From contig NZ_CP150629.1 in assembly GCF_038022665.1 (NCBI RefSeq), forward strand, positions 2,028,480 to 2,092,479: a stretch of DNA of 64,000 nucleotides, in the 5' to 3' direction. This document shows, piece after piece, positions 1-64,000 of the stretch; positions within the stretch are counted from its first letter, which is position 1, and each line of letters begins with the position of its first letter. A program made the translations under genes and the position numbers. The notes under the pieces were generated by a model. The model was not told the DNA's origin, searched no databases, and saw nothing but the letters and a program-made list of their open reading frames with translations. The DNA comes from Methanolobus sp. WCC4. Its GTDB lineage: Archaea; Halobacteriota; Methanosarcinia; Methanosarcinales; Methanosarcinaceae.

Positions 1-1
1 A

Positions 2-433
2 TGCGACGAACCCTACCGATACATCAATGTGGATATCAAATATTCATACGCGATACTCAGAAAGGATAAACTGGCAAAACAGAGTTTCATCACTCCTGCA
101 AAGTCAAAGTTCGCCCGCATGTCAAAGATAGATACCCATAACCAGAAGCGCATAAATGTGATGTGTTCACTGATGTCGGGAGACCTTGGAGACGAAAAGT
201 ACAGTCTCTATCGTATTTGTGACGGTACCTCTAAAAAGGCAGTTTATGCGGTATTGCCCGCCCATAATCTCACAGAGGACAATGAGGTTATCACAAAGGC
301 AGAGTATGGAAGCATACTCAGGATATTCAATGTGCTTGTAAAGTACAATGAAGCCAACGATTCGTACAACCTGCTCATAGGAAAAGGTACTACGATAGAA
401 TCAGATTCCTATTCTGAAGCCGAAGAACATTGA
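2..433 (+). CDS. Hypothetical protein, 5' end cut by window edge
   Basis: The reading frame is open from base 2, so this is probably the C-terminal part of a longer gene. A GTG at 29 could serve as a start, giving 134 residues, but no Shine-Dalgarno is visible there and residues before it read through sensibly. The product is soluble with no cysteine or metal motif in the visible part and a short acidic tail. I do not recognise the family. Transcription is in the same direction as the U32 gene 140 bp downstream. Confidence 0.55.
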   Translation, partial: CDEPYRYINVDIKYSYAILRKDKLAKQSFITPAKSKFARMSKIDTHNQKRINVMCSLMSGDLGDEKYSLYRICDGTSKKAVYAVLPAHNLTEDNEVITKAEYGSILRIFNVLVKYNEANDSYNLLIGKGTTIESDSYSEAEEH

Positions 434-574
434 GACACACGATTGTAGAAATCGTTTTAAATCAGACGAACATATTACAGGCCGACACGCATATTACACT
501 AATGCTGAATCTGCATGGTGCCTGCGATAACTTCGTGGAATATCCTTACATTCAATCAATAGAACCTGATCCAT

Positions 575-3049
575 ATGCATAGTAACAGCCCTTCAAGATG
601 TACACCACCTGAGATACTGGCACCTGCCGGAGACCCTGAAGCCCTGAAAGCCTCAATAAAAGGAGGAGCTAATGCAGTTTATCTGGGTGTAGGCGAGTTC
701 AATGCAAGACAGGGTGCAAAGAATTTCTCAATCAGTGAACTCAGGGAGAACATAGAGTTAGCACATTCATACGGTGTCAAGGTATTCCTGGCACTGAACA
801 TACCACTCAAACAGAATGAGGTTCAGGATGCCATTGACATAGTTCACAAGGCATATGCTTACAATATAGATGCCATCATACTGGAAGACCTCGGTCTTTT
901 CTTTTTATTGAAAGAGCATTTCCCGGACCTTCCGCTACATGCAAGCACCCAGATGACCATACACAACCCACAGGGTGTTGCCTTCATGGAAGATGCAGGT
1001 GCTTCAAGGGTCATTCTTTCAAGGGAACTTACAACGGAACAGGTAAAGAGCATCATCGACCAGACATCCGTTGAGATAGAGATATTCGTCCACGGTGCAC
1101 TTTGTTACTCATTCTCAGGAAGATGCCTGTTCAGTACAGCCATAACCGACAGAAGTGCGAACAGGGGAGCATGCTTCCAGCCATGCAGACGACCATTTAA
1201 GATGTCAGTGGATGGGCAGATAATAGACAGTGAACTTGTCGGTGACTATCCCATCAGTTGTGCAGAACTCTGCACCTTCCCCGGACTTGAAGAGATCATA
1301 AGGAGCGGTGTCAAAAGCCTGAAGATCGAAGGAAGGATGAAAAAGCCCGAATATGTGACTGCCAGTGCCAGAACCTATCGTACTGTTGCGGAAAGGATAT
1401 GCGATACAGGAGAGAACTTCAGTGCAGAAGAACTGGAGGAAATGGAAACCGAACTGGCAAAACTGTTCTACAGGGGATTCACACGAGGTTTCGTACTTGG
1501 TAAAGACGATGTCACCCAGCGGAAATACAGTGCTAATTATGGTGCCTATCTCGGTACCGTATCCGGTATAACTAAGTCAGAGGATGAAGGCAGACTCACC
1601 ATCACCCCTCTTGAGGATATTAAACCCAATGACGGGATCAGCATAAACACGAAGATAAGGATGATAGGATGCCGTATCGACGGAGTTCTTGTTGATGGAA
1701 AGCCGGTGGATGTGGCAAAGAAAGGAGAAGAGGCCACCCTTCTGATAAGTCCCAAGACCAGTAAGTCGATCAGGAAAGGTGATGAGGTCTATGTATCCAC
1801 CGACCCGCAGTTGTTGCAGAGCCTGCAGGATACCGAGCTCTATACCACACCCCTGAAGATAACTCTCCATGCAAGGATAGGAGAGAAACTCAGGGTATCT
1901 GTAAAGAGCAGGGACATGGAAACAGAGTCCATAAGCGATTATGAAGTACAGGAAGCAAAAAAAGCACCAACCGACAGGGAACAGATAATAACTTCTCTTG
2001 CGAAGCTCGGTGATACTACATTCCACGCAGAGGATATAGTCCTTGATATTGATGATAATATATTCATTCCCCTTGGAGCACTCTCCGGGACCAGAAGGGA
2101 AGCTGTGGATGAGCTTTTCAATTCCAGATTCCAGTCACAGGGTCGCAACCGTGCATGTCCTGATGTGTCCACCGGATACAATAGGAAAAAAGGCAATTTG
2201 GATTCAGGGAACAACATACCACTTTTGAGTGTAGAGGTATCTGATATCGACTCCGTTATCGTTGCATCAAAATCAGGTGCTGATATAATCTATGCACCGA
2301 TCGGTCTTTTCAGCGAGATGATGAACGAGGACAATATTCTCAGGGTCAATGGACTGAAAGAGAAGGATATCGAACTTGTCCTTATCACACCACCCATAAG
2401 TTTTGAAGAGGAAATGCCTGCGATAAAGGAACTGATGCAACAGGTGGTAGATGCAGGTTTCAGTCTTTCCTGTTCGAACTACGGAACCGTAAGGCTGGCA
2501 AACGAACTGAATGCACCCTTCGTTGCCCAGAAGGAGTTCAATCCCTTCAATGCATACACAGTGAACGCTTTCGGGACATCCGGTGCCTATCGCGTCACAC
2601 TTTCAACTGAACTGAACCTGGAAGAGATCAAGGATGCCTGTGTTGCAAGTGATCCGAAGGTACAGACAGAGATCATTGCCTATGGGCGTGAACTCCTGCT
2701 TGTGACAAAGAACGATCTCCTGAAGCCTCTGATCGATGACGGTACTATCAAAGAGGACAGTGAGGTCTTGCTCATTGATAATACCAAAGGCTCATTCCCT
2801 GTAAGAAGAGAGAATGAACGTACCCTTATCTACAATTCCACTGTGCTCAATATGCTTGAGGACATTGACAAAATATGCGACTCTGGTGCAGACGTCCTGA
2901 GACTGGACCTGTCCCTTTACAACAGCAGAGATGATATCAAGGACATCACGCGTAATTTCAGAAAAGCCCTTGAAGGCAAACAGATAAAGCTGAAGTCCTC
3001 ACGAGATGAGGAATATGACCAGGGACATTATTTCAAAGGCGTCCTGTAA
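575..3049 (+). CDS. Peptidase U32 family protein (RlhA/YdcP-like, with DUF3656-type region)
   Basis: An 824-residue protein. The N-terminal half is a U32 domain: it opens with PEILAPAGDPEALKASIKGG, and near residues 169-188 it carries the family signature E-x-F-x2-G-A-x-C-x4-G-x-C-x2-S followed by a Cys-containing segment (ACFQPCRRPF). The long C-terminal half matches the layout of large bacterial U32 proteins. The bacterial member RlhA makes 5-hydroxycytidine in 23S rRNA; other U32 proteins act in tRNA or ubiquinone hydroxylation. Membership of U32 is clear; an rRNA or other RNA hydroxylation role is inference. The start is ATG at 575 with no strong Shine-Dalgarno, so a different start is possible. 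Confidence 0.85.
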   Translation: MHSNSPSRCTPPEILAPAGDPEALKASIKGGANAVYLGVGEFNARQGAKNFSISELRENIELAHSYGVKVFLALNIPLKQNEVQDAIDIVHKAYAYNIDAIILEDLGLFFLLKEHFPDLPLHASTQMTIHNPQGVAFMEDAGASRVILSRELTTEQVKSIIDQTSVEIEIFVHGALCYSFSGRCLFSTAITDRSANRGACFQPCRRPFKMSVDGQIIDSELVGDYPISCAELCTFPGLEEIIRSGVKSLKIEGRMKKPEYVTASARTYRTVAERICDTGENFSAEELEEMETELAKLFYRGFTRGFVLGKDDVTQRKYSANYGAYLGTVSGITKSEDEGRLTITPLEDIKPNDGISINTKIRMIGCRIDGVLVDGKPVDVAKKGEEATLLISPKTSKSIRKGDEVYVSTDPQLLQSLQDTELYTTPLKITLHARIGEKLRVSVKSRDMETESISDYEVQEAKKAPTDREQIITSLAKLGDTTFHAEDIVLDIDDNIFIPLGALSGTRREAVDELFNSRFQSQGRNRACPDVSTGYNRKKGNLDSGNNIPLLSVEVSDIDSVIVASKSGADIIYAPIGLFSEMMNEDNILRVNGLKEKDIELVLITPPISFEEEMPAIKELMQQVVDAGFSLSCSNYGTVRLANELNAPFVAQKEFNPFNAYTVNAFGTSGAYRVTLSTELNLEEIKDACVASDPKVQTEIIAYGRELLLVTKNDLLKPLIDDGTIKEDSEVLLIDNTKGSFPVRRENERTLIYNSTVLNMLEDIDKICDSGADVLRLDLSLYNSRDDIKDITRNFRKALEGKQIKLKSSRDEEYDQGHYFKGVL

Positions 3050-3119
3050 ACTACAGAATGCGATCACAGAACGCTTACGGTCATTGATATTTATAGGTAA
3101 AAAAACGAAAGGTGATAAT

Positions 3120-3491
3120 ATGGCAAGAGAACTTTCCCCCAGAGATATAGAAGTATTGAAGAAGGTAGCTCCCGAATGTGCAGGACTTGAGTGTGCAGGG
3201 TCAAAAGCGCCCTACAGGTCCATACTTCCACCACTCTCCAACCACTTTGCAAAAAGTGAAGAGGATTTCAGGGAACGTATCTCCGCACTCGATGACGATG
3301 ACCTTGATTACCTGTTGTCACTTATAAAGACCGGAGAGGAAAGTCTTGGTTGCATACCTCCGCACTATATGACAGTCTTCCTTGAATTCATCAGTGAGAA
3401 GGTCAGTGAACAGAGTGCAAAAGAGATCATGGACATATATATGGAACTGCAGGAATGTAAGACCGGCAATTCACCGATCTCATTTATCTGA
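3120..3491 (+). CDS. Conserved hypothetical small protein
   Basis: A soluble protein of 123 residues. The start at 3120 is chosen because AAAGGTGAT lies just upstream; the frame is open further 5' only because it overlaps the U32 gene in another frame. The N-terminus has MARELSPRDIEVLKKVAPEC and a second Cys pair (GLECAG), the middle is acidic and helical (DDDDLDYLLSLI). It begins 70 bp after the U32 stop and may be cotranscribed. I do not recognise the family. Confidence 0.7.
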   Translation: MARELSPRDIEVLKKVAPECAGLECAGSKAPYRSILPPLSNHFAKSEEDFRERISALDDDDLDYLLSLIKTGEESLGCIPPHYMTVFLEFISEKVSEQSAKEIMDIYMELQECKTGNSPISFI

Positions 3492-3672
3492 GCTCAACGC
3501 TAGTTTTATATAATCTCCTGTTCATCTGAATAGTATATTATAAAAAAGATTTTATAAATTGTTGCAAGGTCAGTTCAATGATCGGTCCCCTCCGGGAAAT
3601 ACTGATCGTGAACGATCCTTTTTTGAAAAGATACCAGAAGTTGCAATGCGGAATATGACGGGGAGTGATAAG

Positions 3673-4605
3673 TTGTCTGAAAGACCGGCACAGGAATTTG
3701 CAAAGGAAGATGGTCCGATCTTTGCTTCAATTGTCAAAAATAGTCCTGATATCTGTGTTGTGAAAGACCTTCAGCTTCGGGTCATAATTGCTAACATGTC
3801 TTTTGCCAGAGCTATAGGTGTGAATTCTGTAGAAGAACTTATTGGAAAGACCAATGAGGAACTTTTTGTTGACCCCCATAATTCAGAACTTTCAAAAAGC
3901 CATCTGAAGAACGAACTCAAGGCACTAAGACTGAAGCCGGAAGAGTATATTGAATCCGAGGAAACGCTAATCTACCCGGATGGGAAAAAGCATGTTCTTT
4001 CTGCCCGAAGGTTCCCGATATTCGATCATGATGGAACACTGATGGGTACAGCGAACATATCCAATGATGTCACTTCCCTTAAGGAGGCTGAAGAGGAACT
4101 TCACCAGATGGAAGATTGCCTGAAAAGACTTGCTGATATCATGCACACAAGTCCTGATGCGATCAGTGAATTAAAGGATGCGGGCCTTGCAGATCTGGTG
4201 AATAGATGGCTGGACCCAGCCCGGACAACAAGCGATGGTAACAATAGTATCAAAAAGGAACTGGACATCCCGAACGACCCACACATCCTTGACAAAAAGG
4301 ACCTGATGGAAAGGCTCGATAACGAAGATGTTCGTAACCGTATTATCTCGATCTTCCTGAATGATGCCCCCGGACAATTTGCCAAACTGAAAGGACATCT
4401 TGAGAAAGGTGAAATGCAGAAGGTCATGGAGTATGCCCACAAGATAAAAGGTGCATCTGCAAACATCTCGGGAATCGCCCTGAGCAGAATTGCAGGTGAG
4501 ATCGAACAGTCAGCTAAGTTGGATAACTTTGATGATGTTATGTCTATGATACCGGAACTGGAAAAACAATATTATCTGCTGGAGACCGTCCTTAAAGATC
4601 TCTGA
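3673..4605 (+). CDS. PAS domain and histidine phosphotransfer (HPt) protein
   Basis: About 310 residues. A PAS domain (SIVKNSPDICVVKDLQLRVI onward, ending with a PAC-like segment) is followed by a short coiled linker and a C-terminal HPt domain whose phosphoacceptor motif reads YAHKIKGASANISG. There is no kinase ATPase domain and no receiver, so it would relay phosphate from a separate histidine kinase. No membrane segment is present. The frame is open back to a TTG at 3559 and has ATGs at 3646 and 3655; I prefer the TTG at 3673 because GGGAGTGAT sits just before it. It lies 470 bp upstream of a large chemoreceptor-like gene, which could be a functional partner. Confidence 0.75.
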   Translation: MSERPAQEFAKEDGPIFASIVKNSPDICVVKDLQLRVIIANMSFARAIGVNSVEELIGKTNEELFVDPHNSELSKSHLKNELKALRLKPEEYIESEETLIYPDGKKHVLSARRFPIFDHDGTLMGTANISNDVTSLKEAEEELHQMEDCLKRLADIMHTSPDAISELKDAGLADLVNRWLDPARTTSDGNNSIKKELDIPNDPHILDKKDLMERLDNEDVRNRIISIFLNDAPGQFAKLKGHLEKGEMQKVMEYAHKIKGASANISGIALSRIAGEIEQSAKLDNFDDVMSMIPELEKQYYLLETVLKDL

Positions 4606-4900
4606 TCCTTATACAGATACTATTTTCATCTCCATTCAATGGAATACAATTATCGGGCAACAAGGGATATCTGAATTTATCATTTTGATGCCAGGATCGA
4701 GGCTATTTTTGTCCCTCATAAGGAAGAAATTGAAAAGCTTTAGGTAGCATCTTTCAATGCATATACTAATAAGTAGCAGTTAACACTTTATTTCAGAATT
4801 GTTTGTGCTAACATACATATTTTTATGATATTGTTTAAGTGTTAATTCGAATTTTAACTAATTTTTGAGAAGGCAATCTTAAATAATTTATTTAATACTT

Positions 4901-4941
4901 AACAATGTGAATGTCAAAAATAAATATCTGTTCACATTGTT
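4901..4941. repeat. Perfect 11-bp inverted repeat in promoter region
   Basis: AACAATGTGAA at 4901-4911 is exactly mirrored by TTCACATTGTT at 4931-4941, with a 19-nt spacer; arm centres are 30 bp apart, about three helical turns. It lies about 140 bp upstream of the chemoreceptor-like start and immediately before an AT-rich TATA-like stretch. It could be an operator for a dimeric regulator; that role is inferred. Confidence 0.6.
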
Positions 4942-5007
4942 AATAAATAAATATATATATTATATTTTTAGGATTATTTAATTATAGCATTGATGCTTTT
5001 GAAGAGA

Positions 5008-5040
5008 GTGCTCCAAAGTGTATCTTTGTGCTACAAAGAT
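5008..5040. repeat. Hairpin and imperfect direct repeat in leader
   Basis: ATCTTTGT (5022-5029) and ACAAAGAT (5033-5040) form a perfect 8-bp hairpin with a 3-nt loop. In addition GTGCTCCAAAG (5008-5018) and GTGCTACAAAG (5028-5038) are direct repeats with one mismatch, 20 bp apart. The feature ends 38 bp before the start codon at 5079, so it may act in DNA (operator) or RNA (leader). Confidence 0.5.
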
Positions 5041-5078
5041 TATGATTATTATTAAACAATAGACGGGGTTTATGCAAT

Positions 5079-8000
5079 ATGTTCAATAAAGACTGGAAAC
5101 TCAATTCAGAGATAACAGAAGTTATAAGCAGCTTTATGGAAGGGAACCATGATCCAAGGATCAGGACCCAATCAAAACAGCAGGATCAAAGAACTGCAGA
5201 TAGTATCAATCTTTTACTTGACGAATTTGCGAATTTAAAGAGCGAACTGGCTACAAAGAAGAACACCGGTGAAGAAATGAATTGTTCGCTCATCCTGAGT
5301 GAGGTATCCGCACTTGTTGAAGCAGCCACTGAAGGACGTCTTGATTCAAGGATACAGACCGAATCTTTTACCGGTGAGTCAAAAAAGATGTTCGAACTGC
5401 TCAATGAGCTTCTGGATACGATAATAGGACCACTGAATGTCTCTGCTGAATATATCGACCGTATTTCAAAAGGTGATATTCCCGAGAAGATAACGGATGA
5501 GTATAAAGGGGATTTCAATGAGATAAAGAACAACCTCAACCAGTGTATAGATGCGGTGAATGCACTTGTAGAGGACTCATTGATGCTATCAGAAGCAGGA
5601 GTGGCAGGTCAGCTTGACACAAGGGCAGATGCAGAAAAGCACAATGGGGATTTCAGAAGGGTTGTGGAAGGGGTCAACGACTGTCTGGACGCAGTGATAG
5701 GACCATTGAATGTAACGGCAGAATATGTGGACCGAATATCTAAAGGTGATATCCCGGAGAAGATAACAGATGATTACAACGGGGATTTCAACGAGATAAA
5801 GAACAACCTCAACCAGTGCATAGATGCAGTGAATGCACTTGTAGAGGACTCGTTGATGTTATCAGAGGCAGGGGTGGCAGGTCAGCTTGACACAAGAGCA
5901 GATACAGCAAAACACGCCGGTGATTTCAGAAGGGTTGTGGATGGGGTTAACGGTTGTCTGGATGCAGTGATAGGACCCCTGAACGTAACGGCAGAATATG
6001 TGGACCGAATATCAAAGGGTGACATCCCGGAGAAGATAACAGATGATTACAACGGGGATTTCAACGAGATAAAGAACAACCTCAACCAGTGCATAGATGC
6101 GGTAAATGCACTTGTAGAGGATTCCCTGATGTTATCTGAAGCAGGAGTGGCAGGATTACTTGACACAAGAGCAGATGCAGCAAAACACAGTGGAGATTTC
6201 AGAAGGGTTGTGGAAGGGGTGAACGACTGTCTGGATGCAGTGATAGGACCCCTGAACGTAACGGCAGAATATGTGGACCGTATCTCTAAAGGTGACATTC
6301 CTGAAAAGATAACAGATGATTACAACGGGGATTTCAATGAGATCAAGAACAATCTCAATCAGTGTATCGATTCCCTGAATGCCCTCCTTGGAGAGACAGA
6401 CAATCTTATAGATGCAGCAGTTGCAGGAAAACTTGCAACCAGAGGTGATGCAGGGATGTTCAACGGTAAATTTGCCGACCTTGTTTCCAATATCAACCTT
6501 GTCATCGACACCCTGGTAGGTCATATAGACCAGATCCCTGCTCCTTTCATGATAATCGACAACGACTTCAGTATCGCTTATATGAACAGAACAGGTGCCT
6601 CTGTTATCGGCAAGGAACCTGTGGAACTGATCGGCCAGAAATGTTACGATAATTTCAGGACATCCGACTGTAATACGGACAAATGTGCCTGCGGAAGAGC
6701 AATGAAGACCGGCAGAAGTGAATCCAGTGAGACCGATGCCCATCCCGGAGGCAAGGACCTTGTGATCGAGTACAATGGTGTTCCTATCAGGAACAGGAGT
6801 GGAGAGATAATCGGAGCACTTGAGATTGTAATGGATAAGACCGCAGAAAAAACAGCTCTGGAAGAAGCAGGCATAAAGGCAGACTACCTTGAGAAGGTGC
6901 CTACACCTGTAATGGTAGTTGACAAAGATTTCAATATCCAGTTCATGAATGGCGTTGGAGCAGCAGCTGTAGGAAGCACGCCTGAAGGATGTGTGGGTCA
7001 GAAATGTTTTGACCTGTTCAATACGGGACATTGTAATACGGAAAACTGCCAGGTTGCAAAGGCAATGAAGACAGATTCGATCTGTACGAATGATACTATC
7101 GCTAAACTGCCTTCCGGGGAACTTCCTATCAGATACTCGGGTGCTCCTCTGAAGAATGAGGATGGAGAGATCATTGGTGGTCTGGAATATGTCCTTGATA
7201 TCAGTAAGGAAATGGAGATCACAAAGGGAGTGCATGATCTTGTAGAGGCTGCAATTGCAGGCAGGCTGGATGAACGTGCAGATGCAAGCAGCTTTGAAGG
7301 CAACTACAGGCAGATCATAGAAGGCGTGAATGCAACTCTGGATTCTGTCATAGGCCCTCTTAATGTGGCTGCTGAATACATAGACCGCATATCGAAAGGT
7401 GACATACCCGAGAAGATCGCTGATGAATATCAGGGAGATTTCAATGAGATAAAGAACAATATCAACCAGTGCATCGATGCGGTGGACCTGCTTGTAAATG
7501 ATGCGGTGATGCTTGCCAATGCAGGTATTGAAGGAAAGCTCTCAACACGTGCCGACACAGAGAAACATAGTGGTGACTTCAGAAAGATAGTTGAAGGTGT
7601 GAACAATTGCCTTGATGCCATAGTTACACCAATAGAAGAGACTTCGAGGGTTATTGAAGAATACTCTTCAGGCAATCTTCACACAAGAGTTGAAATTGAG
7701 ACCAGAGGCGATCTCAGGAAACTGGCAGATACACTTAATGGCTTCGGCCAGGAACTGCAGGCGATCATTTCGGATTCAAATGCCGTGCTTGATGCAATTG
7801 CAAACAATGACCTTACCTGCCACTCCCGGATACAGGGAGCTGGTGAGTTCAGGAAATTCACCGATGGTGTTGAGAATTGTCGCAGGTCCCTGAACGATAT
7901 AGTCTCAACTGTAATGAAAGATGCACAGAACATTGCTGCAACTGCAGAGCAGATGTCAGGTTCATCAGCCGAGATAGCTACTTCTGCCAATGAGGTCTCA

Positions 8001-8918
8001 GCTACCGTTGAAGAGATATCCAGAGGAGCACAGGTTCAATCCTCCAAGTCAGAAGAGGTTGCAAGGACAATGGTCGATATGACACAATCGGTCCAGGAAG
8101 TGGCAGCTAATTCACAGAGGACAGCAGAGAGCTCTATTGCCTCAAATGAGCTGATACAGAACCTGGGGACTGTAGCCCAGAGTCTCCAGCAAAAGATGAA
8201 CGGCATAAAAAGTGCATCTGAGGAATCATCACAGCACATAAATGATCTTGCAGAGAAATCCAACCAGATCGGAGAGATCGTTCAACTTATCACAAATATA
8301 GCTGACCAGACAAACCTGCTTGCACTCAATGCTGCCATAGAGGCTGCAAGGGCAGGAGAACACGGACGTGGTTTTGCTGTTGTTGCAGATGAGGTCAGGA
8401 AACTTGCTGAGGATTCAGGAAATGCAGCAAAGCAGATCGCAACGCTCATTCATGCAATGCAGGAAGGTACTACCAATGCGGTCAGTTCAATGGAACAGGC
8501 CAGTTCAGAGGTAGCAACAGGTGCCCAGTCCCTTGATGAGGCCGTAGGTTCGATCGACAGTGTTGTAGAATCCGGGAACACTATCGTTAAAATGGTCCAG
8601 GAGATCGCTGCTGCTGCTGAACAGCAATCCGCCTCAATACAGGAGGTCACAGCCTCTATCGAAGAGGTATCCTCCATATCCGAGGAATCTGCTGCAGGTA
8701 CAGAGGAAGCTTCTGCAGCCGTTGAACAGCAGACAGCATCCATGCAGGAATTGACGGCTTCAGCACAGCAACTGGCAGATGTTGCATCAGAAATGCGCTC
8801 TGTTGTTTCTAAATTCAGGATAGACAATGGGAGTAGTGCATCAAGATCATCCCAGATATCAGCTTCCGAAGATGAGATGACAGAGAAAAAGATGCAATAT
8901 GGTACGTTAATTGTCTGA
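5079..8918 (+). CDS. Soluble methyl-accepting chemotaxis-like protein with poly-HAMP-type repeats and two Cys-rich PAS domains
   Basis: A 1279-residue protein with no signal peptide or transmembrane helix. Residues about 115-480 are tandem 91-residue units beginning around [20 protein letters not shown], which resemble consecutive HAMP-type coiled coils. Two PAS domains follow (about 487-600 and 610-715); the first has C-x8-C-x4-C-x-C and the second C-x8-C-x4-C, suggesting a metal, cluster or redox sensor. Further HAMP-like units precede a C-terminal MCP signalling domain with the conserved hairpin tip ([20 protein letters not shown]). Such proteins signal to CheA/CheW, none of which is in this window. 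The ATG at 5079 is preceded by GACGGGG. The cytoplasmic location and the Cys-PAS pair suggest sensing of an intracellular redox state; this is inference. Confidence 0.85.
5428..6519 (+). repeat. 273-bp in-frame tandem repeats within the chemoreceptor-like gene
   Basis: The same GAC codon context recurs at 5428, 5701, 5974 and 6247, exactly 273 bp (91 codons) apart. Adjacent copies are nearly identical at DNA level, including synonymous positions, while a diverged copy appears near 7350. This points to recent unequal duplication or gene conversion of a coiled-coil unit. Confidence 0.85.
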
Positions 8919-8985
8919 ACCTTACATATTGGATATTCCGGATGTTAGATATCCCGGATATACGACCTCCCGTAAAAATGAAAAA

Positions 8986-9789
8986 CTAGATGTTGCTGAG
9001 CTTTTCGTGAAGCTCAGCCATTCCTTTCAATGTGAGATATCCTTTTTTTGTCATCATATAATCCCCGCGTTCGGTCCTCTGTAGTATCATCCCCGTATCC
9101 AGCAATTTCTGGATATGGAAGAGAAGGTTCCCTCCACGCAGGCCTGTTATCTTTGAAAGCTCTGAAAAGCTCCGGGTATCAGAGTGCAGCGACCTCATGA
9201 TCGCAAGACGCTGTTTATTGGCAAACGGTTCACAGACATCGGTGACAACGTCGTCTGAAATATCATTGATATCAATATCATGATCACTGCAGACTTCTTC
9301 CTTTGGAGTGTTGAAAGAACGTATCAGCCCCATCTGTTTATCGAAGATCCTTGAAGCTGTCTGAACGCATCCATCGCAATTATCCGTGATCGCAAAACCT
9401 TTCAGTTCATCGAACCTTTCACTGAAATTATCCAGGGCCTCTTCGGTTACCCTGTCCTCAAGAAGCAGTAGTGCCATCTCATGAAGAAGATCGGAAAAAG
9501 CAGGTTTGCAGATGTCCTTATTTTCACAGTCGATACAGAAGCCTTCGTCAAATGACTCTTTTGTGTCCTTGAGCATGTAGTTCAATATGGGACGAGAGAG
9601 ATCACCTTTCATTTCCATGAACATGGCATCCTCGCGGTGGTGATTTGAGCGTTCCAGTGCTTTGTTAACATCTATTTTGAGCGATATTATCTCCGACCTG
9701 AGGTTCCTGAACTCCTGAAAGAATACTTCTTCAAGGCCATCTTTGCTGTTATGTGTGTTTTTGCTTATTTCGCTGCTCAGACAGATCAT
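8986..9789 (-). CDS. ArsR-like winged-helix transcriptional regulator with cysteine-containing sensor region
   Basis: A 267-residue protein. The C-terminal about 85 residues form a winged helix (KQRLAIMRSLHSDTRSFSEL, then a recognition helix region GLRGGNLLFHIQKLLDTGMI), typical of ArsR-like archaeal regulators. The N-terminal part is charged and helical with C-x2-C-x4-C (FCIDCENKDICKP) and later Cys residues (DNCDGC), which could bind a metal or sense redox state. No membrane segment. It is convergent with the chemoreceptor-like gene (67 bp between stops). Its target is unknown; the inverted repeats upstream of the chemoreceptor-like gene are candidates. Confidence 0.75.
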   Translation of the reverse strand: MICLSSEISKNTHNSKDGLEEVFFQEFRNLRSEIISLKIDVNKALERSNHHREDAMFMEMKGDLSRPILNYMLKDTKESFDEGFCIDCENKDICKPAFSDLLHEMALLLLEDRVTEEALDNFSERFDELKGFAITDNCDGCVQTASRIFDKQMGLIRSFNTPKEEVCSDHDIDINDISDDVVTDVCEPFANKQRLAIMRSLHSDTRSFSELSKITGLRGGNLLFHIQKLLDTGMILQRTERGDYMMTKKGYLTLKGMAELHEKLSNI

Positions 9790-9985
9790 CCCTTTTTCGT
9801 TCTTTGGTCCTTACATTAAACGGTACATTATTATTGTGTTTAACTATATTAATCTATACCAAAAACCATGATCTGTTCTTTTGATCGATTACAACACAAT
9901 CAAACATGATATATAGAAAAAAGTTATACGATGTAAGAAGGCTATACAGCAATTACTTTTAAGAAATGAAAAAGGAAGAGACAAC

Positions 9986-11194
9986 TTGATCTGCTCGATA
10001 CTGGATAATGATCTTTATAAATTGACAATGCAGATGGCAGTCCTTGAGCTATTTCCGGAGGCATCTGCGGAATACAGGTTCACCAATAGAGGGAAGCAAC
10101 GTTTCACGCAGGCGTTCGTTGGTGAACTGAGAAGGATCATTGATGAGGATATCAGCCGTCTCAGCCTTACTGAGGATGAATACACATGGCTCAGAGCTGA
10201 ATGTCCGTATTTCAAACCCAGCTATGTCGAGTACCTTAAGAATTATCGTTTCGACCCTTCTGAAGTGACTGTAGGACTGAATGAGGAGTCAGATCTCGAT
10301 CTTACGATACGGGGTCCCTGGCATAGCAGCATCCTCTGGGAGATCGTCCTTATGGCAACTATCTCAGAACTCTATTTTGAGATGATAGAGACAGACTGGA
10401 AGGATGAGATCCACGGTGATATACCCGGTTATGACAATCTCCTGAAGGAATACGAGAAGCTCATGATAAGTATCGCAAGAGAACTTGAGCAGAACAACTG
10501 TGGATTCTCCGAGTTCGGAACACGCAGAAGAAGAAGTTTTGAGATACAGGACATCACGGTTGGGAAACTGCACAAATGCAAAACGTTCTCTGGTACAAGC
10601 AATGTCTACCTTGCAAAGAAATACGGTGTCAGACCAACCGGGACCATCGGTCATGAATGGATAATGGGAACTTCCGCTCTTATCGGATTGCGCAATGCCA
10701 ATCTTTTTGCACTTGAGAACTGGGCAAATGTTTACAAAGGTAACCTTGGAATAGCCCTTTCAGATACTTTCGGCTCAGAGCCGTTCTTCAGGAACTTCAA
10801 CCTGAAACTCTCCAAACTGTACGATGGTGTTCGACATGACAGTGGTGACCCTCTGAAGTTCGCTGACAGGGTGATGGAACACTACAGGAAGATGGGGATC
10901 GATCCGATGACAAAGGTCGTCATCTTCAGTGATTCACTCTCTGCTGCAGATGCTATCGAGATCAAGGAACAATGCGAAGGCAGGATCAACTGCATCTTTG
11001 GAATTGGTACGAGCCTGACAAACAATCATGAGTTCTTCAGATCAAGCCCGCCTCTTAACATGGTGATCAAACTACATAGCATAGATGAGATACCTGTGGT
11101 GAAGCTCAGTGATGATGAAGGAAAAGAAACAGGGGATAGTGACGCTATCCGCGTGGCAAACTACATCTTTGGCAGGAAAGGACTCGATGAATGA
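9986..11194 (+). CDS. pncB: Nicotinate phosphoribosyltransferase
   Basis: Makes nicotinate mononucleotide from nicotinate and PRPP with ATP hydrolysis, the first step of NAD salvage, in the cytoplasm. The 402-residue protein has the expected family landmarks: [18 protein letters not shown] at the start, [21 protein letters not shown], the GTIGHEW motif containing the phosphorylatable histidine, and [14 protein letters not shown] near the PRPP site. The start is TTG at 9986, preceded by GGAAGAG at 9974-9980; no upstream ATG fits. It stands alone, with a 190-bp AT-rich promoter region separating it from the divergent regulator gene. Confidence 0.95.
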
Positions 11195-11970
11195 TATTAT
11201 CCGACCTCATCAAAGATACGGGGTCAGTTTTGACATTAAGCCAAGAGAGACCATTAAGGACAAATAGACCAGAAACAATGCAAATCCTTTCTTGAGTTCG
11301 AGATAAGTGCTATGATTCATATATTTCCCCAATACAATAAAGGACCTGGTCCTATAAATACATTCTTAATTATTGGGGCATAAATATAGAATAATTTTGC
11401 GAAGATGATTCTTTTTCACGTTGTTAACAAAGAATATCGTTATCCTTTGCGCTATTGTATACATGAAAAACATAGAATTATAAAAAAGACCGGGGTATTT
11501 AGCTCCATAATGACAATAACCCCTCAACAAACATGATCCCAATCCATGCTCATACTCCACTTCAAACATGAGACCAGAATACGGATGCAGATGTGCCTAA
11601 TTCATAGACAATATCTGAGGGGATGACAGATGAAACGAAATATCCGTGATTCAGGTCTCTGTTGTTATCGTTTTTATTTTACATGTTTGTTGAGTATGAA
11701 ATAGTACTTTTGTATACTATTTAAATATATCTACATGTGAATATATCATCATTATGATGAACTCTCCTATAAAACCGAGGATGATCTTTGATTTAAAAGT
11801 AATCCCGGAATTTTAATTAAATTCACATACTCCAGTAGTAGGAAATGTACTTCTTAGATGACAATACTTATATGTTTGTATTGCTATTGGAATAACTGGC
11901 ATCCCTGCAACCCCTACAATTCCCGTAATATATGCAGAAAACTGCTAAAAAAACAATCAGAGGAAATGAT
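11195..11970. other. Long AT-rich intergenic region with nested inverted repeats and one possible tiny ORF
   Basis: About 775 bp without a convincing gene. CCCCAATA (11327-11334) and TATTGGGG (11371-11378) enclose a second inverted repeat AGGACC-T-GGTCCT (11341-11353). A 24-codon ORF at 11630-11704, rich in Cys and Arg, has GAGGGGATGAC just upstream of its ATG but no recognisable identity. A TATA-like stretch (ACTATTTAAATATAT, about 11717-11731) could serve the gene at 11971. Confidence 0.4.
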
Positions 11971-13206
11971 ATGAAAAAAATAGACGAAACAATGAGTATA
12001 TACCAGATCATAAATGAATATCCATTTCTACTGAAAATATTCAAGCAGCACGGCATGGGTAAGTTCGAGAACAAGGATGTTCTTGACCAGCTTGGTCCTT
12101 TGCTCAAACTGAGAACCGCACTTTCAATGGTAGCAGTGAACAAGGATTCCTTTATCGAGCTTCTGAACCAGGCCATTGCGGACAATGAAGCAAATGGAGA
12201 CTTCACCCTTGCAGATTCCCCTGAAAGACAGAAAGAGCTGACCCTGCTTGCCCTATTACCATGCGGGATGAAGATGCCTTTCAACAGGGCTCTCAATGAA
12301 TTCTCCACCGAGTACAGCAAAGAGACAGGAAATGTACTGCATTCCCTTGTAGAAGGTAATGTGAACCATGAGATATCCTATTATGCGTATATGGATTCCG
12401 TCACCTCGGTTGAAGAACTGCCTGATATTATCATCAGTTCCGACATCAACAGTTTCTATCACAAACCATTCCAGGAGAATTTCCTCAATTATGAATATTT
12501 CACGGACCTTGGTGCCTCACCAATGAACAGTGACTTTGAGTCAATAGGTTTTGCAGACCCGCGAGGTCAGTTCACAATGCTCTCCGGAAATCTCCTTGTC
12601 CTTGTCACCATAGATGAGCTCATGGACGGACAGGTCACACCTACTTCATGGGAAGATGTACTGAAAGAGGATTTCCGTAACAAAGTGATCATGCGTGGAC
12701 AGAACGGCTTCTTCTGTAATGGCGTACTGATACCCTTCTACCAGTTATACGGAATGGATGGTATCAAGAAGCTTGCTTCATCCGTGTATGCCGGGTCCCA
12801 TCCTTCCGAGATGGTGAAGATGATCGACAGCAGGAAGGATGATGTCCCTCCAATGTACATAATGCCTCATTTCTTCGCCATGAAGATCAAGGATAAGTCC
12901 AGAGTAACTATTACCGTACCAAAAGAAGGTGCAATTGTAAGTCCGGTGCAGATGCTGGTAAAAAAGGAGGCTACCGAGAGAGTGAAGGGAATAACTGATT
13001 TCCTTTGTGGAAAGAAGTTCGGCGAGATATCAGCCAGAGCCTTCTTCCCCACAACCCATCCTGATGTACAGAACAAACTGGAGGACGTGGACTCGCTCTA
13101 CTGGCTGGGCTGGGACTTCCTGCTGGACACTGATATCGGTGCTCTCAAGAAGGAGATAGCAGAGGTGTTCAACAAGCAGTTCATGATAACCGGAGGTGTC
13201 GTTTGA
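11971..13206 (+). CDS. DUF1858 domain fused to ABC-type substrate-binding-protein-like fold, no signal peptide
   Basis: About 411 residues. The first 70 resemble the DUF1858 helical domain (TMSIYQIINEYPFLLKIFKQ, then HGMG), found at the N-terminus of ScdA-type and other redox proteins. The remainder resembles a Fe3+-type periplasmic binding protein (SSDINSFYHKPF, WEDVLKEDFRNKVIMRG), but there is no signal peptide or lipobox, so it should be cytoplasmic. The start at 11971 is chosen for its Shine-Dalgarno (CAGAGGAAATGAT). The stop overlaps the TTG start of the GTPase gene by four bases, and the ABC ATPase follows directly. A role in carrying a metal or cofactor inside the cell is inference. 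Confidence 0.75.
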   Translation: MKKIDETMSIYQIINEYPFLLKIFKQHGMGKFENKDVLDQLGPLLKLRTALSMVAVNKDSFIELLNQAIADNEANGDFTLADSPERQKELTLLALLPCGMKMPFNRALNEFSTEYSKETGNVLHSLVEGNVNHEISYYAYMDSVTSVEELPDIIISSDINSFYHKPFQENFLNYEYFTDLGASPMNSDFESIGFADPRGQFTMLSGNLLVLVTIDELMDGQVTPTSWEDVLKEDFRNKVIMRGQNGFFCNGVLIPFYQLYGMDGIKKLASSVYAGSHPSEMVKMIDSRKDDVPPMYIMPHFFAMKIKDKSRVTITVPKEGAIVSPVQMLVKKEATERVKGITDFLCGKKFGEISARAFFPTTHPDVQNKLEDVDSLYWLGWDFLLDTDIGALKKEIAEVFNKQFMITGGVV

Positions 13207-13898
13207 GGCTTGTTACCGTAGCAGGCCCACCGTCATCGGGAAAGACCAGCATAATCATCAGGACCATTGAGGAACTCAGGAGCAAGGGTCATACCGTAGG
13301 TGTTGTGAAGTTCGACTGCCTGTCCTCGCAGGATGAGGAAATGTATTCAGCTCACAATATACCTGTCAGGACCGGACTATCCGGAGGACTATGTCCCGAC
13401 CATTTCTTTGTAAGTAATATAGAAGAGGCCCTGAAATGGGCAGAGGAACGGAATTTCGACTACCTTATCACAGAGAGTGCCGGTCTTTGCAACCGCTGTT
13501 CCCCGCACATCAAGGATGTACTCGCTATATGTGTTATCGATAACCTCAGCGGTGTCAACACACCCAGGAAGATCGGTCCGATGCTTAAACTTGCAGACAT
13601 TGTAGTAATCACGAAAGGGGATATCGTCTCTCAGGCGGAACGCGAGGTTTTCGCATACCGTGTCAGGCAGGTCAACCCCGGCGGAATGATCGTGAATATC
13701 AACGGAGTTACAGGACAGGGGAGTTTCTATCTTGCAAAGTTCGTGGAGAAAAGCTCTGCTGTGGACACACTTCAGGGAGCAACACTTAGATTCACCATGC
13801 CCGGAGCCCTGTGTTCGTATTGCCTTGGTGAGAGGAAGATAGGTGATGACAGACAGATAGGCGTTTCAAAGCTTGTGAACTTCAGAGGAGATGATTGA
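13203..13898 (+). CDS. HypB/UreG/CobW-like GTPase with cysteine pairs
   Basis: A 231-residue SIMIBI-class P-loop GTPase: Walker A GPPSSGKTS near residue 8, a switch-like segment VKFDCLSSQDEE, and a VITKGD guanine-specificity motif. It has a C-x2-C (ESAGLCNRCSPH) and a C-terminal C-x2-C (GALCSYCLGERKIG), both suited to binding nickel, cobalt or zinc as in HypB and UreG. The TTG start at 13203 overlaps the previous stop (TTGA) and has a strong GGAGGTG upstream, so translation is coupled. Family class is clear; the metal and the client enzyme are unknown. Confidence 0.8.
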   Translation: MRLVTVAGPPSSGKTSIIIRTIEELRSKGHTVGVVKFDCLSSQDEEMYSAHNIPVRTGLSGGLCPDHFFVSNIEEALKWAEERNFDYLITESAGLCNRCSPHIKDVLAICVIDNLSGVNTPRKIGPMLKLADIVVITKGDIVSQAEREVFAYRVRQVNPGGMIVNINGVTGQGSFYLAKFVEKSSAVDTLQGATLRFTMPGALCSYCLGERKIGDDRQIGVSKLVNFRGDD

Positions 13899-14912
13899 TT
13901 GCGCAAAGAAATGCTTCATATGACCATAGGTGAGCTTATGGAAATGATGCCATGGATCGAGGATTATCTCTCATCGTTCTCCATGGACACCGAACAGTTC
14001 GGCAATATCAGACTGGAAGAACTTGAAGTAACTCCGGGAGAGGAATTCTTCGAGGAGAAAGGAAGCGACTATCATGCTTTCATAGACGGTCTCTTCATGT
14101 TCATAGAGCAGGTCAAAGCCCTTCAGCAGGAAAGCGTCTTCACGGTGGAATGCCTGACCATACTTCCCGGAAAGGACAAGAATGGCGATAAAGAGGTGTT
14201 CTCGGTCGAGCTGAAAAAGGGAGAGGTGACTGCGATAGTTGGTCCCACCGGATCTGGCAAATCCCGTCTCCTTGCCGATATAGAATCCCTTGCACAGAAT
14301 GATACCCCCACCGGACGCAGCATAATGGTCGATGGTCGCTTCCCGGATGATGAGGAACGATTCTCCACCGAGGGACGCTTTATAGCACAGCTCTCACAGA
14401 ACATGAACTTCGTCATGGATCTCAGTGTAGAGGATTTCCTGACACTTCACGCCGAGAGTCGTATGGTGGATGAGATATCCCACATAGTCCGAAAGATATA
14501 CGATACAGCGAATGTCCTTGCAGGTGAGCCTTTCAGCAGGGAGACCCCTGTAACACAACTTTCAGGAGGACAGTCAAGAGCCCTGATGATCGCAGACACA
14601 GCACTCCTGAGCCCCGCATCAGTTGTCCTGATAGACGAAATAGAGAACGCTGGTGTCGACAAGGTAAGGTCTCTGGAACTCCTGGTAAGCAATAACAAGA
14701 TAGTCCTCATCAGTACCCACGACCCTCTCCTGGCCCTCTCCGCAGACCAGCGAATTGTCATTAAGAACGGCGGTATATCAAAGCTCATGAAGACCACAGA
14801 TGATGAGAAAAAGCATCTGGAAAGTCTTGAGAAGATAGACAGGAAGATCACACAGCTCAGGGATCAGTTAAGAACCGGGGAAGAGATCGATCTGAGCGAA
14901 CTGCTGGTATAA
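13899..14912 (+). CDS. Orphan ABC transporter-type ATPase
   Basis: A 337-residue protein. The N-terminal about 100 residues are an extra acidic helical domain. The ABC domain follows: Walker A GPTGSGKS, Q-loop region (FIAQLSQNMNF), signature LSGGQSRAL, Walker B VVLIDE and H-loop STHD. It is a single-domain ATPase and no permease gene is nearby, so it is unlikely to be a normal importer. The TTG start at 13899 follows the GTPase stop directly, with GAGGAGATGA just upstream. It completes the three-gene operon and may act as a mechanochemical component of metal or cofactor insertion, which is inference. Confidence 0.8.
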   Translation: MRKEMLHMTIGELMEMMPWIEDYLSSFSMDTEQFGNIRLEELEVTPGEEFFEEKGSDYHAFIDGLFMFIEQVKALQQESVFTVECLTILPGKDKNGDKEVFSVELKKGEVTAIVGPTGSGKSRLLADIESLAQNDTPTGRSIMVDGRFPDDEERFSTEGRFIAQLSQNMNFVMDLSVEDFLTLHAESRMVDEISHIVRKIYDTANVLAGEPFSRETPVTQLSGGQSRALMIADTALLSPASVVLIDEIENAGVDKVRSLELLVSNNKIVLISTHDPLLALSADQRIVIKNGGISKLMKTTDDEKKHLESLEKIDRKITQLRDQLRTGEEIDLSELLV

Positions 14913-14993
14913 ATTGATTCATTGTACCGATATCATGTCAGTTACCTCTTAAATAGAAAGAAGAAGATATTGTAAATTGGGAGTGTATAACAT

Positions 14994-15179
14994 ATGACAT
15001 ATAAGTTAGCGTGTAAAGATACAGGAGTTAGTTGTCCTTTTGTTGCTCAGGGAGAGACCATTGATGAAATGATGGAAGTTGCTGTAAAGCATGCAAAAGA
15101 AGAACATGGCTATACTGATGAACAGATAAATGATCCTGAAACCCAAAAAATGATCAAAGCGGCGATTAAGCAAGAGTAA
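14994..15179 (+). CDS. DUF1059 family small protein
   Basis: A 61-residue protein matching DUF1059: MTYKLACKDTGVSCPFVAQG then a helical stretch ending in AAIKQE. It keeps the two conserved Cys residues (positions 7 and 14). GGGAGTG precedes the ATG. Family members are small, widespread and of unknown role. It lies 81 bp after the ABC ATPase and has its own AT-rich upstream region, so it is probably transcribed separately. Confidence 0.85.
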   Translation: MTYKLACKDTGVSCPFVAQGETIDEMMEVAVKHAKEEHGYTDEQINDPETQKMIKAAIKQE

Positions 15180-15193
15180 GATCGAATACAAAC

Positions 15194-15223
15194 TTTTTTA
15201 ATCTTTTTTTTGGCTCCTTTTTT
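15194..15223 (+). terminator. U-tract terminator
   Basis: Three T-runs (15194-15199, 15204-15211, 15218-15223) lie just after the DUF1059 stop without a strong hairpin. Repeated U-tracts are the usual archaeal termination signal. Confidence 0.6.
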
Positions 15224-15317
15224 ACCCCTTAACAGTCATTTAATTTCATCTGAAATATTACCCTTTGGATATTTAAGAGGATACAAATTAAATAATTCCA
15301 GACCATTCAGGGTCAAC

Positions 15318-15599
15318 ATGGCAAAAAAGAAGAAAGATACAGATGAATTCGAATTACCCGATGATCAAAAAAAAGCCCTTGATGATTGGATAATGGCAAA
15401 TATACTGCCACAAAGAACACCAGAGAAACCTTACGCCAGTTATGCGCTTAAACTTCTTTTCGAGGAATCACCAGATGGTTTCTTCATCACAAATCCACAG
15501 TTTAAAGAAGCCATGCTAAGATGTGGATTTTCACCCGTAAATAAAAATAAACTGAATTGGGATTTCCGGGTTTCCATAACATCTCCAGAGTCGAAATGA
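15318..15599 (+). CDS. Hypothetical protein, possibly derived from a mobile element
   Basis: Ninety-three residues from the ATG at 15318; the frame is open further upstream but without a plausible start. It begins with a lysine-rich segment (MAKKKK) and has a compact helical core (YASYALKLLFEESPDGFFIT, then NPQFKEAMLRCGF). The pattern of the core reminds me of small DNA-binding domains in phage proteins, but I cannot name a family. No partner is evident; it lies between DUF1059 and hgcA. Confidence 0.55.
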   Translation: MAKKKKDTDEFELPDDQKKALDDWIMANILPQRTPEKPYASYALKLLFEESPDGFFITNPQFKEAMLRCGFSPVNKNKLNWDFRVSITSPESK

Positions 15600-15878
15600 T
15601 CGAAAATTATGGATCAGACAGATATTGAACCAGCTTATCTCATTGTCCATAATAAAGAGATCTTCTTTTAATGGAGAGTTTTTGGAGATAGGAACAACTT
15701 TAACAGACCTAAGTACCCGGCAAAGCTGGCACACTCCGAAAAGATGAAGTAAAAGTATTCATGGTCCTGAGTAAAGATCAATATCCCTTTTTAGATCAAC
15801 CAGATAGATATATATGTAACATCCTTGCATACTAGGTTTGTTCAAATATTTTTGAAACATCTTTCTGTAGGGAAGTAC

Positions 15879-16952
15879 ATGGACACTAAAAACAAAGATA
15901 TCTGCGATTCATCGGACACAAAAGCAGATACATCCCAGTTCATCACAATGATAGGTCTTGGTGATAGCCCTGCACCTGAGATACATGAGACCACAGGCAC
16001 TCTCACGTTCAGTGACCATCTGGACCACTTCCTTGCAAGATGGGGGTTCAGACGCTCAGAGCACATAGTAGAACCCGGTATCTACAAACTCGGTGATCCG
16101 GACCCTGATTCTCCGGTCTTCGTCTCAGCCAACTACACCCTCAGTTTCGATGCGCTCCGCAGTTCACTTGCAGGTATCGACTGCTATATCCTTGTCATAG
16201 ACACGAAAGGCATCAACGTCTGGTGTGCTGCCGGAAAAGGAACATTCGGGACCGACGAGATAGTCTGGCGTATCAAATGGTCAGGACTTGATAAGGTAGT
16301 GAACCATAGTAATCTGATATTGCCACAGCTCGGTGCTCCCGGTGTATCTGCACATGAGGTAAAACGTCGTTCGGGATTCAAGGTGGAATACGGGCCTGTC
16401 CGTGCAAAGGACCTGCCTGAATATCTCAGGAACCATACTGCAACACCTGAAATGAGAAAGGTCAGGTTCACCTTTTGGGACAGACTGGTGCTGACACCCA
16501 TAGAATTCGTCCATGTGGTAAAACCAACACTGGTGGCTGCCATTTTACTTTACCTGCTGTCCGGTCCCTTTGCAGCGTTCGCTGCGGTGGCCACAGCATT
16601 CTCAGGAACAGTACTGTTCCCTGTCCTCCTTCCATTCCTGCCTGCCCATGACCTCAGTGTCAAAGGGATCATCCTTGGATGGCTCACAGCGCTACCATTC
16701 GGAATAGTCCTTGCAGCCAACACACAACTGCCACTTTGGGAAGAGATCCTTGCACTGATATCCCTGTTCCTTATAATTCCGGCAGTTATAGGATTCCTTG
16801 CACTGAACTTCACAGGTTGCACTACCTATACGTCCAGAACCGGGGTGAAGAAAGAGATATTCAGGTATGTACCATATATGGCACTGAAAGCAGGTACTGG
16901 AACACTCTGCCTTGTAATTATTGGAGCCAGCCGTTTAATGGGGATGATCTGA
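15879..16952 (+). CDS. hgcA: Mercury-methylation corrinoid protein HgcA
   Basis: HgcA is a membrane-anchored corrinoid protein that transfers a methyl group to Hg(II), giving methylmercury. The 357-residue product has the corrinoid-binding domain with the diagnostic cap-helix motif N113-V-W-C116-A-A-G-K (in GINVWCAAGKG), where Cys116 is the expected lower-axial cobalt ligand. Residues about 205-355 form hydrophobic transmembrane segments (VKPTLVAAILLYLLSG and others), the known HgcA layout. The ATG at 15879 is chosen because AGGGAAG precedes it. Its stop overlaps the hgcB start by one base (TGATG), so the pair is translationally coupled. hgcAB occurs in some Methanolobus species. Confidence 0.95.
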   Translation: MDTKNKDICDSSDTKADTSQFITMIGLGDSPAPEIHETTGTLTFSDHLDHFLARWGFRRSEHIVEPGIYKLGDPDPDSPVFVSANYTLSFDALRSSLAGIDCYILVIDTKGINVWCAAGKGTFGTDEIVWRIKWSGLDKVVNHSNLILPQLGAPGVSAHEVKRRSGFKVEYGPVRAKDLPEYLRNHTATPEMRKVRFTFWDRLVLTPIEFVHVVKPTLVAAILLYLLSGPFAAFAAVATAFSGTVLFPVLLPFLPAHDLSVKGIILGWLTALPFGIVLAANTQLPLWEEILALISLFLIIPAVIGFLALNFTGCTTYTSRTGVKKEIFRYVPYMALKAGTGTLCLVIIGASRLMGMI

Positions 16953-17257
16953 TGTTCAATTCATACAAAGAGAATACACTTCAATACTATCCTGAGAAAT
17001 GCATCAACTGTCTCATGTGTACAAAAGTCTGCCCTCACGGGGTTTTCACTGAAGGGGAAAAAGGAAAGGGACATGTGGAACTCACAAGGCCAGAAAAATG
17101 CATGGAATGCGGAGCATGTGCCGGTAACTGTCCAGTAGAGGCTATCGAGGTCGAGAGTGGTGTAGGTTGTGCATGGGCTATGATCGGTGCAGCACTCAAA
17201 GGCAAGGATATGGATAGTGATGCAGTCTGCTGCGGAGAGGATGGATGTTGTCAGTGA
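16952..17257 (+). CDS. hgcB: Mercury-methylation ferredoxin HgcB
   Basis: HgcB is a 2[4Fe-4S] ferredoxin thought to reduce the HgcA corrinoid and to help deliver mercury. The 101-residue protein has two C-x2-C-x2-C-x3-C clusters (Cys17/20/23/27 and Cys50/53/56/60), the conserved extra Cys73 in GVGCAWA, and a C-terminal tail with two vicinal pairs (Cys93-94 and Cys99-100) that are expected to bind Hg(II). The start overlaps the hgcA stop and GGGGATGA lies just upstream. A longer frame extends 5' inside hgcA but is not the real start. All residues considered essential in characterised HgcB are present. Confidence 0.95.
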   Translation: MFNSYKENTLQYYPEKCINCLMCTKVCPHGVFTEGEKGKGHVELTRPEKCMECGACAGNCPVEAIEVESGVGCAWAMIGAALKGKDMDSDAVCCGEDGCCQ

Positions 17258-17494
17258 GGATCTGCAGGAACAGGACTTTAAATAATCCCAATGACCGAAT
17301 ATTGCAAAAGAAAAGCAGTATCATGCACAATCCTTTTATACGAACAGACCTATGATAGAGTGCTTTAAAATAGGATTGTTTTGCTAAACGTACAGGCATT
17401 AATGGCATTTACTTAAATTGTAGATTACTATTTTGCATTATGTTTTCAGCTTACTCAGTATTTTAAGCTTAAATTAAAAGGACGTATATTTAAA

Positions 17495-17701
17495 ATGTTT
17501 AACAGAGAAGAATCCACAGCGCCAGTAGATGCCGGCGAGACATACGATGTAACAATTGAAGATATCGCAAGAGAAGGCGACGGAATTGCAAGAGTAAGCG
17601 GTTTCGTAATTTTCGTCCCAGGCACATCCGTAGGCGACGAAGTAACCATCAAAGTAACAAAGGTTCTCAGAAAGTTCGCATTCGGTGAAGTAGCTGACTA
17701 A
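17495..17701 (+). CDS. Small TRAM-domain RNA-binding protein
   Basis: A 68-residue stand-alone TRAM domain: YDVTIEDIAREGDGIARVSG, then FVIFVPGTSVGDEV and an IKVTKVLRKFAFGEV end. TRAM domains bind RNA in tRNA-modifying enzymes; stand-alone archaeal versions act as RNA chaperones, and one from Methanolobus psychrophilus was described as a cold-shock-like protein. The leader is long (over 150 nt from the nearest TATA-like sequence), as is common for such genes. The ATG follows AAAAGGACG. It neighbours aIF1A and a DEAD-box helicase, an RNA-related group. Confidence 0.9.
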   Translation: MFNREESTAPVDAGETYDVTIEDIAREGDGIARVSGFVIFVPGTSVGDEVTIKVTKVLRKFAFGEVAD

Positions 17702-17716
17702 GCACTTCACTTTTGT

Positions 17717-17747
17717 TGAAGTATCCAATGATACTTCAGCATTTTTT
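17717..17747 (+). terminator. Hairpin terminator after the TRAM gene
   Basis: A perfect 9-bp stem (TGAAGTATC 17717-17725 and GATACTTCA 17730-17738, 4-nt loop) followed by GCATTTTTTC. It lies 16 bp past the TRAM stop. Confidence 0.75.
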
Positions 17748-17996
17748 CAATATATCTTATTCAACTAACGTATTTTAATATCTTTTTTATCACATCAACT
17801 TCTTTCTTCCCGAATCCATTCTTTCTATTCTCAGATATGTTCAGGACATATCACTTCAGAATATAATCGTCCATGACCTCTGGTCAGGAAAAGAGAAGAA
17901 TTGCAGAATTAGAAATAAAAATTAAATTACGATACAATGCAAGATCATGATGAAAAATTGAAGTGTAAAAACAAAAAACGGAATGGCACCTCAGAA

Positions 17997-18020
17997 AAGA
18001 TGAATAAATAAATTCATCTT
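17997..18020 (-). terminator. Hairpin terminator after aIF1A
   Basis: A perfect 9-bp stem (AAGATGAAT 17997-18005, ATTCATCTT 18012-18020) with a 6-nt loop, starting three bases past the aIF1A stop on the minus strand and followed there by TTCT. It could also stop read-through from the convergent TRAM gene. Confidence 0.6.
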
Positions 18021-18022
18021 AT

Positions 18023-18358
18023 CTACTTGAGGTAACCCTTCTTTTCCAGCCAGTTGACCTGAGGACGGGTGTACTTCCAGATCACATCAGCCTTCTCATC
18101 CTGGATCTCCCAGGGGGTTGCTATAACGATGTCACCTTCACGTACCCACATTCTCTTCTTCTTGGAACCAGGGATACGACCCATACGGACAACACCGTCC
18201 ATACACTGTAATCTTACCCTGTTAGCTCCGAGTAAGCTGGAAACTGTTGCCAGTACCTCACCATTCTCTTTACGCGGGGTCCTTACCCTGACGACCTCAC
18301 CCTCAGGGTTTCCTCCACTTGCGTTACTCTTCCTTTTATTACTTCTATAATTAGCCAG
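18023..18358 (-). CDS. eif1A: Translation initiation factor aIF1A, apparent CTG start
   Basis: A 111-residue aIF1A: OB-fold core with [20 protein letters not shown], then [20 protein letters not shown] and the conserved end [20 protein letters not shown]. aIF1A binds the 30S A-site and promotes scanning and start-codon selection. The frame has no ATG, GTG or TTG between an in-frame TAG upstream and Met53, deep in the domain. The natural N-terminus [10 protein letters not shown] requires the CTG at 18356-18358, which has AGAGGA seven bases upstream. The gene is complete and terminates with TAG followed by a hairpin. A base-call error (ATG read as CTG) cannot be excluded. Confidence 0.9.
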
Positions 18359-18664
18359 ATTAATTCCTCTATGTGTGAACTTTTTATTCCTGTCCTATTC
18401 AAAAGGATAATCATAAGAAATGCAACTGACAGATGATCAGAAGCAAGAATATCCTGTCCGATAGAACATATCATGCCATTCTAATTGCTGAAAAATAAGT
18501 TATTTTTGCAGCATCTACATGGGCATTGTCCTTTCTTTATATGATAGATCCAAAGTATATAATATGTATCATATGTTTATAAGAAAACAGCAGATGACAC
18601 CTGCATATTTTCTTATAATTCCTTTTGTCTGCTTATATTCCCGTTATTGCACCATCTTAGTGCA
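18359..18664. other. Intergenic region with two large inverted repeats
   Basis: TGCTG-AAAAATAA (18486-18498) is mirrored by TTATTTTT-G-CAGCA (18500-18513) with one bulged base. TATAAGAAAA (18578-18587) is mirrored by TTTTCTTATA (18608-18617), enclosing a smaller GCAG/CTGC stem. The second lies about 50 nt past the helicase stop and could terminate it; the first lies about 130 nt upstream of aIF1A. The region also has TATA-like sequences. Confidence 0.5.
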
Positions 18665-19957
18665 TCACTTCTTGTCAGCGAGCATTATCTTGACAAGACC
18701 CGCAGCAACATCCATTGATGTGCAGTCCTCATCAAGCATCTGCTCCACCCAGTGGATATACTTACCAAGATGACCTTCATCAATAGTATCTTTCACTTTC
18801 TTTGCGAGCATATTGGCCTTGAAGTCCTCGGCATCGCTCCTGGTAGGTATCTTGCGGCACTGGATCTTTGTCTTGGTGTACTTCTGGATGCTCTTGATCT
18901 TATAGATCTCCTTCGGGGTGACAAAGGTGAATGCCATTCCCTGCCTTCCTGCACGTCCCGTCCTGCCGATCCTGTGGACATATGATTCCTCATCCTGTGG
19001 CATATCCAGGTTAAATACTACCTCGATATTCTCCACATCGATACCACGGGCTGCCACATCTGTAGCCACAAGGGTCTCTATCTCTCCTTTCCTGAAAGAT
19101 GCCATTACCTTCTCTCTCTGGTTCTGCTTCATATCACCATGAAGACCATCTGCAAGGTAACCTCTTGTCTTGAGGGTAGCAACAAGCTCATCCACCTTCT
19201 TCTTGGTATTACAGAACACAAGGGAAGATTTGACATCATGGATATCGATCATCCTGCAAAGGACATCCGTTTTCATATGATGTTTAACTTCAAAATATGC
19301 CTGTTCCATATTCGGAACCGTAACTACCTTGTGGATGGTCTTTACATGCTCAGGATTCTGCTGATATCTCTTCGTGAGCTTCATTATAGGCTTTGGCATG
19401 GTAGCAGAGAAAAGAATGGTCTGCCTTTCTTCAGGAGCACTGCTAAGTATACTTTCGATATCCTCCCTGAATCCCATATCAAGCATCTCATCAGCCTCAT
19501 CCAGAACGATCATTTCAAGACCATCCAGCTTCAATGTTCTGCGCTCGATGTGGTCAAGTACCCTTCCCGGAGTACCGATAACGATCTGAACACCCCTTCT
19601 GAGGGCCTTTATCTGTCTATCAATATTCTGTCCACCGTAAACAGGCAGGATCGTGGCCCCTGTATATTTACCAAGTTTACCCATTTCCTCTGCAACCTGG
19701 TTTGCAAGTTCCCTTGTAGGACAAAGCACAAGTACCTGGGTCCTCTTGCTTCTGGCATTGACCATTTCAAGAGCTGGTATGCCAAATGATGCGGTCTTAC
19801 CTGTACCTGTCTGGGCCTGGCCGATAACATCCCTGCCTTCAAGAATAAAAGGGATAGACTTGGACTGAATAGGAGTGGGTTCTTCAAAACCCAGGTCAGT
19901 TATTGCTTTTTCTATATTACGTGATAATTGAAGGTCTTTAAAAGTTGATGATTCCAT
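18665..19957 (-). CDS. DEAD-box RNA helicase
   Basis: An ATP-dependent RNA helicase of about 430 residues. All core motifs are visible in order: Q motif (FEEPTPIQSKSIPF), AQTGTGKT (I), PTREL (Ia), GTPGR (Ib), DEAD (II), SAT (III), TDVAARGID (V) and HRIGRTGRAG (VI), followed by a short C-terminal extension. The ATG at 19957 gives the canonical N-terminus (MESSTFKDLQL) and has AGGAA upstream; the frame runs further 5' without good sites. The 370-bp upstream region suggests a long leader, as in cold-induced archaeal helicases. Grouping with the TRAM protein and aIF1A fits a role in RNA structure and translation. Confidence 0.95.
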   Translation of the reverse strand: MESSTFKDLQLSRNIEKAITDLGFEEPTPIQSKSIPFILEGRDVIGQAQTGTGKTASFGIPALEMVNARSKRTQVLVLCPTRELANQVAEEMGKLGKYTGATILPVYGGQNIDRQIKALRRGVQIVIGTPGRVLDHIERRTLKLDGLEMIVLDEADEMLDMGFREDIESILSSAPEERQTILFSATMPKPIMKLTKRYQQNPEHVKTIHKVVTVPNMEQAYFEVKHHMKTDVLCRMIDIHDVKSSLVFCNTKKKVDELVATLKTRGYLADGLHGDMKQNQREKVMASFRKGEIETLVATDVAARGIDVENIEVVFNLDMPQDEESYVHRIGRTGRAGRQGMAFTFVTPKEIYKIKSIQKYTKTKIQCRKIPTRSDAEDFKANMLAKKVKDTIDEGHLGKYIHWVEQMLDEDCTSMDVAAGLVKIMLADKK

Positions 19958-20376
19958 AGTAATAGTTCCTGTGATTATGTGGCCCTGCATGTAAAACATG
20001 GGATGAGTGACATCATCATGATCTGTTTCCAATTTGGCCCTCTTTAAGAATAAATGTCCCAAATTGTTTTGGCAAGACAAAACAAAAAAGAGCAGTGCTT
20101 TACTAACAGCAACAATGGAGTTAAGTCTGTCGGTGATAAGGAAGAACAGGCTGGCAATTCTGGCGATCAGGACCGGATATCCTGACGATCAGACCGCATA
20201 GATGCTATAGATCCCTACAGTTAAATGAGCATATCAGAGCTAATTTATTTATAAAAGGAGAACAGTGGGCTTTATGGGAGTATTTGTCATTACCTGTAGG
20301 TTTACAAACAGGATATCCCATGAACATTTGAATGAACCATAGTAAACAATTATGGGAAAATAGGGAGAAATTGATC

Positions 20377-20700
20377 ATGTCAGAGTGGATAGTCGCAATG
20401 AAAGATGCAGACCTGAAAGAAGAGAAGATCAAGGTCATTAAAACAGAGAACAAACAGATCGCCCTTATCAGGAAAGATAATGATATCTTTGCACTCCTGA
20501 ATGAGTGTCCTCATGAAGGATGTCCTCTTAAGAACGGAACACTTGAGGACTATACACTTAAATGTGCCTGCCACAACTGGGGATTTGACATCCGCACCGG
20601 AGAGAATGTTGATACAGGAGAATATATCGATATAGATGACCCAAGGGTGGACATCTTCGAGACAAAAATAGAGGATGGTAATATAGAGATCCTTATTTAG
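20377..20700 (+). CDS. Rieske [2Fe-2S] ferredoxin-like protein
   Basis: A soluble 107-residue Rieske protein. The cluster ligands are C-x-H (ECPHEGCPL) and C-x2-H (KCACHNWGFD), the order and spacing of NirD- or dioxygenase-type ferredoxins. No membrane anchor is present. The ATG at 20377 is preceded by AGGGAG. It stands alone, so its electron partner is unknown. Confidence 0.9.
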   Translation: MSEWIVAMKDADLKEEKIKVIKTENKQIALIRKDNDIFALLNECPHEGCPLKNGTLEDYTLKCACHNWGFDIRTGENVDTGEYIDIDDPRVDIFETKIEDGNIEILI

Positions 20701-21006
20701 GACATACCCTTACAAGAGGATTAGGATCCTTATATATCCGTCAGTGCATACACAGTAACACTTCCTGTTATGACCATGCCAGTAGCATATGCCATGAAGC
20801 ATGGATAATTTATTTTATACAGTATAGCATATATTTCCAGGTAATGATCTGAATAGTGAATTACAAATGTCCGGAATACTGGAATTAAAGAACACTTACA
20901 ATATAAATATATATTTATATTATAACTGCTTAAAAGGTATTTTAGATTATAGGCATACATGGAGCGGGGCTTGCTTCATGCTATTTTAATATATAGAGGT
21001 GGAAAA
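20701..21006. promoter_or_regulatory. AT-rich region upstream of pilin gene
   Basis: This 306-bp gap holds no gene that I can support. A perfect 22-bp palindrome of A/T (AATATAAATAT mirrored, 20900-20921) lies about 85 bp before the pilin start and contains TATA-like sequence. It is probably the promoter. Confidence 0.4.
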
Positions 21007-21495
21007 TTGTACAGATCATTCAAGAACTCAGAAGCGTTATCTCCGGTCATAGGAACCATCATGATGGTAGCTGTAGCCGTCATCCTTACAGGAGTTATTT
21101 TCTCAGTAATAGGACCTGACCCTATAAGGAGTGCCCCACAGGCAGGCATAATAGCATCCAGCGACAGTATCGGCTCAGACATAGTCGTCAAGTTAACACA
21201 TCAGGGTGGCGAAGAACTAATATTCACTGAAGCACAGACAAAGATAATTATTTCAGGCAGTTCTAACGCTGATGGTACTGTATCTTTCTCAAACCTTGTC
21301 ACTGAAAGCGACAGGAAATTCACTACTGGCGATTCACTCTACCTGTACATTGCAGGTGGTGACGTATGCATTGGTAACAGCACTCTGCCAAATGCTGACC
21401 ACACCGATATCGCTCAGAGTGGTGAGACAGTTGATATCAGGGTCCTTGATGTCAATAGTCAGCAGATGATAGCTGACATCAGTGCCAGATTCTAA
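21007..21495 (+). CDS. Archaeal type IV pilin-like protein (DUF1628 N-terminus)
   Basis: A 162-residue secreted protein. It starts with a short basic leader, then the class III signal region SEALSPVIGTIMMVAVAVIL, typical of archaeal pilins with DUF1628, followed by a Thr/Ser-rich beta domain. Prepilin peptidase would cut before the hydrophobic stretch. The start is taken as the TTG at 21007, because AGAGGTGG precedes it; an ATG at 20959 lies upstream with no ribosome site. No pilus assembly genes are adjacent. A role in adhesion or as a surface filament subunit is likely but not shown. Confidence 0.85.
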   Translation: MYRSFKNSEALSPVIGTIMMVAVAVILTGVIFSVIGPDPIRSAPQAGIIASSDSIGSDIVVKLTHQGGEELIFTEAQTKIIISGSSNADGTVSFSNLVTESDRKFTTGDSLYLYIAGGDVCIGNSTLPNADHTDIAQSGETVDIRVLDVNSQQMIADISARF

Positions 21496-21509
21496 ATATA
21501 AGTAACAGG

Positions 21510-22265
21510 TCATTTGTTTGCGTTCTTCTGGAAAACGAAGAACGTATAACCATATTCATCTGAGTGTTCTTTGAAGACCTCTATCTCTTTTCTGGAAAAC
21601 TCGATTATCATTTCTGCTTCGGTGTTCCCTTTATATTTATCACTGATATCATCGAGTCTTTTTTCCAGAGGGATGTAATAGTCATCCCACCAGGCAGAAG
21701 CTGGCAGCTTAAAGCGGTCAATGATATTATATCCTGCTGACGTGATGACTTTTTCAGTGTCAGGTATATCCCTGATATCAGGATAGCTTTCCTGCCAGAA
21801 CTGAAGTGATTCCGCAGAAGGTTCATCTTTGAACCATGTTGCTTCTGTAACTGCCATATAACCTCCTTCTTTCAGGAATTGTTTCCAGTATGAAAGTCCT
21901 TTTTCAAAACCAATGATAAAGATAGAACCTTCAGCCCATATAACATCAAATTCCCCGGCTTCGAACGGAAGGTCATCCATAGAAGCACAGACCGTACTAA
22001 TCCTGTCCTCAAGTCCCTCTTTTGCTGCATTTTCCATCAGTTCATCCAGAAATGGCTGGTAAATATCAGTTGCAGTGATGTGACATTCATTGCAGATCCT
22101 TGCAAGATGGATCGTCTGCATACCCACACCACAACCAATGTCAAGGATCCGGGATACATCTGGAACAGAGGGTATTGTCCTGAAGGCCTTTTCAGTACAT
22201 TCATTGCTGCCAGGACCCTGTCTGGGCAATCCGTCAAATATCTCAAAAATAGGTGATTCACTCAT
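21510..22265 (-). CDS. Class I SAM-dependent methyltransferase
   Basis: A 251-residue soluble protein with a Rossmann methyltransferase core: motif I LDIGCGVGMQTIHLA near residue 41, acidic loop ITATDIYQPF, motif II region FDVIWAEGSIFIIG. The C-terminal part carries Trp-rich sequence (SAWWDDYYIPLEKR). It resembles UbiE/MerR-neighbour type methyltransferases of unknown substrate. The gene is convergent with the pilin gene, 14 bp between ends. Confidence 0.85.
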   Translation of the reverse strand: MSESPIFEIFDGLPRQGPGSNECTEKAFRTIPSVPDVSRILDIGCGVGMQTIHLARICNECHITATDIYQPFLDELMENAAKEGLEDRISTVCASMDDLPFEAGEFDVIWAEGSIFIIGFEKGLSYWKQFLKEGGYMAVTEATWFKDEPSAESLQFWQESYPDIRDIPDTEKVITSAGYNIIDRFKLPASAWWDDYYIPLEKRLDDISDKYKGNTEAEMIIEFSRKEIEVFKEHSDEYGYTFFVFQKNANK

Positions 22266-22469
22266 AAATATTTTTAAGGAAAATACAGATTAAATCTGTT
22301 GTGCTCTGTAGTTAATAATTACGTTTTTAAAACATGCCAGTGAGAACTGAATATATAAAGTACCAGCACACACTGAAAGTAGAACATGATCAGAAGATAC
22401 ACTGGAAGAAACGGGATAGCAGGAGATCTGTAGCTCCTGACATTATCCCTTACATTACATTTTATTTGT

Positions 22470-23546
22470 TTACCTGAACTTGTCAAGATAGTACTTGAAG
22501 AAATTCTCAACGGTCACGGTTGTAACTGATGTATCGGTGTTGCCTCCATTATCCATAACAGTAAGTGTTACTGTGTATACACCTGCCGTGTTGTATGCAT
22601 GGAAAACGGTCGAACCAACTGCAGTTGTACCATCACCAAGGTCCCAGGTATATGACATTATAGTTCCGTCAGGGTCATAGGAACCGGTGGCTGCAAGTTT
22701 CATCTTCTTTCCAACCCTTGCATCATACGGACCATTTGCATAGGCGACCGGTGAAAGGTCTGAAGGAAGAACTTCTACTGTCAGGACTCCGGTATCAGTG
22801 AGATAGCCATCTGTTACCGCAACATCTATGGAATGTGTACCTACCTGACTGATATCAGGTGTCCACAAGAGGTTCCCTGTTGAAGCATCAAATATAGCTC
22901 CCACCGGAAGGGAAGCTGCTGAGAATAAGAGAACGTCATTGTCTGCATCCGTTGCCTGCAAGGTCAGGTCAAGGACCTTGTTCTCAGTGATCTGCACCGT
23001 GCCGGTATCGACCAACACAGGTCTTGAATCTATCAGTATTGTGGCATCGTTCACAACATAATTTGCGGAATTTGAAGAAGCATCACTTACAATGACATTC
23101 TCAAGACCAAGAGTCATATATCCGACATTATTTCCAGCATTCATGGTCAGAGACGCAACCGTACCTGCCTCTGATACAGGCGTGTTCCCAATGAGCGCAG
23201 AATAGACAGTTCCGGAACTGGTACTGCTCTGCATATTCTCTTTCACTTCAAAGACGGTTGATGCACCATAACGGGAGAAGATATCCCCTTCTGAAATAGC
23301 AACAACTGAAGTACTCTCATCAGTATACGTCATATCGAACTGTACACCGGAAACAGGAATTACTGGCATAAGTTCTACCATTACATTAAACGTGCTTCCC
23401 GGCTCTACCTGATAGGAAGATGGGATCACACTTATCTCGCTTACATCAACCTGTTCCGAACTTGTGTTCCCTGCAAGACCCAGAACAGTGATAATTGTCA
23501 TTAGGATAAAAATGAAGAATAGATTAGATCGTTTTGGAAGATTCAT
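22470..23546 (-). CDS. Secreted protein with cohesin-like, Ig-like and PKD domains
   Basis: A 358-residue exported protein. It has an N-terminal signal peptide (basic start, then FFIFILMTIITVLGLAG), a cohesin-like domain (PGSTFNVMVELMPVIPVSGV then QFDMTYTD, about residues 40-170), a cadherin/He-PIG-type Ig domain (TDADNDVLLFSAASLPVGA onward), and a C-terminal PKD domain (ATGSYDPDGTIMSYTWDLGD). No C-terminal anchor or sorting signal is visible. Such proteins occur on the surface of Methanosarcinaceae, likely in the envelope or extracellular matrix. Confidence 0.85.
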   Translation of the reverse strand: MNLPKRSNLFFIFILMTIITVLGLAGNTSSEQVDVSEISVIPSSYQVEPGSTFNVMVELMPVIPVSGVQFDMTYTDESTSVVAISEGDIFSRYGASTVFEVKENMQSSTSSGTVYSALIGNTPVSEAGTVASLTMNAGNNVGYMTLGLENVIVSDASSNSANYVVNDATILIDSRPVLVDTGTVQITENKVLDLTLQATDADNDVLLFSAASLPVGAIFDASTGNLLWTPDISQVGTHSIDVAVTDGYLTDTGVLTVEVLPSDLSPVAYANGPYDARVGKKMKLAATGSYDPDGTIMSYTWDLGDGTTAVGSTVFHAYNTAGVYTVTLTVMDNGGNTDTSVTTVTVENFFKYYLDKFR

Positions 23547-23934
23547 GAACGCACCACATTTGAGGATGCTTGTTTATGCATATTAGGGTAATGAGTATGG
23601 ATCACCCGAATATGTACATGAAATAAGGAAGTGTGTACATAAATAACAGTTTATCTCAGAATAAACTGGAAAAGTGATACTTTTAATCATTATGTCCTTG
23701 AATATAACCCTATTCAAATGAACAGAAGAATGAGAAACATAGAAGAGTGAATTTTTCAAAGGCTTTACAGAGGGAAGGTTCGATACACATGCCATAAAAT
23801 GAAGGTTGTGGAGTTGGAGGTAGAATTGATGGCGTTGTGACCCTGTTTTTTACTGTAAAGCCTATGAATTTTATTGTGGAGTTAATTTTTAGTGATAATT
23901 GTGATATGATATTTCGTTTTTGAAATATGAAAGA
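23547..23934. other. Intergenic region downstream of mtaB
   Basis: About 390 bp with no supported gene. ATATTTC (23909-23915) and GAAATAT (23922-23928) form a second small hairpin next to the mtaB terminator. The rest is the upstream region of the secreted cohesin/PKD gene. Confidence 0.4.
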
Positions 23935-23962
23935 AAGAAGTTTTTCCGAAGAAAAACTTCTT
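23935..23962 (-). terminator. Terminator hairpin of mtaCB with UUCG loop
   Basis: Perfect 12-bp stem (23935-23946 with 23951-23962) and a 4-nt loop. Read on the minus strand the loop is C-TTCG-G, a very stable tetraloop in RNA. It begins 10 nt past the mtaB stop, and a pyrimidine-rich stretch follows. Confidence 0.8.
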
Positions 23963-23972
23963 AGTACTACAT

Positions 23973-25352
23973 TTAGAGAGCGTAGTTCTCTGGCTTGAAG
24001 ACTGGTACTTCTGTCTTGAACTTCTCCATGCATTCGCTCATGAATGTCTCGGACTCTGAGGTGATTGCGTCGAGTTCTGCGGTTGCCTTTGCGAGTGCAC
24101 CGAGCTCGAACTTTGTCATCTCAAGACCCTCTGCGTTGTTCAGAGTGTCACAGCATGCTACTGCAGCGTTCTTTGCACGGAGGAAGATGTCGTCTCCGTC
24201 CTTTACGATTGCTTCACCGACTGCGTATGCGTTGTCGTATGCAAGGACATATGACTGTGGGTCTCTGAATCTGTCGGAAGCCATGAGGAGGTCTCTGAGG
24301 ATCTTCTCGTTTCCTGACTTAAGAGCTGTGTTCATGAGAGCACAGTCGTAGTTGAGGGACTCGGACCAGCACTGTACTGATGTACCACCGAATTCTGCGT
24401 GGTATTCAACAGACTCGTTTGACCAGAGGTCACAGCACTGCATGATAAGGTTACCCATGACATCGGAGTGTGCACAGGTGGATGTCTTACCTTCAAAGGA
24501 CATTGGCATACCGGAGATTGCCTTTACGATGATGTTCTCGTATCCACAGTCCTTTCCTGGACCTACTGCGCCAGCCTCGTATGCTGCGAGTGATCTTGGA
24601 GCGGAGATTGCTCTTGCGAGGATTGCAAGGGTGTGTGCAAGGTTCTTGTCGAGGAGACCACCTGCAATGAACATTGCGGTGTTTGCCTGTGCACAGTCTG
24701 TGTCACCAGCAGCGGTTACGCCCTTCTGCTGAGCTACCTTTGCGATCTCCTGCCAGAGGTATTCCATGTCCATGGTACCGAGGCAGCCGATTGCGTAGAG
24801 CATACCTGGAACGTCGTTCCTGAGTACTGCGTAGTCGAAGATCTCCTTTCCACCCATTGATTCAATGGAGAGAAGGTCTGCGCCGCTTTCTGCGATCTGT
24901 TCGAAGGACTCCATGACCACTGTCATCTTGTCGCCTCTGAGCTCCATGAACTCTTTGTGCTCTCTGATGTCACCAGGGGTGTGTCTCAGTGCACATTTGA
25001 TTCCATATTCTTCATGGTACTCTTCCATGATGGTCTTCTGTGCGTGTGCTACAGCTGCTCCCCATGATGGGTTGTTGGTCATCTGCTGAACGTGCTCTGT
25101 CTCAAGTACTACGGATGGGAAACCGACCTGGACCATTCTAGCCATGATGTCTTTTGTGATTCTCTGGTACTCGTTTACGAGCTTCTCCATAGACTCACCA
25201 GCTTCTGGCCTTGGTGCGTAGTTAACTTCTGCAGTTGTGTATCCTGCTCCTATCTCGAGGTCAAGACCTGCTTTCACAGGTTTCTTTGCGTTACCGAAGA
25301 CCATCTCATCTGCTTCGGAATATGCCATTGATGTAAATCTGTTAATTGCCAT
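23973..25352 (-). CDS. mtaB: Methanol:corrinoid methyltransferase MtaB
   Basis: MtaB is a zinc enzyme that transfers the methyl group of methanol to the cobalt of MtaC, the first step of methanol methanogenesis. The 459-residue length is standard. The zinc ligands known from Methanosarcina barkeri align exactly: Glu164 (LSIESMGG), Cys220 (GDTDCAQA) and Cys269 (GPGKDCGYE). The ATG is preceded by AAGGTGATC. mtaC lies 11 bp upstream in the same operon and a strong hairpin ends the unit. MtaB does not use pyrrolysine, and no internal TAG is present. Confidence 0.97.
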   Translation of the reverse strand: MAINRFTSMAYSEADEMVFGNAKKPVKAGLDLEIGAGYTTAEVNYAPRPEAGESMEKLVNEYQRITKDIMARMVQVGFPSVVLETEHVQQMTNNPSWGAAVAHAQKTIMEEYHEEYGIKCALRHTPGDIREHKEFMELRGDKMTVVMESFEQIAESGADLLSIESMGGKEIFDYAVLRNDVPGMLYAIGCLGTMDMEYLWQEIAKVAQQKGVTAAGDTDCAQANTAMFIAGGLLDKNLAHTLAILARAISAPRSLAAYEAGAVGPGKDCGYENIIVKAISGMPMSFEGKTSTCAHSDVMGNLIMQCCDLWSNESVEYHAEFGGTSVQCWSESLNYDCALMNTALKSGNEKILRDLLMASDRFRDPQSYVLAYDNAYAVGEAIVKDGDDIFLRAKNAAVACCDTLNNAEGLEMTKFELGALAKATAELDAITSESETFMSECMEKFKTEVPVFKPENYAL

Positions 25353-25363
25353 TTGTGATCACC

Positions 25364-26128
25364 TTAGTGGTTGTGGAATTTCTCTCTCAGTGCTGCAATG
25401 TCTGCGCCTGCAATGATAGCGTCTGCCATCTTTGGTGCGTCTGCTGCTTCTTCTCCGTATACACCAAGTGAGTAGGTTGATACGAAGTCCTGGTTGACTG
25501 CTCCGCCACCACATGCGAATGGAAGCTCAAGTCCGCCTTCTACAAGAAGGTCGTTGACTTCCTTGAATGCGTACATGGTTGTTGTCATGAGTGCAGTTCC
25601 GGTCATCATGATTGGCTCGTATTCCTTGACAGCTGCGATTGCTTCTGCTGCTGGGACATCTCTTCCGAGGTCGATGACTTCATAGCCGTTTGCTCTGAGG
25701 AGAGCTGCTACGATTGACTTTCCGATGTCGTGTACGTCACCTTCTGCGACCATACAGACGACCTTGCCCTTTGGCTCTGGTGTGGAATCGCCCTGTGCCT
25801 TACAGAACTCGATACCCTCAAGCATTGCGTCTGCGGACATCATTACGTTTGGAAGGAAGATTACACCCTGGTCATAAAGGTCTGTTACTACCTTCATACC
25901 GACCATAAGTGCATCGTCGATGAGTGCGATTGGGTCCTTGCCTGCTTCGATAGCTGCTTCAAGACCTTCGATGACATCATCTTCTTCACCCTCGAAGATC
26001 GCTTCTGCGATTGCTCTGAATAACTCATCTTTTGGATAGAGTTCAGCTGCTGCTTCCTCAGGGGTCATTGATTTTTCCATTTTAACGTTGTATCTGATAA
26101 GGATACCTTCTTTGTCTACTATTAACAT
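25364..26128 (-). CDS. mtaC: Methanol corrinoid protein MtaC
   Basis: MtaC carries the corrinoid that accepts the methyl group from methanol via MtaB and passes it to coenzyme M via MtaA. The 254-residue protein has the helical B12-cap domain (residues about 25-120) and a Rossmann B12-binding domain with D-V-H-D-I-G (GDVHDIGKSI), whose His is the lower cobalt ligand, plus the later GGGAVNQDF loop. The start has GAAGGAGGT upstream. It is the first gene of the mtaC-mtaB operon. No mtaA lies in the window. Confidence 0.97.
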   Translation of the reverse strand: MLIVDKEGILIRYNVKMEKSMTPEEAAAELYPKDELFRAIAEAIFEGEEDDVIEGLEAAIEAGKDPIALIDDALMVGMKVVTDLYDQGVIFLPNVMMSADAMLEGIEFCKAQGDSTPEPKGKVVCMVAEGDVHDIGKSIVAALLRANGYEVIDLGRDVPAAEAIAAVKEYEPIMMTGTALMTTTMYAFKEVNDLLVEGGLELPFACGGGAVNQDFVSTYSLGVYGEEAADAPKMADAIIAGADIAALREKFHNH

Positions 26129-26767
26129 TCTATACCTCCTTCAATTTGGATAGTTTAGTTCTTTGAGCTTGGGTCAAGCTCAATCCAATCTACACAAAAA
26201 GGTTCTCTCGAACCTCAAAATACCCACTTTTTTCATGATATATAAAGGTTATCTTGCTAATGTACACATATATAAGTATTACTATTTGAGAAAAATCAAA
26301 CCAATATAAAAATTAAGATTTATATGCGTTATTGATAGTGTTTTTTTAATTCATGTGCATTTGTGTAATGCAGCAGCTACAAAATATAGGCAAATGTTAT
26401 TATATAATGAATCAAAAGATTATCTAAAATAACTATATAAAAAGAAATGTATTGCTCAGAATATACAATAGACAATAACATACAAAATAGTAAAAAAAGA
26501 CTACCGATGCATATCGATATTAAAAAATACAAAGAGAATAAAAAAAAGTTACCAGAAAAAAGACCATTACATTTAAATAGAACAACATTCCGGATTTTAG
26601 GTTTAGCAGACAGTAAATTCAGAGAGTAATTGATAAAATCACAATCCAGACACTCATTATGAATAAAAATGAAAAAATAACTAAATATAATAAAGTAGAC
26701 ATAAATTACTCAGGAATAAAGAGTAAGATATCTGGAAAAAAGCCACATCCTGACCAAAAGAGATATA
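26129..26767. promoter_or_regulatory. mtaC promoter and structured leader; otherwise empty AT-rich DNA
   Basis: On the minus strand a TATA-like TTTATATAT (about 26236-26246) would start transcription near 26220, giving a leader of about 90 nt. The rest, up to the sensor stop, is very AT-rich; the ORF at 26447-26629 on the plus strand (60 codons, Lys-rich) has no Shine-Dalgarno and is not supported. Confidence 0.5.
26165..26214 (-). promoter_or_regulatory. Leader element of mtaC: two hairpins flanking a conserved sequence
   Basis: GAGCTTG/CAAGCTC (26165-26171 and 26175-26181, 3-nt loop) and GGTTC/GAACC (26201-26205 and 26210-26214, 4-nt loop) flank the sequence at 26180-26202. The latter recurs at 30110-30132 with a single mismatch. 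The position in the predicted 5' leader suggests an RNA regulatory element for methanol genes; that function is inferred. Confidence 0.55.
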
Positions 26768-29700
26768 TTATACCATTTCTCTGCTAACGCATATCGTTAT
26801 TGGGTCATCATCCAGTTGCCCCGCAGAACAGCGCATCTCAACAGGTATGACCTCACTTTCTGAAGATTCAAAAGGAATAGTACAGACATGTGCCCTGCCT
26901 TCCAGTATATCCCTGATCTCAGCTGCAACCTCAAGAAGCATCTTCTGTGGATAGATATTGACGAGGTTCATTCCGATCAGGTCATTTTCCGAATATCCAA
27001 GCCGTTGGTATGAATAAGGATTCGCATAAAGTATACATCCATCACTATCCAGCATGAACACCATATCGTTCATTGACTCGAAAATTACCTTCAGGTTCCT
27101 GATATTGTTCTGTACATCGGCCTGCTCACGCATACGACCGATGACCGGACCCATCTGGGAAGCTATCGCTTCCAGGGAGTCCCTTACCTCAAAAGGCACT
27201 GCATAGGCACTATGGGATGATAACATCAGTATGGCTACAAGCTCCATACCATACCTGATAGGAATAAGTGCTGTGGCTTCAAGTCCTTCAAAGCTTAATT
27301 TCTCACCAGGAATCATCGATGTCAGTTCATAATACCGTGTATACAATGGATACTCTGTCTTGAGAAGGCGCGCATGGATGGACTTGCCACTGTAATGTCT
27401 TGCACCCTTTACAAAATCAGATGACAGGCCGGAGTGAGCTACTATGTTCATATCTCCGGTGGATCCATCTACCAGATAAAGTGCACCACAATCAAGATCA
27501 TCCATCTGAGTGGTGAATTCTACCAGCTGTGAGAACATATCACCGACATCACCAAGCGGACTGAAAAGCATACCCATATCAGAGCCTATCTGCATGAAGC
27601 TCTTCACATTCTTGCGCTCGGTTATGTCTACAATGATACCCTGGATATACTGGACATTTCCTTCTGCATCACGTTTGATGACCGATCTCTCATCAACCCA
27701 CCTGACCTCTCCTGCTTTTGTAAGGATACGATACTCAAAGGACAGATTTTCCTCACCTGAGAACATATCATATTCCATAGTGAGCCTTTCAACATCAGAG
27801 GGATGAACAATATCACCGTAGAGAACATCGCCTGACATCAGCGCATTGGCATCGTAACCGAACTGAGAGATATTCTCTGATACGAATTCGACCTTCCAGT
27901 CCTCATCAGGCCTCCAGAAGAAGACGACAGCAGGACTGCTCTTGATAACTGTTTCCAGTACCTTCTGAACTTCTATAAGATCTAGTAGTTCCTTTTCCTT
28001 CTGCTTCTGGTCGGTTATATCCCTGATAATAGCCATGATAGCCGGGCTGCCTTCATGATCGATTATAGAGGAGTTGATCTCAGTAGGAGTATTCAGTCCA
28101 TCCTTTGAGACCAGTTCTATCTCGTATTTCAGGGAAGCTTTACGGTTCTTTTCGAGACTGTTCCTGAATTTCGTCATCACAAGGCGTTTGTATTCAAGGG
28201 GCAGAAAATCCTCGAATGGCCTGTGAATTACCTCTGCTTTTGAGAAGCCTGTTATCTTACTGAACATCATATTGGCAAATACCAGCATCTCATCCTGCAC
28301 CACGATTATAGCATCATTACCTTCTTCTACAAGTGTGGAATATTTTTTCTCAGAAGCCTTGAGCTCTGCTTCAGCCTGCTTCCTTTCAGAGATGTCCCTG
28401 ACAGCCATCATAACAGAAGGTTTTTCCTCATGCATGATGAAAGAAAGACTAATCTCAGCAGGGAAGGCTCCTCCAGCTTTTTTCAGGAACTCGATCTCAT
28501 CGTTCCTGCGAATACTATGCCTGTCTTTCAGTACTTTCTTAATACGTTTACCGACCATCCGCTGATAGTCGATCGGTACATGATCAAGGAAATTCTGTTC
28601 AAACAATTCCTCCCTGGAATAACCGGTCAGTTCAGAGAATTTAGAATTTATGAATTTGAAAATATCGTCCTGCAGAATGATAATACCATCATTACCCTTC
28701 TCAACAAGTTTTGAGTATTTCTCTTCAGATGCCTTAAGCTCAGCTTCAGCCTGCTTCCTTTCAGAGATATCCCTGACAGCCATCATAACAGAGGGATGCT
28801 TTTCATAGGATACATAAGAAAGACTGATCTCGGCCGGGAAGGTATTCCCATCACTTTTCAGGAACTCTACCTCATCATTCCTTTTGATACTCCGTTTATC
28901 CTTCAGGACCTTCTTCAGCCTCTTTGATATCATTCGATAATATTCCAGAGGAACCGCTGAGAAGAATTCACTTTCCTGAAAATGATCGATCCCGTAACCG
29001 GTCATCTGGGAGAATTTCGAGTTTACAAAGCTCAGTTTTCCATCCTGAATGATAAGGATACCGTCATTGCCTTTCTCAACAAGTGTGGAATACTTTTCCT
29101 CAGATGCCTTGAGTTCAGCCTCGGCCAGTTTTCTGTCAGTTACATCCTCTATGGAAAGGAGGATACGTCGCTCAGAGCCAATACCGACATCAAGAGGTCT
29201 TGCAGTCAGACGCATTGTCCGTATACCAAGACCCTCAATAACACAATCTACCTCCTGGTATTCAAAGAAATAGTCCTCTTCAAGTCCTTTCTCCAGAAAA
29301 GCAGTCAATTCCTCTTTGTTCTCATTGCTGAGACTCAGAAAGTGTCGGCCTTCGGTGTTCTCCGGCTTTAGTTTGAAAAGATTATAGAAATATTCGTTAG
29401 CAGAAAATACATGGAACTTGCTATCGAGTATCAAAAGGGGATTCTGTATGCTGTCAACAATATTCCTGCAATAGTTCTTTTCTGAATCCCCGGAGACATT
29501 GGGACCAAATTCCCCTTTCAGGGAGAGGATCCCATGGAAAAGGTAGTTACCATCCTGCTTGACCCGGTAAGTATTTTCAACTACATCGCATGCCCTGCCA
29601 TCGGCAGAGATGATCCCATACTCTGCAGTAAAAAAAGAACTTTCATCCCTGTGATTGAATTCCAAGAAACTTTCTGTAAGCTCTTTGTTGTATGAAGGAT

Positions 29701-29935
29701 GTACTATATCCGAAAAAGTGATATTTCCAGAGATGAGATCATCAGGAGAATAGCCCAGAAGTGAGATATTATCAGAGACAGATATCACTGGCCTTGCAGC
29801 ACCATCGCCCCATAGAAAGGAAATGATAGGTACCGGGTTTGCGGACCTCATATCCCCCATACAGGACATATGATCTTTTTCTATCTGATCTTCAGAATTG
29901 ATGATACGACCACCTTCTGTGATATATTCTCTCAC
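26768..29935 (-). CDS. Multi-PAS/GAF sensor protein without kinase or other output domain
   Basis: A 1055-residue soluble protein. In order I see a PAS_3-type domain (SDNISLLGYSPDDLISGNIT), a second PAS (DSIQNPLLILDSKFHVFSAN), three closely related PAS-PAC units (about residues 280-640), a sixth PAS of the PAS_3 type with a PAC (WVDERSVIKRDAEGNVQYI), a GAF domain (about 790-920) and a seventh PAS at the C-terminus. The protein ends straight after it: no HisKA, HATPase, GGDEF or DNA-binding domain follows. Lack of output suggests it works through protein contacts, or has lost its kinase. It sits between mtaC2 and the mtaCB operon, so a methanol-related role is plausible. Confidence 0.8.
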   Translation of the reverse strand: MREYITEGGRIINSEDQIEKDHMSCMGDMRSANPVPIISFLWGDGAARPVISVSDNISLLGYSPDDLISGNITFSDIVHPSYNKELTESFLEFNHRDESSFFTAEYGIISADGRACDVVENTYRVKQDGNYLFHGILSLKGEFGPNVSGDSEKNYCRNIVDSIQNPLLILDSKFHVFSANEYFYNLFKLKPENTEGRHFLSLSNENKEELTAFLEKGLEEDYFFEYQEVDCVIEGLGIRTMRLTARPLDVGIGSERRILLSIEDVTDRKLAEAELKASEEKYSTLVEKGNDGILIIQDGKLSFVNSKFSQMTGYGIDHFQESEFFSAVPLEYYRMISKRLKKVLKDKRSIKRNDEVEFLKSDGNTFPAEISLSYVSYEKHPSVMMAVRDISERKQAEAELKASEEKYSKLVEKGNDGIIILQDDIFKFINSKFSELTGYSREELFEQNFLDHVPIDYQRMVGKRIKKVLKDRHSIRRNDEIEFLKKAGGAFPAEISLSFIMHEEKPSVMMAVRDISERKQAEAELKASEKKYSTLVEEGNDAIIVVQDEMLVFANMMFSKITGFSKAEVIHRPFEDFLPLEYKRLVMTKFRNSLEKNRKASLKYEIELVSKDGLNTPTEINSSIIDHEGSPAIMAIIRDITDQKQKEKELLDLIEVQKVLETVIKSSPAVVFFWRPDEDWKVEFVSENISQFGYDANALMSGDVLYGDIVHPSDVERLTMEYDMFSGEENLSFEYRILTKAGEVRWVDERSVIKRDAEGNVQYIQGIIVDITERKNVKSFMQIGSDMGMLFSPLGDVGDMFSQLVEFTTQMDDLDCGALYLVDGSTGDMNIVAHSGLSSDFVKGARHYSGKSIHARLLKTEYPLYTRYYELTSMIPGEKLSFEGLEATALIPIRYGMELVAILMLSSHSAYAVPFEVRDSLEAIASQMGPVIGRMREQADVQNNIRNLKVIFESMNDMVFMLDSDGCILYANPYSYQRLGYSENDLIGMNLVNIYPQKMLLEVAAEIRDILEGRAHVCTIPFESSESEVIPVEMRCSAGQLDDDPITICVSREMV
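28340..29120 (-). repeat. Internal about 375-bp duplication in the sensor gene
   Basis: The PAS-PAC units around 28350-28420 and 28725-28795 share long identical DNA stretches (for example CTTCAGCCTGCTTCCTTTCA in both), and a more diverged third copy begins near 29095. Spacing is about 375 bp or 125 codons. Confidence 0.7.
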
Positions 29936-30109
29936 GACATTATAGATGAAGTGTTTTTACTTATTCATATTAGATTAAAAGTTACAGTTATTATGCATTC
30001 TTGAAAAAACCACTTTTCTGAACTCTTTTCTTTTCCGGGAAAAAAGGAGATGTTAAATACATGTAAGATCCAACCATAATTTGGCTCCCGTCTGAATGTT
30101 GTACTTCCT

Positions 30110-30132
30110 TCAATCCAATCTACACAAGAAGG
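30110..30132. promoter_or_regulatory. Second copy of the mtaC leader element
   Basis: This 23-bp sequence matches 26180-26202 at 22 of 23 positions (single A/G difference). It lies 47 bp downstream of the mtaC2 stop and 175 bp upstream of the sensor start on the minus strand, so it could regulate the sensor or mark a region once shared with an mta operon. Confidence 0.55.
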
Positions 30133-30178
30133 GGCGTGTTTGGATGTGAGCCACCTGTTCCTTCCAATTGATCAAATG

Positions 30179-30943
30179 TCAATGTACGTGGAATTTCTCC
30201 CTTAGTTCCCCAATACCCTTGTTCTCGATTATCATGTCCGCTATCTTCGGAACAAAAGCAGCATCCTCACAGTATATCCCCAGTTCATACTTCATGACGA
30301 AATCCTGGGTCACAGCACCGCCACCACATACGAATGGTATATTTATGCCATTCTCAAGCAAACGGTCATTGACCTCCATAAATGAATACATTGTAGTTGT
30401 CATAAGGGAAGTGCCCGTAAGCATGATAGGCCTGTACTTAAGCACTGCCTGGATCACCTCGTCAATAGGAACATCGCTTCCAAGGTCAATGACCTCGTAT
30501 CCATTCGACCTCAGGAGTACGGTCAGTATCTTCTTCCCGATATCATGGATATCCCCTTCGACGACATAAGAGACAACAGTTCCCTTATATTCAGGGGCCT
30601 TTCCGGATATCTGTTTACAATATTCTATGCCATCACTCATCGCACGGGATGCTATGACAACATCCGGAAGGAACAGTACACCATCATCATACAACTGGGA
30701 GACAATATCCATACCTCTTATGAGGGCATCATCAATAAGGTCAAAAGGATCTTTCCCGGCATTTACCGCCTCTTTAAGTGCAATAATAACCTCATCCTCA
30801 TCGCCTTCATAGACAGACTCGACAATATTGCGCAGTAGTATATCAGAAGGGAAAAGTTCTCTTGCTATCTCGTCAGGTGTAAGTTCTCTTTCGAGTATGA
30901 CATTGTATCTGACAACGATACCTGTCGGATCTATATCCAGCAT
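30179..30943 (-). CDS. mtaC: Orphan methanol corrinoid protein MtaC paralogue
   Basis: A 254-residue paralogue of the MtaC at 25364-26128, same length and domain order, with the cobalt-ligand motif D-I-H-D-I-G (GDIHDIGKKI) and the GGGAVTQDF loop intact. GGAGGCTC precedes the ATG. It has no adjacent mtaB: the next gene is the PAS sensor. It could serve a distant MtaB, act as a spare corrinoid carrier, or have a sensory role with the PAS protein. The sequence shows no sign of decay. Confidence 0.9.
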   Translation of the reverse strand: MLDIDPTGIVVRYNVILERELTPDEIARELFPSDILLRNIVESVYEGDEDEVIIALKEAVNAGKDPFDLIDDALIRGMDIVSQLYDDGVLFLPDVVIASRAMSDGIEYCKQISGKAPEYKGTVVSYVVEGDIHDIGKKILTVLLRSNGYEVIDLGSDVPIDEVIQAVLKYRPIMLTGTSLMTTTMYSFMEVNDRLLENGINIPFVCGGGAVTQDFVMKYELGIYCEDAAFVPKIADMIIENKGIGELREKFHVH

Positions 30944-30986
30944 TGAGCCTCCGTTTTTGAGATTCGTTTTCTATAAGGTCGTACGT

Positions 30987-31019
30987 GCCTGAGTACAGGC
31001 AGCAATTTGCGATAGCAAA
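30987..31019 (-). promoter_or_regulatory. Paired hairpins in mtaC2 leader
   Basis: GCCTG/CAGGC (30987-30991 and 30996-31000) and TTTGC/GCAAA (31006-31010 and 31015-31019), each with a 4-nt loop, lie 44-76 nt upstream of the mtaC2 start. The arrangement resembles the two-hairpin leader of mtaC, although sequences differ. Confidence 0.4.
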
Positions 31020-31118
31020 CAGATAATGTATATACAAATTACTAACGGCTTATATTAACAGTAGATCTGATATGTAAAGGTAACGTCTAAAAAAGAATAG
31101 AAATTTTAAGGTAGAGAA

Positions 31119-31487
31119 CTATTTTGCGTCTTTATTTTCTTCCCAGATACCAAAGATGTTGCCTTCGGTATCCAGACATATAGCAAGATAACCCCATCCG
31201 GGAACAGGCATCTGGTTAAGGACCTTCCCGCCGGTTGCTTCTATCTTTTCAGCATACTCCTTTACAGAAGGAACCCCGATATAACTGGTCATACGCTGTT
31301 CCGGTTCTCCTCTAAGACCCATTCCACCCCCTATACCAGCTTCACCATCAAGACCGGTACTTTCAAAGAGATAGTAATCCATATCAGGCATTGGTTTCTC
31401 GAATTTCCAGCCAAAGAGGTCGCCATAGAATTTCTTTGAGCGCTCAACATCATCTGCAGGTATATCTATGTGAACAAAAGTTGCCAT
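31119..31487 (-). CDS. Glyoxalase/VOC family protein
   Basis: A 122-residue VOC-fold protein: FVHIDIPADDVERSKKFYGD then LFGWKFEKPMPDMDYYLF, and the C-terminal half with GYLAICLDTEGNIFGIWEEN. It resembles the CFP-30/YdeM group of VOC proteins of unknown substrate, and carries a His and Glu in the usual metal positions. Start chosen at the ATG with AGGGGTT upstream; an in-frame start 30 bp earlier is less likely. Confidence 0.85.
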   Translation of the reverse strand: MATFVHIDIPADDVERSKKFYGDLFGWKFEKPMPDMDYYLFESTGLDGEAGIGGGMGLRGEPEQRMTSYIGVPSVKEYAEKIEATGGKVLNQMPVPGWGYLAICLDTEGNIFGIWEENKDAK

Positions 31488-31582
31488 TGTATTAACCCCT
31501 TTTAGAATAAGGTCCATGATTATAAATGATCTTGTATCCGGTCACCAAATCCTTTATAGTATACTCTGCCGTTTCCCATTCA

Positions 31583-32494
31583 ATGAACCCGGGATCCAAA
31601 AAACCCTACTTTGAACTAATAAGTGGTTCTGTTCTTTTCGGACTCCTTGGTGTTTTTGTCGATCACCTGGAAGCCGTACCCACCGGGCCGATGATATTCT
31701 ATAAGCAACTTTTCGGTGTCCTTGCGTTGCTGATCTTCATAATGATCACAGGGCAGTTGTCCGGGATAGTACCCCGAAAAAAGAAACGTTACCTGTTACT
31801 GCTCGGGCTCATAAACACATGTACTATTTTCACATATTTCATATGCATCAGGTACACAAGTTTCTCAGTAGCCATACTGATGCTCTACACTGCACCGATG
31901 TATGTGACACTTCTCTCACCGGTAGTACTGAAGGAAAAGATCACACGTAAAGGAATACTGGCACTGATACTATCGTTAACAGGACTGGTGTTCATTGTCG
32001 ATATGGGTAATGTTACAGAAGGATTCTCAACCGGCAACGGATACTTCATTGGTATCATTTCAGGCATGCTCTCCGGTCTTTCCTTTGGAAGCCTGATAGT
32101 GACTATCCGCTATACCAGAGATGATCACTCAAGTATTGCCCAATTGTTCTGGTTCACCCTGATAGGAGTTATCCTGTTGCTTCCATTTGCGGGAAGGGTC
32201 TCAGCTCCAGTACTTGCTGATAACCTGAGCCTGCTGATAATATTCGGTGTAGTGAACACGGCCCTGGCTGCTCTGCTATACATCAGTGGCATATCGCAGA
32301 TAGAGGCTCAGAAAGGCAGTATACTGGCTTTACTGGAGCCTGTCAGCGGCATTTTCTTCGACGTGACAATACTCCACACACCCCTACTTGCAAGTACGAT
32401 GACAGGATGCATTTTCATTCTTCTTGGAGCATATGTTGCAGTTATGGAAAAAAGCCCGGGGATATTCGGAAAGTATTTTAAAATACAGGTATGA
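31583..32494 (+). CDS. EamA/DMT-family membrane transporter
   Basis: A roughly 303-residue protein with ten predicted transmembrane segments in two EamA halves (first half from FELISGSVLFGLLGVFVDHL, second from GNGYFIGIISGMLSGLSFGS). The family exports or exchanges amino acids and other small metabolites; the substrate is unknown. The ATG at 31583 gives the normal short N-terminus; the ATG at 31526 is also possible. It is divergent from the VOC gene. Confidence 0.88.
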   Translation: MNPGSKKPYFELISGSVLFGLLGVFVDHLEAVPTGPMIFYKQLFGVLALLIFIMITGQLSGIVPRKKKRYLLLLGLINTCTIFTYFICIRYTSFSVAILMLYTAPMYVTLLSPVVLKEKITRKGILALILSLTGLVFIVDMGNVTEGFSTGNGYFIGIISGMLSGLSFGSLIVTIRYTRDDHSSIAQLFWFTLIGVILLLPFAGRVSAPVLADNLSLLIIFGVVNTALAALLYISGISQIEAQKGSILALLEPVSGIFFDVTILHTPLLASTMTGCIFILLGAYVAVMEKSPGIFGKYFKIQV

Positions 32495-32633
32495 GAATCG
32501 TTTTCAGGTATTCTGACCGGATAATTAGTTTTATATACCCATTTCAACATATTTTGAAGTATCTGGTGCTGACATTAAACTCCAGTTGCCAGATCAACAG
32601 TGTTAACTGCGAAAAATATTGGAGATAAATATC

Positions 32634-32966
32634 ATGAGAATGCTTGAAGAATTCTTCCCTGAATTTACTGAAAAACTTGACGAGATAGACAAACTCTATG
32701 CTGAGATGAGACCTATCGATGAGAAAACATACCAGTACCTTTGTTTTGCGCTGTCCATCAAAGCAAGGTCAAAACCATGTGTCCTTAAACACTTCAAAGG
32801 TGCACTGGAAGCAGGAGCCACTGTAAAGGACCTGTCCTACATATTTGCACTTACCATGAGAGAGGCAGCCGGTGCCGATGACTGCTGGACACATGACGTG
32901 ATCGGTGACTGGAAGGAGATCCTTGAGGGGAACGTTAGTTGTACCTGCTGTGGCGATGAGGAATAA
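32634..32966 (+). CDS. Carboxymuconolactone decarboxylase/AhpD-like protein
   Basis: A 110-residue all-helical AhpD-like protein. The family usually carries C-x2-C-x3-H in a redox helix; here only the second Cys-like position and the His remain (KPCVLKHFKGALEAGA), so a thiol-disulfide role through that motif is doubtful. A C-terminal Cys cluster (SCTCCGDEE) is an unusual addition that could supply new thiols or bind a metal. GGAGAT precedes the ATG at 32634. Confidence 0.8.
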   Translation: MRMLEEFFPEFTEKLDEIDKLYAEMRPIDEKTYQYLCFALSIKARSKPCVLKHFKGALEAGATVKDLSYIFALTMREAAGADDCWTHDVIGDWKEILEGNVSCTCCGDEE

Positions 32967-33167
32967 TTACCATATCAATACAGGAATGTGTCCTGTTCAC
33001 ACATTCCTCCATTTTACTGGATATTCAGCTAACAGCGAACGGTACTGCTGAAAAACATCCAGTTTTTAATTTTGACGCAAGCTTTTAAAACCATTCACAT
33101 TCAATGATTCGTATTGAATTCTGTTACCACAGGCCGCAGGCTAAAGGAAAGATAAAGGAAGATACAC

Positions 33168-33491
33168 ATGCCATCTGAAGTAAAGGTCAATTCATCAATC
33201 TGTGGATTCACCCACAGGATAACAGGACAGCTTGAAGGAAGAAAGACGGTCATCACCGATATCGAGACTGATTGCAGCAAGGTTGCCAAAATAGCTCACA
33301 TGGAGATACCAAAGAAGCAGACCCTGAACATAAAGGAGAACTATGTAATGGACCAGGCACAGGACCACTGTTGTGCCACATGTATCGTACCAGCAGGAGT
33401 ATTGCATGTATGTAAAATGGAACTTGGTATGCTTTCCCCGACCCTTGCAAAGCAGTCCGAAAGAGTGAGCATTGAGTTCAACGTTGATTGA
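33168..33491 (+). CDS. Small cysteine-containing protein, first of a tandem pair
   Basis: A 107-residue protein with N-S-S-I-C-G-F-T-H near the N-terminus, a DC at about 38, CCATC in the middle and HVC near the C-terminus. It is a clear paralogue of the next gene. AAGGAAGAT precedes the ATG. The family resembles a conserved uncharacterised family of anaerobes (DUF6951-like, from memory). Conserved Cys and His suggest metal or cluster binding; no function is known. Confidence 0.75.
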   Translation: MPSEVKVNSSICGFTHRITGQLEGRKTVITDIETDCSKVAKIAHMEIPKKQTLNIKENYVMDQAQDHCCATCIVPAGVLHVCKMELGMLSPTLAKQSERVSIEFNVD

Positions 33492-33502
33492 TGAGGGTTC
33501 GA

Positions 33503-33826
33503 ATGTCAACAACGGTAACTGTGAATTCAGCTATCTGCGGGTTCACCCATAAGGTCACGGGAGAACTTGACGGCGCGAATATCATAATAGATATAGATAC
33601 ACCATGCGAGAAGATCAAGCAGATGTCACACATGGAGATCCCCATGATGGAGACCATGGACATCAAAGACAATTATGTCATAGACATGGCAAAGGAAGCA
33701 CAGTGCACACCTGTTTGCCTTGTGCCTGCCGGAATCCTCCATGTATGCAGGATGGAAACCGGAATGCTCTCAAAGAACCTCGCTAAGAAGTCAGGAAGAG
33801 TAAGTATAGAGTTCGATGAGCTATAG
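33503..33826 (+). CDS. Small cysteine-containing protein, second of a tandem pair
   Basis: A 107-residue paralogue of the preceding gene, starting 12 bp after its stop. The shared skeleton is VNSAICGFTHKVTGEL, a PC, then C-x3-C (QCTPVC), LVPAGILHVCRMETGMLS and SIEFDE. GAGGGT precedes the ATG at 33503. Conserved residues between the two copies mark the likely ligand set: Cys in ICGF, His after it, one Cys of DC/PC, C-x3-C and HVC. Confidence 0.75.
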   Translation: MSTTVTVNSAICGFTHKVTGELDGANIIIDIDTPCEKIKQMSHMEIPMMETMDIKDNYVIDMAKEAQCTPVCLVPAGILHVCRMETGMLSKNLAKKSGRVSIEFDEL

Positions 33827-34366
33827 ATCACACATTACTATAGTTCATAGTCAAGTTCATCGTATCATTTACGACAGATATTAAAAAGAGATGGAGGAGA
33901 TGGGTGCTGAGCATGCACCCATTGGAATCTTTCCCTTTAAGAATCCTGAGACCGGCATCTATTGGAGAGATGGCAGTTCGTTTTTCGTAAAGATGGAATC
34001 GATATTGCGTAAGGGGGACGCATTTACCGGTCTCATTTTGAAGGCTGGGATATCCGCGCCTTTTTTACCGTATGATGATAGCTGGTAGCTCATTCTACTC
34101 ATCATACATCTTCTGAAATGGTTCAGGTTTATCAACCCATATCTCAGTTTTGTTGCTATATCCATTTTTTCACCTTCTTTTGCCTTTGTCGGCAGATTAT
34201 ATCTGACTTTATAATATATAAGACTATTTACTAATTCGTGTTTCTGTCCTATTTTAATAACACAGTAAATACCGGTCTGAAAAGAATGATGACTGAACGA
34301 ATTAAAGCCGTTAATGTAAAAAGACTTTTGAACCATTGGGATAGATATCGATATAGGAGGTCTCAT
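33827..34366. other. Intergenic region, one weakly supported small ORF on the minus strand
   Basis: The 540-bp gap holds no recognised gene. The best candidate is a minus-strand ORF at 33959-34165 (68 codons) that starts with MDIATKLRYGLINLNHF, has AAGGTGA five bases upstream and a TATA-like stretch further up. The overlapping plus-strand ORF at 33891-34088 lacks a ribosome site. Confidence 0.35.
33959..34165 (-). CDS. Possible small hypothetical protein
   Basis: Sixty-eight codons, basic, no recognised motif. The ribosome site AAGGTGA and an upstream TATATATTATAA-like sequence support expression, but composition and lack of identity leave doubt. It could be the remnant of a longer gene. Confidence 0.3.
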   Translation of the reverse strand: MDIATKLRYGLINLNHFRRCMMSRMSYQLSSYGKKGADIPAFKMRPVNASPLRNIDSIFTKNELPSLQ

Positions 34367-34567
34367 ATGGACGACAGGACTCAAAAAAAGGAAAAGAAAG
34401 TAGAGGATATTGAGATTCCCAGTCTTGATGAACAGATAGATACATGGTGTACGGTCCCGGAGCAGAGTGACGAAACCAAGAGTGCGTCAGACCTTGAGGT
34501 CGATGCATGGTGCGATAATACCACTGTGGAAGAAGAAGAGAAAAAGAAAAAAGAAAAGCAACAATAG
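34367..34567 (+). CDS. Small highly charged hypothetical protein
   Basis: A 66-residue protein, very rich in Glu and Lys, with two similar segments (SLDEQIDTWCT and DLEVDAWCDN), each holding a Trp-Cys pair, and a tail of alternating Glu and Lys. The ATG at 34367 has a textbook AGGAGGT upstream, so translation is well supported although the longer frame extends 5'. I do not recognise the family. Confidence 0.65.
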   Translation: MDDRTQKKEKKVEDIEIPSLDEQIDTWCTVPEQSDETKSASDLEVDAWCDNTTVEEEEKKKKEKQQ

Positions 34568-34616
34568 ATATCGCCTTTTTAGCTGCTTTTCTGAAGAGAA
34601 GTATTATTGTATTGCG

Positions 34617-36017
34617 TCAGGAACCCTTCTCCATCTCAGCGAAATATTCTTTTGTCTCTGATATCACGACCTTTCTCAATGCTATGAGAGCTATCAGATT
34701 AGGGACAGCCATCAGACCATTGAATATGTCAGCCAGTATCCAGATGACATCCAGAGTAAGGAACGCTCCAAGCGCTACCATCAGTACATAGACAAACTTG
34801 AAAGGTAGTATGGCTTTCACACCAAATAGGAACTCGGTACAACGTTCAGCATAATAGTTCCATCCGAGAATGGTCGTAAATGCAAAGAACATCAGTCCGA
34901 CTCCCACCACATAGGTACCTGCATTTTCCAGTACGGATGTGTATGCATAGTTTGTCATATAGGCTCCGGCAAGTTCACCTTTCCATGAACCACTGATGAT
35001 GAGCACCAGTCCTGTCATGCTGCAGACGATAATTGTATCAAAGAAGGTCGCGGTCATGGAAATAAGACCCTGTTTTACCGGACTTGTGACCTTAGCTGCT
35101 GCTGCTGCTATGGGCGTACTTCCAAGTCCAGCCTCGTTAGAAAAGACACCTCTTGCCACACCAAGCTGTATCGCCATCATGATGGATGCTCCCAGAAAAC
35201 CTCCTGTTGCTGCTGTCCTGGTGAATGCCGACCTGATAACCAGGGCAATTGCAGAGGGGATCTGCTCAATATTCAGGAACAATATCAATAGCGAACCCAG
35301 CACATAGGCAGTGGCCATGGTCGGGACCACCAGTTGCGCTACTTTTGCGATACTCCTGATGCCACCAATTGTCACAAGGAATACCAGTATGGTGACAACT
35401 GCACCGGTGTAGATCACAGGGATATCAAATGTTATGTTCGCGGAATCTACAATAGCATTCACCTGGGTGAAGGTGCCTATTCCCATACATCCGACAAAGA
35501 TACCGAAAACAGCGAAGATCTTTGCGAGCAGGCCGCTGTAAGACCTGTCTGCAAGACCATTTTTTATATAATACATGGGACCGCCGGAGACCTGTCCCTT
35601 CTCATCGAAGGTCCTGTATTTTACCGAGAGCATGCACTCTGCATACATGGTTGCCATTCCAAAGAATGCAGCCACCCACATCCAGAACAAAGCACCGGGT
35701 CCTCCGGTCTTTATTGCTGTTGCAACACCCACAATATTACCAGTTCCCACCGTGGCTGCAAGTGCAGTGGTCAATGAACCAAAGCTGGTGATGTCACCCA
35801 ACGATCCTTTTTCAGGTCTTCCTGACAAGGTGACATATCTCAGGGCAAGGGGTAATCTGATGATCTGGAGAAAACCAAGCCGGAATGTGTAGAAGAATCC
35901 CGTTCCCACCAATAAGGCCAGCAATGGCGGACCCCATACTAAGCGGTCGATCTCTGTGAGATATGCAAGCATAGACGAATGATCCGGCAGATACCCTATC
36001 ACATCAAGTAAACCCAT
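34617..36017 (-). CDS. Alanine:cation symporter (AgcS/SSS-AGCS family)
   Basis: A 466-residue integral membrane protein of the alanine or glycine:cation symporter family, with about eleven transmembrane segments. Landmarks: WGPPLLALLVGTGFFYTFRL near the N-terminus, ALAATVGTGNIVGVATAIKT (sodium/substrate site) and FSNEAGLGSTPIAAAAAK. It would import alanine or glycine with Na+. Promoter and ribosome site overlap a perfect 10-bp inverted repeat, described separately. The gene ends 50 bp from the convergent small charged protein. Confidence 0.95.
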   Translation of the reverse strand: MGLLDVIGYLPDHSSMLAYLTEIDRLVWGPPLLALLVGTGFFYTFRLGFLQIIRLPLALRYVTLSGRPEKGSLGDITSFGSLTTALAATVGTGNIVGVATAIKTGGPGALFWMWVAAFFGMATMYAECMLSVKYRTFDEKGQVSGGPMYYIKNGLADRSYSGLLAKIFAVFGIFVGCMGIGTFTQVNAIVDSANITFDIPVIYTGAVVTILVFLVTIGGIRSIAKVAQLVVPTMATAYVLGSLLILFLNIEQIPSAIALVIRSAFTRTAATGGFLGASIMMAIQLGVARGVFSNEAGLGSTPIAAAAAKVTSPVKQGLISMTATFFDTIIVCSMTGLVLIISGSWKGELAGAYMTNYAYTSVLENAGTYVVGVGLMFFAFTTILGWNYYAERCTEFLFGVKAILPFKFVYVLMVALGAFLTLDVIWILADIFNGLMAVPNLIALIALRKVVISETKEYFAEMEKGS

Positions 36018-36020
36018 ACA

Positions 36021-36060
36021 TAACTCCGTTAAAGTTTATGAACGGAGTTACATATATAAG
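36021..36060 (-). promoter_or_regulatory. TATA box and inverted repeat covering the symporter ribosome site
   Basis: TAACTCCGTT (36021-36030) and AACGGAGTTA (36041-36050) are a perfect 10-bp inverted repeat with a 10-nt spacer. On the minus strand the proximal arm contains GGAG, the Shine-Dalgarno, and ends 3 nt before the ATG at 36017; a TATA-like TTATATATG lies at 36051-36059. It could be an operator or, if transcribed, a hairpin that blocks ribosome binding. Confidence 0.6.
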
Positions 36061-36093
36061 TATTTCATAAATTTCAGCTTTAATATCGAGATT

Positions 36094-37370
36094 ATCAAAT
36101 TAGCTCATCTTTTTCTCCATTCTAATTTGACAAGCTTTTTCTCACACATAATTTGCAAATGAATTTGGATTTTTGACCTTGTTTTGCAAATTTGCAATCA
36201 GCATCAATTGATAAACAACAAAGTTCATGGTAACATAGAGTTCTCTGCTTCCTTTTCTGATTGATCTAACATCAAATTTGAGAATATGCTTCACATGCTT
36301 GTGAAACCTTTCACAATCTTGTCTTGTCCCTTTTTTCTTCTGGAATTCTGCATCCTCCATGTTCTGATTTCTTAGATACATTCCAACTTGCTTTGACCTT
36401 CCATGTTTGTAGAGGAACTTCAATTTTCTGTTAAGTGGAAAGTGGGGGTCTCCCCCACTTTTCCACATCTTGTTCATCCAATGATTGATTCTCTCTATTC
36501 TTCCTTCCTCACTGACAACAGCATCAGAAGGAAGGGATATTGTAGGATTCACATTAAGATCATTCCAGATATCTGCGTAGTTAGTGAATGAATCATATGC
36601 ACCATCCAAAGCATATGAATCAACTTCAGGATTCAATCTTTTCAAGAACTCAATATGCTGTTCCAGTTGTGGAGAATCATGTGCCAGTCCCTTTGTATAC
36701 GTCATGTACAATGGACAAGTTCCGATTAATGTGATATGCGCTTTATCCATTTTACAGTTATAATGCGGATTATAATCACTATGCTTGTCGTACCTAGAAG
36801 CTTCAATAGGTGTTGAATCTGTTTTTAGGTCCTTTGAAGATGTTAGATCTAGTATTCTCGAAGCTACTTTTTGCATTATTTCCCGGAATCCATTTTCTCC
36901 TAACCTGTATTTCACAAAGTGGTGAAGTGTTGCTCCAGTTGGCATTGAAATATCATCGTTCGTATTAACAAAACGAAGAAGCAGAGCTTCTTCATCTGTT
37001 AGCGATGAGATAGTTTTGTCAAATGAGAGTTTTCTGAAACACATGACAATGGTGAGTTTTATCATAGAAGAAACACGATACTTGAAATGCCAGTCTTTAT
37101 TGGAATAGTAGTTGTTTTCAACATGCTGTGCGATATCATCGATATTAAGAGAATGTAGCAACCGGCAAATTGACACATTATCTTTACCAACGTAGTTTCG
37201 AATGGAGTCCTCAAAGAGGACTCCTTTATACACAGTACAAATATCCTCCATGAGACTGGCCAAATTTATACTATATGAATCTATTGACCTAGCTACTGTT
37301 TTTTTTGGGGGGGGGGGCGAGGTCTTAAAGAAAAAAGAGGTAAGCTTTTAAGTCAAAATTCTAATTTGAT
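36094..37370 (-). mobile_element. Insertion sequence with DDE transposase
   Basis: Bounded by a 10-bp inverted repeat: ATCAAATTAG at 36094-36103 and CTAATTTGAT at 37361-37370, total about 1.28 kb. A further internal copy (CTAATTTGA, 36122-36130) lies near the left end. No target duplication is obvious, so the ends are provisional. A T8-G11 homopolymer run is at 37299-37317 between the gene and the right end. Confidence 0.65.
36142..37263 (-). CDS. DDE transposase
   Basis: A 373-residue transposase with an intact DDE triad layout: first Asp in LKTDSTPIEASRYDKHSDYN, second in SYALDGAYDSFTNYAD, Glu in RQDCERFHKHVKHILKFDVR. The order and the C-terminal YVTMNFVVYQLMLIANLQNK fit IS5/IS1182-like or related groups common in methanogens. 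The start is TTG at 37263 or ATG at 37251. It appears full length. The group assignment is uncertain. Confidence 0.85.
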   Translation of the reverse strand: MASLMEDICTVYKGVLFEDSIRNYVGKDNVSICRLLHSLNIDDIAQHVENNYYSNKDWHFKYRVSSMIKLTIVMCFRKLSFDKTISSLTDEEALLLRFVNTNDDISMPTGATLHHFVKYRLGENGFREIMQKVASRILDLTSSKDLKTDSTPIEASRYDKHSDYNPHYNCKMDKAHITLIGTCPLYMTYTKGLAHDSPQLEQHIEFLKRLNPEVDSYALDGAYDSFTNYADIWNDLNVNPTISLPSDAVVSEEGRIERINHWMNKMWKSGGDPHFPLNRKLKFLYKHGRSKQVGMYLRNQNMEDAEFQKKKGTRQDCERFHKHVKHILKFDVRSIRKGSRELYVTMNFVVYQLMLIANLQNKVKNPNSFANYV

Positions 37371-37653
37371 GGACTCAATATCAAACTTTAGATATATCCG
37401 TCCCATCCTGATCCACAAAAATTGCCCTGATGCCAGAATCAATAGCAAGCATGTATAGATCTTCTTACAGGACAGATCCATATCTTAAAATAGTAGTGAG
37501 AGTAAACTTTATAAATTATAAGATATGACCTATAATAGGGAGAGGTGCAAATACAGAGCTTAGCGGGGGTGCTCTAAGTCTGTTCATTTGATCCGGATCC
37601 CCGATATAATCCAGAACAAACTGATAGTGTGAACTATAGGGGGAAGATAGGGT
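37371..37653. other. Region between the insertion sequence and the protease gene, with a possible gene remnant
   Basis: On the minus strand 37381-37466 could encode a protein end (LAIDSGIRAIFVDQDGTDIS) running to a TGA, with a stop upstream and no start, which would fit a broken gene next to the insertion. The remainder is the leader and promoter of the protease gene, including a possible TATA around 37510. Confidence 0.35.
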
Positions 37654-39765
37654 ATGTATGAACCCATCAGGAAACAAAAAGAGATATTAGAAGGGCTTAA
37701 GAAGGTCAATCCTGCTCTTGAGGTAAAATGGGATGAAAGGACCGGAAGTCCGAAAAGATTGAAAGGAATACTTACCAGTATCGGACAGCAGGACCCGGGC
37801 AGAGCTGCTTTCGACTTTATAGAAGCTAACAAGGGACTATTCTTATTAGATTCCGTTCAGAAGGAAATGGTCCTGAAAAGAATAGATACGGACAGGATAG
37901 GTGCAAAACATGTCCGTATGCAACAGGTCTACAAGGACCTGCCTGTATTCGGCAGCGAGCTCATTGTTCACATTGATGCCAACAGCAACATAAAGGGAAC
38001 CACTGGTAAACTGGTACCAGCTATCGATCTGCCTGATAAACCAAAGATAAGTGCTGAACAGGCGATGAAAGAGGTCCTTGGTGACCAGAAGGATAATGTT
38101 AAGAGCCATATCCATGCAGAGCCAAAACTCATGGTGCTGACCCAGTTCGTGGAAACACCGCATCTTGTCTGGCATGTGACCGTCAATGGTATGGACAAGA
38201 CACTTGCAGGTGATGATACACCTGCTAAATGGGAGTACTTTGTCGATGCACTGGATGGCAAGGTCCTCTGGAAGTTTAACAATGAACAGACACATACCAG
38301 CACCACGGGTTCAGGTATCGGAAGATACTCAGGAGCTGTTACTGTCAATACGGTACACGACCACGGTGCAGGAAATTACCTGCTGGAGGATCAGGGTGTC
38401 CCAACTTCTGCAAGGGTTGTCACACATGACGCAGACGGAGGATATCCACCTGCCGATGTTTCAGAGGATAATAATAACAACTGGTCAGCAGCAGCACAGG
38501 GACCGGATATCGACTGTCACCTCTACACGAGGATTGTCTTCGACTATTTCTTCACCGTACACGGACGTGACAGCTATGATGATGCCGGTGCCGACATGCA
38601 CATCTATGCGAACTGTGGTACCGACTGGAACAATGCATCCTGGAACGGCAGTTATGTCAAGATAGGAAACGGAGACGGAATACGCTACAGCCCTCTATGT
38701 GCACTTGACATCATTGCTCATGAGTGGACACATGCTGTGACCGAGTACACCGCCGGCCTTGTCTATAGCGGGGAATCGGGTGCCCTGAACGAATCCATGT
38801 CCGATGTATTCGGTTGCCTTATCGCAGGTAACTGGCTCTTCGGAGAGGATGCATGGTTGCTGGCTTCCGCACCTGGATCACGTAACCTTGAAGACCCGAC
38901 AAACGGAGGTCAGTATGACCCGACTGATCCTATAGACAGTGTTATTGCAGGTCATCAGCCGGACCATATGGACGATAAGTATACCGGTACAGCAGACTAT
39001 GGCGGAGTACACATAAACAGCGGTATAATGAACAAGGCCGCTTACCTTATCGCAACAGGTGGTACACACAGAGGTATCAGGATATGTGAAGGGCTAGGAA
39101 ACGATGTGCTTGGACTCCTGTATTACCAGGCGCTTACAACACACCTTGTCTCAAGTTCCGATTTCAGTGACATGAGAGATGCGGTACTGGATTCACTGGA
39201 TGACCTCTACTCGACCAACCCGCACTATTCCCGCTGGAGAGCAAGCATCATAAATGCATTTGCTGCTGTGGGTATCGGTACGGCAGTCACATGCCCGATA
39301 ACATGCTGGATAGCACCATTCATCTGTCCACCATCACCACATCTGGTATGCCCTCCATCACCTCGTTTCATGTGCCCGCCGGCACCGTATATCTGCCCGC
39401 CTGCACCTGACTTCGTGTGCCCACCATCTCCTATGATTGTATGTCCACCATCGCCATATGTTGCATGTCCACCGTCACCGGGGCTTTCCTGTCTGCCGGG
39501 ACCTGACCCACTGCCATATACACCTGAGATACGTGTGAGACATCCTGTCATCTCATTGAAGACGGACATAATAGAGATAGTCGGAATCGGTCCTGAGATC
39601 GCTGCACTCTTCAAGGCAAGGTCGATCTCGACCCTTGGTGAGTTCCTTAAGGCAACAGAGAACAAGAAGAACATCTCTGAACTTTCAGAGACCCTGGGCA
39701 TCTCAGCCACAAGGATCAACGACTGGAGAAAGAAGACACTGGTATTGCTTGGAGAAGTTAAGTGA
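37654..39765 (+). CDS. M4 (thermolysin-family) metallopeptidase with ten-cysteine Pro-rich repeat and helix-hairpin-helix tail
   Basis: A 703-residue zinc protease. Residues about 30-200 are FTP/PepSY-type propeptide. The catalytic domain has H356-E-W-T-H360, Glu380 (NESMSD) and His453 (GGVHINSG), matching thermolysin zinc ligands and the catalytic His. There is no signal peptide: it starts MYEPIRKQKEI. Residues 547-613 are a repeat of C-P-P-[SA]-P-x2-3 with ten Cys at 7-8 residue spacing. A DUF4332-like helix-hairpin-helix domain follows (IVGIGPEIAALFKARSIST). GGGGGAAG and TAGGGT precede the ATG. Its stop overlaps the GTG of the radical SAM gene. The Cys-rich segment is not part of known M4 enzymes that I recall. 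Confidence 0.9.
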   Translation: MYEPIRKQKEILEGLKKVNPALEVKWDERTGSPKRLKGILTSIGQQDPGRAAFDFIEANKGLFLLDSVQKEMVLKRIDTDRIGAKHVRMQQVYKDLPVFGSELIVHIDANSNIKGTTGKLVPAIDLPDKPKISAEQAMKEVLGDQKDNVKSHIHAEPKLMVLTQFVETPHLVWHVTVNGMDKTLAGDDTPAKWEYFVDALDGKVLWKFNNEQTHTSTTGSGIGRYSGAVTVNTVHDHGAGNYLLEDQGVPTSARVVTHDADGGYPPADVSEDNNNNWSAAAQGPDIDCHLYTRIVFDYFFTVHGRDSYDDAGADMHIYANCGTDWNNASWNGSYVKIGNGDGIRYSPLCALDIIAHEWTHAVTEYTAGLVYSGESGALNESMSDVFGCLIAGNWLFGEDAWLLASAPGSRNLEDPTNGGQYDPTDPIDSVIAGHQPDHMDDKYTGTADYGGVHINSGIMNKAAYLIATGGTHRGIRICEGLGNDVLGLLYYQALTTHLVSSSDFSDMRDAVLDSLDDLYSTNPHYSRWRASIINAFAAVGIGTAVTCPITCWIAPFICPPSPHLVCPPSPRFMCPPAPYICPPAPDFVCPPSPMIVCPPSPYVACPPSPGLSCLPGPDPLPYTPEIRVRHPVISLKTDIIEIVGIGPEIAALFKARSISTLGEFLKATENKKNISELSETLGISATRINDWRKKTLVLLGEVK
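39292..39492 (+). repeat. Codon-level repeat encoding the C-P-P-x-P cysteine array
   Basis: A 21-24 bp repeat (core TGYCCRCCR, followed by TCACC or GCACC) encodes Cys residues 547, 551, 558, 566, 574, 581, 589, 597, 605 and 613 of the protease. Seven units read C-P-P-[SA]-P; outer units are diverged (CPITC, CLPGP). Confidence 0.85.
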
Positions 39766-41111
39766 GCAACTTGAAAAACAGTCCGGGAGATGATCCCGGA
39801 AACTTTTCTATTTCAGATAGCTTTGAGCTTGTGCCATATTTCCCCTTCCGCATCAACAAAGAGGATGAACTATGGGTCATCAGGAACCCCCTGACCGGAC
39901 AGGAGAACGAACTGAACGAGGCCGCCTTCTGGATGCTCAAACTCTGCGACGGGTACAGGACACTTGATGAGATCATCAATGACATCTCCACCGCCTACCG
40001 GACCGACAGTGACACCGCATATGCCATGAGTGCACCCCTGCTTGAGAAACTCACCGGGGACGGAGTGCTATGGTGGCGCAAAGGAAGACTGAACTACTGG
40101 AAAGTACCTGCACCTGCCGGTGTTCTCTGGGACCTTACTTCAAGATGTAACCTCAGATGCAAGCACTGTGTCGTAAGTGCAGGAGAAGCAGGCAGGGATG
40201 AACTAAGCCTTGATGAATGCCACAGGCTGATAGACCAGTTCGCAGAGTTCGGTATCGGACAGCTTATCCTCAGCGGTGGTGAGCCAATGGTAAGAGAGGA
40301 CTTCTTCGATATTGCTGAATATGCTACTGAAAAAGGACTTCTGATACAGGTAGCCACCAACGGAACCCTGATAGATGAAAGTGCAGCACAGAGACTTGCC
40401 AGTATAGGAGCATCTACACAGGTGAGCTTCGATTCATCCGAGCCTGCCATCCATGATGATTTCAGGCAGCACTCTGGTTCGTGGCTGAGAACGAAGAAAG
40501 GTATAGAGCATCTGAAAAAGGCAGGTGTTCCTGTCACTCTAGCCGTGACAGTGACCACCATGAACATCGATGATGTCCCGCATATCTATGAAATGGCAAA
40601 GGACATGGGAGTGCAGACATTCCGCATACTGCCTTTTGTACCATTTGGACGTGGGAAGTACGCTGATGAACTGGAAGTATCGCCGGCGAGAATGGGTGAA
40701 CTGACAGAGTTCCTGCATTCTAAAAGGGATGAGGACGGTCTCAACATTGCACCAATGGAGTTCGAATGTACTTTCAGCCCTCCACCAGAACAGGGAATAG
40801 ATAATGATACCAGAATAGGATGTGACGGAGCCATATCATACTGTACTGTGAATTCAAGTGGAGAGGTACTTCCATGCAACTACTTCTCAGGAGCAGATGC
40901 AGAGAATATCAGGGAACATGATTTCAGATGGATATGGGACAATTCCCGTTTCCTCAACTATTTCAGGAGCCTGAAAGCAACTGACGTGAAGGGAAGCTGC
41001 CAGGAGTGTAGCTGGCTTCCTGTTTGCAGAGGAAGCTGTATTGCCGCCAACTTTGCACACGGGGACATGTTCCAGTCGAACTGTCACTGCTGGCTGGTTA
41101 ATGAAAAATGA
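39762..41111 (+). CDS. PqqD-fused radical SAM/SPASM peptide-modifying enzyme
   Basis: A 449-residue enzyme. Residues about 21-105 are a PqqD-like peptide-recognition domain (FELVPYFPFRINKEDELWVI, then LNEAAFWMLKLCDGYRTLDE). The radical SAM barrel has C129-x3-C133-x2-C136 (TSRCNLRCKHC) and the GGE motif (LILSGGEPMVRED). The C-terminal SPASM domain holds CTVNSSGEVLPCNYFSG and CQECSWLPVCRGSC. This layout is that of PqqE-like and RiPP maturases that cross-link or otherwise modify peptides. The GTG start overlaps the protease stop (GTGA), so the two are translationally coupled. No separate small precursor peptide is visible, which makes the protease tail the prime substrate candidate; that is inference. 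Confidence 0.9.
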   Translation: MSNLKNSPGDDPGNFSISDSFELVPYFPFRINKEDELWVIRNPLTGQENELNEAAFWMLKLCDGYRTLDEIINDISTAYRTDSDTAYAMSAPLLEKLTGDGVLWWRKGRLNYWKVPAPAGVLWDLTSRCNLRCKHCVVSAGEAGRDELSLDECHRLIDQFAEFGIGQLILSGGEPMVREDFFDIAEYATEKGLLIQVATNGTLIDESAAQRLASIGASTQVSFDSSEPAIHDDFRQHSGSWLRTKKGIEHLKKAGVPVTLAVTVTTMNIDDVPHIYEMAKDMGVQTFRILPFVPFGRGKYADELEVSPARMGELTEFLHSKRDEDGLNIAPMEFECTFSPPPEQGIDNDTRIGCDGAISYCTVNSSGEVLPCNYFSGADAENIREHDFRWIWDNSRFLNYFRSLKATDVKGSCQECSWLPVCRGSCIAANFAHGDMFQSNCHCWLVNEK

Positions 41112-41489
41112 ATTTCCGGCTCTGTAGAATTCCTGCCATTTAAACTCTAACACAGCAGGTCGCTTTGGTCAGATCGATATGGTCGATCGTAGCCCATGGA
41201 TAACTTGACCGATCCCGAAGGGTACGGCGAAGCCGGCGCTTTCCCATAAGAAGATACAGAATTATCTGCATAATGCATTGTACTTTCTTTGCAGGCATTC
41301 TGTAGAGATCTCAGTATAAATACAAGTATGTGGAAGCATCTTCTGTATAGCATCATAGGAATGTGCCGCCTTCGGCGGATGGTTATTTTGTTTTTAGTTT
41401 ATCGGTTGTTTTTATGGAAATTAAAAGAGCAATGTTGTTTCACTTATATAAACAGAATTTCTACGAAGATAATTTTCCATTTTATGATA
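41112..41489. other. Structured intergenic region after the radical SAM gene
   Basis: A 378-bp gap with no supported gene. It holds several short inverted repeats: GATCGA/TCGATC (41172-41188), CGGC-GAA-GCCG (41225-41235) and CCGCC-TTC-GGCGG (41366-41378). The first part is GC-richer than its surroundings. It could contain a small RNA or a long 3' region; this is speculative. Confidence 0.35.
41366..41400 (+). terminator. Possible terminator hairpin
   Basis: CCGCC (41366-41370), TTC loop and GGCGG (41374-41378) form a GC-rich stem, followed by the T-rich TTATTTTGTTTTTAG. It is 255 bp past the radical SAM stop, so it may end that transcript or a small RNA. Confidence 0.35.
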
Positions 41490-42227
41490 TCAATACAAAA
41501 CCCTGTCACACAGTGGAAGTTGTGACAGATAATGTATATTGCTACCTTCAAATGAGAACTGAAGCGGGAATACTTTTACACCTGCTTCCAGAGCCTTTTC
41601 GAAAGTATCCGCAAATGCAGGGTCAATGATACCGTTGGCCGTGAAACACTCCGCCTCCGGTCTGAGAACCAGTATGATCACCGCAGCATCATGACCTTCC
41701 GACCTTGCCTTTATCAGTTCCTCAAGATGACGCTTTCCACGCGTTGTCGGTGCATCCGGGAACGAGGCGACCCTGCCCCCTGCAAGTGTACAACCCTTGA
41801 CCTCGATCCATGTACTCTTCCCATCTTTCCGGACAAGATAATCAAGTCTGCTGTCCCCATATCTCTGCTCCGGCAGTATACTATCTGCGTTGCTCAGGTC
41901 ATCGATGATACCGTTCTCGATCACCCATCCGGATATCTGCCTGTGAAATGCGGAGTTGATGAGTATCCAGTTGTCACCGGACCTGCCAGCTATCATATCC
42001 CATCCGGTCTTCCTGTTCGGATTGCTGGCCTTGCGTAAAAGTACCCTGTTTCCGGGATAGAGTATATCCAGCAGTCTGCCTGGATCATGCACATGGACCT
42101 TTTCATGTGTTTTGATGCCATTGTTCTCTATCTCGACAATGGCAAGGAAACGGTTCGGACGTTCTATGAATGTACCTTCGGTGTCGATGTGGATATTGAG
42201 GACCTGTGGATGGGTGTTTGGGGTCAT
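41490..42227 (-). CDS. sfsA: SfsA family DNA/RNA nuclease-like protein
   Basis: A 245-residue SfsA: N-terminal OB-fold (TFIERPNRFLAIVEIENNGI, VHVHDPGRLLDILYPGNRVL) and a C-terminal PD-(D/E)XK-like domain (DYLVRKDGKSTWIEVKGCTL). Originally linked to sugar fermentation in E. coli; the fold predicts nucleic-acid binding or cleavage. The ATG at 42227 is favoured over an earlier in-frame ATG since it gives the usual N-terminus. It stands alone. Confidence 0.92.
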   Translation of the reverse strand: MTPNTHPQVLNIHIDTEGTFIERPNRFLAIVEIENNGIKTHEKVHVHDPGRLLDILYPGNRVLLRKASNPNRKTGWDMIAGRSGDNWILINSAFHRQISGWVIENGIIDDLSNADSILPEQRYGDSRLDYLVRKDGKSTWIEVKGCTLAGGRVASFPDAPTTRGKRHLEELIKARSEGHDAAVIILVLRPEAECFTANGIIDPAFADTFEKALEAGVKVFPLQFSFEGSNIHYLSQLPLCDRVLY

Positions 42228-42468
42228 GAATGCTTCTATGATTTGTGTGGATTCGATATAGAGGTTGTGTGAAGAGGATGAGGGACATATCTGTAGCATA
42301 TCATGTTCAATTGGTTATTGCATTAAGCAAGCAAGTATAAAATAATTCTAAAAAAGGAAAAGAATCATAGAAATTCAATTTGTTTTGATTTACATTATAT
42401 TAGTATAGAAATAAATTTTTATTCTATAAATATCAATATAAAATAGATGGTATGAGCAGAGGAACAAA

Positions 42469-42666
42469 ATGATGAAAAATATTGATTTTTTAAATTTTGC
42501 TGAGATAGGGATAGTTGAAATCTTAGTATCTTTGTTTGTTGCTGCATTAGTATGCATACTTTTAGAGAAAGTTGTGAAAACACTTTCGATTATAATTAAA
42601 ATTCTCCTCATGATTATAGGAGGACTAGTAACGCTCTACTTCTTGATGATGCTTAATGGAGTATAA
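42469..42666 (+). CDS. Small membrane protein
   Basis: Sixty-five residues with two transmembrane helices (IVEILVSLFVAALVCILL and IIIKILLMIIGGLVTLYFLM) separated by a short basic loop. AGAGGAAC precedes tandem ATGs at 42469 and 42472. It is alone in an AT-rich stretch. I do not recognise the family. Confidence 0.6.
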   Translation: MMKNIDFLNFAEIGIVEILVSLFVAALVCILLEKVVKTLSIIIKILLMIIGGLVTLYFLMMLNGV

Positions 42667-42896
42667 ACAAAAATAAGATAGATATACAAAGATACAAAAA
42701 ATTACTTGGAATATTCAATGTGAGTTAAGTATTCAATACCAAATTATCCTACTCAATAGTTGTTAACAGGTGTAGAAACCAAGAACATACTTATATCCTA
42801 AAAAACATTCAAATCTGAAATGAACTGGCAATCAATCTTCAATGAGCTATTTTCAGACATTTGTAAATAAAAAGAACGGCAAGTATCATAAACAAC

Positions 42897-43574
42897 TCAC
42901 ACCACCGCCTTCAAAGCAGAAAGTGCCGCCGTCTTCAAAAAGCCCTTGCATTCGATGTCAATAGAACCATTGTCAAGGGACATTCCCAGATAGGCCAGTG
43001 GGTCATCACTTTTGAGTATGCCACGGATAGCGTTCTCTTTTCCTGTGACGGTTACTGTAGGGTCGATATCCTCACTGCCGGATATCTTCCTGAACTCCGT
43101 GATAAGGCCATCCTCTGTGACCACTTTGATCCTCATGTTGCTGTTGTCGTTCATATCGATATCGAGAAGGATCACATCATTCCCTGCAACCTTTTTCACA
43201 GCATCGGGAACCTCGTCGATACCGGCATTGTAGTAGCCGACGTATCTCTTCATCTGGCTGTAAAGGTCGGTCTTAACAGGTTCTGTGTAAGTTCCTGAGA
43301 CAGCCGTGTTCGAACCGGAGCCTGTTGAGCTGGTACCTGTTGAACCGGAAGGAGCACTATTACGTCTGGTATCCTCAGTCTTTTTCGTATTCTCAGCGTC
43401 CTTACTCAACATGGATGGTAATACATCATGTTCATCCAGTTCGCTCTTGATCTCATCTGCCATTTCCGCCAGTGACAGGTTAGAGAATGCAAGCAATATG
43501 AATATAGCAACTGTAATACGGGCTAATTTTTTGACATCCAACCGTTCAGTATCCACTCTCATACTGATCAGCAT
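42897..43574 (-). CDS. Secreted hypothetical protein, possible SCP2-like C-terminal domain
   Basis: A 225-residue exported protein: basic N-terminus, then the signal helix ARITVAIFILLAFSNLSLAE, a Ser/Thr/Gly-rich linker (SGSTGTSSTGSGSNTAVSGT) and a C-terminal domain of about 130 residues. Within it DPTVTVTGKENAIRGILKSD resembles the sterol-carrier-protein-2 fold, though I am not certain. The start is ATG at 43574 or at 43562. It is divergent from the histidine kinase at 43780. Confidence 0.65.
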   Translation of the reverse strand: MLISMRVDTERLDVKKLARITVAIFILLAFSNLSLAEMADEIKSELDEHDVLPSMLSKDAENTKKTEDTRRNSAPSGSTGTSSTGSGSNTAVSGTYTEPVKTDLYSQMKRYVGYYNAGIDEVPDAVKKVAGNDVILLDIDMNDNSNMRIKVVTEDGLITEFRKISGSEDIDPTVTVTGKENAIRGILKSDDPLAYLGMSLDNGSIDIECKGFLKTAALSALKAVV

Positions 43575-43779
43575 GGTATGTTCAGCATAAAAAGAAGATG
43601 TTCATGAAAGATCGATATATGTACAGATAATCTCGATTCGAATTATTGTATACAGAATGATATACAGGATTTTAATTTTACTTGCATTCTTAAATAGGAA
43701 TAGTGTATTAGTATAATATTATATTGATATAATAGTATATTTGTAAATAAATACCATGATGTAAAAGATCCAGGTACAC

Positions 43780-45498
43780 ATGCGTTCCGATCATAAGATA
43801 ATACTGACCTCCTTTGTAGTCGGAGTTCTTTTCTGGTTAATAGATTCACTTTTAGATTTCTATATATACTATGACGGAACAGGAACATTTTCTGACCTGC
43901 TTCTGTCTGATGTACCGGCACACGAGATATACATCAGGTCTTTTGTACTGATACTCTTCACGGGATTCGGTTTTGTTCTTTCCAGAATGGTCAACAAGGT
44001 CAACAAAGTAAGTGAAGGACTCGATGAGAGAGTAAAGGAACTTAACTGTCTCTACGAGGTCTCAGCAACAATAGGAAAGAACTATCCTCTCAACAAAACA
44101 CTTGAAACCATAGCTGACAGCATCTATTCCACATGGCATTATGCAGACCTGACAGGTGTACGGATAGTACTGGGTGATATCAGTGTAAATTCGGGTGATC
44201 CCATACCTACCGATATGAGAATATCCCGGAATATCTTCATAGACGGATCACAGGAAGGATTCATAGAGCTCTGTTATTCCCATGAGATCCCTGATGCAGG
44301 GGAGAAATGTCTGCTTACTAAAGAAAAGGATCTTCTGGGAACGATTGCAGAGAATATAGGTCAGTTCAGTGTACGCAAAAGATCCGAGCAGGAACAGATG
44401 GAAAGTGCAATAAAACTTCGTGAGCTTGTGAACACCATTCCTGATCTTGTTGCACTTAAAGATCCGAATGGTGCCTACATCAAATGTAATCCGAAGTGCG
44501 AACGATTCCTTGGTGCAAAAAATGCGGATATAGTTGGAAAGACCGACTATGATCTCCTTGACAAAGAACTGGCAGATTCCCTGAGAGAGAAGGAAAAGGA
44601 GGTTATCGACATTGGAGAACTCTCTATTGAGGAAAGGGAGATAGTCTTCGCAGACAATGGGGAACGACAGATAGTCGAGATTATCAGAGGTCCCATATAC
44701 GCATCTGACGACTCTCTCATGGGTCTGCTGCTCATCGGCAGGGATGTTACCAGACGTAAGGAAACCGAACTCGGCCTTTTCAGGGATAAGGAACTGGCAG
44801 AGGAGTCCAGTGAGAACAAAGGCAGGTTCCTTGCGCATATGAGCCATGAGCTCAGGTCACCTCTTAATTCAATTCTTGGTTTTTCCGATATTCTTCTTGA
44901 AAGTAGACCAGGAGATCTGAATGCAAAGCAGAGCAGTTTCGTCCAGAACATAAGGAAAAGCGGGGAACACCTGCTGGAGCTGATCAATAATATCCTTGAC
45001 AATTCTAAGATCGAGTCAGGACAGATGGAATTCGAACCTGAAAGACTTTACCCGAAAGAAGTGATCGATGAGGTAATCTTACTTATTGAACCCACTGCAC
45101 AGACGAAGTCCATCGACCTGACATCAAAAATGGACCTCGACAATGTTAAGATCAATGCCGACCGGATCAAGATGAAACAGATCATATACAACCTTCTTAG
45201 TAACGCTGTCAAGTTCACCCCTGAAAATGGAAATATCGATATTATTTCAGCCCTTGTTGACAATAACATCCAGATATCCATCTCAGATACCGGCATCGGT
45301 ATCCCATCAGACAAGCAACAGTCCATTTTTGAACCATACAAACAGGCTACATCTTCATCCAATGGCCACTACAAAGGAACCGGACTCGGACTTGCCATCG
45401 TCAAAGAGTTCGTGGAGATGCATGGCGGCGATATCACAGTTGAGAGTGAAGAAGGAAAGGGCAGCACGTTTGTTTTCACGATACCTGCGGGAATGTGA
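43780..45498 (+). CDS. Membrane-bound sensor histidine kinase (PAS)
   Basis: A 572-residue kinase. Two N-terminal transmembrane helices (SFVVGVLFWLIDSLL and FVLILFTGFGFVLSRMV) flank an extracellular loop of about 45 residues. A GAF-like region (about 95-205) and one PAS domain (LVNTIPDLVALKDPNGAYIK) follow. HisKA has the phospho-acceptor in FLAHMSHELRSPLNSILGFS near residue 352, and HATPase_c has N (LLSNAVKFTP), G1 (DTGIG) and G2 (GTGLGLAIVKEF) boxes. No receiver domain is attached; the PAS-HPt protein at 3673 is one possible partner in the genome. Confidence 0.92.
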   Translation: MRSDHKIILTSFVVGVLFWLIDSLLDFYIYYDGTGTFSDLLLSDVPAHEIYIRSFVLILFTGFGFVLSRMVNKVNKVSEGLDERVKELNCLYEVSATIGKNYPLNKTLETIADSIYSTWHYADLTGVRIVLGDISVNSGDPIPTDMRISRNIFIDGSQEGFIELCYSHEIPDAGEKCLLTKEKDLLGTIAENIGQFSVRKRSEQEQMESAIKLRELVNTIPDLVALKDPNGAYIKCNPKCERFLGAKNADIVGKTDYDLLDKELADSLREKEKEVIDIGELSIEEREIVFADNGERQIVEIIRGPIYASDDSLMGLLLIGRDVTRRKETELGLFRDKELAEESSENKGRFLAHMSHELRSPLNSILGFSDILLESRPGDLNAKQSSFVQNIRKSGEHLLELINNILDNSKIESGQMEFEPERLYPKEVIDEVILLIEPTAQTKSIDLTSKMDLDNVKINADRIKMKQIIYNLLSNAVKFTPENGNIDIISALVDNNIQISISDTGIGIPSDKQQSIFEPYKQATSSSNGHYKGTGLGLAIVKEFVEMHGGDITVESEEGKGSTFVFTIPAGM

Positions 45499-45623
45499 AC
45501 CCTATTTTACCCGGTATTGTAAAATCTATTCTTGTATTTCCCGTTACAATCCATACTATGGAACAACCTGCAACAACAACAATCATTAAATATCGAAAGG
45601 ATCAAAGGAAGAGGGTGATACAT

Positions 45624-46040
45624 ATGGATTGTCTATTCTGTAAGATAGTTGCTGGTGAGATCCCATCACATAAGGTCTATGAAGATGAATTCGTCTATGC
45701 TTTCCTCGACATATACCCCTGTTCTGAAGGACATACCATTGTTCTTCCGAAGAAGCATTTCGGCAGGTTCACCGATATGGACGGAGAGGAAGCAGCAGCA
45801 CTCTTCAGTTCAGTGAACAGGGTCGCTAAGACGGTTGAAAAGACACTGGGACTCGAAGGGATGAACATCGGTATCAACAACGGGGAGATAGCAGGGCAGA
45901 CAGTGCCACATGTGCACGTTCATATCATACCAAGACGTGCAGGGGACGGAGAAGGTAACATGCACACCATCGTTGAACTGCATCCTTCAACAGATAACCT
46001 TCCCGAACTGGCAGAAAAGATAAGCAAGTCCTTTGAATGA
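45624..46040 (+). CDS. HIT family nucleotide hydrolase/transferase
   Basis: A 138-residue HINT-like protein beginning CLFCKIVAGEIPSHKVYEDE, with the histidine triad HVHVHIIPRR near residue 98. It likely hydrolyses nucleotide phosphoramidates or dinucleotides. GGGTGAT precedes the ATG at 45624. The upstream frame extends over the kinase end and is not used. Confidence 0.93.
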   Translation: MDCLFCKIVAGEIPSHKVYEDEFVYAFLDIYPCSEGHTIVLPKKHFGRFTDMDGEEAAALFSSVNRVAKTVEKTLGLEGMNIGINNGEIAGQTVPHVHVHIIPRRAGDGEGNMHTIVELHPSTDNLPELAEKISKSFE

Positions 46041-46148
46041 AACGCAACCTTCATTCCTCAGGAAAGCCAGAATATCATATTCATTCAGATCGATCTAGAA
46101 CCATTTAAACTACAATAACTACAATATCAACTACAGGAGAAATGAATT

Positions 46149-46349
46149 ATGGCAGATGATGAACTGAAAGTACTCGATGCGCTTAAAGATGCAGCAAAAC
46201 CACTTAGACCAGGCGAGATAGCCGAACTTACAGGTCTTGAGAGTAAAGAGGTCAGCAAAATCCTCAAGAAGCTCAAGAGCACAGATGCTGTCTGTACTCC
46301 AAAAAGATGCTTCTATGCACACGTTGACTACGAGAAGTCAGAAGAATAA
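46149..46349 (+). CDS. Small winged-helix DNA-binding protein
   Basis: Sixty-six residues forming a single MarR/Rrf2-like winged helix: LKVLDALKDAAKPLRPGEIA, recognition helix ESKEVSKILKKLKS and wing KRCFYAHVDY. ACAGGAG precedes the ATG. Such minimal archaeal wHTH proteins occur next to conserved enzymes; the target is unknown. Confidence 0.85.
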   Translation: MADDELKVLDALKDAAKPLRPGEIAELTGLESKEVSKILKKLKSTDAVCTPKRCFYAHVDYEKSEE

Positions 46350-46437
46350 ACCTTCTTCATATTCTTTATTTTTCCTTTTTTGTATTCTCATTCCGGTATT
46401 ATCGTTATCTTTGCTGACCATCCGACCCGATACTTCA

Positions 46438-46830
46438 TCAGTCACTGCTCAGCACGGTCACAGTGACCTCTCTTGTCCTCGGTCCATCCAGTTCTGCAAG
46501 GAAGATGCTCTGCCATGTACCAAGTACAGGTCTTCCGTCTGCCACAGGTATCATCTCACTGCTGCCAAGTAGCACTGCTTTAAGGTGTGAATCGGCATTA
46601 TTGTCGATCCTGTCGTGTGCATATCCTGCATGAACTGGTACAAGCTTTTCCAGCAAGTCCAGTATATCAGACACAATACCTGACTCATTCTCGTTGACAA
46701 TGATCGAGGTCGTTGTGTGCTTCGTACTGATCACGCATATACCGTTACGTACCCCACTGTCAGCTACACATTCCCTGACCCTGCTCGTTATATCGATAAG
46801 TTCGATCCGTTTTCCGGTTCTTACCTGCAT
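46438..46830 (-). CDS. YjbQ family protein (UPF0047)
   Basis: A 130-residue YjbQ: VRNGICVISTKHTTTSIIVN, NADSHLKAVLLGSSEMIPVA and GTWQSIFLAELDGPRTREVT are conserved family segments, including the His and Glu that bind a metal or phosphate. Some members have thiamine-phosphate-synthase-like activity. GGTGACAGGT precedes the ATG at 46830. Confidence 0.9.
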   Translation of the reverse strand: MQVRTGKRIELIDITSRVRECVADSGVRNGICVISTKHTTTSIIVNENESGIVSDILDLLEKLVPVHAGYAHDRIDNNADSHLKAVLLGSSEMIPVADGRPVLGTWQSIFLAELDGPRTREVTVTVLSSD

Positions 46831-47014
46831 ACCTGTCACCAGTAAGTGATAACATTTTCAGACTTTTAATCATACCGGGTCTTATAGATTCAGTTCAAGA
46901 AACATGTGACATCGAAAGGACGTGTACACAATATACCAATGCTGTTTTTCATAAAAATAGAATATGAAACGATATCAGATCAAATGAACATAAAAAAAAG
47001 AACTTCATAAATAG

Positions 47015-47040
47015 AAAAAAGTCCCGGACATAAATCCGGG
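47015..47040 (-). terminator. Hairpin terminator after the subtilase
   Basis: CCCGGA (47023-47028) and TCCGGG (47035-47040) form a stem with a 6-nt loop; on the minus strand it is followed by six T (complement of 47015-47020). It lies 27 bp past the stop at 47067. Confidence 0.75.
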
Positions 47041-47066
47041 GTTATTTAAAAACTTGCTGAACGACC

Positions 47067-48695
47067 TTATTTCTGTAAATAGCTGGACAGAGCAGCTGTG
47101 CTGCTAAAATAGTCACTTACAGGGATGGTGCAGGTGTTGTCATCGGAGTTGTACTCATAACCAGCAAGTGTAACACCGTTCGCTGAGAAGATGAAATCAC
47201 CTGTAGGATTCTTCAACTGGCTGGACTGGAATGTAGCAACACCGGTTGCATCTGTTACGGCAGATACAGTTTCTGATACAAGACCACTCCAGTCACCGGA
47301 AACGGTTGCACCGGGAACAGGGTTGCCGTCAGCATCGACTACAGTAGCCTTAGCAGTTGCATATGCGAAGACATGTTTGTTTGCCTTTACAGTAGAGGTG
47401 GGGTCTATAGTAAGCACACTGAAGTGCATGCTACTTACAGGATCCGTGACCGGAGTCTCTGTAGCAGGTTCTTCTGTAGCAGGAACCTCAGTAGCAGGCT
47501 CTTCTGTAGCAGGTTCCTCTGTTGCAGGTGCCTGGTCGAGATTTGATACTGCTGCAAGAGCATTCACAAGACCGTAGCCATAATAGTCATCCTTGCCTGC
47601 GGTACCAAAATCAGTAGCAGTGCTCTGGAGTCTTGCACGTACCTCTGCAGGGTCCCATGTTCCATCGTTGTCAAGGTCAAGATTGGTTCCTGAAACATCA
47701 GTGTTGAGCAGAAGGGCTACTACACCGGTCACATGAGGGGCGGCCATACTGGTACCACTATAAGAGCCATATGAAGATCCAGGCAATGTGGAATAGATAT
47801 ATCGTCCAGGGGCAGCCAATTCAATTTGAGGACCGTATGATGAAAAATATGCTATGGAATTACTTGATTCAATAGCTGCAACTGCAATCACAGAATCGTA
47901 ATCTGCAGGAGAGAGAACTGAAGGATCATCTTCATCACCTGTGTTGCCAGCTGATGCAATGACCACAGTGCCACTGTTATAGGCGTTATCACATGCCGCT
48001 TTAAGAGTGCTGGAATATGAGCCGCCTAAACTCATAGAAATTACGTCAACATCATTGTTCACAGCCCAGTTGATAGATGCAATAACATCACTCCATGAAC
48101 AATATCCTGCTGAGTTAGCTGCCTTGAGGGCATAGAAACCTACATCAGGAGAAACACCAATCACACCAATATCGTTGTCAATTCCAAGAACTGTACCGGC
48201 AACATGAGTACCATGGCCATTATCGTCCATTGGACTACTATCATCGTTAACATAGTCATACCCACCAAGGTAATTTGCTGCAAGGTCTGGGTGATTGTAG
48301 TCTACACCGGTATCGATAATAGCCACTTTAATTCCATTACCAGTAAACCCTAGAGCATGTACCTCAGGAGCATTTACCCTTTCAATTCCCCAAGGAATAG
48401 TCTCTCCTGTTATCTGGGCAATTCCATCCGGTTCGACAAGATCGATATTCGGATTCTTAGAAAGAGCATCGATGGCCTTCAGAGGAAGTTCAGCTGCAAT
48501 AGCAGGAACAACATCATATTCGTACTTTATCTCTCCACCATTTGCCTTCACAAGCTGGGCATCGGGTTTATTCTTGAATTGGATAAGAACAGGAACTTTT
48601 TCATTATCGGACGATACAGCACTTGCCGGTGCCACCATAAAAGATAGCAGAATCGACAAGATCATTAATAACGTAATTGGTACTTTATTCATCAT
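47067..48695 (-). CDS. Secreted subtilisin-like serine protease (S8)
   Basis: A 542-residue exported protease: signal peptide (ITLLMILSILLSFMVAPASA), I9 inhibitor propeptide (about 30-95), and an S8 domain with Asp in VAIIDTGVDYNHPD, His in DNGHGTHVAGT and Ser in GTSMAAPHVTG. A linker of repeated A-T-E-E-P units precedes a C-terminal Big-1-like domain (ATVVDADGNPVPGATVSGDW). GGTGAT precedes the start codons at 48695 and 48692. No membrane anchor is visible; it is likely released or bound to the envelope. Confidence 0.95.
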   Translation of the reverse strand: MMNKVPITLLMILSILLSFMVAPASAVSSDNEKVPVLIQFKNKPDAQLVKANGGEIKYEYDVVPAIAAELPLKAIDALSKNPNIDLVEPDGIAQITGETIPWGIERVNAPEVHALGFTGNGIKVAIIDTGVDYNHPDLAANYLGGYDYVNDDSSPMDDNGHGTHVAGTVLGIDNDIGVIGVSPDVGFYALKAANSAGYCSWSDVIASINWAVNNDVDVISMSLGGSYSSTLKAACDNAYNSGTVVIASAGNTGDEDDPSVLSPADYDSVIAVAAIESSNSIAYFSSYGPQIELAAPGRYIYSTLPGSSYGSYSGTSMAAPHVTGVVALLLNTDVSGTNLDLDNDGTWDPAEVRARLQSTATDFGTAGKDDYYGYGLVNALAAVSNLDQAPATEEPATEEPATEVPATEEPATETPVTDPVSSMHFSVLTIDPTSTVKANKHVFAYATAKATVVDADGNPVPGATVSGDWSGLVSETVSAVTDATGVATFQSSQLKNPTGDFIFSANGVTLAGYEYNSDDNTCTIPVSDYFSSTAALSSYLQK

Positions 48696-48911
48696 ATCAC
48701 CGGTTTTTCACCAAATGGAGCTTTAAAACGGAATAATATATCTGCACTTTAACAATAGTAGAACAGCTTAATGGACACATATAAGAATGTTATGAAATTA
48801 TCACGGACATTTTTGTAAAAATTATACAGTTACACATTAATTACAGATGCAAAAATTATAAGCAGCAAATTATGAGCAAAATAATAATCAAATGAATATT
48901 GAAAACAATAT

Positions 48912-50174
48912 TCATTCGAAGTCGGAAAGTCCTTTCAGGTCCAGCGTTGCGAAATAGTCTTCCACTGTTTCTGCTCTTCTGATCTGCACAAAACTTCCGT
49001 CAGGTCTCAGAAGTATCTCTGCTGACCTCAACTTGCCGTTATAGTTGAAACCCATGGCATGTCCATGAGCTCCTGCATCATGGATAACAAGTACATCACC
49101 ACTCATGACCTCCGGAAGAAGTCTGTCAATGGCAAACTTATCGTTGTTCTCACATAGGGAACCTGTGACATCATAGAGCTGTGTGGCTTCCTCGTTCTCC
49201 TTTCCGAGAACAGTTATGTGATGGTAGGCTCCATAGAGCGCAGGACGCATGAGATTGGCCATACATGCATCTGTACCGACATAGTCCTTGTAGATGTGCT
49301 TCATATGACGTACACTGGTAACGAGATAACCGTAAGGTCCTGTTATGACCCTTCCGCATTCCAGGAATATCTTCAATGGATGCAGGTCATTTGCCCTGAT
49401 GATCTCATCATATGCCTTGCTGACACCCTTAGCGATCACATCATAAGGAACCTTATCCTGCTCGGGTCTATATGGTATACCTATTCCACCGCCAAGGTTC
49501 ACGAACTCGAACTTAATGTCCAGTTCCTCTGAGATCTCAGCTATAAGTTCGAACAGTATCTTTGCTGTCTCAATGAAGTATTCAGGGTCAAGTTCATTTG
49601 AAGCAACCATCGTGTGCATACCGAACCTCTTGACGCCCTTTTCCTTCATTACGCGGTAGCCTTCGAAAAGCTGCTCCCTTGTGAAGCCGTACTTTGCCTC
49701 TTCAGGATTGCCTATGATGGCATTCCCTTCCTTGAGAGGACCGGGATTGTAACGGCAGCATATTATCTCAGGCAGACCGGCTGTCTCTTCAAGATATTCT
49801 ATATGGCTGATGTCATCCAGATTGACGATGGCACCCAGCTCCTTAGCCTTGATGAACTCCTCTGCAGGAGTGTCATTGGAACTGAACATTATATTCTCAC
49901 CAACGATCCCTGTACTTTCTGCGAGAAGGAGTTCTGGAAGGGAACTGCAATCAGCACCAAAACCCTCTGCCTTGAGTAACTTCATGATGTACGGATTTGG
50001 CAGTGCCTTTACCGCAAAATATTCCTTGAAACCGTTTACAACACTGAAAGCTTCCTTGAGCTTCCTTGCATTCTCGATGATCGCCTTCTCATCATATACA
50101 TGGAAGGGTGTTGGATACTTTTCAATCATCTCTGTTATCTTTTCCTGTGTGAATGGAAGTGTCTTTGCTACCAT
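48912..50174 (-). CDS. lysA: Diaminopimelate decarboxylase
   Basis: Converts meso-diaminopimelate to lysine with PLP. A 420-residue fold-III decarboxylase: PLP lysine in EYFAVKALPNP near residue 54, SSNDTPAEEF, FVNLGGGIGIPYRPEQ and, in the C-terminal barrel, VTGSLCENNDKFA with the catalytic Cys. GGGAGATC precedes the ATG. It stands alone. The sequence lies nearer the archaeal/deep LysA-like group than E. coli LysA; a related decarboxylase substrate is a minor alternative. Confidence 0.9.
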   Translation of the reverse strand: MVAKTLPFTQEKITEMIEKYPTPFHVYDEKAIIENARKLKEAFSVVNGFKEYFAVKALPNPYIMKLLKAEGFGADCSSLPELLLAESTGIVGENIMFSSNDTPAEEFIKAKELGAIVNLDDISHIEYLEETAGLPEIICCRYNPGPLKEGNAIIGNPEEAKYGFTREQLFEGYRVMKEKGVKRFGMHTMVASNELDPEYFIETAKILFELIAEISEELDIKFEFVNLGGGIGIPYRPEQDKVPYDVIAKGVSKAYDEIIRANDLHPLKIFLECGRVITGPYGYLVTSVRHMKHIYKDYVGTDACMANLMRPALYGAYHHITVLGKENEEATQLYDVTGSLCENNDKFAIDRLLPEVMSGDVLVIHDAGAHGHAMGFNYNGKLRSAEILLRPDGSFVQIRRAETVEDYFATLDLKGLSDFE

Positions 50175-50440
50175 TGATCTCCCTCAACGTTACTCTACAT
50201 ATCTCTGCTCCCCTTAAACTCGGTCCATCAATAAATAGTTGATTGGAGAAGTGAGACCATCATCTGCATGATATGTCTCTTGATAATGATTTTATAGTAG
50301 TTCTCACACCCATTTCTTTTTTAGAACGCAGAATATATATACATCTTGTTCGCATATAGTAGAACAATTGGGGCGTATTTCATTTTACAAATTACAGAGG
50401 ACAGTTTACGAAAGCCAGTTTTAGAAAAGAGGATATAGAA

Positions 50441-50944
50441 ATGAACGAAAAAGATCATTACTCCGGTGATGATGACTCGCACGATAAGATAACCAGCATC
50501 GATGAACTGATAGAACACATTGTGGAAATGTTCGCAAGTAACATCGGAGAAAATGGTGAAAAACCAGTGATACATGGTTTTACATTTATCAACCAGCCAG
50601 GGAAGAAGCCTTTTGTGTTTGGCTTCAAAGGCCATAACGAGCCTGAACCCATGGAATATGAGGAAGAGAGCGAGGGAGACTTCTATATCTTTAAACAGGA
50701 ACCTTTCATTGATGTCTGCGAGATCGGGGACGAAGTAATCCTCCTTGCAGACCTTGGAGTTGAGGAAGAACAGGTTGAGTACTATCCATACGCTTCACAT
50801 GTGGAGATCTCGGTCATAACACCCAATACCGGGTATTCCCGTGTAATCGACCTCCCATGTGATGTCGACCCGGAGACCATGGCCCGGAGTTACAGGAACG
50901 GAGTACTTGAACTGGTGTTTCAGCTTGCTGATGTGGAAGAGTAA
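50441..50944 (+). CDS. Hsp20/GvpH-like small heat-shock protein
   Basis: A 167-residue protein with an acidic N-terminus and a C-terminal alpha-crystallin-like domain (EPFIDVCEIGDEVILLADLG, ending YRNGVLELVFQLADVEE). It lacks the canonical C-terminal I-x-I motif. It resembles GvpH-type Hsp20 proteins of methanogens, although no gas-vesicle genes are here. AGAGGATAT precedes the ATG. The likely role is as chaperone. Confidence 0.8.
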   Translation: MNEKDHYSGDDDSHDKITSIDELIEHIVEMFASNIGENGEKPVIHGFTFINQPGKKPFVFGFKGHNEPEPMEYEEESEGDFYIFKQEPFIDVCEIGDEVILLADLGVEEEQVEYYPYASHVEISVITPNTGYSRVIDLPCDVDPETMARSYRNGVLELVFQLADVEE

Positions 50945-51171
50945 GAGAGGTATTTGATCTCCTCTTTCTTTTTTCATAATTCCCATTGACCATACCCAGC
51001 CGCAGAGGATCTTATTTCCTTTTTAATTCATTCCTTTATCTTTAGTCCTGACTCCGTATATTATCAGTTCTTTTGACAAAAAGCTCCCTCCTGAAAAAGA
51101 CGCAAAGTATGGCAAGTGTCAAATACTTGAACCCTGATTTCAAACTAAGCAAAAAATCGGGAAAGATCTAA

Positions 51172-51879
51172 ATGATAAAAGTAGTCAAAGCAGACGAAAG
51201 ACATCTTGTTGACAACGACTCACAGAACAGTTACTGGCTCTTCTCTTATTCTGATTATCTGGATATGCAGAACACACATTTCGGTGATATAAAGGTCTTC
51301 AATGATGAGACACTGAAAGCAGGAAAAGCATTCAATACCGAGTCTACCAATGATAATGAAATAGTGACCATTGTCCTTGAAGGAGAACTTACCCATGAGG
51401 ACAGCACAGGAACAAAGGATGTACTTAGAGCCGGTGATGTACAGGTCATATCAGCAGGTAGCGGTACCTCATTTTCAGGAATGAACCTCACAGGCAGCGA
51501 TGTTCGCTTATGCAGGATGTGGATCACTTCCCTTACGCAGAATATGAAACCTTTATGCAGAAAAGAGAACTTTGAACTGGATTCCCGCAAGAACGAACTG
51601 GTAGCCATTGTCGGTCAGGGATACCCGGGTGCGGTCAAGATGCGTGCCAACTCGACAATTTTCATGGCAGATCTTGAAGAAGGAAAAACCGTGGACCTGC
51701 TGGCGGATATGTCCAGATTTATCTTTATCTATGTACTTGAAGGTGAGATCACAGCCCTGGGAGAGAAACTGGCAAAGAATGACCAGGGTCGCATAACCCA
51801 GACCGATAAGCTTTCTGTCAAAGCTGATTCTGATGCACGTTTCATCCTGGTGGATGCTACAGGTGCATATATAGGATAA
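51172..51879 (+). CDS. Pirin-like bicupin lacking the usual metal ligands
   Basis: A 235-residue pirin-family protein. The fold is recognisable (SYWLFSYSDYLDMQNTHFGD, EIVTIVLEGELTHEDSTGTK, RAGDVQVISAGSGTSFSGMN). In typical pirins the H-x-H pair before the V-T-Y segment binds iron; here that position reads STNDNEIVT, so the metal site seems absent. The start is the ATG at 51172. It is followed 12 bp later by a TfoX-C-like gene, likely cotranscribed. Confidence 0.85.
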   Translation: MIKVVKADERHLVDNDSQNSYWLFSYSDYLDMQNTHFGDIKVFNDETLKAGKAFNTESTNDNEIVTIVLEGELTHEDSTGTKDVLRAGDVQVISAGSGTSFSGMNLTGSDVRLCRMWITSLTQNMKPLCRKENFELDSRKNELVAIVGQGYPGAVKMRANSTIFMADLEEGKTVDLLADMSRFIFIYVLEGEITALGEKLAKNDQGRITQTDKLSVKADSDARFILVDATGAYIG

Positions 51880-51891
51880 GGACAGGACCGG

Positions 51892-52146
51892 ATGGGAGAA
51901 CTTGCAAAGCTTCCCAATATCGGCAAAAAGGTCGAAGAACAACTATTACAGGCCGGAGTGAACACACCGGCCGAACTTATCGAACTTGGTAGCAGGAAAA
52001 CATTCGAAAGGCTGATGACAATCGATGAGAGTTCCTGTATCAACAAGCTCTATGCCCTTGAAGGTGCCATTCAGGGAATACGCTGGCACCATCTCCATGA
52101 AGAGGAAAAGAAGGCACTGAAAGAGTACTATCTCTCCCTGAAATAA
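51892..52146 (+). CDS. TfoX C-terminal domain protein
   Basis: An 84-residue stand-alone TfoX-C domain, a helix-hairpin-helix-like fold: GELAKLPNIGKKVEEQLLQA, then GVNTPAELIELGS and IRWHHLHEEEKKALKEYY. It may bind nucleic acid or proteins. GGACAGGACCGG precedes the ATG. Its 3' end overlaps the sirtuin gene by 19 bp on the opposite strand. Confidence 0.9.
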   Translation: MGELAKLPNIGKKVEEQLLQAGVNTPAELIELGSRKTFERLMTIDESSCINKLYALEGAIQGIRWHHLHEEEKKALKEYYLSLK

Positions 52147-52862
52147 GAGGACAGATACTCGAATACCTCTCCAAGCTCCTCATATTTGAGATGGGCGTAA
52201 CCGTCCAGAGGAGTAGGCATATTGTTGACAATAACAAATTTTCCTCCTGTCTTCAATGATAACATAGGAAGGGTTGCAGCTGGCTGGACAACAAGTGAAG
52301 AGCCAATGACCACGAAAAGATCAGCCTTTGAACTTGCATCCATAGCCCTGTCAAATGCATTCTGATCAAGCACCTCCCCAAAGAAGGTGATCTCAGGTTT
52401 TATCAGGCCACCACATTCACTGCAATGAGGAACTTCCTCCTCTTTTAACATGTCCACAACATCCTTATAGGTATATTGCCTGTCACATGAAAGACAGCTG
52501 TGGAAAGAGGGAGAACCGTGGACCTCGATCACATTGTCAGAGCCGGCCTTCTGGTGGAGAAGGTCGATATTCTGGGTTATCACAGCTTTAACGTATCCCT
52601 GTTTCTCAAGGAATGCAAGGGTATCATGGATAAGATTGGGTTCCTTGCTGTCAAGATCATAGATGAAGTCCCTGGCATGTGTATAGAAATAGGAAGGGTC
52701 CTTCAGGAAATAATCGAGGTCGAATATCCTGTTAGCATCATATTTTGTGTAGATGCCATTACTACCCCTGAAATCAGGAATGCCTGAGAAGGTAGATATA
52801 CCCGCACCGCTCAGGAAAACAGTATTATCGGAACTTTCAATGAGATCTGCCAGCCTCTTCAT
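52128..52862 (-). CDS. SIR2 family NAD-dependent protein deacylase
   Basis: A 244-residue sirtuin: NAD site FLSGAGISTFSGIPDFRG, TQNIDLLHQKAG, catalytic His in EVHGSPSFHSC, and four zinc-ligand Cys (SCLSC and HCSEC). Later KPEITFFGEVL and VVIGSSLVVQPAA are standard. It likely removes acyl groups from lysines, for example on chromatin protein or Acs-type enzymes. The ATG at 52862 follows ATAGGT. Both ends are complete. Confidence 0.95.
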   Translation of the reverse strand: MKRLADLIESSDNTVFLSGAGISTFSGIPDFRGSNGIYTKYDANRIFDLDYFLKDPSYFYTHARDFIYDLDSKEPNLIHDTLAFLEKQGYVKAVITQNIDLLHQKAGSDNVIEVHGSPSFHSCLSCDRQYTYKDVVDMLKEEEVPHCSECGGLIKPEITFFGEVLDQNAFDRAMDASSKADLFVVIGSSLVVQPAATLPMLSLKTGGKFVIVNNMPTPLDGYAHLKYEELGEVFEYLSSYFRER

Positions 52863-52965
52863 ACCTATATCTTACAATTCAGGGTTTATATTGCTTTGTC
52901 AGGGAAGTATGAGGAGAGGAAAAGGAAGGGGGAGGGGAGATAGGACCGACATTTTACGGCGTCCT

Positions 52966-54900
52966 CTAATCCTTCAGGATCATCATAGGATTCCCCACAC
53001 CAACAACTGTCACTTTTGTCTCAAGAGGCGGATGTGACCAGTTATCAGGGGATGTTGTCTTTTTAGAGACACTTATCTTTGTGTCCTGTTCCAGTATACC
53101 ACAGCGGACCTCGTATTCAAGCACTAGTTCCTTCCCGGTCCTTGTTGCGAACTCAACAGCATCCGCATACCTCAGGAAACGTTCCCTTCCAACAGGCGAG
53201 AATACAAGGAAATCCTCATCAGGATTCTCTATGGATGCAGGCATTATCAGGATCTCTATCCTCTTGACACCTTTACCTGCAAGAGCGCCTACAGCATTAC
53301 CGACATCTGCGAATTCCGGAACCACCACATCTGCCTCGATGAGCGACCTGAGTTCGCTGCCATATGCCTGTGACGGACCTCCAAGAAGTACAACCGGCAG
53401 TTCCACCTTGAACTTTGCAGGATATTCGTGGCTCAGAAGGTCGCCTATCATACCTGAAGGATGATGGGGAAGGATGTAGGACATGAGGTCTGTTGCCATG
53501 TTCTTTGCCACAAGTTCCCTTACAAGTGTACAGAGATCGTACTTTCCCCTGGTAACATATCTCGCAAGGTTCATGGCACCGGTCTCAGCAGCATCCACAT
53601 CCCATTTTGTATAGACCCCGAGAACATGCAGAGCATCGGTTGGAGTGAAGCCTATCCCCTGTATCAGTCTTTTTTGCACAAGGGAATCCAGTACCTTTGT
53701 TGGTACATCCCTGTTGAGAACACTGGAAAGTTCCACGGCTGACACCGGGTCGGGACCCATGAGATCCAGCACTTCCTTTTCACTATCTTCAAGGTCAAGA
53801 GCCTCATAACCTGTCCTGACAAAGAATTTGGTAGGCTGGAAATTCTCATCCATCAGGCCTCTGGAGATCACTTTATTCCTTTTGAGCTTGTTCAGGATAT
53901 CAGGATAGGTCCTGGATGCAACACAAAGAGGAATGACCCTTCTGGGACCAACATGAACCTTCTCATCCATGATCCATATATGGCTGTCACCGCCTGTTGC
54001 GGAGGTCTCCATCTTCATGGCTCTCACACGGGTCTTCCATCCACCTACAACGGCACCGGATGAACTAATTTCAGGTACTCCATTGTACAGCATGGAAACA
54101 TCGGTACTGGTACCTCCTATATCGATCACGGCGCATGTTTCCATCTTTGAGAGGTATGATGCTCCAAGAAGACTGGCAGCAGGCCCTGAGAATATCGTCT
54201 CGATAGGTCTTTCCAGCGCGTCCTCGATATTATAGACAGAACCATCACATTTAAGCATCAGAAGACGTGCTTCGATACCACGTTCCTTTATGTCCGCTAT
54301 AACAGAATTGACGAACTGGTATGTGATAGGGATAAGCTGGGCGTTCAGGACGGCGGTCACAGCTCTCTCATAGGCTCCAAGTTCCTGGGACAGTTCATAT
54401 CCGCAGACAACCGGCATACCGGTCTTCTGCATGATGAATTCCTTGACCTTCAGTTCATGTTCGGGATTGCGAACACCAAAGTATCCGGAAACCGCATAAG
54501 CTGAGACCTTTGTTCTTGTCTGCTCGATGAAATCCTCCACAGAACAGATATCAAGCTCACAGGCCTCATCACCTCTGGGGTCATGCCCTCCTTCAACACA
54601 CATCATATACTCTGTCGGGAACTCTGTTTGAGCTGGTTTCTCACCTACAATGATAAGACCCACATTGGTTCCCGTACCCTCAAGGAGAGAATTGGTTGAG
54701 AGAGTTGTCGAGACCGACACCAGGTTCACGTTCTTTAAAAGTTCCGGGTCAAGGGAATCCAGAACATTCCTTATTCCTTCCTGCAGGTCAGGATATGTTG
54801 TAAAAGCCTTCTTTGAATCCACAATTGCTCCATCGGAGCCTCTTATAAGTACTGCGTCAGTATATGTCCCACCAGCATCGATCCCAAGACCAAAATGCAT
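52966..54900 (-). CDS. Hydantoinase/oxoprolinase family protein
   Basis: A 644-residue ASKHA-fold protein: phosphate-1 LGIDAGGTYTDAVLI at the N-terminus, SVSTTLSTNSLLEGTGTNVG, and DIGGTSTDVSMLYNG for phosphate 2. Typical HyuA-like enzymes hydrolyse 5-oxoproline or hydantoins with ATP, usually with a HyuB partner; none is adjacent. Lone versions are conserved in methanogens, with unknown substrate. GGGTGAT precedes the ATG. Confidence 0.9.
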   Translation of the reverse strand: MHFGLGIDAGGTYTDAVLIRGSDGAIVDSKKAFTTYPDLQEGIRNVLDSLDPELLKNVNLVSVSTTLSTNSLLEGTGTNVGLIIVGEKPAQTEFPTEYMMCVEGGHDPRGDEACELDICSVEDFIEQTRTKVSAYAVSGYFGVRNPEHELKVKEFIMQKTGMPVVCGYELSQELGAYERAVTAVLNAQLIPITYQFVNSVIADIKERGIEARLLMLKCDGSVYNIEDALERPIETIFSGPAASLLGASYLSKMETCAVIDIGGTSTDVSMLYNGVPEISSSGAVVGGWKTRVRAMKMETSATGGDSHIWIMDEKVHVGPRRVIPLCVASRTYPDILNKLKRNKVISRGLMDENFQPTKFFVRTGYEALDLEDSEKEVLDLMGPDPVSAVELSSVLNRDVPTKVLDSLVQKRLIQGIGFTPTDALHVLGVYTKWDVDAAETGAMNLARYVTRGKYDLCTLVRELVAKNMATDLMSYILPHHPSGMIGDLLSHEYPAKFKVELPVVLLGGPSQAYGSELRSLIEADVVVPEFADVGNAVGALAGKGVKRIEILIMPASIENPDEDFLVFSPVGRERFLRYADAVEFATRTGKELVLEYEVRCGILEQDTKISVSKKTTSPDNWSHPPLETKVTVVGVGNPMMILKD

Positions 54901-55036
54901 TTGATATCACCCGTTTTAAAATTAATTGAACTATAATTAATAGATGGTCTGTGAGATATATAAGCATATCAGAAGCATAGTAATTTCAATAAATTTTTAA
55001 GTACTGCAGGCCATATCAGATAAGGGGTTTAGTGTA

Positions 55037-55333
55037 ATGCGGGTCAATTATATCGAAACTGTCCTTCCATGTATAGCAGACCCATGGAAACTGCGGATCA
55101 TTGCACATCTTGACGAAGAACCTGACCTGATGGTCATCTCAAAGTACCTCGATGGGAAATACTCTGAGAAGCTGGGAATGGTAGTTGTGAAGAATGGAAT
55201 AAGAGAAATGAACTTCTTTCAGAATGGTCAGGTCACCATACGGATGGTTGATTCCGAAAAGGAAGCAAGTGACCTTGTGAACAGACTGCTGACAATGGCA
55301 TATCATAAGGCTATTGTCACAGGAGATATCTGA
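55037..55333 (+). CDS. Conserved hypothetical protein
   Basis: Ninety-eight residues, MRVNYIETVLPCIADPWKLR at the start, with one Cys and a helical C-terminus. The opening reminds me of N-terminal parts of uncharacterised methanogen proteins linked to DNA-binding or iron-sulfur proteins, but I cannot assign it. GGGGTTTAGTGTA precedes the ATG. It ends 67 bp before the thioesterase. Confidence 0.65.
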   Translation: MRVNYIETVLPCIADPWKLRIIAHLDEEPDLMVISKYLDGKYSEKLGMVVVKNGIREMNFFQNGQVTIRMVDSEKEASDLVNRLLTMAYHKAIVTGDI

Positions 55334-55400
55334 CCCAGGTTCTCTGTTTCGGCTCTGTTTCATAACCCTTTTATACTCAGCCTTCAAGGAAAGAACAGAT

Positions 55401-55814
55401 ATGTTCAGAACAACAGTTATCCCAAGATTCGGCGATTTTGACGGACTGAAACACGCCAACAACATTTCCATTGCCATCTGGTTCGAGCAGGCAAGGACCC
55501 CCATCTTCAGGATATTCACCCCTGACCTCGACCTGAGCTATGAGAACTGGAAACTCATTATGGCAAGGACAGAATATGAATATGTGGGAGAGATGTTCCT
55601 CGGCCCGGACGTTGAGATCATCACCTATATCTCAAGGATAGGAAATTCTTCCTTTGTAGTTACACAGGAAGCATGGCAGGATGACAGAAAGGGTGCCATC
55701 GGCAGATCAACAATAGTACACTATGACTTCATTAACAAAACATCGGTCCCGCTGCCTGATGAGATCAGAAAGGAACTTGAGAAGCACTTTAAGGAAGAAG
55801 AACAGAACAAATAA
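55401..55814 (+). CDS. Acyl-CoA thioesterase (4HBT/YbgC-like)
   Basis: A 137-residue hotdog-fold protein: PRFGDFDGLKHANNISIAIW carries the conserved D-x-x-G-H/L-x-N pattern near the catalytic site, and SSFVVTQEAWQDDRKGAIGR forms the core strand. It probably hydrolyses an acyl-CoA. The ATG at 55401 is favoured by AAGGAAAG upstream. Confidence 0.88.
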   Translation: MFRTTVIPRFGDFDGLKHANNISIAIWFEQARTPIFRIFTPDLDLSYENWKLIMARTEYEYVGEMFLGPDVEIITYISRIGNSSFVVTQEAWQDDRKGAIGRSTIVHYDFINKTSVPLPDEIRKELEKHFKEEEQNK

Positions 55815-55837
55815 AAGAAGCAGGGATGATGTGGAAC

Positions 55838-57796
55838 TCACACCATCTTCTTTCTCTGTACATAAGCGACTGCCAGTAGTCCGACGGATGCCAGCAGGCC
55901 TGTGAATCCGGGTATTCCGGTACTTTCAGTTTCTTCGGCGGTCTCAGGCAACTCACTGTACTCTTTATACTCTTCATAGACAGCTATGGACGTACCAAGG
56001 AAAGCACTATCATCGGAGTAATAATCCTGAAGCTCTTCAAGCAGTGTCTGCACATCTGCATCAGTCATGAAATCCTCCCCAACTGATATACCTATCAGGG
56101 CCTTTCCATCGGATACTCTTATCTCACCCATTCTGGATGCAACCGAATCGATCACATCAGCCTTGCTCTCAGGATTCGTGCCTTCAAGGTAATATGTCTG
56201 AAGTATTATCAGGTCCGCAGTCTCTGCAACCTCTGAGATATCGGACCTGTCATATGATGCAGGAATATCAACAGCGACCGCAACTTCGTTACCGGTCATC
56301 TCACGGACATCTTCCAGAAGCATCAGATTAAGCTCACATGCCTCTCCAAGGTCCTCACTGCATGGGTCAAGGGCAATATCGACACCATCGTAAGCTGAAA
56401 GTGACTTTTCATTATAGTCAAGGATCTTTTCAAGTACGCCCTTCACATACACGGAATTGTCCTCAGATGATGCACTCTTCGGATCATTGAATATCATTGC
56501 ATAGACCTGGATATCATTGTCGTGGGCTGTCTTTACGAACCTTTCAAGATCCCATACATCATCACCATCGGTGAGCAACATGATCGTGTTAAGTCCACTG
56601 CCTTTGAGCTCGGATATGGTGCTATCATCATAGTCTGTAGAGTTGAAGATACGAATGGCACTTATCAGACCGCTGGCAGGTGTTATATTGATCCTTACCG
56701 GTTCTGCCTCTGCAACTGTCCCATCTTCCCCTGCCATGGCACTGGAAAACGTTACTGAAGGTTCAGGATAGACGAACTTTCTCACATAGGCATAATCGAT
56801 CCATGAAGAACCGGTATTATCAGATACATCTGAATATGTACCTGTGTAGAAATAGGCCTTCATGTCAGTGACAGGTATGTAATTGTTCTCCTCTGTAGCC
56901 TCAAGGTCCATCTTACTGTCCCTTACACCATTCCTGTACCATGCGATCCTTCCCAGTTCATCTTCCGTATCCATATACCAGGCAACCCCGATAGTATACC
57001 AGTCACCCTCGATCACATTGATATCAGTAAGGTCCTTTGGATAATAACGGGCATCGCTCTTAGCATTTTCAAGTACCCATGTGACCCTTGTCTCGTTCTC
57101 AAGCTCACTGGATGCAAGTATCTGGTTCTTTGTCTCTTTCTGAGGGTCAACGAATCCCTGCATCAGGACAGGACCACGGGTGTCGGTTCCTGTTGTTGTC
57201 TTCTTCCTTTTGACAACGAACATTGAGTTCACAGAAAAATCATCCTTGGACTTGATGGTCGCGACATCCTCTGGATGGAATTTTGGAACGATCAGGTTGA
57301 CCAGACCGGAGCTTAGTTTTATGTCACTGCCCCCGTTCGTGAATGTTTCCCAGTTGCTGAACAGACCTGAAGCCCCGAAATCATCGAACAGGTCGAATGT
57401 TGCCGGTCCGCTGCTGATATCCGATGCCTCCATGTTGCCATAGTACATTGTTATCTTTTTTGTACCATCAGCAGCAATGGAAGGAACCTCCACCCAGACT
57501 ACGGCTTCTTCCTTTTTGGAATTCCATTCCTCTATCCAGTGTTGTAACTGCTTCTCACCTGATGTGAAACGCAGATCCTCTCCACCTGACTGAGCAAGAG
57601 AGAAATCAAAGTTAGAACTATCAAGGATCACAGGGATCTGATAGTTGATCAGATTATTTCCCGAGTTCTCTCCGATGTATATCTCTTCAGAATAGTTCCA
57701 TTCCCCACCACCGGAATAGGTCAATGCTGCGCATGGTTGAACAAATAAGGCACATGCGGCCAATACTACCATAATGTGTATAATTCTTTTGAACAC
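55838..57796 (-). CDS. Secreted DUF2341 protein with TIM-barrel-like region and PGF-CTERM-type tail
   Basis: A 652-residue surface protein. Signal peptide (IHIMVVLAACALFVQPCAAL), a DUF2341 domain (residues about 50-130: NYQIPVILDSSNFDFS, HWIEEWNSKKEEAVVWVEVP), a concanavalin-like middle and a TIM-barrel-like region with IMLLTDGDDVWDLERFVK and ALIGISVGEDFMTD. The C-terminus has G-I-P-G-F followed by a hydrophobic helix and basic end (AYVQRKKMV), matching the archaeosortase PGF-CTERM sorting signal. The start is GTG at 57796 with AAGGTG upstream. It is likely anchored to the S-layer. Confidence 0.85.
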   Translation of the reverse strand: MFKRIIHIMVVLAACALFVQPCAALTYSGGGEWNYSEEIYIGENSGNNLINYQIPVILDSSNFDFSLAQSGGEDLRFTSGEKQLQHWIEEWNSKKEEAVVWVEVPSIAADGTKKITMYYGNMEASDISSGPATFDLFDDFGASGLFSNWETFTNGGSDIKLSSGLVNLIVPKFHPEDVATIKSKDDFSVNSMFVVKRKKTTTGTDTRGPVLMQGFVDPQKETKNQILASSELENETRVTWVLENAKSDARYYPKDLTDINVIEGDWYTIGVAWYMDTEDELGRIAWYRNGVRDSKMDLEATEENNYIPVTDMKAYFYTGTYSDVSDNTGSSWIDYAYVRKFVYPEPSVTFSSAMAGEDGTVAEAEPVRINITPASGLISAIRIFNSTDYDDSTISELKGSGLNTIMLLTDGDDVWDLERFVKTAHDNDIQVYAMIFNDPKSASSEDNSVYVKGVLEKILDYNEKSLSAYDGVDIALDPCSEDLGEACELNLMLLEDVREMTGNEVAVAVDIPASYDRSDISEVAETADLIILQTYYLEGTNPESKADVIDSVASRMGEIRVSDGKALIGISVGEDFMTDADVQTLLEELQDYYSDDSAFLGTSIAVYEEYKEYSELPETAEETESTGIPGFTGLLASVGLLAVAYVQRKKMV

Positions 57797-57971
57797 CGTT
57801 CCTACACCTTCTTTTAGCTCTTACCACCATTCGAGATTTAATTTCTTACTAATTATTTGCGATCAGATAGTATAAATATTGCGCACATCAAACTATCCTG
57901 CATTACAGCAGCTCAGCAATAGAAAAAAAGCAATGATAAGATAAGGATCCGGAATATGCCTGCCAGTTTGA

Positions 57972-58832
57972 TCAGGAATGTTTGCTAATGAAATGATGTA
58001 TCAATTGACCGGATATGCTGTCAGTTCCCGGAATATGAGGGATCTCATCCTTTGTGTACCATCCGGCATCCTCTATCTCGATACCATCGATCCGTATCTC
58101 ACCTTCCGAATGTTCAGCTGTGAAACCTATCATGAGAGAATCGGGATGAGGCCAGGGCTGGCTTCCAAAATATCTGATGTTCCTGACAGAGATCCCCACC
58201 TCTTCCATCACCTCACGCACCACCGCCTGCTCGATCGTTTCACCTGGTTCCACGAATCCGGCAATGATGCTGTATCTTCCCGGAGGGAAATGAGGGGAAC
58301 GTGCCAGTAATAATCTGTCTCCTTTCTCAATAAGCACGATTATGGCAGGAGAGATCTTCGGGAACGCGGTGAAGCCACATTCAGGGCATGCCTTTGCTCT
58401 TTCTGCCGCCTTGAGTACTGTAGGAGAGCCACAACTGCCACAGAAGAGTGTGTTCCTGTCCCATTCCATGATATGGACAGCTTTTCCTGCAAGTGAAACG
58501 AATGGTTCTTCAAGTATATCGGCAAGTCTCCTGATATCGAAGAAACTAAGATCGTCTGAGACAACATCCATATCACTATCTTCTGTCCCATTGAGTTCCA
58601 TGGAATAACAGGATACATCCCTGAGCTCTCCAAGATACTGTTTTCTCAGGATATCGAGGCACATGTTCTCTGCTTCTTCAAGAGATGGCAACCTGAGACT
58701 ATCGTTCTCATCCAGCAACAAGAGTTTGCGATCCCTGAATGCAAAACAACAGGTTTCGTTAGTTCCTTCTTTTTGTGGGGGACTTACCAGTGGAACGAAT
58801 TCTGAACTTAGATCTATGTCTTGTGAACTCAT
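57972..58832 (-). CDS. nudC: NADH pyrophosphatase NudC
   Basis: A 286-residue Nudix hydrolase splitting NADH or removing NAD caps. Zinc ribbon FCGSCGSPTVL...KACPECGF (residues about 130-155), Nudix box GFVEPGETIEQAVVREVMEE and the NudC-specific SQPWPHPDSLM motif are present. It is divergent from gpm (84 bp between starts). The N-terminal domain is diverged as usual. Confidence 0.95.
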   Translation of the reverse strand: MSSQDIDLSSEFVPLVSPPQKEGTNETCCFAFRDRKLLLLDENDSLRLPSLEEAENMCLDILRKQYLGELRDVSCYSMELNGTEDSDMDVVSDDLSFFDIRRLADILEEPFVSLAGKAVHIMEWDRNTLFCGSCGSPTVLKAAERAKACPECGFTAFPKISPAIIVLIEKGDRLLLARSPHFPPGRYSIIAGFVEPGETIEQAVVREVMEEVGISVRNIRYFGSQPWPHPDSLMIGFTAEHSEGEIRIDGIEIEDAGWYTKDEIPHIPGTDSISGQLIHHFISKHS

Positions 58833-58937
58833 GGTTTGAGAAATAATGTTCGGTTATGTTTATCAAAGTTACCTTTGACGACTTAAAGCTTTAATAAGCT
58901 GCAAACAAAATATTACATGGGTAAGGGAGATCTTGCG

Positions 58938-59609
58938 ATGAACTATCTGATACTGGTAAGACACGGACAATCAAGGTGGAACCTTGAGAACAGATTCACA
59001 GGTTGGGTGGACGTTCCACTCAGTGAGAAAGGCATTCGTGAAGCTATGGATTGTGCAGAGGAACTTGAGGATTTCCGGATCGATGTTGCCTTCACATCGA
59101 AATTATCCAGGGCACAGGAAACGCTTTTTCTGATACTTGCAAAGCAGGAGAAAACAGGCATTTTTCTTCATGAGAGCGAAAAAAGGGACCGGTGGTCATA
59201 CCATCCTTCAAGGGCGGATGGTTCCGAAATACCGATATATTCAAGCGATGCTTTGAACGAACGTTTTTATGGCAACCTTCAGGGGCAGAATAAGCAGAAA
59301 GCAAAGGAGACCTATGGGGAAGAACAGGTATTCATCTGGAGAAGAAGCTACGATGTACAACCTCCGGGTGGTGAGAGCCTTAAGGATACCTACGAGCGTA
59401 CGATACCCTATTTTAAGGAAAGTATCATCCCGCAACTTGAAGACGGGAAGAACGTAATAATCGCTGCCCACGGCAACAGCCTGCGCTCCGTGATCAAATA
59501 CATAGAGAATATCAGTGACGAGGAGATACCAAAACTCGAACTTGCAACAGGGAAACCACTGTACTATCAGTTTGAGAATGGGAGTTTCGTCAAAGAAGAA
59601 AAAGAATAA
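58938..59609 (+). CDS. gpmA: 2,3-bisphosphoglycerate-dependent phosphoglycerate mutase (dPGM)
   Basis: A 223-residue histidine phosphatase: LVRHGQSRWNLENRFTGWVD with the active-site His, KLSRAQETLFLILAKQ, LNERFYGNLQGQNKQ (canonical ERHYG has His replaced by Phe), IWRRSYDVQPPGGES and AAHGNSLRSVIKYIE with the second His. Most methanogens use the cofactor-independent enzyme, so this may be an acquired gene. GGGAGATC precedes the ATG at 58938. Confidence 0.9.
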   Translation: MNYLILVRHGQSRWNLENRFTGWVDVPLSEKGIREAMDCAEELEDFRIDVAFTSKLSRAQETLFLILAKQEKTGIFLHESEKRDRWSYHPSRADGSEIPIYSSDALNERFYGNLQGQNKQKAKETYGEEQVFIWRRSYDVQPPGGESLKDTYERTIPYFKESIIPQLEDGKNVIIAAHGNSLRSVIKYIENISDEEIPKLELATGKPLYYQFENGSFVKEEKE

Positions 59610-59639
59610 CAGAAATGGATGTAGTGAAAGATGGTACTT

Positions 59640-60032
59640 TCACTCGTACGGTGATACCTCATCAGGCATCGGGGATGTATGCAGGATACACTCATCACCA
59701 TGTTTTACCAGTTCCTCGATGGATTTCCTGAGTATCGATGGATAGACAAGTCCTACTTCTTCCTTTATTGCACGACCCTTGCAGAAGAACTTGAACGTGG
59801 GTGTTCCCCTTACACCATATTTCCTTGCGGTCATAGGACTTTCAAGTCCGTTCATCCTGACAAAGGTACAGGAATCATGGAATTCGTTGGAATAATCCCT
59901 GAAATATGGTTCTATTTCCTTACAATGGGTACATGTGGGAAGATAGAACATAACGACCATTGGTTTTTCCTGGTTCTCGAGAAGCTCTTCCCAGTTTGAA
60001 TCATTGACTTCTAATACATTGCTTTCAGGCAT
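59640..60032 (-). CDS. Thioredoxin-like protein, C-T-H-C active site
   Basis: A 130-residue thioredoxin fold: KPMVVMFYLPTCTHCKEIEP with C-T-H-C, and the cis-Pro loop GVRGTPTFKFF. The C-terminal extension (HGDECILHTSPMPDEVSPYE) is longer than in classical thioredoxins. No signal peptide. The ATG at 60032 follows GGGAGCGG; an earlier ATG at 60047 is possible. Confidence 0.88.
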   Translation of the reverse strand: MPESNVLEVNDSNWEELLENQEKPMVVMFYLPTCTHCKEIEPYFRDYSNEFHDSCTFVRMNGLESPMTARKYGVRGTPTFKFFCKGRAIKEEVGLVYPSILRKSIEELVKHGDECILHTSPMPDEVSPYE

Positions 60033-60279
60033 TTTTACCGCTCCCATAATAAGAGGGGACTTATAGATATTAAAAACTTATCTTCAAAGCTTCAAAAAAG
60101 CAAATGTACATTTGATGGCCTGCCTTATCAGGGAAAGATACACCAACCAAACTGACCGATAACAGATCCAAAACTACCATAATGCAAAATATATTTGTAT
60201 AATAATATTTGATTAATCACTAGCAATATATAGGTTAGCAAGTATCATAGAATTACAAAAAAGGGCGTTATCGATCGAT

Positions 60280-61710
60280 ATGGAAGACATTCCTGAACTA
60301 TTTGATGAAATGGAGCATGAATACAGAAGACAGTTACTTCATGCTGCCTTTGGTCTTCTGATACTGCTATTTCCTTTAATAGGTCCCAGGACACTGCTCA
60401 TTATCAGTTTCCTTATAGTGATGGGACTCAACTTTCTACCGGAAGATTCACGCATCTGCAGATACCTTTACAAGAAACCACTTCCGGGTTCCCGGGAGAT
60501 GCTTACAGACCGCATCAATGAAGGGCTCAGGAGTGCAAAGAACCTTGCGATATCGGTATTCATACTGCTGCTGATAAGCTCATTACTGGAACTAACTTCC
60601 TATCAACTGCCATTATATGTGATCGCAGGTGCCATCGCGATATCCACTTTCGGAACCAGTGCAGCGAATTTCATGCGCCACAGGAAGAAGCTTCAAACAC
60701 TTCATATCGAGCATCAGGATAATGATATACATGAAAGATACCTGTTACCATCAAGCATAGTCCTCCTCGCTGTCGGAATATTGACAGCTTCCTTTGCCGG
60801 TATCTGGCTCATATACTGGCAGCAGAGCGATGTCAGTACTAACATGGTGATCTTCCTGGCGGTCATAGGTTCTCTTACAGGTGCACTTTTTGAATCGATT
60901 CCCGGAGACATTGACAATAATATCTCGGTGCCACTGGGTTCAGGAATGATGATGTGGCTCTTCAGTTCTTTCGGATACTCGGTTCCACCACAACAGATGC
61001 TCTTCGCACTTATCTTCTCTATAGTTCTGGGCTATCTGGCATACAGGACAAGAATCGCAGACCTCTCGGCACTTTTCAGTGCAGCACTTCTGGGAGTGCT
61101 CATCATAGTGTTCAGTGAACTCTTCTGGTTCATTCTCCTGCTGACATTCTTCATACTTGGTGGAGGATTCACCAAATACAAGTACAGGTACAAGGAGTCC
61201 ATAGGACTTGCGCAATCAAAGGGTGGTGTCAGGAGCTATGAGAACGTTTTCAGCAACAGCACGGCTGCTCTGGTACTTGCGGTCCTGTACGGGATATATC
61301 CCCAGCATGCGGAACTCATAATCTTCGCATATCTGGGTACCGTGGCAACAGCAACAGGAGATACACTTGCCAGCGAAGTGGGTACTACTGCCCGTGCCCA
61401 GCCAATAATGATAACCACACTGAAGCCCGCAAAGCCCGGTGTTGACGGGGCGGTGACGGTACTTGGCGAGATAGCAGCGCTTCTCGGAGCCATGGTTATA
61501 GGTGTCCTTCCTGTCCTTTTTGGAAAGCTCGATGATGCACTCCTTGTAATAAGTATTACAACAGCAGGTGGTTTTCTGGGAACGAACGTTGACAGCATCC
61601 TTGGAGCCACACTTCAGAACAAAGGAATGCTTTCAAACAGTGGTGTCAACTTTGTGGCAACCTTTGCAGGTGCCATTATATCCGGTATCCTCTATGTGGT
61701 TATAGTTTAA
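60280..61710 (+). CDS. DUF92/TIGR00297 membrane protein with CDP-alcohol-like N-terminal half
   Basis: A 476-residue protein with about twelve transmembrane segments. The first half (YRRQLLHAAFGLLILLFPLI, then ALFESIPGDIDNNISVPLGS) resembles phosphatidate-cytidylyltransferase/dolichol-kinase-like domains; the second is DUF92 (GGGFTKYKYRYKESIGLAQS, SNSTAALVLAVLYGIYPQHA, GDTLASEVGTTARAQP). DUF92 relatives include phytol kinase-like enzymes, so it may phosphorylate an isoprenoid alcohol. No operon partner. Confidence 0.88.
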   Translation: MEDIPELFDEMEHEYRRQLLHAAFGLLILLFPLIGPRTLLIISFLIVMGLNFLPEDSRICRYLYKKPLPGSREMLTDRINEGLRSAKNLAISVFILLLISSLLELTSYQLPLYVIAGAIAISTFGTSAANFMRHRKKLQTLHIEHQDNDIHERYLLPSSIVLLAVGILTASFAGIWLIYWQQSDVSTNMVIFLAVIGSLTGALFESIPGDIDNNISVPLGSGMMMWLFSSFGYSVPPQQMLFALIFSIVLGYLAYRTRIADLSALFSAALLGVLIIVFSELFWFILLLTFFILGGGFTKYKYRYKESIGLAQSKGGVRSYENVFSNSTAALVLAVLYGIYPQHAELIIFAYLGTVATATGDTLASEVGTTARAQPIMITTLKPAKPGVDGAVTVLGEIAALLGAMVIGVLPVLFGKLDDALLVISITTAGGFLGTNVDSILGATLQNKGMLSNSGVNFVATFAGAIISGILYVVIV

Positions 61711-61725
61711 CTGACACATGTATCA

Positions 61726-62961
61726 TCATTCGAACTGACATGACCTTGCAACCCCGCTTTTAACCGCTGCATCCGCAACCGCTGATGAAACAGCTTTTAC
61801 CACCCTTCTGTCAAGGGGACCGGGGATGATGTAGTTCTCATTGAGCTCATCGTCGGAGACAATACCCGCAAGTGCATAAACCGCTGCCATTTCCATTTCC
61901 GGTGTTATGTCACTTGCACAGGAATCCAGAGCACCACGGAATATCCCCGGAAAACCAAGGCAATTGTTTATCTGATTCGGACAATCCGAACGACCGGTGG
62001 CAACTATCCTGGCACCAGCTTCTTTTGCCACTGATGGCATGATCTCAGGAATTGGATTTGCCATGGCAAATATAATCGCATCTGATGCCATGGACGAGAC
62101 CATCTCAGCACTTACGATATCAGGAGCTGAAACACCTATAAACACATCTGCTCCGACAAGCGCATCTGCCAGAGTACCTGTGATCCTCCTGTCATTCGTC
62201 GAACCTGCTATCTCTTCCTTTTCCGGGTTCATGCCTTCATTACGGCCTTTGTGGATGATTCCGCGTCTGTCGCATACAAGAAGCCTTTCAGAGACCACGC
62301 CTGCATACAGGAGTTTGAAGGCTATGGCTTTCCCTGCAGCTCCTGCACCAGATATCACCACACTGATGTCCTCCATTTCCTTGCCAACAATCTTCAGTGC
62401 ATTGATAAGTCCCGCAATCACTACAACAGCTGTTCCATGCTGGTCATCATGGAAAACAGGAACTAGAAGCTCATCACAGAGTCTTTCCTCTATCTCAAAA
62501 CAGCGGGGAGCACTGATATCCTCAAGATTGATGCCACCGAATGCAGGTGCTATGTTTTTGATCGTCCTGATCGCCTCTTCTATGTCATTGGTATCAAGAC
62601 AGATAGGGAATGCATCGATATCTGCAAGTTCTTTGAATATCAATGCTTTTCCTTCCATTACAGGTAAAGCTGCATATGGACCTATATTCCCGAGGCCAAG
62701 TACTGCAGACCCATCTGAGATCACTGCGACAGAATTCCTCTTCATCGTATACCTGTAGACCTGTTCATGATCCTCAGCTATTCTTTTGCACGGTTCGGCA
62801 ACACCCGGGGTGTAGGCAAGGCTCAGATCCCCTATGTCATCAAGAGGGACCTTGGCACATGTACCTATCACTCCACCGGCCTTCTCATGGAGGTCAAGTG
62901 ACCTGAGACCAAGACTGCTATCACCTTCTTCACACATCGGGATCTGTTTATCTTTTTTCAT
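61726..62961 (-). CDS. NAD(P)-dependent malic enzyme
   Basis: A 411-residue malate dehydrogenase (decarboxylating), malate to pyruvate. Landmarks: DLSLAYTPGVAEPCKRIAED, NSVAVISDGSAVLGLGNIGP, MEGKALIFKELADIDAFPIC, PVFHDDQHGTAVVVIAGLIN, and a dinucleotide site VVISGAGAAGKAIA. It lacks the phosphotransacetylase domain of longer forms. The ATG at 62961 follows GTGGTG. It is a housekeeping gene. Confidence 0.95.
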   Translation of the reverse strand: MKKDKQIPMCEEGDSSLGLRSLDLHEKAGGVIGTCAKVPLDDIGDLSLAYTPGVAEPCKRIAEDHEQVYRYTMKRNSVAVISDGSAVLGLGNIGPYAALPVMEGKALIFKELADIDAFPICLDTNDIEEAIRTIKNIAPAFGGINLEDISAPRCFEIEERLCDELLVPVFHDDQHGTAVVVIAGLINALKIVGKEMEDISVVISGAGAAGKAIAFKLLYAGVVSERLLVCDRRGIIHKGRNEGMNPEKEEIAGSTNDRRITGTLADALVGADVFIGVSAPDIVSAEMVSSMASDAIIFAMANPIPEIMPSVAKEAGARIVATGRSDCPNQINNCLGFPGIFRGALDSCASDITPEMEMAAVYALAGIVSDDELNENYIIPGPLDRRVVKAVSSAVADAAVKSGVARSCQFE

Positions 62962-63080
62962 AGCACCACTTCAGGATAGATAAAGGAGATATCTTATTGA
63001 TACCTGATAACTGACTTTTCAACTCTCATAATACATTGTCCTCAAAAAAGTTATATGTTCTCCATGAATATCCTCATAGG

Positions 63081-63482
63081 ATGAATACGGCCATCAGGGG
63101 AATCGCAAGAGAGACGCTTGAATTCATAATGGAGGTCAGCAGGTCTACATACCCGAAAGAGTTCGCAGGCCTTTTGCAGGCAAAGGACGGAGTGATCACC
63201 GATATTCTCATCCTGCCGGGAACCGAATCCAGCGAGGTCAATGCAGTCCTTAAACTGTTCATGATGCCGAACATGGCAGCTGTTGGTTCAGTGCACAGTC
63301 ACCCCAGTTCTGTGATCAGACCGTCAAGAGCAGACCTCAGGCTCTTTAGCAAGACAGGGAATCACCATATAATAGTTGGTCATCCATTCGGCCCTGATAA
63401 CTGGAAATGTTTCAGCGGGAATGGTGAAGAGATATCACTTGAGGTACTTGATGTGGATATAGAGGATGATGAGATACTTTAA
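63081..63482 (+). CDS. JAMM/MPN metalloprotease
   Basis: A 133-residue protein with the JAMM motif: Glu in YPKEFAGLL and H-S-H-P-x6-S-x2-D (SVHSHPSSVIRPSRADLRL), binding zinc. Archaeal members remove SAMP/ubiquitin-like modifiers or process them. The ATG at 63081 is favoured; the frame extends 45 bp further 5'. Ribosome site is weak. It is convergent with the kinase at the right edge. Confidence 0.9.
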   Translation: MNTAIRGIARETLEFIMEVSRSTYPKEFAGLLQAKDGVITDILILPGTESSEVNAVLKLFMMPNMAAVGSVHSHPSSVIRPSRADLRLFSKTGNHHIIVGHPFGPDNWKCFSGNGEEISLEVLDVDIEDDEIL

Positions 63483-63492
63483 ACCCATGATC

Positions 63493-64000
63493 TCAACTTA
63501 GATCGGGGAACCCACTGGAACCCCATACCCTATCAACAAGATCATCAGACTCCTTCGTTGATAGCGGGATAGTAACTCCAAAAGTACTTCCTTTTCCCGG
63601 TTCACTTTCAAGGCTGATCTCACCGCCATGTACTTCTACGAATTCCTTGACAATACTAAGTCCAAGCCCTGTTCCCTCGAATTTCCTGTTGAGTGAACCA
63701 TCGACCTGCACAAATGCCCTGTAAAGCCTTTCCTGGTCCTCTTCAGAGATACCGATACCCGTATCCCTGACCATTATATGCAGATCCCTGTTATTCTGCT
63801 TCACAGACACAGATACAGTTCCGCCTGCAGGAGTGAATTTAATTGCATTGCTGATCAGATGGTTCAATATGGTTTTGACCTTGGCCTTGTCTGCATATAT
63901 CACACTTACATGCGGATCTATATCAAACTCCAGTTTGACACCTTTTTTGAATGCATTCGGACCAAGCATCCGTTTAACGTCTACCAGAATCACTGGAAGG
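63493..64000 (-). CDS. Histidine kinase ATPase domain, cut by window edge
   Basis: The 3' end of a longer gene on the minus strand; the frame is open to base 64000. It contains a HATPase_c domain: N box HLISNAIKFTPAGG, G1 DTGIGISEEDQ and G2 FEGTGLGLSIVKEFVEVHGG, ending with STFGVTIPL and a short tail. HisKA and sensor domains must lie outside the window. It resembles the ATPase of the kinase at 43780. Confidence 0.9.
   Translation of the reverse strand, partial: LPVILVDVKRMLGPNAFKKGVKLEFDIDPHVSVIYADKAKVKTILNHLISNAIKFTPAGGTVSVSVKQNNRDLHIMVRDTGIGISEEDQERLYRAFVQVDGSLNRKFEGTGLGLSIVKEFVEVHGGEISLESEPGKGSTFGVTIPLSTKESDDLVDRVWGSSGFPDLS

Follow-up and report, generated by a model that had tools for sequence, protein, structure and literature searches.

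The window, a 64,000-nt stretch of the Methanolobus sp. WCC4 genome, contains a three-gene cassette that we read, at slightly better than even confidence, as a soluble metallochaperone machine for a metal cofactor, with nitrogenase as the client in the window's branch of the family. The closest relatives of the cassette occur almost only in nif-bearing anaerobes, which suggests that the trio of this branch (nif-type, defined below) is a so far undescribed aid to assembly of the nitrogen-fixing enzyme. The cassette comprises:

11971–13206, + strand: SBP-like gene, ATG start, 411 aa
13203–13898, + strand: GTPase gene, TTG start, 231 aa, TTGA overlap with the SBP-like gene
13899–14912, + strand: ABC ATPase gene, TTG start, 337 aa, directly abutting the GTPase gene

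Coordinates and sequence agree with the tight coupling described in an earlier note on this DNA, namely the TTGA overlap, the abutment, the two TTG starts, and the ribosome sites. Each gene is preceded by a purine-rich site of this kind (AGAGGAAATGAT, GGAGGTGTCGT and AGAGGAGATGATTGA). The TTG start of the ABC gene was backed by a relative (L039) with an ATG at the identical abutting position. The three genes of the window had no permease gene between them or directly beside them, and none was found as a member of the cassette, consistent with the orphan ABC ATPase of the earlier note.

The trio was present in many phyla of anaerobes (at least 575 loci). A GTPase tree split the family into Hcp-type and nif-type, with the window in the latter; the Hcp-type clade had an SH-aLRT support of 94, while nif-type denotes all sequences outside it and has weak support as a single clade. 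Loci were assigned to types from a tree of all loci before counting. A homologue of the SBP-like gene lay within 9 kb of the GTPase in 53/54 Hcp-type and 45/53 nif-type loci. Since the SBP-GTPase-ABC set has been kept across phyla, its grouping is far beyond chance.

Neighborhoods differed by type. The hybrid cluster protein, CRP regulators, and a small CxxC protein adjoined the cassette in 45/54 Hcp-type loci and 0/53 nif-type loci. Genes for nif or mod functions occurred within 9 kb of 19/53 nif-type loci versus 0/54 Hcp-type loci, and those identified were nifB, nifD, nifK, nifH, nifV, nifX, ModE, and ModA. Two of these 19 neighborhoods (L174 and L177) had only nitrogenase-like genes of 23–28% identity, those of L177 below cut-offs. 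L183 carried nifH and nifA beside TonB-receptor-like and FecE-like genes. Hcp itself was near-universal in the sampled families (142/146 Clostridiaceae; 43/60 Methanosarcinaceae above the cut-off) and its presence therefore discriminates nothing, so we discarded Hcp co-occurrence as evidence and counted adjacency alone. The accessible text of the HcpR literature (PMC1274295, PMC12915319) and of the literature on the CODH/HCP context (PMC13056359) contained no mention of the trio.

NifD was found in 34/36 nif-type genomes (28/36 above the curated cut-off) versus 8/43 Hcp-type genomes (Fisher 3e-12, which ignores relatedness). Among evenly drawn Clostridiaceae, 15/16 nif-type genomes had NifD versus 26/130 others (Fisher 8e-9, likewise blind to relatedness), where the 16 exclude the distant NL151 and NL152 (G145 and G165; one NifD-less, the other NifD-bearing). 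In Methanosarcinaceae the counts were 6/6 cassette genomes versus 8/54 (Fisher 6e-5, again ignoring relatedness). The nif-type cassette was thus found almost only in nitrogenase-bearing genomes, with three exceptions: two of the 36 (L104 and L112, sister tips) and one of the 16 (G265). Three of nine genomes with both NifD and an Hcp-type cassette had an extra nif-type copy. Many NifD-bearing genomes had no nif-type cassette (26/41 Clostridiaceae, 8/14 Methanosarcinaceae), and the cassette is therefore at most accessory; in the window genome it lies ~1.1 Mb from nifD. Gene neighborhood and co-occurrence analysis was among the checks the earlier note had proposed, and the tree, the neighbors, and NifD all point, for the window's branch, to nitrogenase as the client, which that note had not named.

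The GTPase matched the Pfam cobW/HypB/UreG domain (PF02492, 3e-14, 53.5 bits, cut-off 20.7) and scored below the cut-offs of both the HypB equivalog TIGR00073 (53.9 bits, cut-off 121.2) and the UreG equivalog TIGR00101 (37.3 bits, cut-off 204.2). Judged by sequence, it is a member of the G3E P-loop class (cobW/HypB/UreG) and not a HypB or UreG equivalog; HypB and UreG are among the solved structures nearest to it. Its cysteines are at positions 39, 64, 96, 99, 110, 204, and 207, which include the two C-x2-C pairs noticed earlier (96/99 and 204/207), and from these positions the COG0523 CxCC metal motif is absent. The motifs are CPDH (C64..H67), ESAGLCNRC (E91, C96, C99), and the C-terminal C204-x2-C207. 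CPDH and AGxCxRC were conserved in 127/127 tree sequences and the P-loop GxPxxGK[TS] in 124/124 classified sequences, in which the guanine motif was TKxD rather than NKxD (TK in 120/124, NK in 1). HypB and UreG bind metal through a Cys-Pro-x-His-type site between the switches and a Cys near the G3 motif. The trio GTPase shares both features with them, along with the fold and the G3-motif Glu, but differs in its sub-cut-off scores, extra CxxC pairs, TKxD for NKxD, and other partner genes. The Glu is E91, invariant in 54 aligned GTPase sequences, in keeping with the change of the G3-motif Asp to Glu in G3E GTPases described in the accessible text of PMC9164220. GTPase matches of ~1e-3 to 1e-8 in other genomes were taken as HypB/MeaB-type and excluded.

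Protein 1, the SBP-like product, matched SBP_bac_6 (4e-62), and its AlphaFold2 model (pLDDT 88.3) had the FbpA/FutA fold (VIA Z 22.1, rmsd 3.1, 282 residues). The iron ligands of the FbpA family are an adjacent Tyr-Tyr pair, which protein 1 lacks: its Phe301-Phe302 align with the Tyr-Tyr of the Campylobacter jejuni ferric-binding protein (1y4t). Invariant residues were P97-C98, H277, D196, and W227. There was no hydrophobic N-terminus in the window protein, and N-terminal hydrophobicity gave no credible export among 77 SBP sequences of relatives, the two above the threshold being interpreted as over-long start calls. Export controls from the same loci did have a hydrophobic N-terminus (13/13 ModA, 11/12 BtuF-type). 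The earlier claim of a binding-protein fold without a signal peptide therefore held, and protein 1 is, as modeled, a cytoplasmic ferric-binding-protein fold without the usual iron-binding tyrosine pair. It has the fold of FbpA/FutA/HitA of ABC importers, but unlike them it is cytoplasmic, has Phe-Phe for Tyr-Tyr, carries an extra DUF1858 domain, and comes with no permease.

These features bear on whether the ATPase and binding protein energize or prime a FecCD-type permease of a molybdate or iron-chelate importer, which we consider quite improbable. Importer genes did occur within 9 kb of nif-type loci, with FecCD-type permeases in 10/53 (1/54 for Hcp-type loci, 11/107 in total), BtuF-like genes in 15/53, and ModA in 9/53, and L183 unites TonB-receptor-like, FecE-like, and BtuF-like genes with the trio. 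However, the permease systems examined possess their own ATPase, as close inspection of the FecCD-type permeases in L069 and L183 confirmed, and their own exported binding proteins, and in most loci, the window included, no permease is found nearby. In addition, the ABC protein has an extra N-terminal domain and is fusible to the GTPase. Because export is not credible in relatives and the cassette itself includes no permease, we rejected the importer as the main reading. According to the earlier note, a conserved permease or an exported form of protein 1 in close relatives would have made the system an ordinary importer; 0/77 were credibly exported, and the FecCD-type permeases near some loci count in part against the intracellular reading.

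The ABC protein matched ABC_tran (9e-16) and contained Walker A GPTGSGKS, LSGGQSRALM, IDEIENAG, and H274, all invariant in 49 sequences. A fold search with its model (pLDDT 89.9) returned generic ABC ATPases only, with Methanocaldococcus jannaschii SmsC among the matches. Its N-terminal DUF1858-like domain (residues ~1–80) matched that of the SBP-like protein (hhalign 97.1%, E 6e-11); 10/24 members matched DUF1858 weakly (best E 0.006), and a PDB search with this domain alone gave no convincing match (best E 0.04). DUF1858 (PF08984) was found at residues 4–62 of the SBP-like protein (2e-11, 44.2 bits, cut-off 32.2), which scored 15.7 bits against the NCBIfam redox-disulfide family TIGR03980, below the cut-off of 44.95. 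The earlier note had proposed intracellular metal or cofactor insertion rather than transport, with a redox flavor from DUF1858. The intracellular, non-importer setting and the HypB/UreG-class GTPase were borne out, but we dropped the redox role because the domain has no CxxC, with no Cys in residues 1–70 of the window protein and CxxC in 0/60 SBPs of this length examined. In one Clostridium lineage a natural GTPase-ABC fusion has the GTPase in place of the ABC N-terminal domain. SufC is likewise a soluble ABC ATPase for cofactor assembly without a permease, the role proposed for the trio protein, which differs in its generic ABC similarity only, its own N-terminal domain, and having no SufB/D partner.

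A related pair is found in CoM gene clusters, where the accessible text of PMC12068725 describes an ABC ATPase, a 'Ni2+-binding GTPase', and a COG2000 Fe-S protein and states their role as unknown. Like the trio, these clusters have a paralogous GTPase (48–51% identity) and an ABC gene side by side. Unlike the trio, no binding-protein gene was recognized in them, a PF04060 Fe-S protein stands in its stead, and the pair adjoins cysteate synthase, comDE, and an MMP16-like (COG1900) gene. Because an Hcp-type machine without nif and this CoM-linked paralogue exist, nitrogenase is not the sole client of the family. It is possible, though unlikely, that the trio is a general Fe-S cluster assembly or repair machine, acting in the SufC-SufB/D manner or in nitrosative-stress repair, with Hcp, nitrogenase, and coenzyme M synthase as abundant clients. 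Such a role would suit the Hcp-type cassettes with hcp, CRP-family regulators, and the small CxxC protein (45/54), as well as the CoM-operon paralogue next to the PF04060 protein and the COG1900/MMP16-like gene. Yet a SufB/D-like scaffold is missing from the cassette, the near-universal Hcp is non-discriminating, and the window's branch is tied to NifD much more closely than a general role would lead one to expect.

The cassette is followed in the window by:

14994–15179, + strand: small CxDxxxxCP protein, 61 aa, known from translation only
15318–15599, + strand: small conserved protein (MAKKKKDTDEFELPDD...), no Pfam match
15825–17257, + strand: mercury methylation genes hgcA (15825–16952) and hgcB (from ~16952)

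The 61-aa protein, which we take to resemble DUF1059, is listed as a neighbor with no claim to cassette membership. The second gene, also a neighbor, has a homologue (85% identity) directly 3' of the ABC gene in L025. HgcA scored 445.5 bits (cut-off 275) and HgcB 109 bits (cut-off 99). We regard it as highly improbable that in Methanolobus the trio matures or regenerates HgcA, the corrinoid protein encoded directly downstream. hgcA was 3' of the cassette in the window and six other loci (L023, L024, L026, L027, L038, and L039), and within Methanosarcinaceae HgcA occurred in 6/6 cassette genomes versus 6/54 others (Fisher 2e-5, ignoring relatedness), but all six are of a single genus. Across phyla HgcA was present in just 10/33 nif-type and 3/17 Hcp-type genomes searched (50 genomes, with types agreeing with the all-loci tree), Methanosarcina spelaei has the cassette without HgcA, and in G046 (L025) hgcA lies ~20 kb from it. 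HgcA was rejected as the client since the adjacency is confined to Methanolobus and co-occurrence elsewhere is weak.

Upstream of the cassette there is one conserved element:

11841–11882, + strand: promoter-proximal block, GGAA-N6-TTCT (11841–11854), then TATA-like CTTATATG (~11867–11874)

GGAA-N6-TTC[T/C] was found upstream of the cassette in 9/9 Methanolobus/Methanosarcinaceae loci, where 0.13 per upstream region was expected from mono-shuffles; the GGAA and TTC columns were invariant and the N6 variable. The NrpR operator is GGAA-N6-TTCC. NrpR control of the cassette is unsupported because the 400 nt preceding nifH in the window genome contain no operator-like site, even with one mismatch allowed. 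The conserved operator-like element and the cytoplasmic ligand-binding fold would both suit a sensor of nitrogen or metal status, with the fold detecting a ligand and both NTPases controlling nitrogenase instead of assembling it. This we judge very improbable, given that the CPDH/CxxC sites are similar to those of metal-delivery G3E GTPases and that the linkage to nifB, nifV, nifX, and mod is to cofactor-building and metal-supply genes.

In the metallochaperone reading that we prefer, the binding-protein fold would capture either a metal or its chelate, with molybdenum, iron, or a carboxylate complex as candidates, and ATP-driven dimerization of the ABC protein would load or unload it via the common DUF1858-type docking domains. 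The CPDH/CxxC sites of the GTPase would accept the metal, which the GTPase would then pass, under GTP control, to the cofactor assembly site. A bolder version, which we offer only tentatively and consider rather unlikely, makes the nif-type trio the Mo or Mo-homocitrate delivery machine of many anaerobic diazotrophs, with sister machines serving Hcp and coenzyme M synthase. NifQ, a single small protein, is regarded as the Mo donor for the nitrogenase cofactor, and it resembles the nif-type trio in proposed role only, as an accessory in nitrogenase metal supply. The cytoplasmic fold would then carry a metal-carboxylate complex, and a soluble ATP/GTP-driven relay would stand in for NifQ. If true, cofactor-insertion systems with two NTPases, derived from internalized importer parts, would make up a class that is both new and general.

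The trio shows an import-type binding fold retained in the cytoplasm alongside two NTPases, and it sets in the context of a whole family the ATPase/GTPase pair left unexplained in the accessible text of the 2025 study of coenzyme M synthesis (PMC12068725). The route of metal and homocitrate to the nitrogenase cofactor is poorly known in strict anaerobes, and efforts to engineer nitrogen fixation can draw on the nif gene sets of anaerobes. Found almost only with nitrogenase, the trio offers a small number of candidates for the missing helpers, few enough to be tested.

The genome is a single contig of 2.85 Mb, and the architecture reported for the cassette in the earlier note (one overlap, one abutment, two TTG starts, clear ribosome sites) was reproduced in full:

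11971-13206, + strand: gene for protein 1, with a clear ribosome site
13203-13898, + strand: gene for protein 2 (GTPase), TTG start, TTGA overlap with the protein 1 gene
13899-14912, + strand: gene for protein 3 (ABC ATPase), TTG start, directly abutting the GTPase gene

Named relatives of the cassette in the search were Methanolobus and Methanosarcina, with same-genus GTPase identities of 90-92%. Upstream of the cassette is a conserved block consisting of GGAA-N6-TTCT and a TATA-like element. GGAA-N6-TTC[T/C] was found in 9/9 methanosarcinal loci scanned and the entire block in all seven aligned loci, and the operator-like element was absent from the nifH upstream region of the window genome. 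Elsewhere in the window, 5079-8918 encodes a chemoreceptor-like protein of 1279 residues with about five near-identical internal repeats.

Protein 1 contained DUF1858 and SBP_bac_6 domains (Pfam), and its AlphaFold2 model (pLDDT 88.3) had a ferric-binding-protein fold (Foldseek; VIA Z 22.1, 282 residues). The Campylobacter ferric-binding protein has an iron-binding Tyr-Tyr pair where the aligned residues of protein 1 are Phe-Phe. Invariant residues among 43 sequences include P97-C98, D196, W227, and H277. The trio had been proposed to be intracellular and not an importer, a claim that an exported protein 1 would contradict. Using an N-terminal hydrophobicity threshold, we found credible export in 0/77 sequences, the window's included; two exceeded the threshold and both resemble over-long start calls, while export controls from the same loci exceeded it in 13/13 (ModA) and 11/12 (BtuF-type) cases. 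The redox flavour previously attributed to DUF1858 was not borne out, as CxxC occurred in 0/60 of these domains in protein 1 and the window protein's domain is free of Cys.

Protein 2 is a member of the G3E GTPase family, with a cobW/HypB/UreG domain and Glu91 in G3. CPDH and AGxCxRC were kept in 127/127 GTPase tree sequences, and the guanine motif TKxD occupied the usual NKxD position in 120/124 GTPases. Protein 2 fell below the HypB and UreG equivalog cut-offs, and the trio's membership of HypB, UreG, COG0523, and the ABC importers was tested in each case and found in none. Two Clostridiaceae loci (L151 and L152, genomes G145 and G165) form a third, distant GTPase branch that keeps CPDH and AGxCxRC and lacks TKxD.

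The third gene encodes an ABC ATPase (protein 3) whose catalytic motifs are all intact. Residues 1-80 share homology with the protein 1 DUF1858 domain (97.1% by hhalign, E 6e-11) and probably form a docking module. Two loci encode a GTPase-ABC fusion with the GTPase in place of the ABC N-terminal domain:

L099 (Clostridium puniceum), 3310-4836: one 508-residue protein in which a 228-residue GTPase is joined to residues 91-333 of the ABC protein, N-domain omitted
L180 (genome G275), 7074-8561: the same arrangement in a single frame

These are sister tips, which indicates one fusion event.

We kept the 80 most query-similar relatives of at least 575 found across the genomes scanned. A 97-row tree (these 80, the window, and 16 more from 15 further loci and a second copy in L107) placed the Hcp-type trios in one clade of 44 loci (SH-aLRT 94); nif-type denotes the remaining loci of the group outside that clade, the window among them. 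A careful 80-row tree grouped 30 nif-type rows at 93/94 support, with the deeper order unsure. Within 9 kb, hcp, a CRP-type regulator, or a small CxxC protein occurred at 45/54 Hcp-type vs 0/53 nif-type loci, and nif or mod genes at 19/53 nif-type (L174 and L177 with nitrogenase-like genes only) vs 0/54 Hcp-type loci. These counts cover loci of the 80-locus set, Clostridiaceae loci, and three second copies, and include two Methanolobus loci; the window and the other Methanolobus loci lie outside them, and no neighbour of theirs is labelled as nif or mod. Representative neighbours were assigned by NCBIfam to NifD, NifK, NifH, NifX, ModE, and ModA; NifB neighbours were below cut-off in both tested and NifV was above it in 1/2. 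At L183, the trio lies alongside nifH, a nifA-like regulator, a TonB-receptor-like gene, and a FecE-like gene. FecCD-type permease genes were near 10/53 and BtuF-like genes near 15/53 nif-type loci (≤9 kb), so the trio does have a connection with metal uptake, even if it is not a pump in its own right.

Several neighbourhoods had further features. At L025:4644-6263 (G046, same genus), outside the 9-kb counts, hcp is divergently upstream of the cassette, an adjacency seen at no other nif-type locus. Many Hcp-type cassettes include a ~81-aa protein with two CxxC pairs directly 3' of the ABC gene (L061:10709-10951 and 23 other loci); its Pfam matches all fell below threshold and include one to HypA. 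In the Clostridiaceae locus L177 (13272-18789), a nif-type trio is followed by cysteine synthase and three nitrogenase-like genes below cut-off. A DUF4213/DUF364 'heavy-metal chelation' protein adjoins nif-type cassettes at L069:9726-10484, L104:2763-3527, and L112:10760-11515, the latter two forming a NifD-less sub-branch.

We searched the 79 genomes behind the 80 kept loci for NifD (TIGR01282, E up to 1e-60) and found it in 34/36 nif-type genomes (28 above the curated cut-off) vs 8/43 Hcp-type genomes (Fisher 3e-12); the two nif-type exceptions, L104 and L112, are sister tips. Against the bias of this sample, we drew 146 Clostridiaceae genomes evenly: NifD was present in 15/16 genomes with a nif-type GTPase vs 26/130 others (Fisher 8e-9), and in 1/11 Hcp-type genomes. 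Among 60 Methanosarcinaceae, NifD was above cut-off in 6/6 cassette genomes vs 8/54 others (Fisher 6e-5), a result from one genus; all Fisher values ignore relatedness. A repeat search recovered a second copy, of the nif-type, in 3/9 genomes with NifD and an Hcp-type trio; a fourth (G098) had two copies, both Hcp-type. Five NifD genomes without a cassette, searched again alongside these nine, still yielded none. Nif-type trios spanned Methanobacteriota, Bacillota, Thermodesulfobacteriota, Myxococcota, Pseudomonadota, Bacteroidota, Spirochaetota, Lentisphaerota, and Deferribacterota, and inheritance in a single lineage therefore does not explain the nitrogenase link. Against that link, the nif-type cassette was missing from 26/41 NifD-bearing Clostridiaceae and 8/14 NifD-bearing Methanosarcinaceae. 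The cassette is thus not needed for all nitrogenases. Also against it, nifD of the window genome (959507-961048) is ~1.1 Mb from the cassette, and two observations given above count on the same side: the missing operator-like element upstream of nifH, and the FecCD-type and BtuF-like genes near nif-type loci.

Downstream of the cassette are two small ORFs, then intact-looking hgcA and hgcB, and hgcA is also 3' of the cassette at six further Methanolobus loci. These mercury methylation genes (window 15825-17257) scored above curated cut-offs, with the motif NVWCAAGK in hgcA. HgcA was present in 6/6 Methanosarcinaceae cassette genomes and, with 50 of the 79 genomes searched, in 10/33 nif-type (Methanolobus L038 among them) vs 3/17 Hcp-type genomes; Methanosarcina spelaei has the cassette and lacks HgcA. 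Given the 10/33 and M. spelaei, we rejected HgcA as the client and regard it as local neighbourhood.

At eight Methanosarcinaceae loci (L028-L032, L035-L037), the coenzyme M operon contained paralogous ABC and GTPase genes as a pair, together with a PF04060 Fe-S protein, between cysteate synthase and comDE; L033 and L034 had a more distant version. These GTPases branch outside both types, and the window genome has no second GTPase of this kind. According to the Fig. 2 legend of PMC12068725, coenzyme M biosynthesis is often accompanied at the same locus by genes encoding an ATPase, a 'Ni2+ binding GTPase', and a COG2000 Fe-S protein, in a role the legend states as unknown; the first two match our paralogous pair. 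G3E GTPases are treated in PMC9164220. No title or abstract in the open-licence literature searched described the SBP-GTPase-ABC trio or a nitrogenase link, which leaves novelty unproven.

The earlier note proposed an intracellular metal or cofactor machine and left its client unnamed; we keep the machine, and the neighbourhood and co-occurrence analyses point to nitrogenase as the client. What we propose about which metal is handled, how it is passed on in turn, and where the proteins dock is inference. The best-supported reading is that the trio is a soluble metallochaperone machine with two NTPases, and that the version found in the window serves nitrogenase assembly or metal supply.

Follow-up and report, generated by a model that had tools for sequence, protein, structure and literature searches.

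The hgcAB promoter of a Methanolobus archaeon shares an ArsR-type dyad with arsenic-export genes, suggesting that arsenic may control methylmercury formation

The gene pair hgcAB makes the neurotoxin methylmercury, and finding such a pair in Methanolobus sp. WCC4 raises the questions of whether it is genuine, which of the surrounding genes belong with it, and what decides when it is expressed. We analyzed a 64-kb stretch of the genome around the pair (referred to here as the window) together with the rest of the genome, a single contig of 2.85 Mb, and the corresponding loci of related archaea.

The hgcAB pair and its promoter

The following features of the window are central to the analysis:
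15807..15816, + strand: gatatatatg, a TATA-box-like sequence conserved among 12 aligned hgcA upstream regions of the window type
15841..15856, + strand: dyad TTCAAA-TATT-TTTGAA, a predicted ArsR operator, conserved in window-type loci, with the same site found before ars genes
15879..16952, + strand: hgcA, 357 aa, with a corrinoid-binding domain and five predicted transmembrane helices (NF040863, NVWCAAGK motif, 9a0b fold)
16952..17257, + strand: hgcB, 101 aa, a dicluster ferredoxin that has Cys73 and, at its C terminus, two vicinal Cys pairs (NF040864)

The initial annotation had described hgcA and hgcB as overlapping by one base and carrying all diagnostic residues, and both statements were borne out. 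The coordinates are exact: hgcA runs from an ATG at 15879 to a TGA at 16950-16952, and the ATG of hgcB lies at 16952. An upstream hgcA start (TTG at 15825) was considered and dropped, since ATG 15879 agrees better with the start seen in the alignment and with the conserved block in the promoter. HgcA scores 445.7 bits against NF040863 (curated equivalog cut-off, 275) and HgcB 111.5 bits against NF040864 (curated equivalog cut-off, 99); chance is excluded as the source of the match. All eight residues of the cap-helix motif NVWCAAGK, which contains Cys116, are invariant in an alignment of 37 sequences, and the cysteines of HgcB (residues 17, 20, 23, 27, 50, 53, 56, 60, 73, 93, 94, 99, and 100) account for both 4Fe-4S motifs, for Cys73, and for two vicinal pairs (93-94 and 99-100). 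The AlphaFold model of HgcA (mean pLDDT, 82) consists of an alpha/beta domain at approximately residues 35 to 185 and five long C-terminal helices; a fold search of the PDB ranks the integrative HgcAB model 9a0b first (E value of 6.5e-19) and corrinoid iron-sulfur proteins next. The pair resembles HgcAB of Pseudodesulfovibrio mercurii ND132, which likewise combines a corrinoid membrane protein with a dicluster ferredoxin and has Cys73 and vicinal C-terminal cysteines in HgcB as well as the Cys of the cap helix (PMC11588087), the difference being that HgcB of the window has two vicinal pairs. Most archaeal HgcA proteins have a Cys-rich N-terminal tail, and 46 of the 93 sequences inspected contain a CC pair there; HgcA of the window keeps a single Cys in this tail (15879-15960).

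The most informative feature of the locus, overlooked in the first reading, is the dyad at 15841-15856, which lies just 3' of the TATA box and 22 bp before the hgcA ATG. The strict form of this dyad (TTCAAA-N4-TTTGAA) occurs once in the 64-kb window, compared to 0.01 occurrences expected from shuffled sequences. When the sequences preceding the 12 window-type hgcA genes are aligned, good agreement is confined to the final 80 to 100 bp. Within this block, 10 of the 12 promoters have the dyad in almost the same position and with no more than one mismatch (the two loci lacking it are L116 and L125). It is absent from all 10 related Methanosarcinaceae loci that belong to another hgcA lineage. Among the dyad-bearing loci, 2 of 120 positions are changed in the arms, 10 of 40 in the spacer, and 50 of 120 in the right flank; the difference between arms and spacer (P of ~2e-5) is to be read as indicative, as these loci were chosen for having the dyad and, being related, are not independent observations.

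Occurrence of the dyad across the genome and the genus

Sequence-pattern matching was used to search for further sites, with the strict dyad, an extended form (TTTCAA-N6-TTGAAA), and a reversed control. Five strict sites were found in the genome, at hgcA, at arsP (divergent from a methyltransferase gene), at arsFG, at an FmdE-TauE operon beside arsFG, and inside a photolyase-like open reading frame (ORF) (L207); the last was rejected as a regulatory site. All five perfect matches to the extended form precede arsenic-resistance or linked genes, namely acr3, arsP (two sites), arsFG, and the FmdE gene beside arsFG. When one mismatch was allowed, 36 extended sites were found, compared to 12 for the reversed control; the hgcA site, which is one outer base off the extended consensus, is among the 36. 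The acr3 gene product scores 379 bits against TIGR00832 (cut-off, 283), and arsFG matches NF040494 and NF040495 above cut-off.

The same placement before arsenic-resistance genes extends through the genus. Across 27 Methanolobus genomes, 79 strict sites were found (reversed control, 11), and a dyad stands before arsP in 20 of these genomes. We read 64 strict sites other than those at hgcA: 26 lie in promoters of arsP, acr3, arsF, arsE-type, or arsR genes; 8 lie before an FmdE gene, which was counted separately because it is no established arsenic gene; and 30 are not near a recognized ars gene (19 elsewhere, 11 inside ORFs). Two arsR genes of one subfamily (L297 and L300) have two or three dyads upstream.

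Several genes met during this reading are worth recording in their own right. The FmdE-like/TauE pair, which adjoins arsFG in the WCC4 genome, stands under an ArsR-type dyad in several Methanolobus genomes; one example (L203, 2-1407) consists of an FmdE-like protein with a dksA/traR zinc finger and a TauE permease. A single ORF in a Methanolobus genome (L290, 1304-2383) fuses an ArsR-type helix-turn-helix to an arsenite methyltransferase (ArsM) domain. The window itself holds a second site:
32542..32559, + strand: second ArsR-type dyad, TTTCAACATATTTTGAAG, one mismatch to TTTCAA-N6-TTGAAA, just 3' of the TATA-like sequence tttatatacc
32634..32966, + strand: small Cys-containing ORF of 110 aa behind the second dyad, with weak AhpD/CMD-like (GSU3128) similarity

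This ORF scores 19.3 bits against NF041047, below cut-off, and is, from its upstream dyad, a possible further member of an ArsR-type regulon.

Because of its placement before ars genes in the genome and the genus, and because its architecture is the same as that of the published ArsR consensus ATCAA-N6-TTGAT (PMC9137774), we read the dyad at 15841-15856 as a predicted ArsR operator. It shares the TCAA-N6-TTGA core of the bacterial operators (PMC9137774) but has T/A instead of A/T as outer bases and is part of an archaeal TATA promoter.

Window-type loci have neither an adjacent arsR nor an adjacent AbrB gene, and a regulator would have to be encoded elsewhere. The best candidate for the repressor appears to be an ArsR/SmtB protein of 119 aa that carries a CVC motif (G000:C1:299061-299420), homologues of which are present in all 27 Methanolobus genomes. 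Its gene has no dyad of its own, so its repressor role is one that we infer; the genome also contains other ArsR-like genes. The CVC motif is typical of As(III)-sensing ArsR proteins.

ArsR/SmtB proteins as a family sense various metals, and the member that binds the dyad might respond chiefly to something other than arsenic (for example, Hg, Sb, Cd/Zn, or a redox or thiol signal), in which case hgcAB would belong to a broader metal-stress regulon. Some of the putative regulon members, such as the FmdE-TauE operon and the AhpD-like ORF, are indeed not specific to arsenic. Most recognized members, however, are arsenic genes (those for ACR3, ArsP, ArsF, ArsG, and ArsE-type proteins), and a CVC motif is present in the candidate regulators; we consider a non-arsenic sensor unlikely, while taking it seriously. 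It is somewhat harder to maintain that this is an ordinary hgcAB pair whose promoter is constitutive or under some other control, with the dyad a chance AT-rich palindrome or part of some other element. The two window-type loci without the dyad and the strict site within the photolyase-like ORF are consistent with such a reading, but the rarity of the motif in the window, the conservation of its arms relative to its spacer, and the position of all five perfect extended sites make it improbable.

Neighboring genes and relatives of the locus

The initial annotation had also pointed to a nearby GTPase/ABC cassette as possibly related to hgcAB:
11974-14912, upstream of hgcA: cassette encoding a DUF1858 binding protein (substrate-binding protein [SBP]), a CobW-like GTPase with CxxC motifs, and an ABC ATPase

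The SBP consists of a substrate-binding domain fused to DUF1858, and the cassette as a whole is shared with Methanosarcina. hgcAB might work together with this cassette, for example in metal or corrinoid delivery. The cassette adjoins hgcA upstream at the window locus in WCC4 and seven further genomes, and it lies next to hgcA, though at a different locus, in G064. In raw counts, it co-occurs with hgcAB in Methanolobus, being present in 11 of 15 genomes with hgcAB and 1 of 11 without (Fisher P of 0.0017; both, 11; hgcAB only, 4; cassette only, 1; neither, 10). However, the complete cassette is also found in seven Methanosarcina genomes without hgcAB and in the hgcAB-less G059, four Methanolobus genomes have hgcAB without it, and in G042 and G053 the cassette is present but not adjacent to hgcAB. 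It is near none of the non-Methanolobus hgcAB loci examined, and in a phylogenetic independent-pairs test the association, which rests on few independent events, disappears (P of 0.5 to 1). From whole-genome presence and absence and this test, the suggested relationship comes out largely negative: the cassette is an old neighbor of hgcAB and probably not a partner, and we regard a joint function as very unlikely.

Intact hgcAB, judged by matches above the HgcA cut-off and by reading the genes, is present in 15 of 26 near-complete Methanolobus genomes (G048, 70% complete, was left out of this count), and presence and absence change at least eight times when mapped on a tree of one neighboring gene. 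The HgcA phylogeny, proposed as a check in the initial annotation, places HgcA of the window among 12 sequences that form a clade with full support (100/100). A second Methanolobus HgcA lineage lies apart from this clade and groups with Methanosarcina (94/82 for the wider group); in Methanolobus psychrotolerans and its relatives, HgcA belongs to another lineage, whose loci have an upstream AbrB gene but lack the dyad. Among named organisms, Methanolobus bombayensis and Methanolobus vulcani have the closest loci (78 to 79% HgcA identity), with the same neighboring genes; Methanolobus tindarius and other members of the genus have HgcA proteins of 73 to 80% identity, and several of these genomes share the hgcAB neighborhood. 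Methanolobus was already known to carry hgcAB, and cultures of M. tindarius methylate mercury (PMC5893877), so the pair itself adds one more member to an established family.

It seems to us highly improbable that the pair is something other than a functional methylator, whether a paralogue of the CO-dehydrogenase corrinoid subunit, an HgcAB-like fusion protein, or a pair in decay. The sole Pfam match of HgcA is indeed PF03599 (CdhD), and relatives include a broken copy (in G051) and probable fused-type HgcAB proteins (in G024 and G038), but both proteins exceed their equivalog cut-offs, the authentic CdhD/E genes are located elsewhere in the genome, and the fusion model NF043039 (HgcAB-like, single ORF) gives 218.3 and 52.3 bits, below its cut-off of 285, on what are here two ORFs. 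The broken copy (L132, G051:C47, 3561-4940) sits at the same locus and comprises remnants of hgcA and hgcB; the GTPase/ABC cassette is missing there. Two other Methanosarcinaceae genomes have ORFs of ~385 aa (L133, 9360-10511; L175, 6869-8026) that are HgcA-like over 140 residues only (~42% identity) and are probably fused HgcAB-like proteins. Eight of nine tested methanogens with hgcAB made methylmercury, M. tindarius among them, and a strain with fused hgcAB made none (PMC5893877). Given that record and that the genes of the window are separate rather than fused, mercury methylation by Methanolobus sp. WCC4 is a fair prediction.

For archaeal methylators, control by an AbrB/PrlF-type protein rather than by ArsR has been proposed (PMC10349881), and in ~50 of the 94 loci studied an AbrB-type gene immediately precedes hgcA. 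Such control is barely credible here and largely refuted by absence: no such gene lies upstream of hgcA or was found anywhere in the genome, and the same search finds it in the three Methanolobus genomes that have it, always beside hgcAB. Where it occurs (L114, L117, L124, and ~47 other hgcA loci), it is a dedicated gene of ~95 aa with a Cys-rich N terminus.

Proposed control of hgcAB and its meaning

Links between hgcAB and ars genes are already known (PMC10349881, PMC7438021). In P. mercurii ND132, an adjacent ArsR-like regulator is reported to control hgcAB, as cited in PMC10349881; the window differs in having the operator only, with no adjacent ArsR gene. Among archaea, five Methanomicrobiales loci (L048, L051, L054, L079, and L092) resemble the window in having TTCAA-N6-TTGAA-type dyads at the hgcA promoter and an ArsR protein with the CVC motif, but their arsR gene is adjacent to and divergent from hgcAB, and they have two dyads 51 to 52 bp apart. 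In L048 and L092 the gene order is arsR-hgcA-hgcB-acr3, so that hgcAB is embedded in an arsenic-resistance operon. These five loci are placed apart from the window on the HgcA tree. The data argue for ArsR control that would act in trans in the Methanolobus clade of the window and in cis in some Methanomicrobiales.

Taken together, the window contains a genuine two-gene hgcAB operon, and we think it likely that this operon belongs to a predicted trans-acting ArsR (arsenic) regulon via the dyad at 15841-15856. In the proposed mechanism, hgcAB would be transcribed from its own TATA promoter, and a dimeric repressor of the ArsR family, made from a gene elsewhere in the genome, would bind the dyad (approximately +1 to +20, in the gap between TATA box and start codon) and block transcription initiation at hgcA. 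The repressor would be released by a thiophilic metalloid, with As(III) or an organoarsenical the most probable ligand, and hgcAB would be induced together with acr3, arsP, and arsFG. The products would form a membrane HgcAB complex, in which the HgcA corrinoid, ligated by cap-helix Cys116, would take a methyl group from SAM, the methyl donor to HgcA cob(I)alamin in the P. mercurii complex (PMC11588087). The methyl group would pass to Hg(II). By analogy, and judging from its clusters and essential cysteines, HgcB would reduce the HgcA corrinoid through its 4Fe-4S clusters and deliver Hg(II) through its cysteines.

Shared control with arsenic genes could also bear on the native role of HgcAB. 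If that role in these archaea were metalloid defense, with methylmercury as a side product, hgcAB would be coexpressed with arsenite and organoarsenical exporters because HgcAB acts on arsenic or a similar thiophilic element, by methylation or in some other way; we regard this as a speculative and rather improbable extension.

Because the hgcAB promoter shares an ArsR-type switch with the organism's own arsenic-export genes, our analysis suggests that arsenic may control methylmercury formation in this Methanolobus archaeon. If true, this would place an archaeal hgcAB in an arsenic regulon through an orphan operator, shared with the cell's own arsenic exporters and with no neighboring regulator gene; since no regulator gene adjoins hgcAB, such an operator is invisible to gene-neighborhood surveys. 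Arsenic exposure should then raise hgcAB expression, and perhaps methylmercury, in Methanolobus.

Follow-up and report, generated by a model that had tools for sequence, protein, structure and literature searches.

A Cys-repeat tail on an M4 peptidase as the candidate substrate of an adjoining PqqD-radical SAM-SPASM enzyme in Methanolobus

In Methanolobus sp. WCC4, the gene for a peptidase with a repetitive Cys- and Pro-rich tail overlaps the gene for a PqqD-radical SAM-SPASM protein, which raises the question of what this radical SAM (rSAM) enzyme acts on. The pair lies in the window, the 64,000-nucleotide stretch of DNA that was analyzed here (positions 2028480-2092479 of a 2.85 Mb single-contig genome). 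The tailed M4 (thermolysin-type) peptidase ORF occupies 37654..39765 of the window (703 aa; zinc motif HEWTH plus NES in the sequence), and the PqqD-radical SAM-SPASM ORF, which encodes the proposed tail maturase, occupies 39762..41111 (449 aa; GTG start). Both ORFs and all of the features within them are on the plus strand. The protease stop and the rSAM start share the GTGA at 39762..39765, from which we infer translational coupling; the exact coordinates confirmed the overlap that the preliminary description had reported. A 4-base overlap of the same kind joined the carrier and rSAM genes at seven other Methanolobus loci and at L081, one of the eCIS-linked loci considered below, and many of the carrier/rSAM junctions across the loci followed here were four-base overlaps. 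Just upstream, at 36142-37263, the minus strand contained a transposase-like ORF, and a similar fragment was present upstream of the pair in L011.

The M4 protein contained FTP and PepSY propeptide domains (residues 71-205; 37864..38268; Pfam PF07504, E 5.5e-13, and PF03413, E 4.9e-6) and M4 catalytic domains (residues 218-541; 38305..39276; PF01447, E 9.3e-28, and PF02868, E 2.1e-36). In particular, the Pfam limits were 71-118 for FTP, 131-205 for PepSY, 218-364 for Peptidase_M4 and 367-541 for Peptidase_M4_C. The catalytic domains scored above the Pfam cut-off and carried both HExxH (HEWTH) and the downstream Glu (NES), which placed the protein among the M4 peptidases. No signal peptide was evident upon inspection by eye. 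At the C-terminus, there was a helical, HHH/DUF4332-like domain (residues 640-703; 39571..39762; helices at a pLDDT of ~80), which the structure model of the M4 protein placed at ~643-702; its Pfam match as a helix-hairpin-helix was weak (DUF4332, E 0.048, below the cut-off of that family). The structure models were weak overall, with mean pLDDT values of 63 and 50, and their details were not used. The 14 M4 orthologues showed 79-91% identity, and the match from M. profundi was 91% identical at the protein level.

The Cys-repeat tail, which is the proposed rSAM substrate, comprised residues 551-617 (39304..39504) and contained nine C-x-x-[S/A/G]-P units. The ten-Cys, Pro-rich array noted in the preliminary description was indeed present within residues 547-617, with one Cys in CPIT followed by the nine of the repeat. 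The units were mostly CPPSPxxx or CPPAPxx(x), and the last one, CLPGP, was followed by the helical C-terminal domain. The tail was modeled at a pLDDT of 22-28, which fits disorder within a model that was weak as a whole. Upon alignment of the 14 orthologues, we found that all nine Cys columns and all 27 Pro columns of the tail were invariant; the Cys codons switched between TGT and TGC, the spacer positions varied, and Ser and Ala exchanged at Cys+3. One or two extra repeat units were present in three of the 14. A DNA pattern encoding two CPPxP units in succession matched the window genome only in the tail (six overlapping hits), and a control pattern gave 0 matches in the same genome. In the window and the long loci, 17 ORFs contained at least four motifs, all of them carriers of the tail, and no other ORF had three; this count of 704 ORFs of at least 150 aa describes those loci, which were chosen around the module, and not a genome-wide rate. 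A chance array was rejected on the grounds of the invariant Cys and Pro with codon switching, the genome pattern search and the ORF motif count. Judged from its sequence, the array is far beyond chance, and the tail is selected for.

The rSAM protein contained a PqqD-like (RRE) domain (residues 31-102; 39852..40067; PF05402), which was modeled with three strands and three helices, a radical SAM core with CxxxCxxC at 129/133/136 (residues 125-278; 40134..40595; PF04055, E 2.6e-26) and a SPASM domain with seven invariant Cys (residues 354-443; 40821..41090; PF13186, E 1.2e-7). The Pfam limits were 50-102 for PqqD (29.3 bits; cut-off 23.4), 125-278 for Radical_SAM and 354-416 for SPASM. PF05402 was matched in all 11 aligned rSAM rows (alignment A1), and the CxxxCxxC motif and the Cys of the SPASM auxiliary clusters were invariant in the alignments of 11 and 12 rows. 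The solved proteins closest by sequence were SkfB, PqqE and CteB, and the folds nearest to the rSAM model, which was of moderate quality, were those of SkfB, CteB and SuiB.

Among 27 Methanolobus genomes, the tailed protease and an adjoining full-length rSAM gene were found together in 14, and neither was found in the other 13; the reading of the two genes as a coupled pair was supported. This co-occurrence is weak evidence when taken alone because neighboring genes are inherited together. No conserved separate small ORF that could be the short dedicated precursor with a leader and a core, as expected of a RiPP, was found at the Methanolobus loci, which agrees with the earlier remark that no small precursor ORF is visible near the pair. 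The conserved small ORFs at these loci overlapped the flanking SfsA-like and symporter genes, mostly in antisense, and were rejected as a separate precursor.

When relatives of the rSAM enzyme at 29-40% identity were traced to their loci, the gene directly preceding them was found to encode a different tailed protein in each group. An S8 subtilase preceded the rSAM gene in two Methanosarcina-type genomes (L077, L078/L079), with tail units of CLRGPIQ or CPPAPKI/CPPGPIR. In four genomes of another family, which is probably Methanoperedens-type, this position was held by a CarboxypepD_reg protein (L080-L083, L191) whose complete copies measured 1171-1395 aa and whose units included CLAGKPDNTIT and CPAGQPDTP; these loci also held Baseplate_J, Tail_P2_I and eCIS_core genes, and we refer to the protein as the eCIS-linked carrier. 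A protein of 318-350 aa preceded the rSAM gene in three genomes from three families (L199-L201), with units such as CRTGLPD and CAAGP, and the rSAM enzymes of this type gave no Pfam match for the PqqD domain. Two of the genomes (G158 and G044) had contig ends that cut inside the repeats, and the pairing there rests on matching carrier halves. The system is therefore wider than the M4-specific arrangement originally envisaged, as the tail and the rSAM partner also occur with an S8 subtilase, with a 318-350 aa protein and with non-protease carriers of the eCIS-linked type.

Several side observations concern these carriers. The 318-350 aa protein was considered as a clan CD peptidase from a likeness by eye of HYDHG and SCQSASG, and this assignment was rejected in the absence of a supporting Pfam or PDB sequence match. 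On visual comparison, a 105-aa protein adjoining the rSAM gene of L077 (7506-7823) looked similar to the N-terminal domain of the S8 carrier, and it is possibly a free propeptide or inhibitor. An M36 fungalysin-type protease with an FTP domain was present in the eCIS-linked loci (L080:3516-5027, by Pfam; L081:8695-10206, alike by eye), where the tailed carrier is not itself a protease. eCIS_core (PF13699) gave no match in the window genome or in any Methanolobus, and an eCIS link for the window pair was rejected; it was found only for the L080 type of locus.

The motif common to all carrier tails was Cys-x-x-[Gly/Ala/Ser]-(x)-Pro. A small residue occupied Cys+3 at 130/130 tail Cys in the M4 proteins, 24/28 in the S8 carriers and 64/65 in the eCIS-linked carriers. 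The Pro was mostly at Cys+4 in the M4 and S8 tails (130/130 in the Methanolobus proteins) and at +5 in the eCIS-linked tails. Apart from the Cys and the nearby Pro, the position at which every type showed a restriction was +3, which was limited to Gly, Ala or Ser.

Tailless homologues were compared for three carrier types, namely M4, S8 and eCIS-linked. The M4 relatives from other genera had at most one motif, and no such rSAM gene was present in the short loci read around them. An M4 protein from a Calothrix MAG was 61% identical over residues 1-548 and had an unrelated repeat tail, and that genome contained no full-length rSAM relative; it was the only close M4 protein among 245 cyanobacterial genomes of one order, the one bacterial order sampled, and sampled for the protease only. 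The tail of this protein (L015:6001-8286) consisted of GTIGTKIATYKWTEGWTT units, and gene transfer or misbinning is possible. Neither the motif nor an rSAM neighbor was found for the S8 relatives of two other genomes, which were read as 485 and 461 aa, and the tail and the rSAM gene were both lacking from four loci that encode the eCIS-linked carrier's N-terminal domain. In a further genome of the family (L204:10065-15095, G157), a tailless M4 homologue with no evident signal peptide was located near eCIS_core genes; M4 proteins of this kind may be eCIS cargo.

A profile of all four types was then compared with 238 genomes of the class. It recovered 23 members at 610 bits or more (14 + 2 + 4 + 3), several of which were themselves profile rows, and each had a large carrier encoded directly upstream. 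One further member scored 418 bits (G202) and was the only relative found from outside the profile rows, and AhbD-like paralogues reached at most 297 bits. The G202 enzyme (L235:8536-10335, G202:C115) was more distant, full-length and outside the order. Upstream of it there was no long tailed carrier; a frame of ~110 aa with one CVVGGP and two unknown bases was present, which may be a small precursor, and thus a separate precursor at the edge of the family, or a product of chance, and it was counted neither way. In the phylogenetic tree, the 17 sampled module rSAM enzymes were split by a 100/100 branch from the AhbD-like rows, which formed a narrow outgroup. Each carrier type formed its own group (93/93 for M4 and 100/100 for the others), and the eCIS-linked and 318-350 aa types joined at 80/93 with a long-branch warning. 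The first rSAM profile found no member outside the order in a phylum sample of 393 genomes at E 1e-85. Spread by viruses or plasmids was rejected: in viral contigs, the rSAM profile matched partial relatives only, and no tail ORF accompanied any of them; the CPPxP pattern matched 81 viral stretches, none of which encoded a protein with four motifs; and the plasmids contained ordinary M4 proteins and known rSAM families only.

Because rSAM genes of this family accompany the Cys tail on four carriers that are unrelated to one another, and are absent beside tailless homologues, the tail is the best candidate substrate, which strengthens that part of the preliminary description. We consider it very probable that the Cys-repeat tail is modified by the rSAM enzyme, and we assign a probability of roughly 0.7 to the reading that this enzyme is a dedicated maturase of the tail on the protein encoded just upstream. 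The conserved module would then be the tail and its maturase, with an interchangeable carrier (M4, S8, 318-350 aa or eCIS-linked CarboxypepD_reg). Translational coupling would ensure that the rSAM enzyme is synthesized along with its substrate, the PqqD-like domain would hold the carrier, and the radical SAM core would abstract hydrogen at each repeat. Within each Cys-x-x-[Gly/Ala/Ser]-(x)-Pro unit, the Cys would be joined in a thioether, likeliest to the +3 alpha-carbon in a sactionine-like manner, and the flexible Pro-rich tail would become a chain of small rigid rings. The chances that the product is a Cys thioether are about even. The sactionine-like link is a guess based on the alpha-carbon being the C-H site shared by Gly, Ala and Ser, the residues to which +3 is restricted, and an acceptor at this position is proposed only tentatively. 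Similarly, it is a speculative suggestion that modification serves to make the tail stiff and resistant to proteolysis; the use may be such a tail or a releasable peptide. No recognition element common to the carriers was found outside the tail. The idea that the helix-hairpin-helix C-terminus serves as one was abandoned, as the other carriers end differently and the segment is not conserved across them.

Known systems share parts of this arrangement. SkfB, CteB and PapB, the maturases of sactipeptides and ranthipeptides, have an RRE/PqqD-type domain, a radical SAM core and a SPASM domain, as does the window rSAM, and SkfB and CteB make Cys thioethers. The precursors of these peptides have a Cys core with repeated spacing, like the tail here; however, the substrate proposed here is a tail on a protein of 300-1400 aa and not a short precursor, and the window rSAM scored under the curated cut-offs (96 bits for the NCBIfam PapB model, cut-off 340). 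anSME is a SPASM rSAM enzyme with a related core that acts on a full-size enzyme, as is proposed here, although its target is one catalytic Cys or Ser residue within a fixed motif, with no repeat tail and no PqqD domain. The PapA core required by PapB is Cys-X3-Asp (PMC8172795), whereas the Cys-x-x-[GAS]-(x)-Pro motif has no acidic acceptor, and Cys-X3-Asp/Glu was not found. A tailed protease with an rSAM partner had no precedent in the families searched or in the open-license literature.

The tail could alternatively be part of a self-processing RiPP, in which the carrier is both precursor and maturation protease, the rSAM enzyme modifies the tail, and the protease domain frees the peptide or peptides. 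At least two of the carriers, unrelated to each other, are peptidases whose catalytic motifs are intact. There is also a parallel in the maturation of quinohemoprotein amine dehydrogenase (QHNDH), where the rSAM enzyme QhpD makes Cys thioethers in QhpC, an enzyme subunit, and the subtilisin-like protease QhpE trims this product (PMC7876137). Both systems would combine an rSAM enzyme acting on an enzyme component with the involvement of a subtilisin-like protease, but the protease and QhpC, a small subunit that carries a 28-residue leader at its N-terminus, are distinct proteins, whereas the tail here is fused to its carrier and repeated. The S8 carrier matched the QhpE model weakly (54 bits; cut-off 165). 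Against release, the tails of the M4 and S8 carriers are preceded by the catalytic domain and followed by a conserved C-terminal segment, and the eCIS-linked carriers are not proteases. We regard self-processing as unlikely, and equally so its wider form, archaeal self-processing peptides in which a clade-specific RRE-rSAM cross-links Cys-x-x-[GAS]-(x)-Pro cores on interchangeable proteases that release them.

It is improbable that the Cys-Pro array stays unmodified and binds metal or forms disulfides, with the rSAM enzyme acting elsewhere and shared regulation explaining the adjacency. Cys arrays often bind metals, and modification of the tail is itself a proposal. However, an rSAM gene goes with the tail on four different carriers and is not found next to tailless homologues, there is no further conserved small ORF in the vicinity, and the spacing of the Cys reflects a peptide unit in which a small residue is fixed at +3, not CxxC pairs. 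It is highly improbable that the enzyme is an AhbD/NirJ-like heme or porphyrin enzyme whose Cys-Pro units bind heme: AhbD and NirJ2 were the top-scoring NCBIfam families for its core and Cys-Pro dipeptides are known heme-binding motifs, but the scores were far below the cut-offs, at less than half of the curated values (232 of 500 bits for the AhbD heme b synthase model, TIGR04545), the genome encodes a separate AhbD-like paralogue, the PqqD domain is extra, and Cys-Pro is not kept in relatives (CLRGP, CRTGLP, CLAGKP).

If the tail is indeed the substrate of a dedicated maturase, RiPP-type radical chemistry acts on the tails of full-size proteins, and a modifiable tail moves among proteases that are unrelated to one another and a protein of an injection system. 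None of these loci would be found by genome mining that looks for short precursor peptides. The module would provide a motif that can be tested in methanogens amenable to culture, and rSAM chemistry would gain a natural repeat tag.

Follow-up and report, generated by a model that had tools for sequence, protein, structure and literature searches.

The thermolysin-family (M4) protease of Methanolobus sp. WCC4 ends in a Cys-repeat tail, and its gene is paired with a neighboring gene for a PqqD-radical SAM-SPASM enzyme. The two genes are inherited together, the tail motif is conserved, and such tails recur on three unrelated protease-like proteins. As a whole, these observations are best explained if the Cys repeat serves as a tail for post-translational modification and is stitched by the neighboring enzyme, and we put the probability of this reading at about 0.7. 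The wider proposal is an archaeal protease-specific system, in which radical SAM enzymes were paired at least three times with unrelated proteases (M4, S8, and caspase-like) and write an unnested sactionine ladder into their tails; for this we see the odds as even.

The tailed protease and its partner gene

The features of the pair are given by their positions in the window, which is the whole 64,000-nucleotide stretch of DNA that was analyzed.

37654..39765, + strand: M4 (thermolysin-family) protease with Cys-repeat tail; ORF of 703 aa without signal peptide
37864..38007, + strand: FTP propeptide motif of the protease (aa 71-118; Pfam PF07504)
38044..38268, + strand: PepSY propeptide domain of the protease (aa 131-205; Pfam PF03413)
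38305..39276, + strand: M4 catalytic and helical domains (aa 218-541; Pfam PF01447, PF02868)
39292..39504, + strand: Cys-repeat tail (aa 547-617), proposed radical SAM substrate; 10 Cys, 9 x C-x2-[SAG]-P
39583..39732, + strand: helix-hairpin-helix-like domain C-terminal of the tail (Pfam matches below cut-off: DUF4332, E=0.0016; HHH_5, E=0.012)
39762..39765, + strand: GTGA, shared by the TGA stop of the protease and the GTG inferred as start codon of the radical SAM gene
39762..41111, + strand: PqqD-radical SAM-SPASM enzyme of 449 aa, proposed tail maturase (Pfam, NCBIfam, invariant Cys)
39909..40067, + strand: PqqD-like (RRE) peptide-binding domain (enzyme aa 50-102; Pfam PF05402, E=1.1e-6)
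40134..40595, + strand: radical SAM domain, C129-x3-C133-x2-C136 (Pfam PF04055, E=2.6e-26; Cys invariant)
40821..41090, + strand: SPASM region with seven invariant Cys (C354, C372, C413-x2-C416-x5-C422-x3-C426, C443); SPASM domain proper at enzyme aa 354-416 (Pfam PF13186, E=1.2e-7)

The M4 domains were found together with the HExxH motif (HEWTH, residues 356-360) and the downstream Glu (E380), which places the protein among the M4 peptidases. It shares with the thermolysin family the FTP, PepSY, M4, and M4_C domains as well as these residues, but differs in the lack of a signal peptide and in the additional Cys tail and C-terminal helical domain. The typical M4 secretion signal was absent: the hydropathy of the N-terminal 60 residues peaked at 0.15, compared with 2.73 by the same measure in a secreted-type subtilase encoded at 47067-48695. 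A hidden signal is impossible as well, the Met being only one codon from the opening of the frame. Four tailed proteins were tested, and none had a hydrophobic N-terminal segment (top 15-residue means of 0.15 to 0.99). The structure prediction of protease and enzyme was poor, with mean pLDDT values of 42.5 and 49.1. The subtilase used for comparison, which has a (TEEPA)n linker and whose N-terminus is signal-like, is unrelated to the Cys-tail system. A DDE transposase gene (36142-37263; Pfam DDE_Tnp_1) adjoins the protease gene, with an 11-base G run beyond the start side.

The ten Cys were located at residues 547, 551, 558, 566, 574, 581, 589, 597, 605, and 613, with spacings of 4, 7, 8, 8, 7, 8, 8, 8, and 8 residues; they correspond exactly to bases 39292-39492, as a preliminary description of this DNA had reported. 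The same description held that each Cys is followed by Pro, which was true for eight of the ten and not for C551 (CWIAP) and C613 (CLPGP). CPP[SA]P accounted for 7 of the 10 Cys, and the looser motif C-x2-[SAG]-P for 9 of them (all but C547). In 100,000 shuffles of the 71 tail residues the maximum was five motifs, compared with the nine observed, and of the window's 278 open frames with 67 aa or more the runner-up had two. The Cys density alone was unremarkable. Some other window frames have as many Cys or more, up to 13 per 67 residues, so it is the motif, not the density, that stands out. The loci examined contain 3042 open frames with 70 aa or more. A density of at least four C-x2-[SAG]-(x)-P motifs per 70 aa was reached by 79 of them, which came from 79 loci, many of these overlapping and all belonging to the three gene pairs. 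The tail motif is far from chance.

All Cys were kept in 14 of the 14 tail-bearing homologues, and unconserved Cys positions, which had been named beforehand as the refuting observation, were thus not found. The repeat number varied from 10 to 12 Cys (10 in 11 of the Methanolobus tails, 11 in two, and 12 in one). In the 11 ungapped tails all Cys columns were invariant, with more than one codon in 8/10 of them; the 25 invariant Pro columns all used more than one codon (25/25), and the +3 position of the nine motif units was always Ser, Ala, or Gly. Since the codons differ at these conserved positions, the tail pattern is held by selection. Tail and catalytic domain were conserved to about the same degree (identities of 0.83-0.94 and 0.83-0.95, respectively). 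C547 stands outside the motif, and its Cys-Pro also occurs in a tail-less protein from Calothrix, so that this residue may not be part of the Cys array. Direct DNA repeats were absent in 39200-39800, which rules out a recent DNA duplication as the source of the window repeat and indicates that the repeat is old.

The view that the tail lies outside the M4 fold was supported: Pfam M4_C stops at residue 541, and the Calothrix M4 protein, which is the closest tail-less homologue (61% identical over residues 1-548), has no such tail. The C-terminus of this Calothrix protein (gene at L023, 6001-8286) consists of a different, near-identical tandem repeat unrelated to the Cys tail.

The partner belongs to the PqqD-radical SAM-SPASM proteins, an enzyme type that modifies Cys peptides. 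No peptide-maturase family exceeded its curated NCBIfam cut-off among the 25 matches listed for the window enzyme; the top match was the heme synthase AhbD (TIGR04545), with 232 of the required 500 bits, and the PapB-type ranthipeptide maturase (NF047865) reached 96 of 340 bits. When a profile of the enzyme family was compared with solved structures, the best match was the sactisynthase SkfB (E=2.3e-25), followed by PqqE and then by 5wgg, which we take to be CteB. The 5wgg match begins at profile position 69, within the PqqD-like region. Modification had been mentioned earlier as one option for the repeat, with no connection to this gene being made; the adjoining, co-inherited radical SAM gene makes it the favored one.

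Co-inheritance and recurrence of the tail

Both genes were present and adjacent in 14 of the 27 Methanolobus genomes and both were missing from the other 13, a count that does not amount to 27 independent trials, as these genomes are related. GTGA at the protease stop was found in 14/14 genomes with the pair. In the family Methanosarcinaceae (111 genomes), 16 enzymes matched at E<=1e-90, and 16/16 were located beside a tailed protease (14 M4, 2 S8). Including a more distant group described below, an adjoining tailed protein was present for 19/19 enzymes of the two groups found. Tail-less homologues (the Calothrix M4, the S8 relatives of G159 and G316, and a caspase-like protein of G800) came from genomes without an enzyme match; for the Calothrix genome, the search was run at 1e-40.

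The S8 (subtilisin-family) pair came to light when 392 archaeal genomes were searched at the protein level, the tail region giving a match to an S8 protein in a member of the Methanosarcinaceae (G384). This tail, CPPAPKICPPGPIRC and so on, continues past the contig end; another contig opens with the remainder of a matching tail, and a PqqD-radical SAM-SPASM gene follows about 60 bases past the last sense codon. In G417 the pair was intact on a single contig. The two S8 proteins were 92% identical over 516 residues, and yet their repeats differed, being CLRAPQII and CLRGPIQ (CLRGP/CLRAP) in G417 versus CPPAP/CPPGP in G384. As judged by sequence, this is the most telling comparison: because the tails differ on near-identical S8 proteins, what is kept is the Cys, a small residue three positions on (+3), and the Pro directly behind it (+4). 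The S8 tails, unlike the window repeat, look recently homogenised. The S8-type enzyme contained a PqqD/RRE domain (E=2.1e-5) and was 40% identical to the window enzyme over nearly the full length. S8 relatives with 41% identity in G316 and G159 ended without a tail. Both genomes were included in the family-wide search, and neither is among its 16 listed matches at 1e-90.

The next-best enzyme in the phylum was that of G025, with 273 bits compared with at least 739 for the family. Its gene comes directly after a gene with caspase-like His-Gly and Ser-Cys motifs, the product of which carries a tail of CRTGLPDMTLH repeats whose last units are CNAGP and CSAGP. With the G025 enzyme as query, two more close relatives of about 60% identity (G035 and G423) were found in 158 genomes of the order, and the other three matches were Methanolobus enzymes of the first group. 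All three members of the distant group (3/3) were located beside a tailed caspase-like protein. Two relatives, in G800 and G801, cover the caspase-like catalytic part only, as 238-residue frames without a tail, and G800 had no enzyme match in the search of the 158 genomes. The class is assigned from the H-x-x-H-G and S-C-x-S-A motifs, which we take to be clan CD-like; sequence searches of Pfam, NCBIfam, and PDB gave nothing usable for this label, and the protein could be a non-peptidase. In the member of this enzyme group that was scanned, Pfam did not detect a PqqD domain. A small gene overlaps the caspase-like gene directly upstream (L118, 6565-7269; L133, 6253-6531; L134, 4549-5163). It encodes a transthyretin-like N-terminal part (L118, L134) and a shared YLVVGTESYTP-like C-terminal part and may represent a third component.

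The core common to all tails was Cys-x2-[Ser/Ala/Gly]-Pro, often with one additional residue ahead of the Pro in the caspase-like type. Cys-Pro-Pro is just one version of the general motif. The preliminary description had suggested a rigid Pro-rich rod. A poly-Pro rod as the point of the repeat was rejected, since S8 (CLRGP) and caspase-like (CRTGLP) tails can lack Pro-Pro and still keep the Cys, a small residue at position +3, and a Pro one or two places further on (+4 or +5).

When 25 radical SAM proteins were placed in a tree, all tail-linked enzymes grouped together with an enzyme from G060 (support 0.989), the M4-linked and S8-linked enzymes being sisters (0.979) and the caspase-linked ones joining G060 (0.918); the sample was small, and the remaining proteins were those at hand. 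A profile comparison of the N-terminal domains gave probabilities of 96.8% for M4-S8, 97.2% for caspase-G060, and 14% for M4-caspase. At the G060 locus (L119, 1553-6755), the enzyme gene, which also encodes a PqqD-like radical SAM-SPASM protein, is flanked by the genes of an M43 metalloprotease on one side and a papain-like (C1) protease on the other. A Cys tail was looked for at this locus and not found, and 0/3 other family members had the enzyme at E<=1e-50, so G060 was rejected as a fourth case; an enzyme beside untailed peptidases counts against a strict one-to-one rule. Tailed neighbors were also absent around weaker enzymes (273 bits or less) in G091, G189, G345, and G283.

A DNA pattern for CPPxP repeats matched 19 of the 392 genomes of the phylum, namely 13 Methanolobus, G384, and five with a single match (G177, G201, G316, G348, G349); the G177 match, the only one of these five that was read, was an antisense frame of a Gly-rich gene. 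The reversed pattern, used as a control, gave 8 matches in 7 genomes. Bacterial sampling comprised a pattern-based contig scan with the M4 protein, 339 cyanobacterial genomes, one Bacteroidales genome, and plasmid records. The likeness of about 61% between the Calothrix and archaeal M4 proteins over residues 1-548 suggests a transfer between domains. A cyanobacterial origin of the pair was rejected, as the enzyme occurred in 0/339 cyanobacterial genomes at E<=1e-60 in a search run without a positive control. Viral contigs contained no homologue. Plasmids gave 158 records matching the enzyme, of which the 15 listed had 25-32% identity and mostly names of other families, and 13 records for S8 relatives; the Calothrix and Nonomuraea S8 frames ended without a Cys tail, and a Paenibacillus gene is known from the annotation table alone. 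No plasmid matched the caspase-like protein.

Proposed stitching of the tail and competing explanations

We propose that the enzyme, co-translated with the protease, docks on it through the PqqD-like domain and joins the thiols of the tail Cys to nearby carbons. The gene pairing and the conserved motif argue strongly that the radical SAM enzyme takes the tail as its substrate, and thioether chemistry in the tail is probable. The most likely bond would link each Cys(i) with Calpha of the Ser, Ala, or Gly at i+3; by analogy with a known peptide this placement of the acceptor is plausible, though held tentatively. The C-x2-[SAG]-P units would then become a string of unnested four-residue thioether rings, each fixed by the following Pro. 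Whether the stitched tail is a permanent linker and not a released product we consider an even bet, with staying in place as the most likely fate: it would form a rigid linker from the protease to the C-terminal domain that resists cutting by its own protease, independent of the redox state. Disulfides, which had been suggested earlier for these Cys, are unlikely. None of the proteins tested had a signal peptide, the cytoplasm of methanogens is reducing, and such a setting, as it appears to apply here, disfavors them.

A self-processing precursor is the strongest competitor, though an unlikely one. Here the protease part would be an oversized leader; the enzyme would modify the repeats, the protease would cut itself, and a multi-ring peptide would be released. 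The rapid change of the S8 tail sequence fits this scheme, as does a weak match of the S8 protein to QhpE (E=1.4e-14, below cut-off). As described in the available parts of the sources, leader proteases are often encoded in RiPP clusters, several of them being S8 enzymes (PMC10885120), and in the quinohemoprotein system the same polypeptide is acted on by a radical SAM enzyme, QhpD, and by QhpE, a subtilisin-like protease (PMC7876137). On the other hand, the Methanolobus tail was conserved as strongly as the catalytic domain, the M4 and S8 proteins continue for a further 70-90 residues past the tail, and the regions read around the M4 and S8 pairs contained no recognized exporter. We rank the linker above the self-processing precursor because the Methanolobus tail is conserved like an enzyme, a conserved domain follows it, and an exporter was not recognized beside these pairs. 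In the G025 region, an ABC-transporter ATPase-like frame (L118, 1749-2759), labeled by eye, is separated from the enzyme gene by about 1.4 kb.

Proteases commonly contain Pro-rich linkers, and the repeat might be an ordinary Pro-rich spacer, with its Cys disulfide-bonded or free and the enzyme co-expressed by coincidence or modifying the protease elsewhere. This is improbable, since the three unrelated protease-like partners have only the Cys tail and the enzyme in common and a signal peptide was absent in all tailed proteins tested.

Slightly less probable still is that the repeat binds metal or heme and the enzyme acts on heme or another target: Cys-Pro is a known heme-binding motif, found in heme-regulatory motifs, and AhbD heme b synthase was the top NCBIfam match, but Cys-Pro is missing from most G417 units (CLRGP) and from the caspase-like repeats (CRTGLP), the AhbD score fell below half of its cut-off, and each of the 27 Methanolobus genomes holds another radical SAM relative of 348-414 residues that matches only from about position 110 on. 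AhbD is likewise an archaeal SPASM enzyme, but its Cys spacing is CX2CX5CX2C compared with CX2CX5CX3C in the window enzyme, and the available text of the AhbD source never uses the word PqqD (PMC10452713).

Relation to known systems

The chain of four-residue rings is proposed because the tails repeat the geometry of streptosactin, with Cys followed by a small residue at +3. According to the accessible text, a SPASM sactisynthase forms unnested S-Calpha bonds between Cys25 and Ser28 and between Cys31 and Gly34 of streptosactin (PMC8172795; one sentence there prints Cys15 in place of Cys25). The streptosactin/GggB system of Streptococcus thus resembles the present one in its SPASM radical SAM enzyme and in the Cys to Ser/Gly i+3 arrangement, which corresponds to the C-x2-[SAG] repeated here. 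It differs in that the substrate, as far as that text describes it, is a short precursor peptide whose 14-residue product contains two rings; in the present case a 700-residue protease carries up to 12 Cys in its tail, and the bond is a predicted one.

Compared with sactipeptide systems of the streptosactin type, a candidate SPASM maturase beside the gene of the putative substrate was found (Pfam Radical_SAM and SPASM, adjacent genes), as was a PqqD/RRE domain on this enzyme for the M4 and S8 types. A Cys with an acceptor at fixed distance, C-x2-[SAG], was present for 9/10 window Cys and in all three tail types, as a match of sequence. A small dedicated leader/core precursor was not found, the repeat being the tail of a 703-aa protease. 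QhpD/QhpE is similar in having a radical SAM enzyme, several thioethers in one polypeptide, and a subtilisin-like protease in the operon, as reported in the accessible part of PMC7876137. It differs in its Cys-to-Asp/Glu bonds and its separate small subunit, with protease and substrate being separate proteins.

The pairing of a protease tail with a radical SAM enzyme was not found described in the open-access literature (titles and starts of abstracts), a scope that leaves out most subscription journals. To our knowledge, peptide-crosslinking SPASM enzymes come mainly from small antimicrobial or signaling peptides and one redox enzyme. If the proposal is true, thioether armor would be placed on an active intracellular enzyme instead of forming a peptide product, and the recurrence on three unrelated protease-like proteins would point to a general use for a tail that resists cutting and reduction. 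The motif C-x2-[SAG]-P is defined and testable, with natural variants of 10, 11, and 12 Cys and two different tails on near-identical S8 proteins. Moreover, enzymes for which no curated NCBIfam model exceeded its cut-off, among the matches listed, would gain a candidate substrate in culturable methanogens. Elsewhere in the window, 23973-31517 contains what we take to be an MtaB-like methanol methyltransferase gene and two corrinoid protein genes, consistent with a methylotrophic methanogen.
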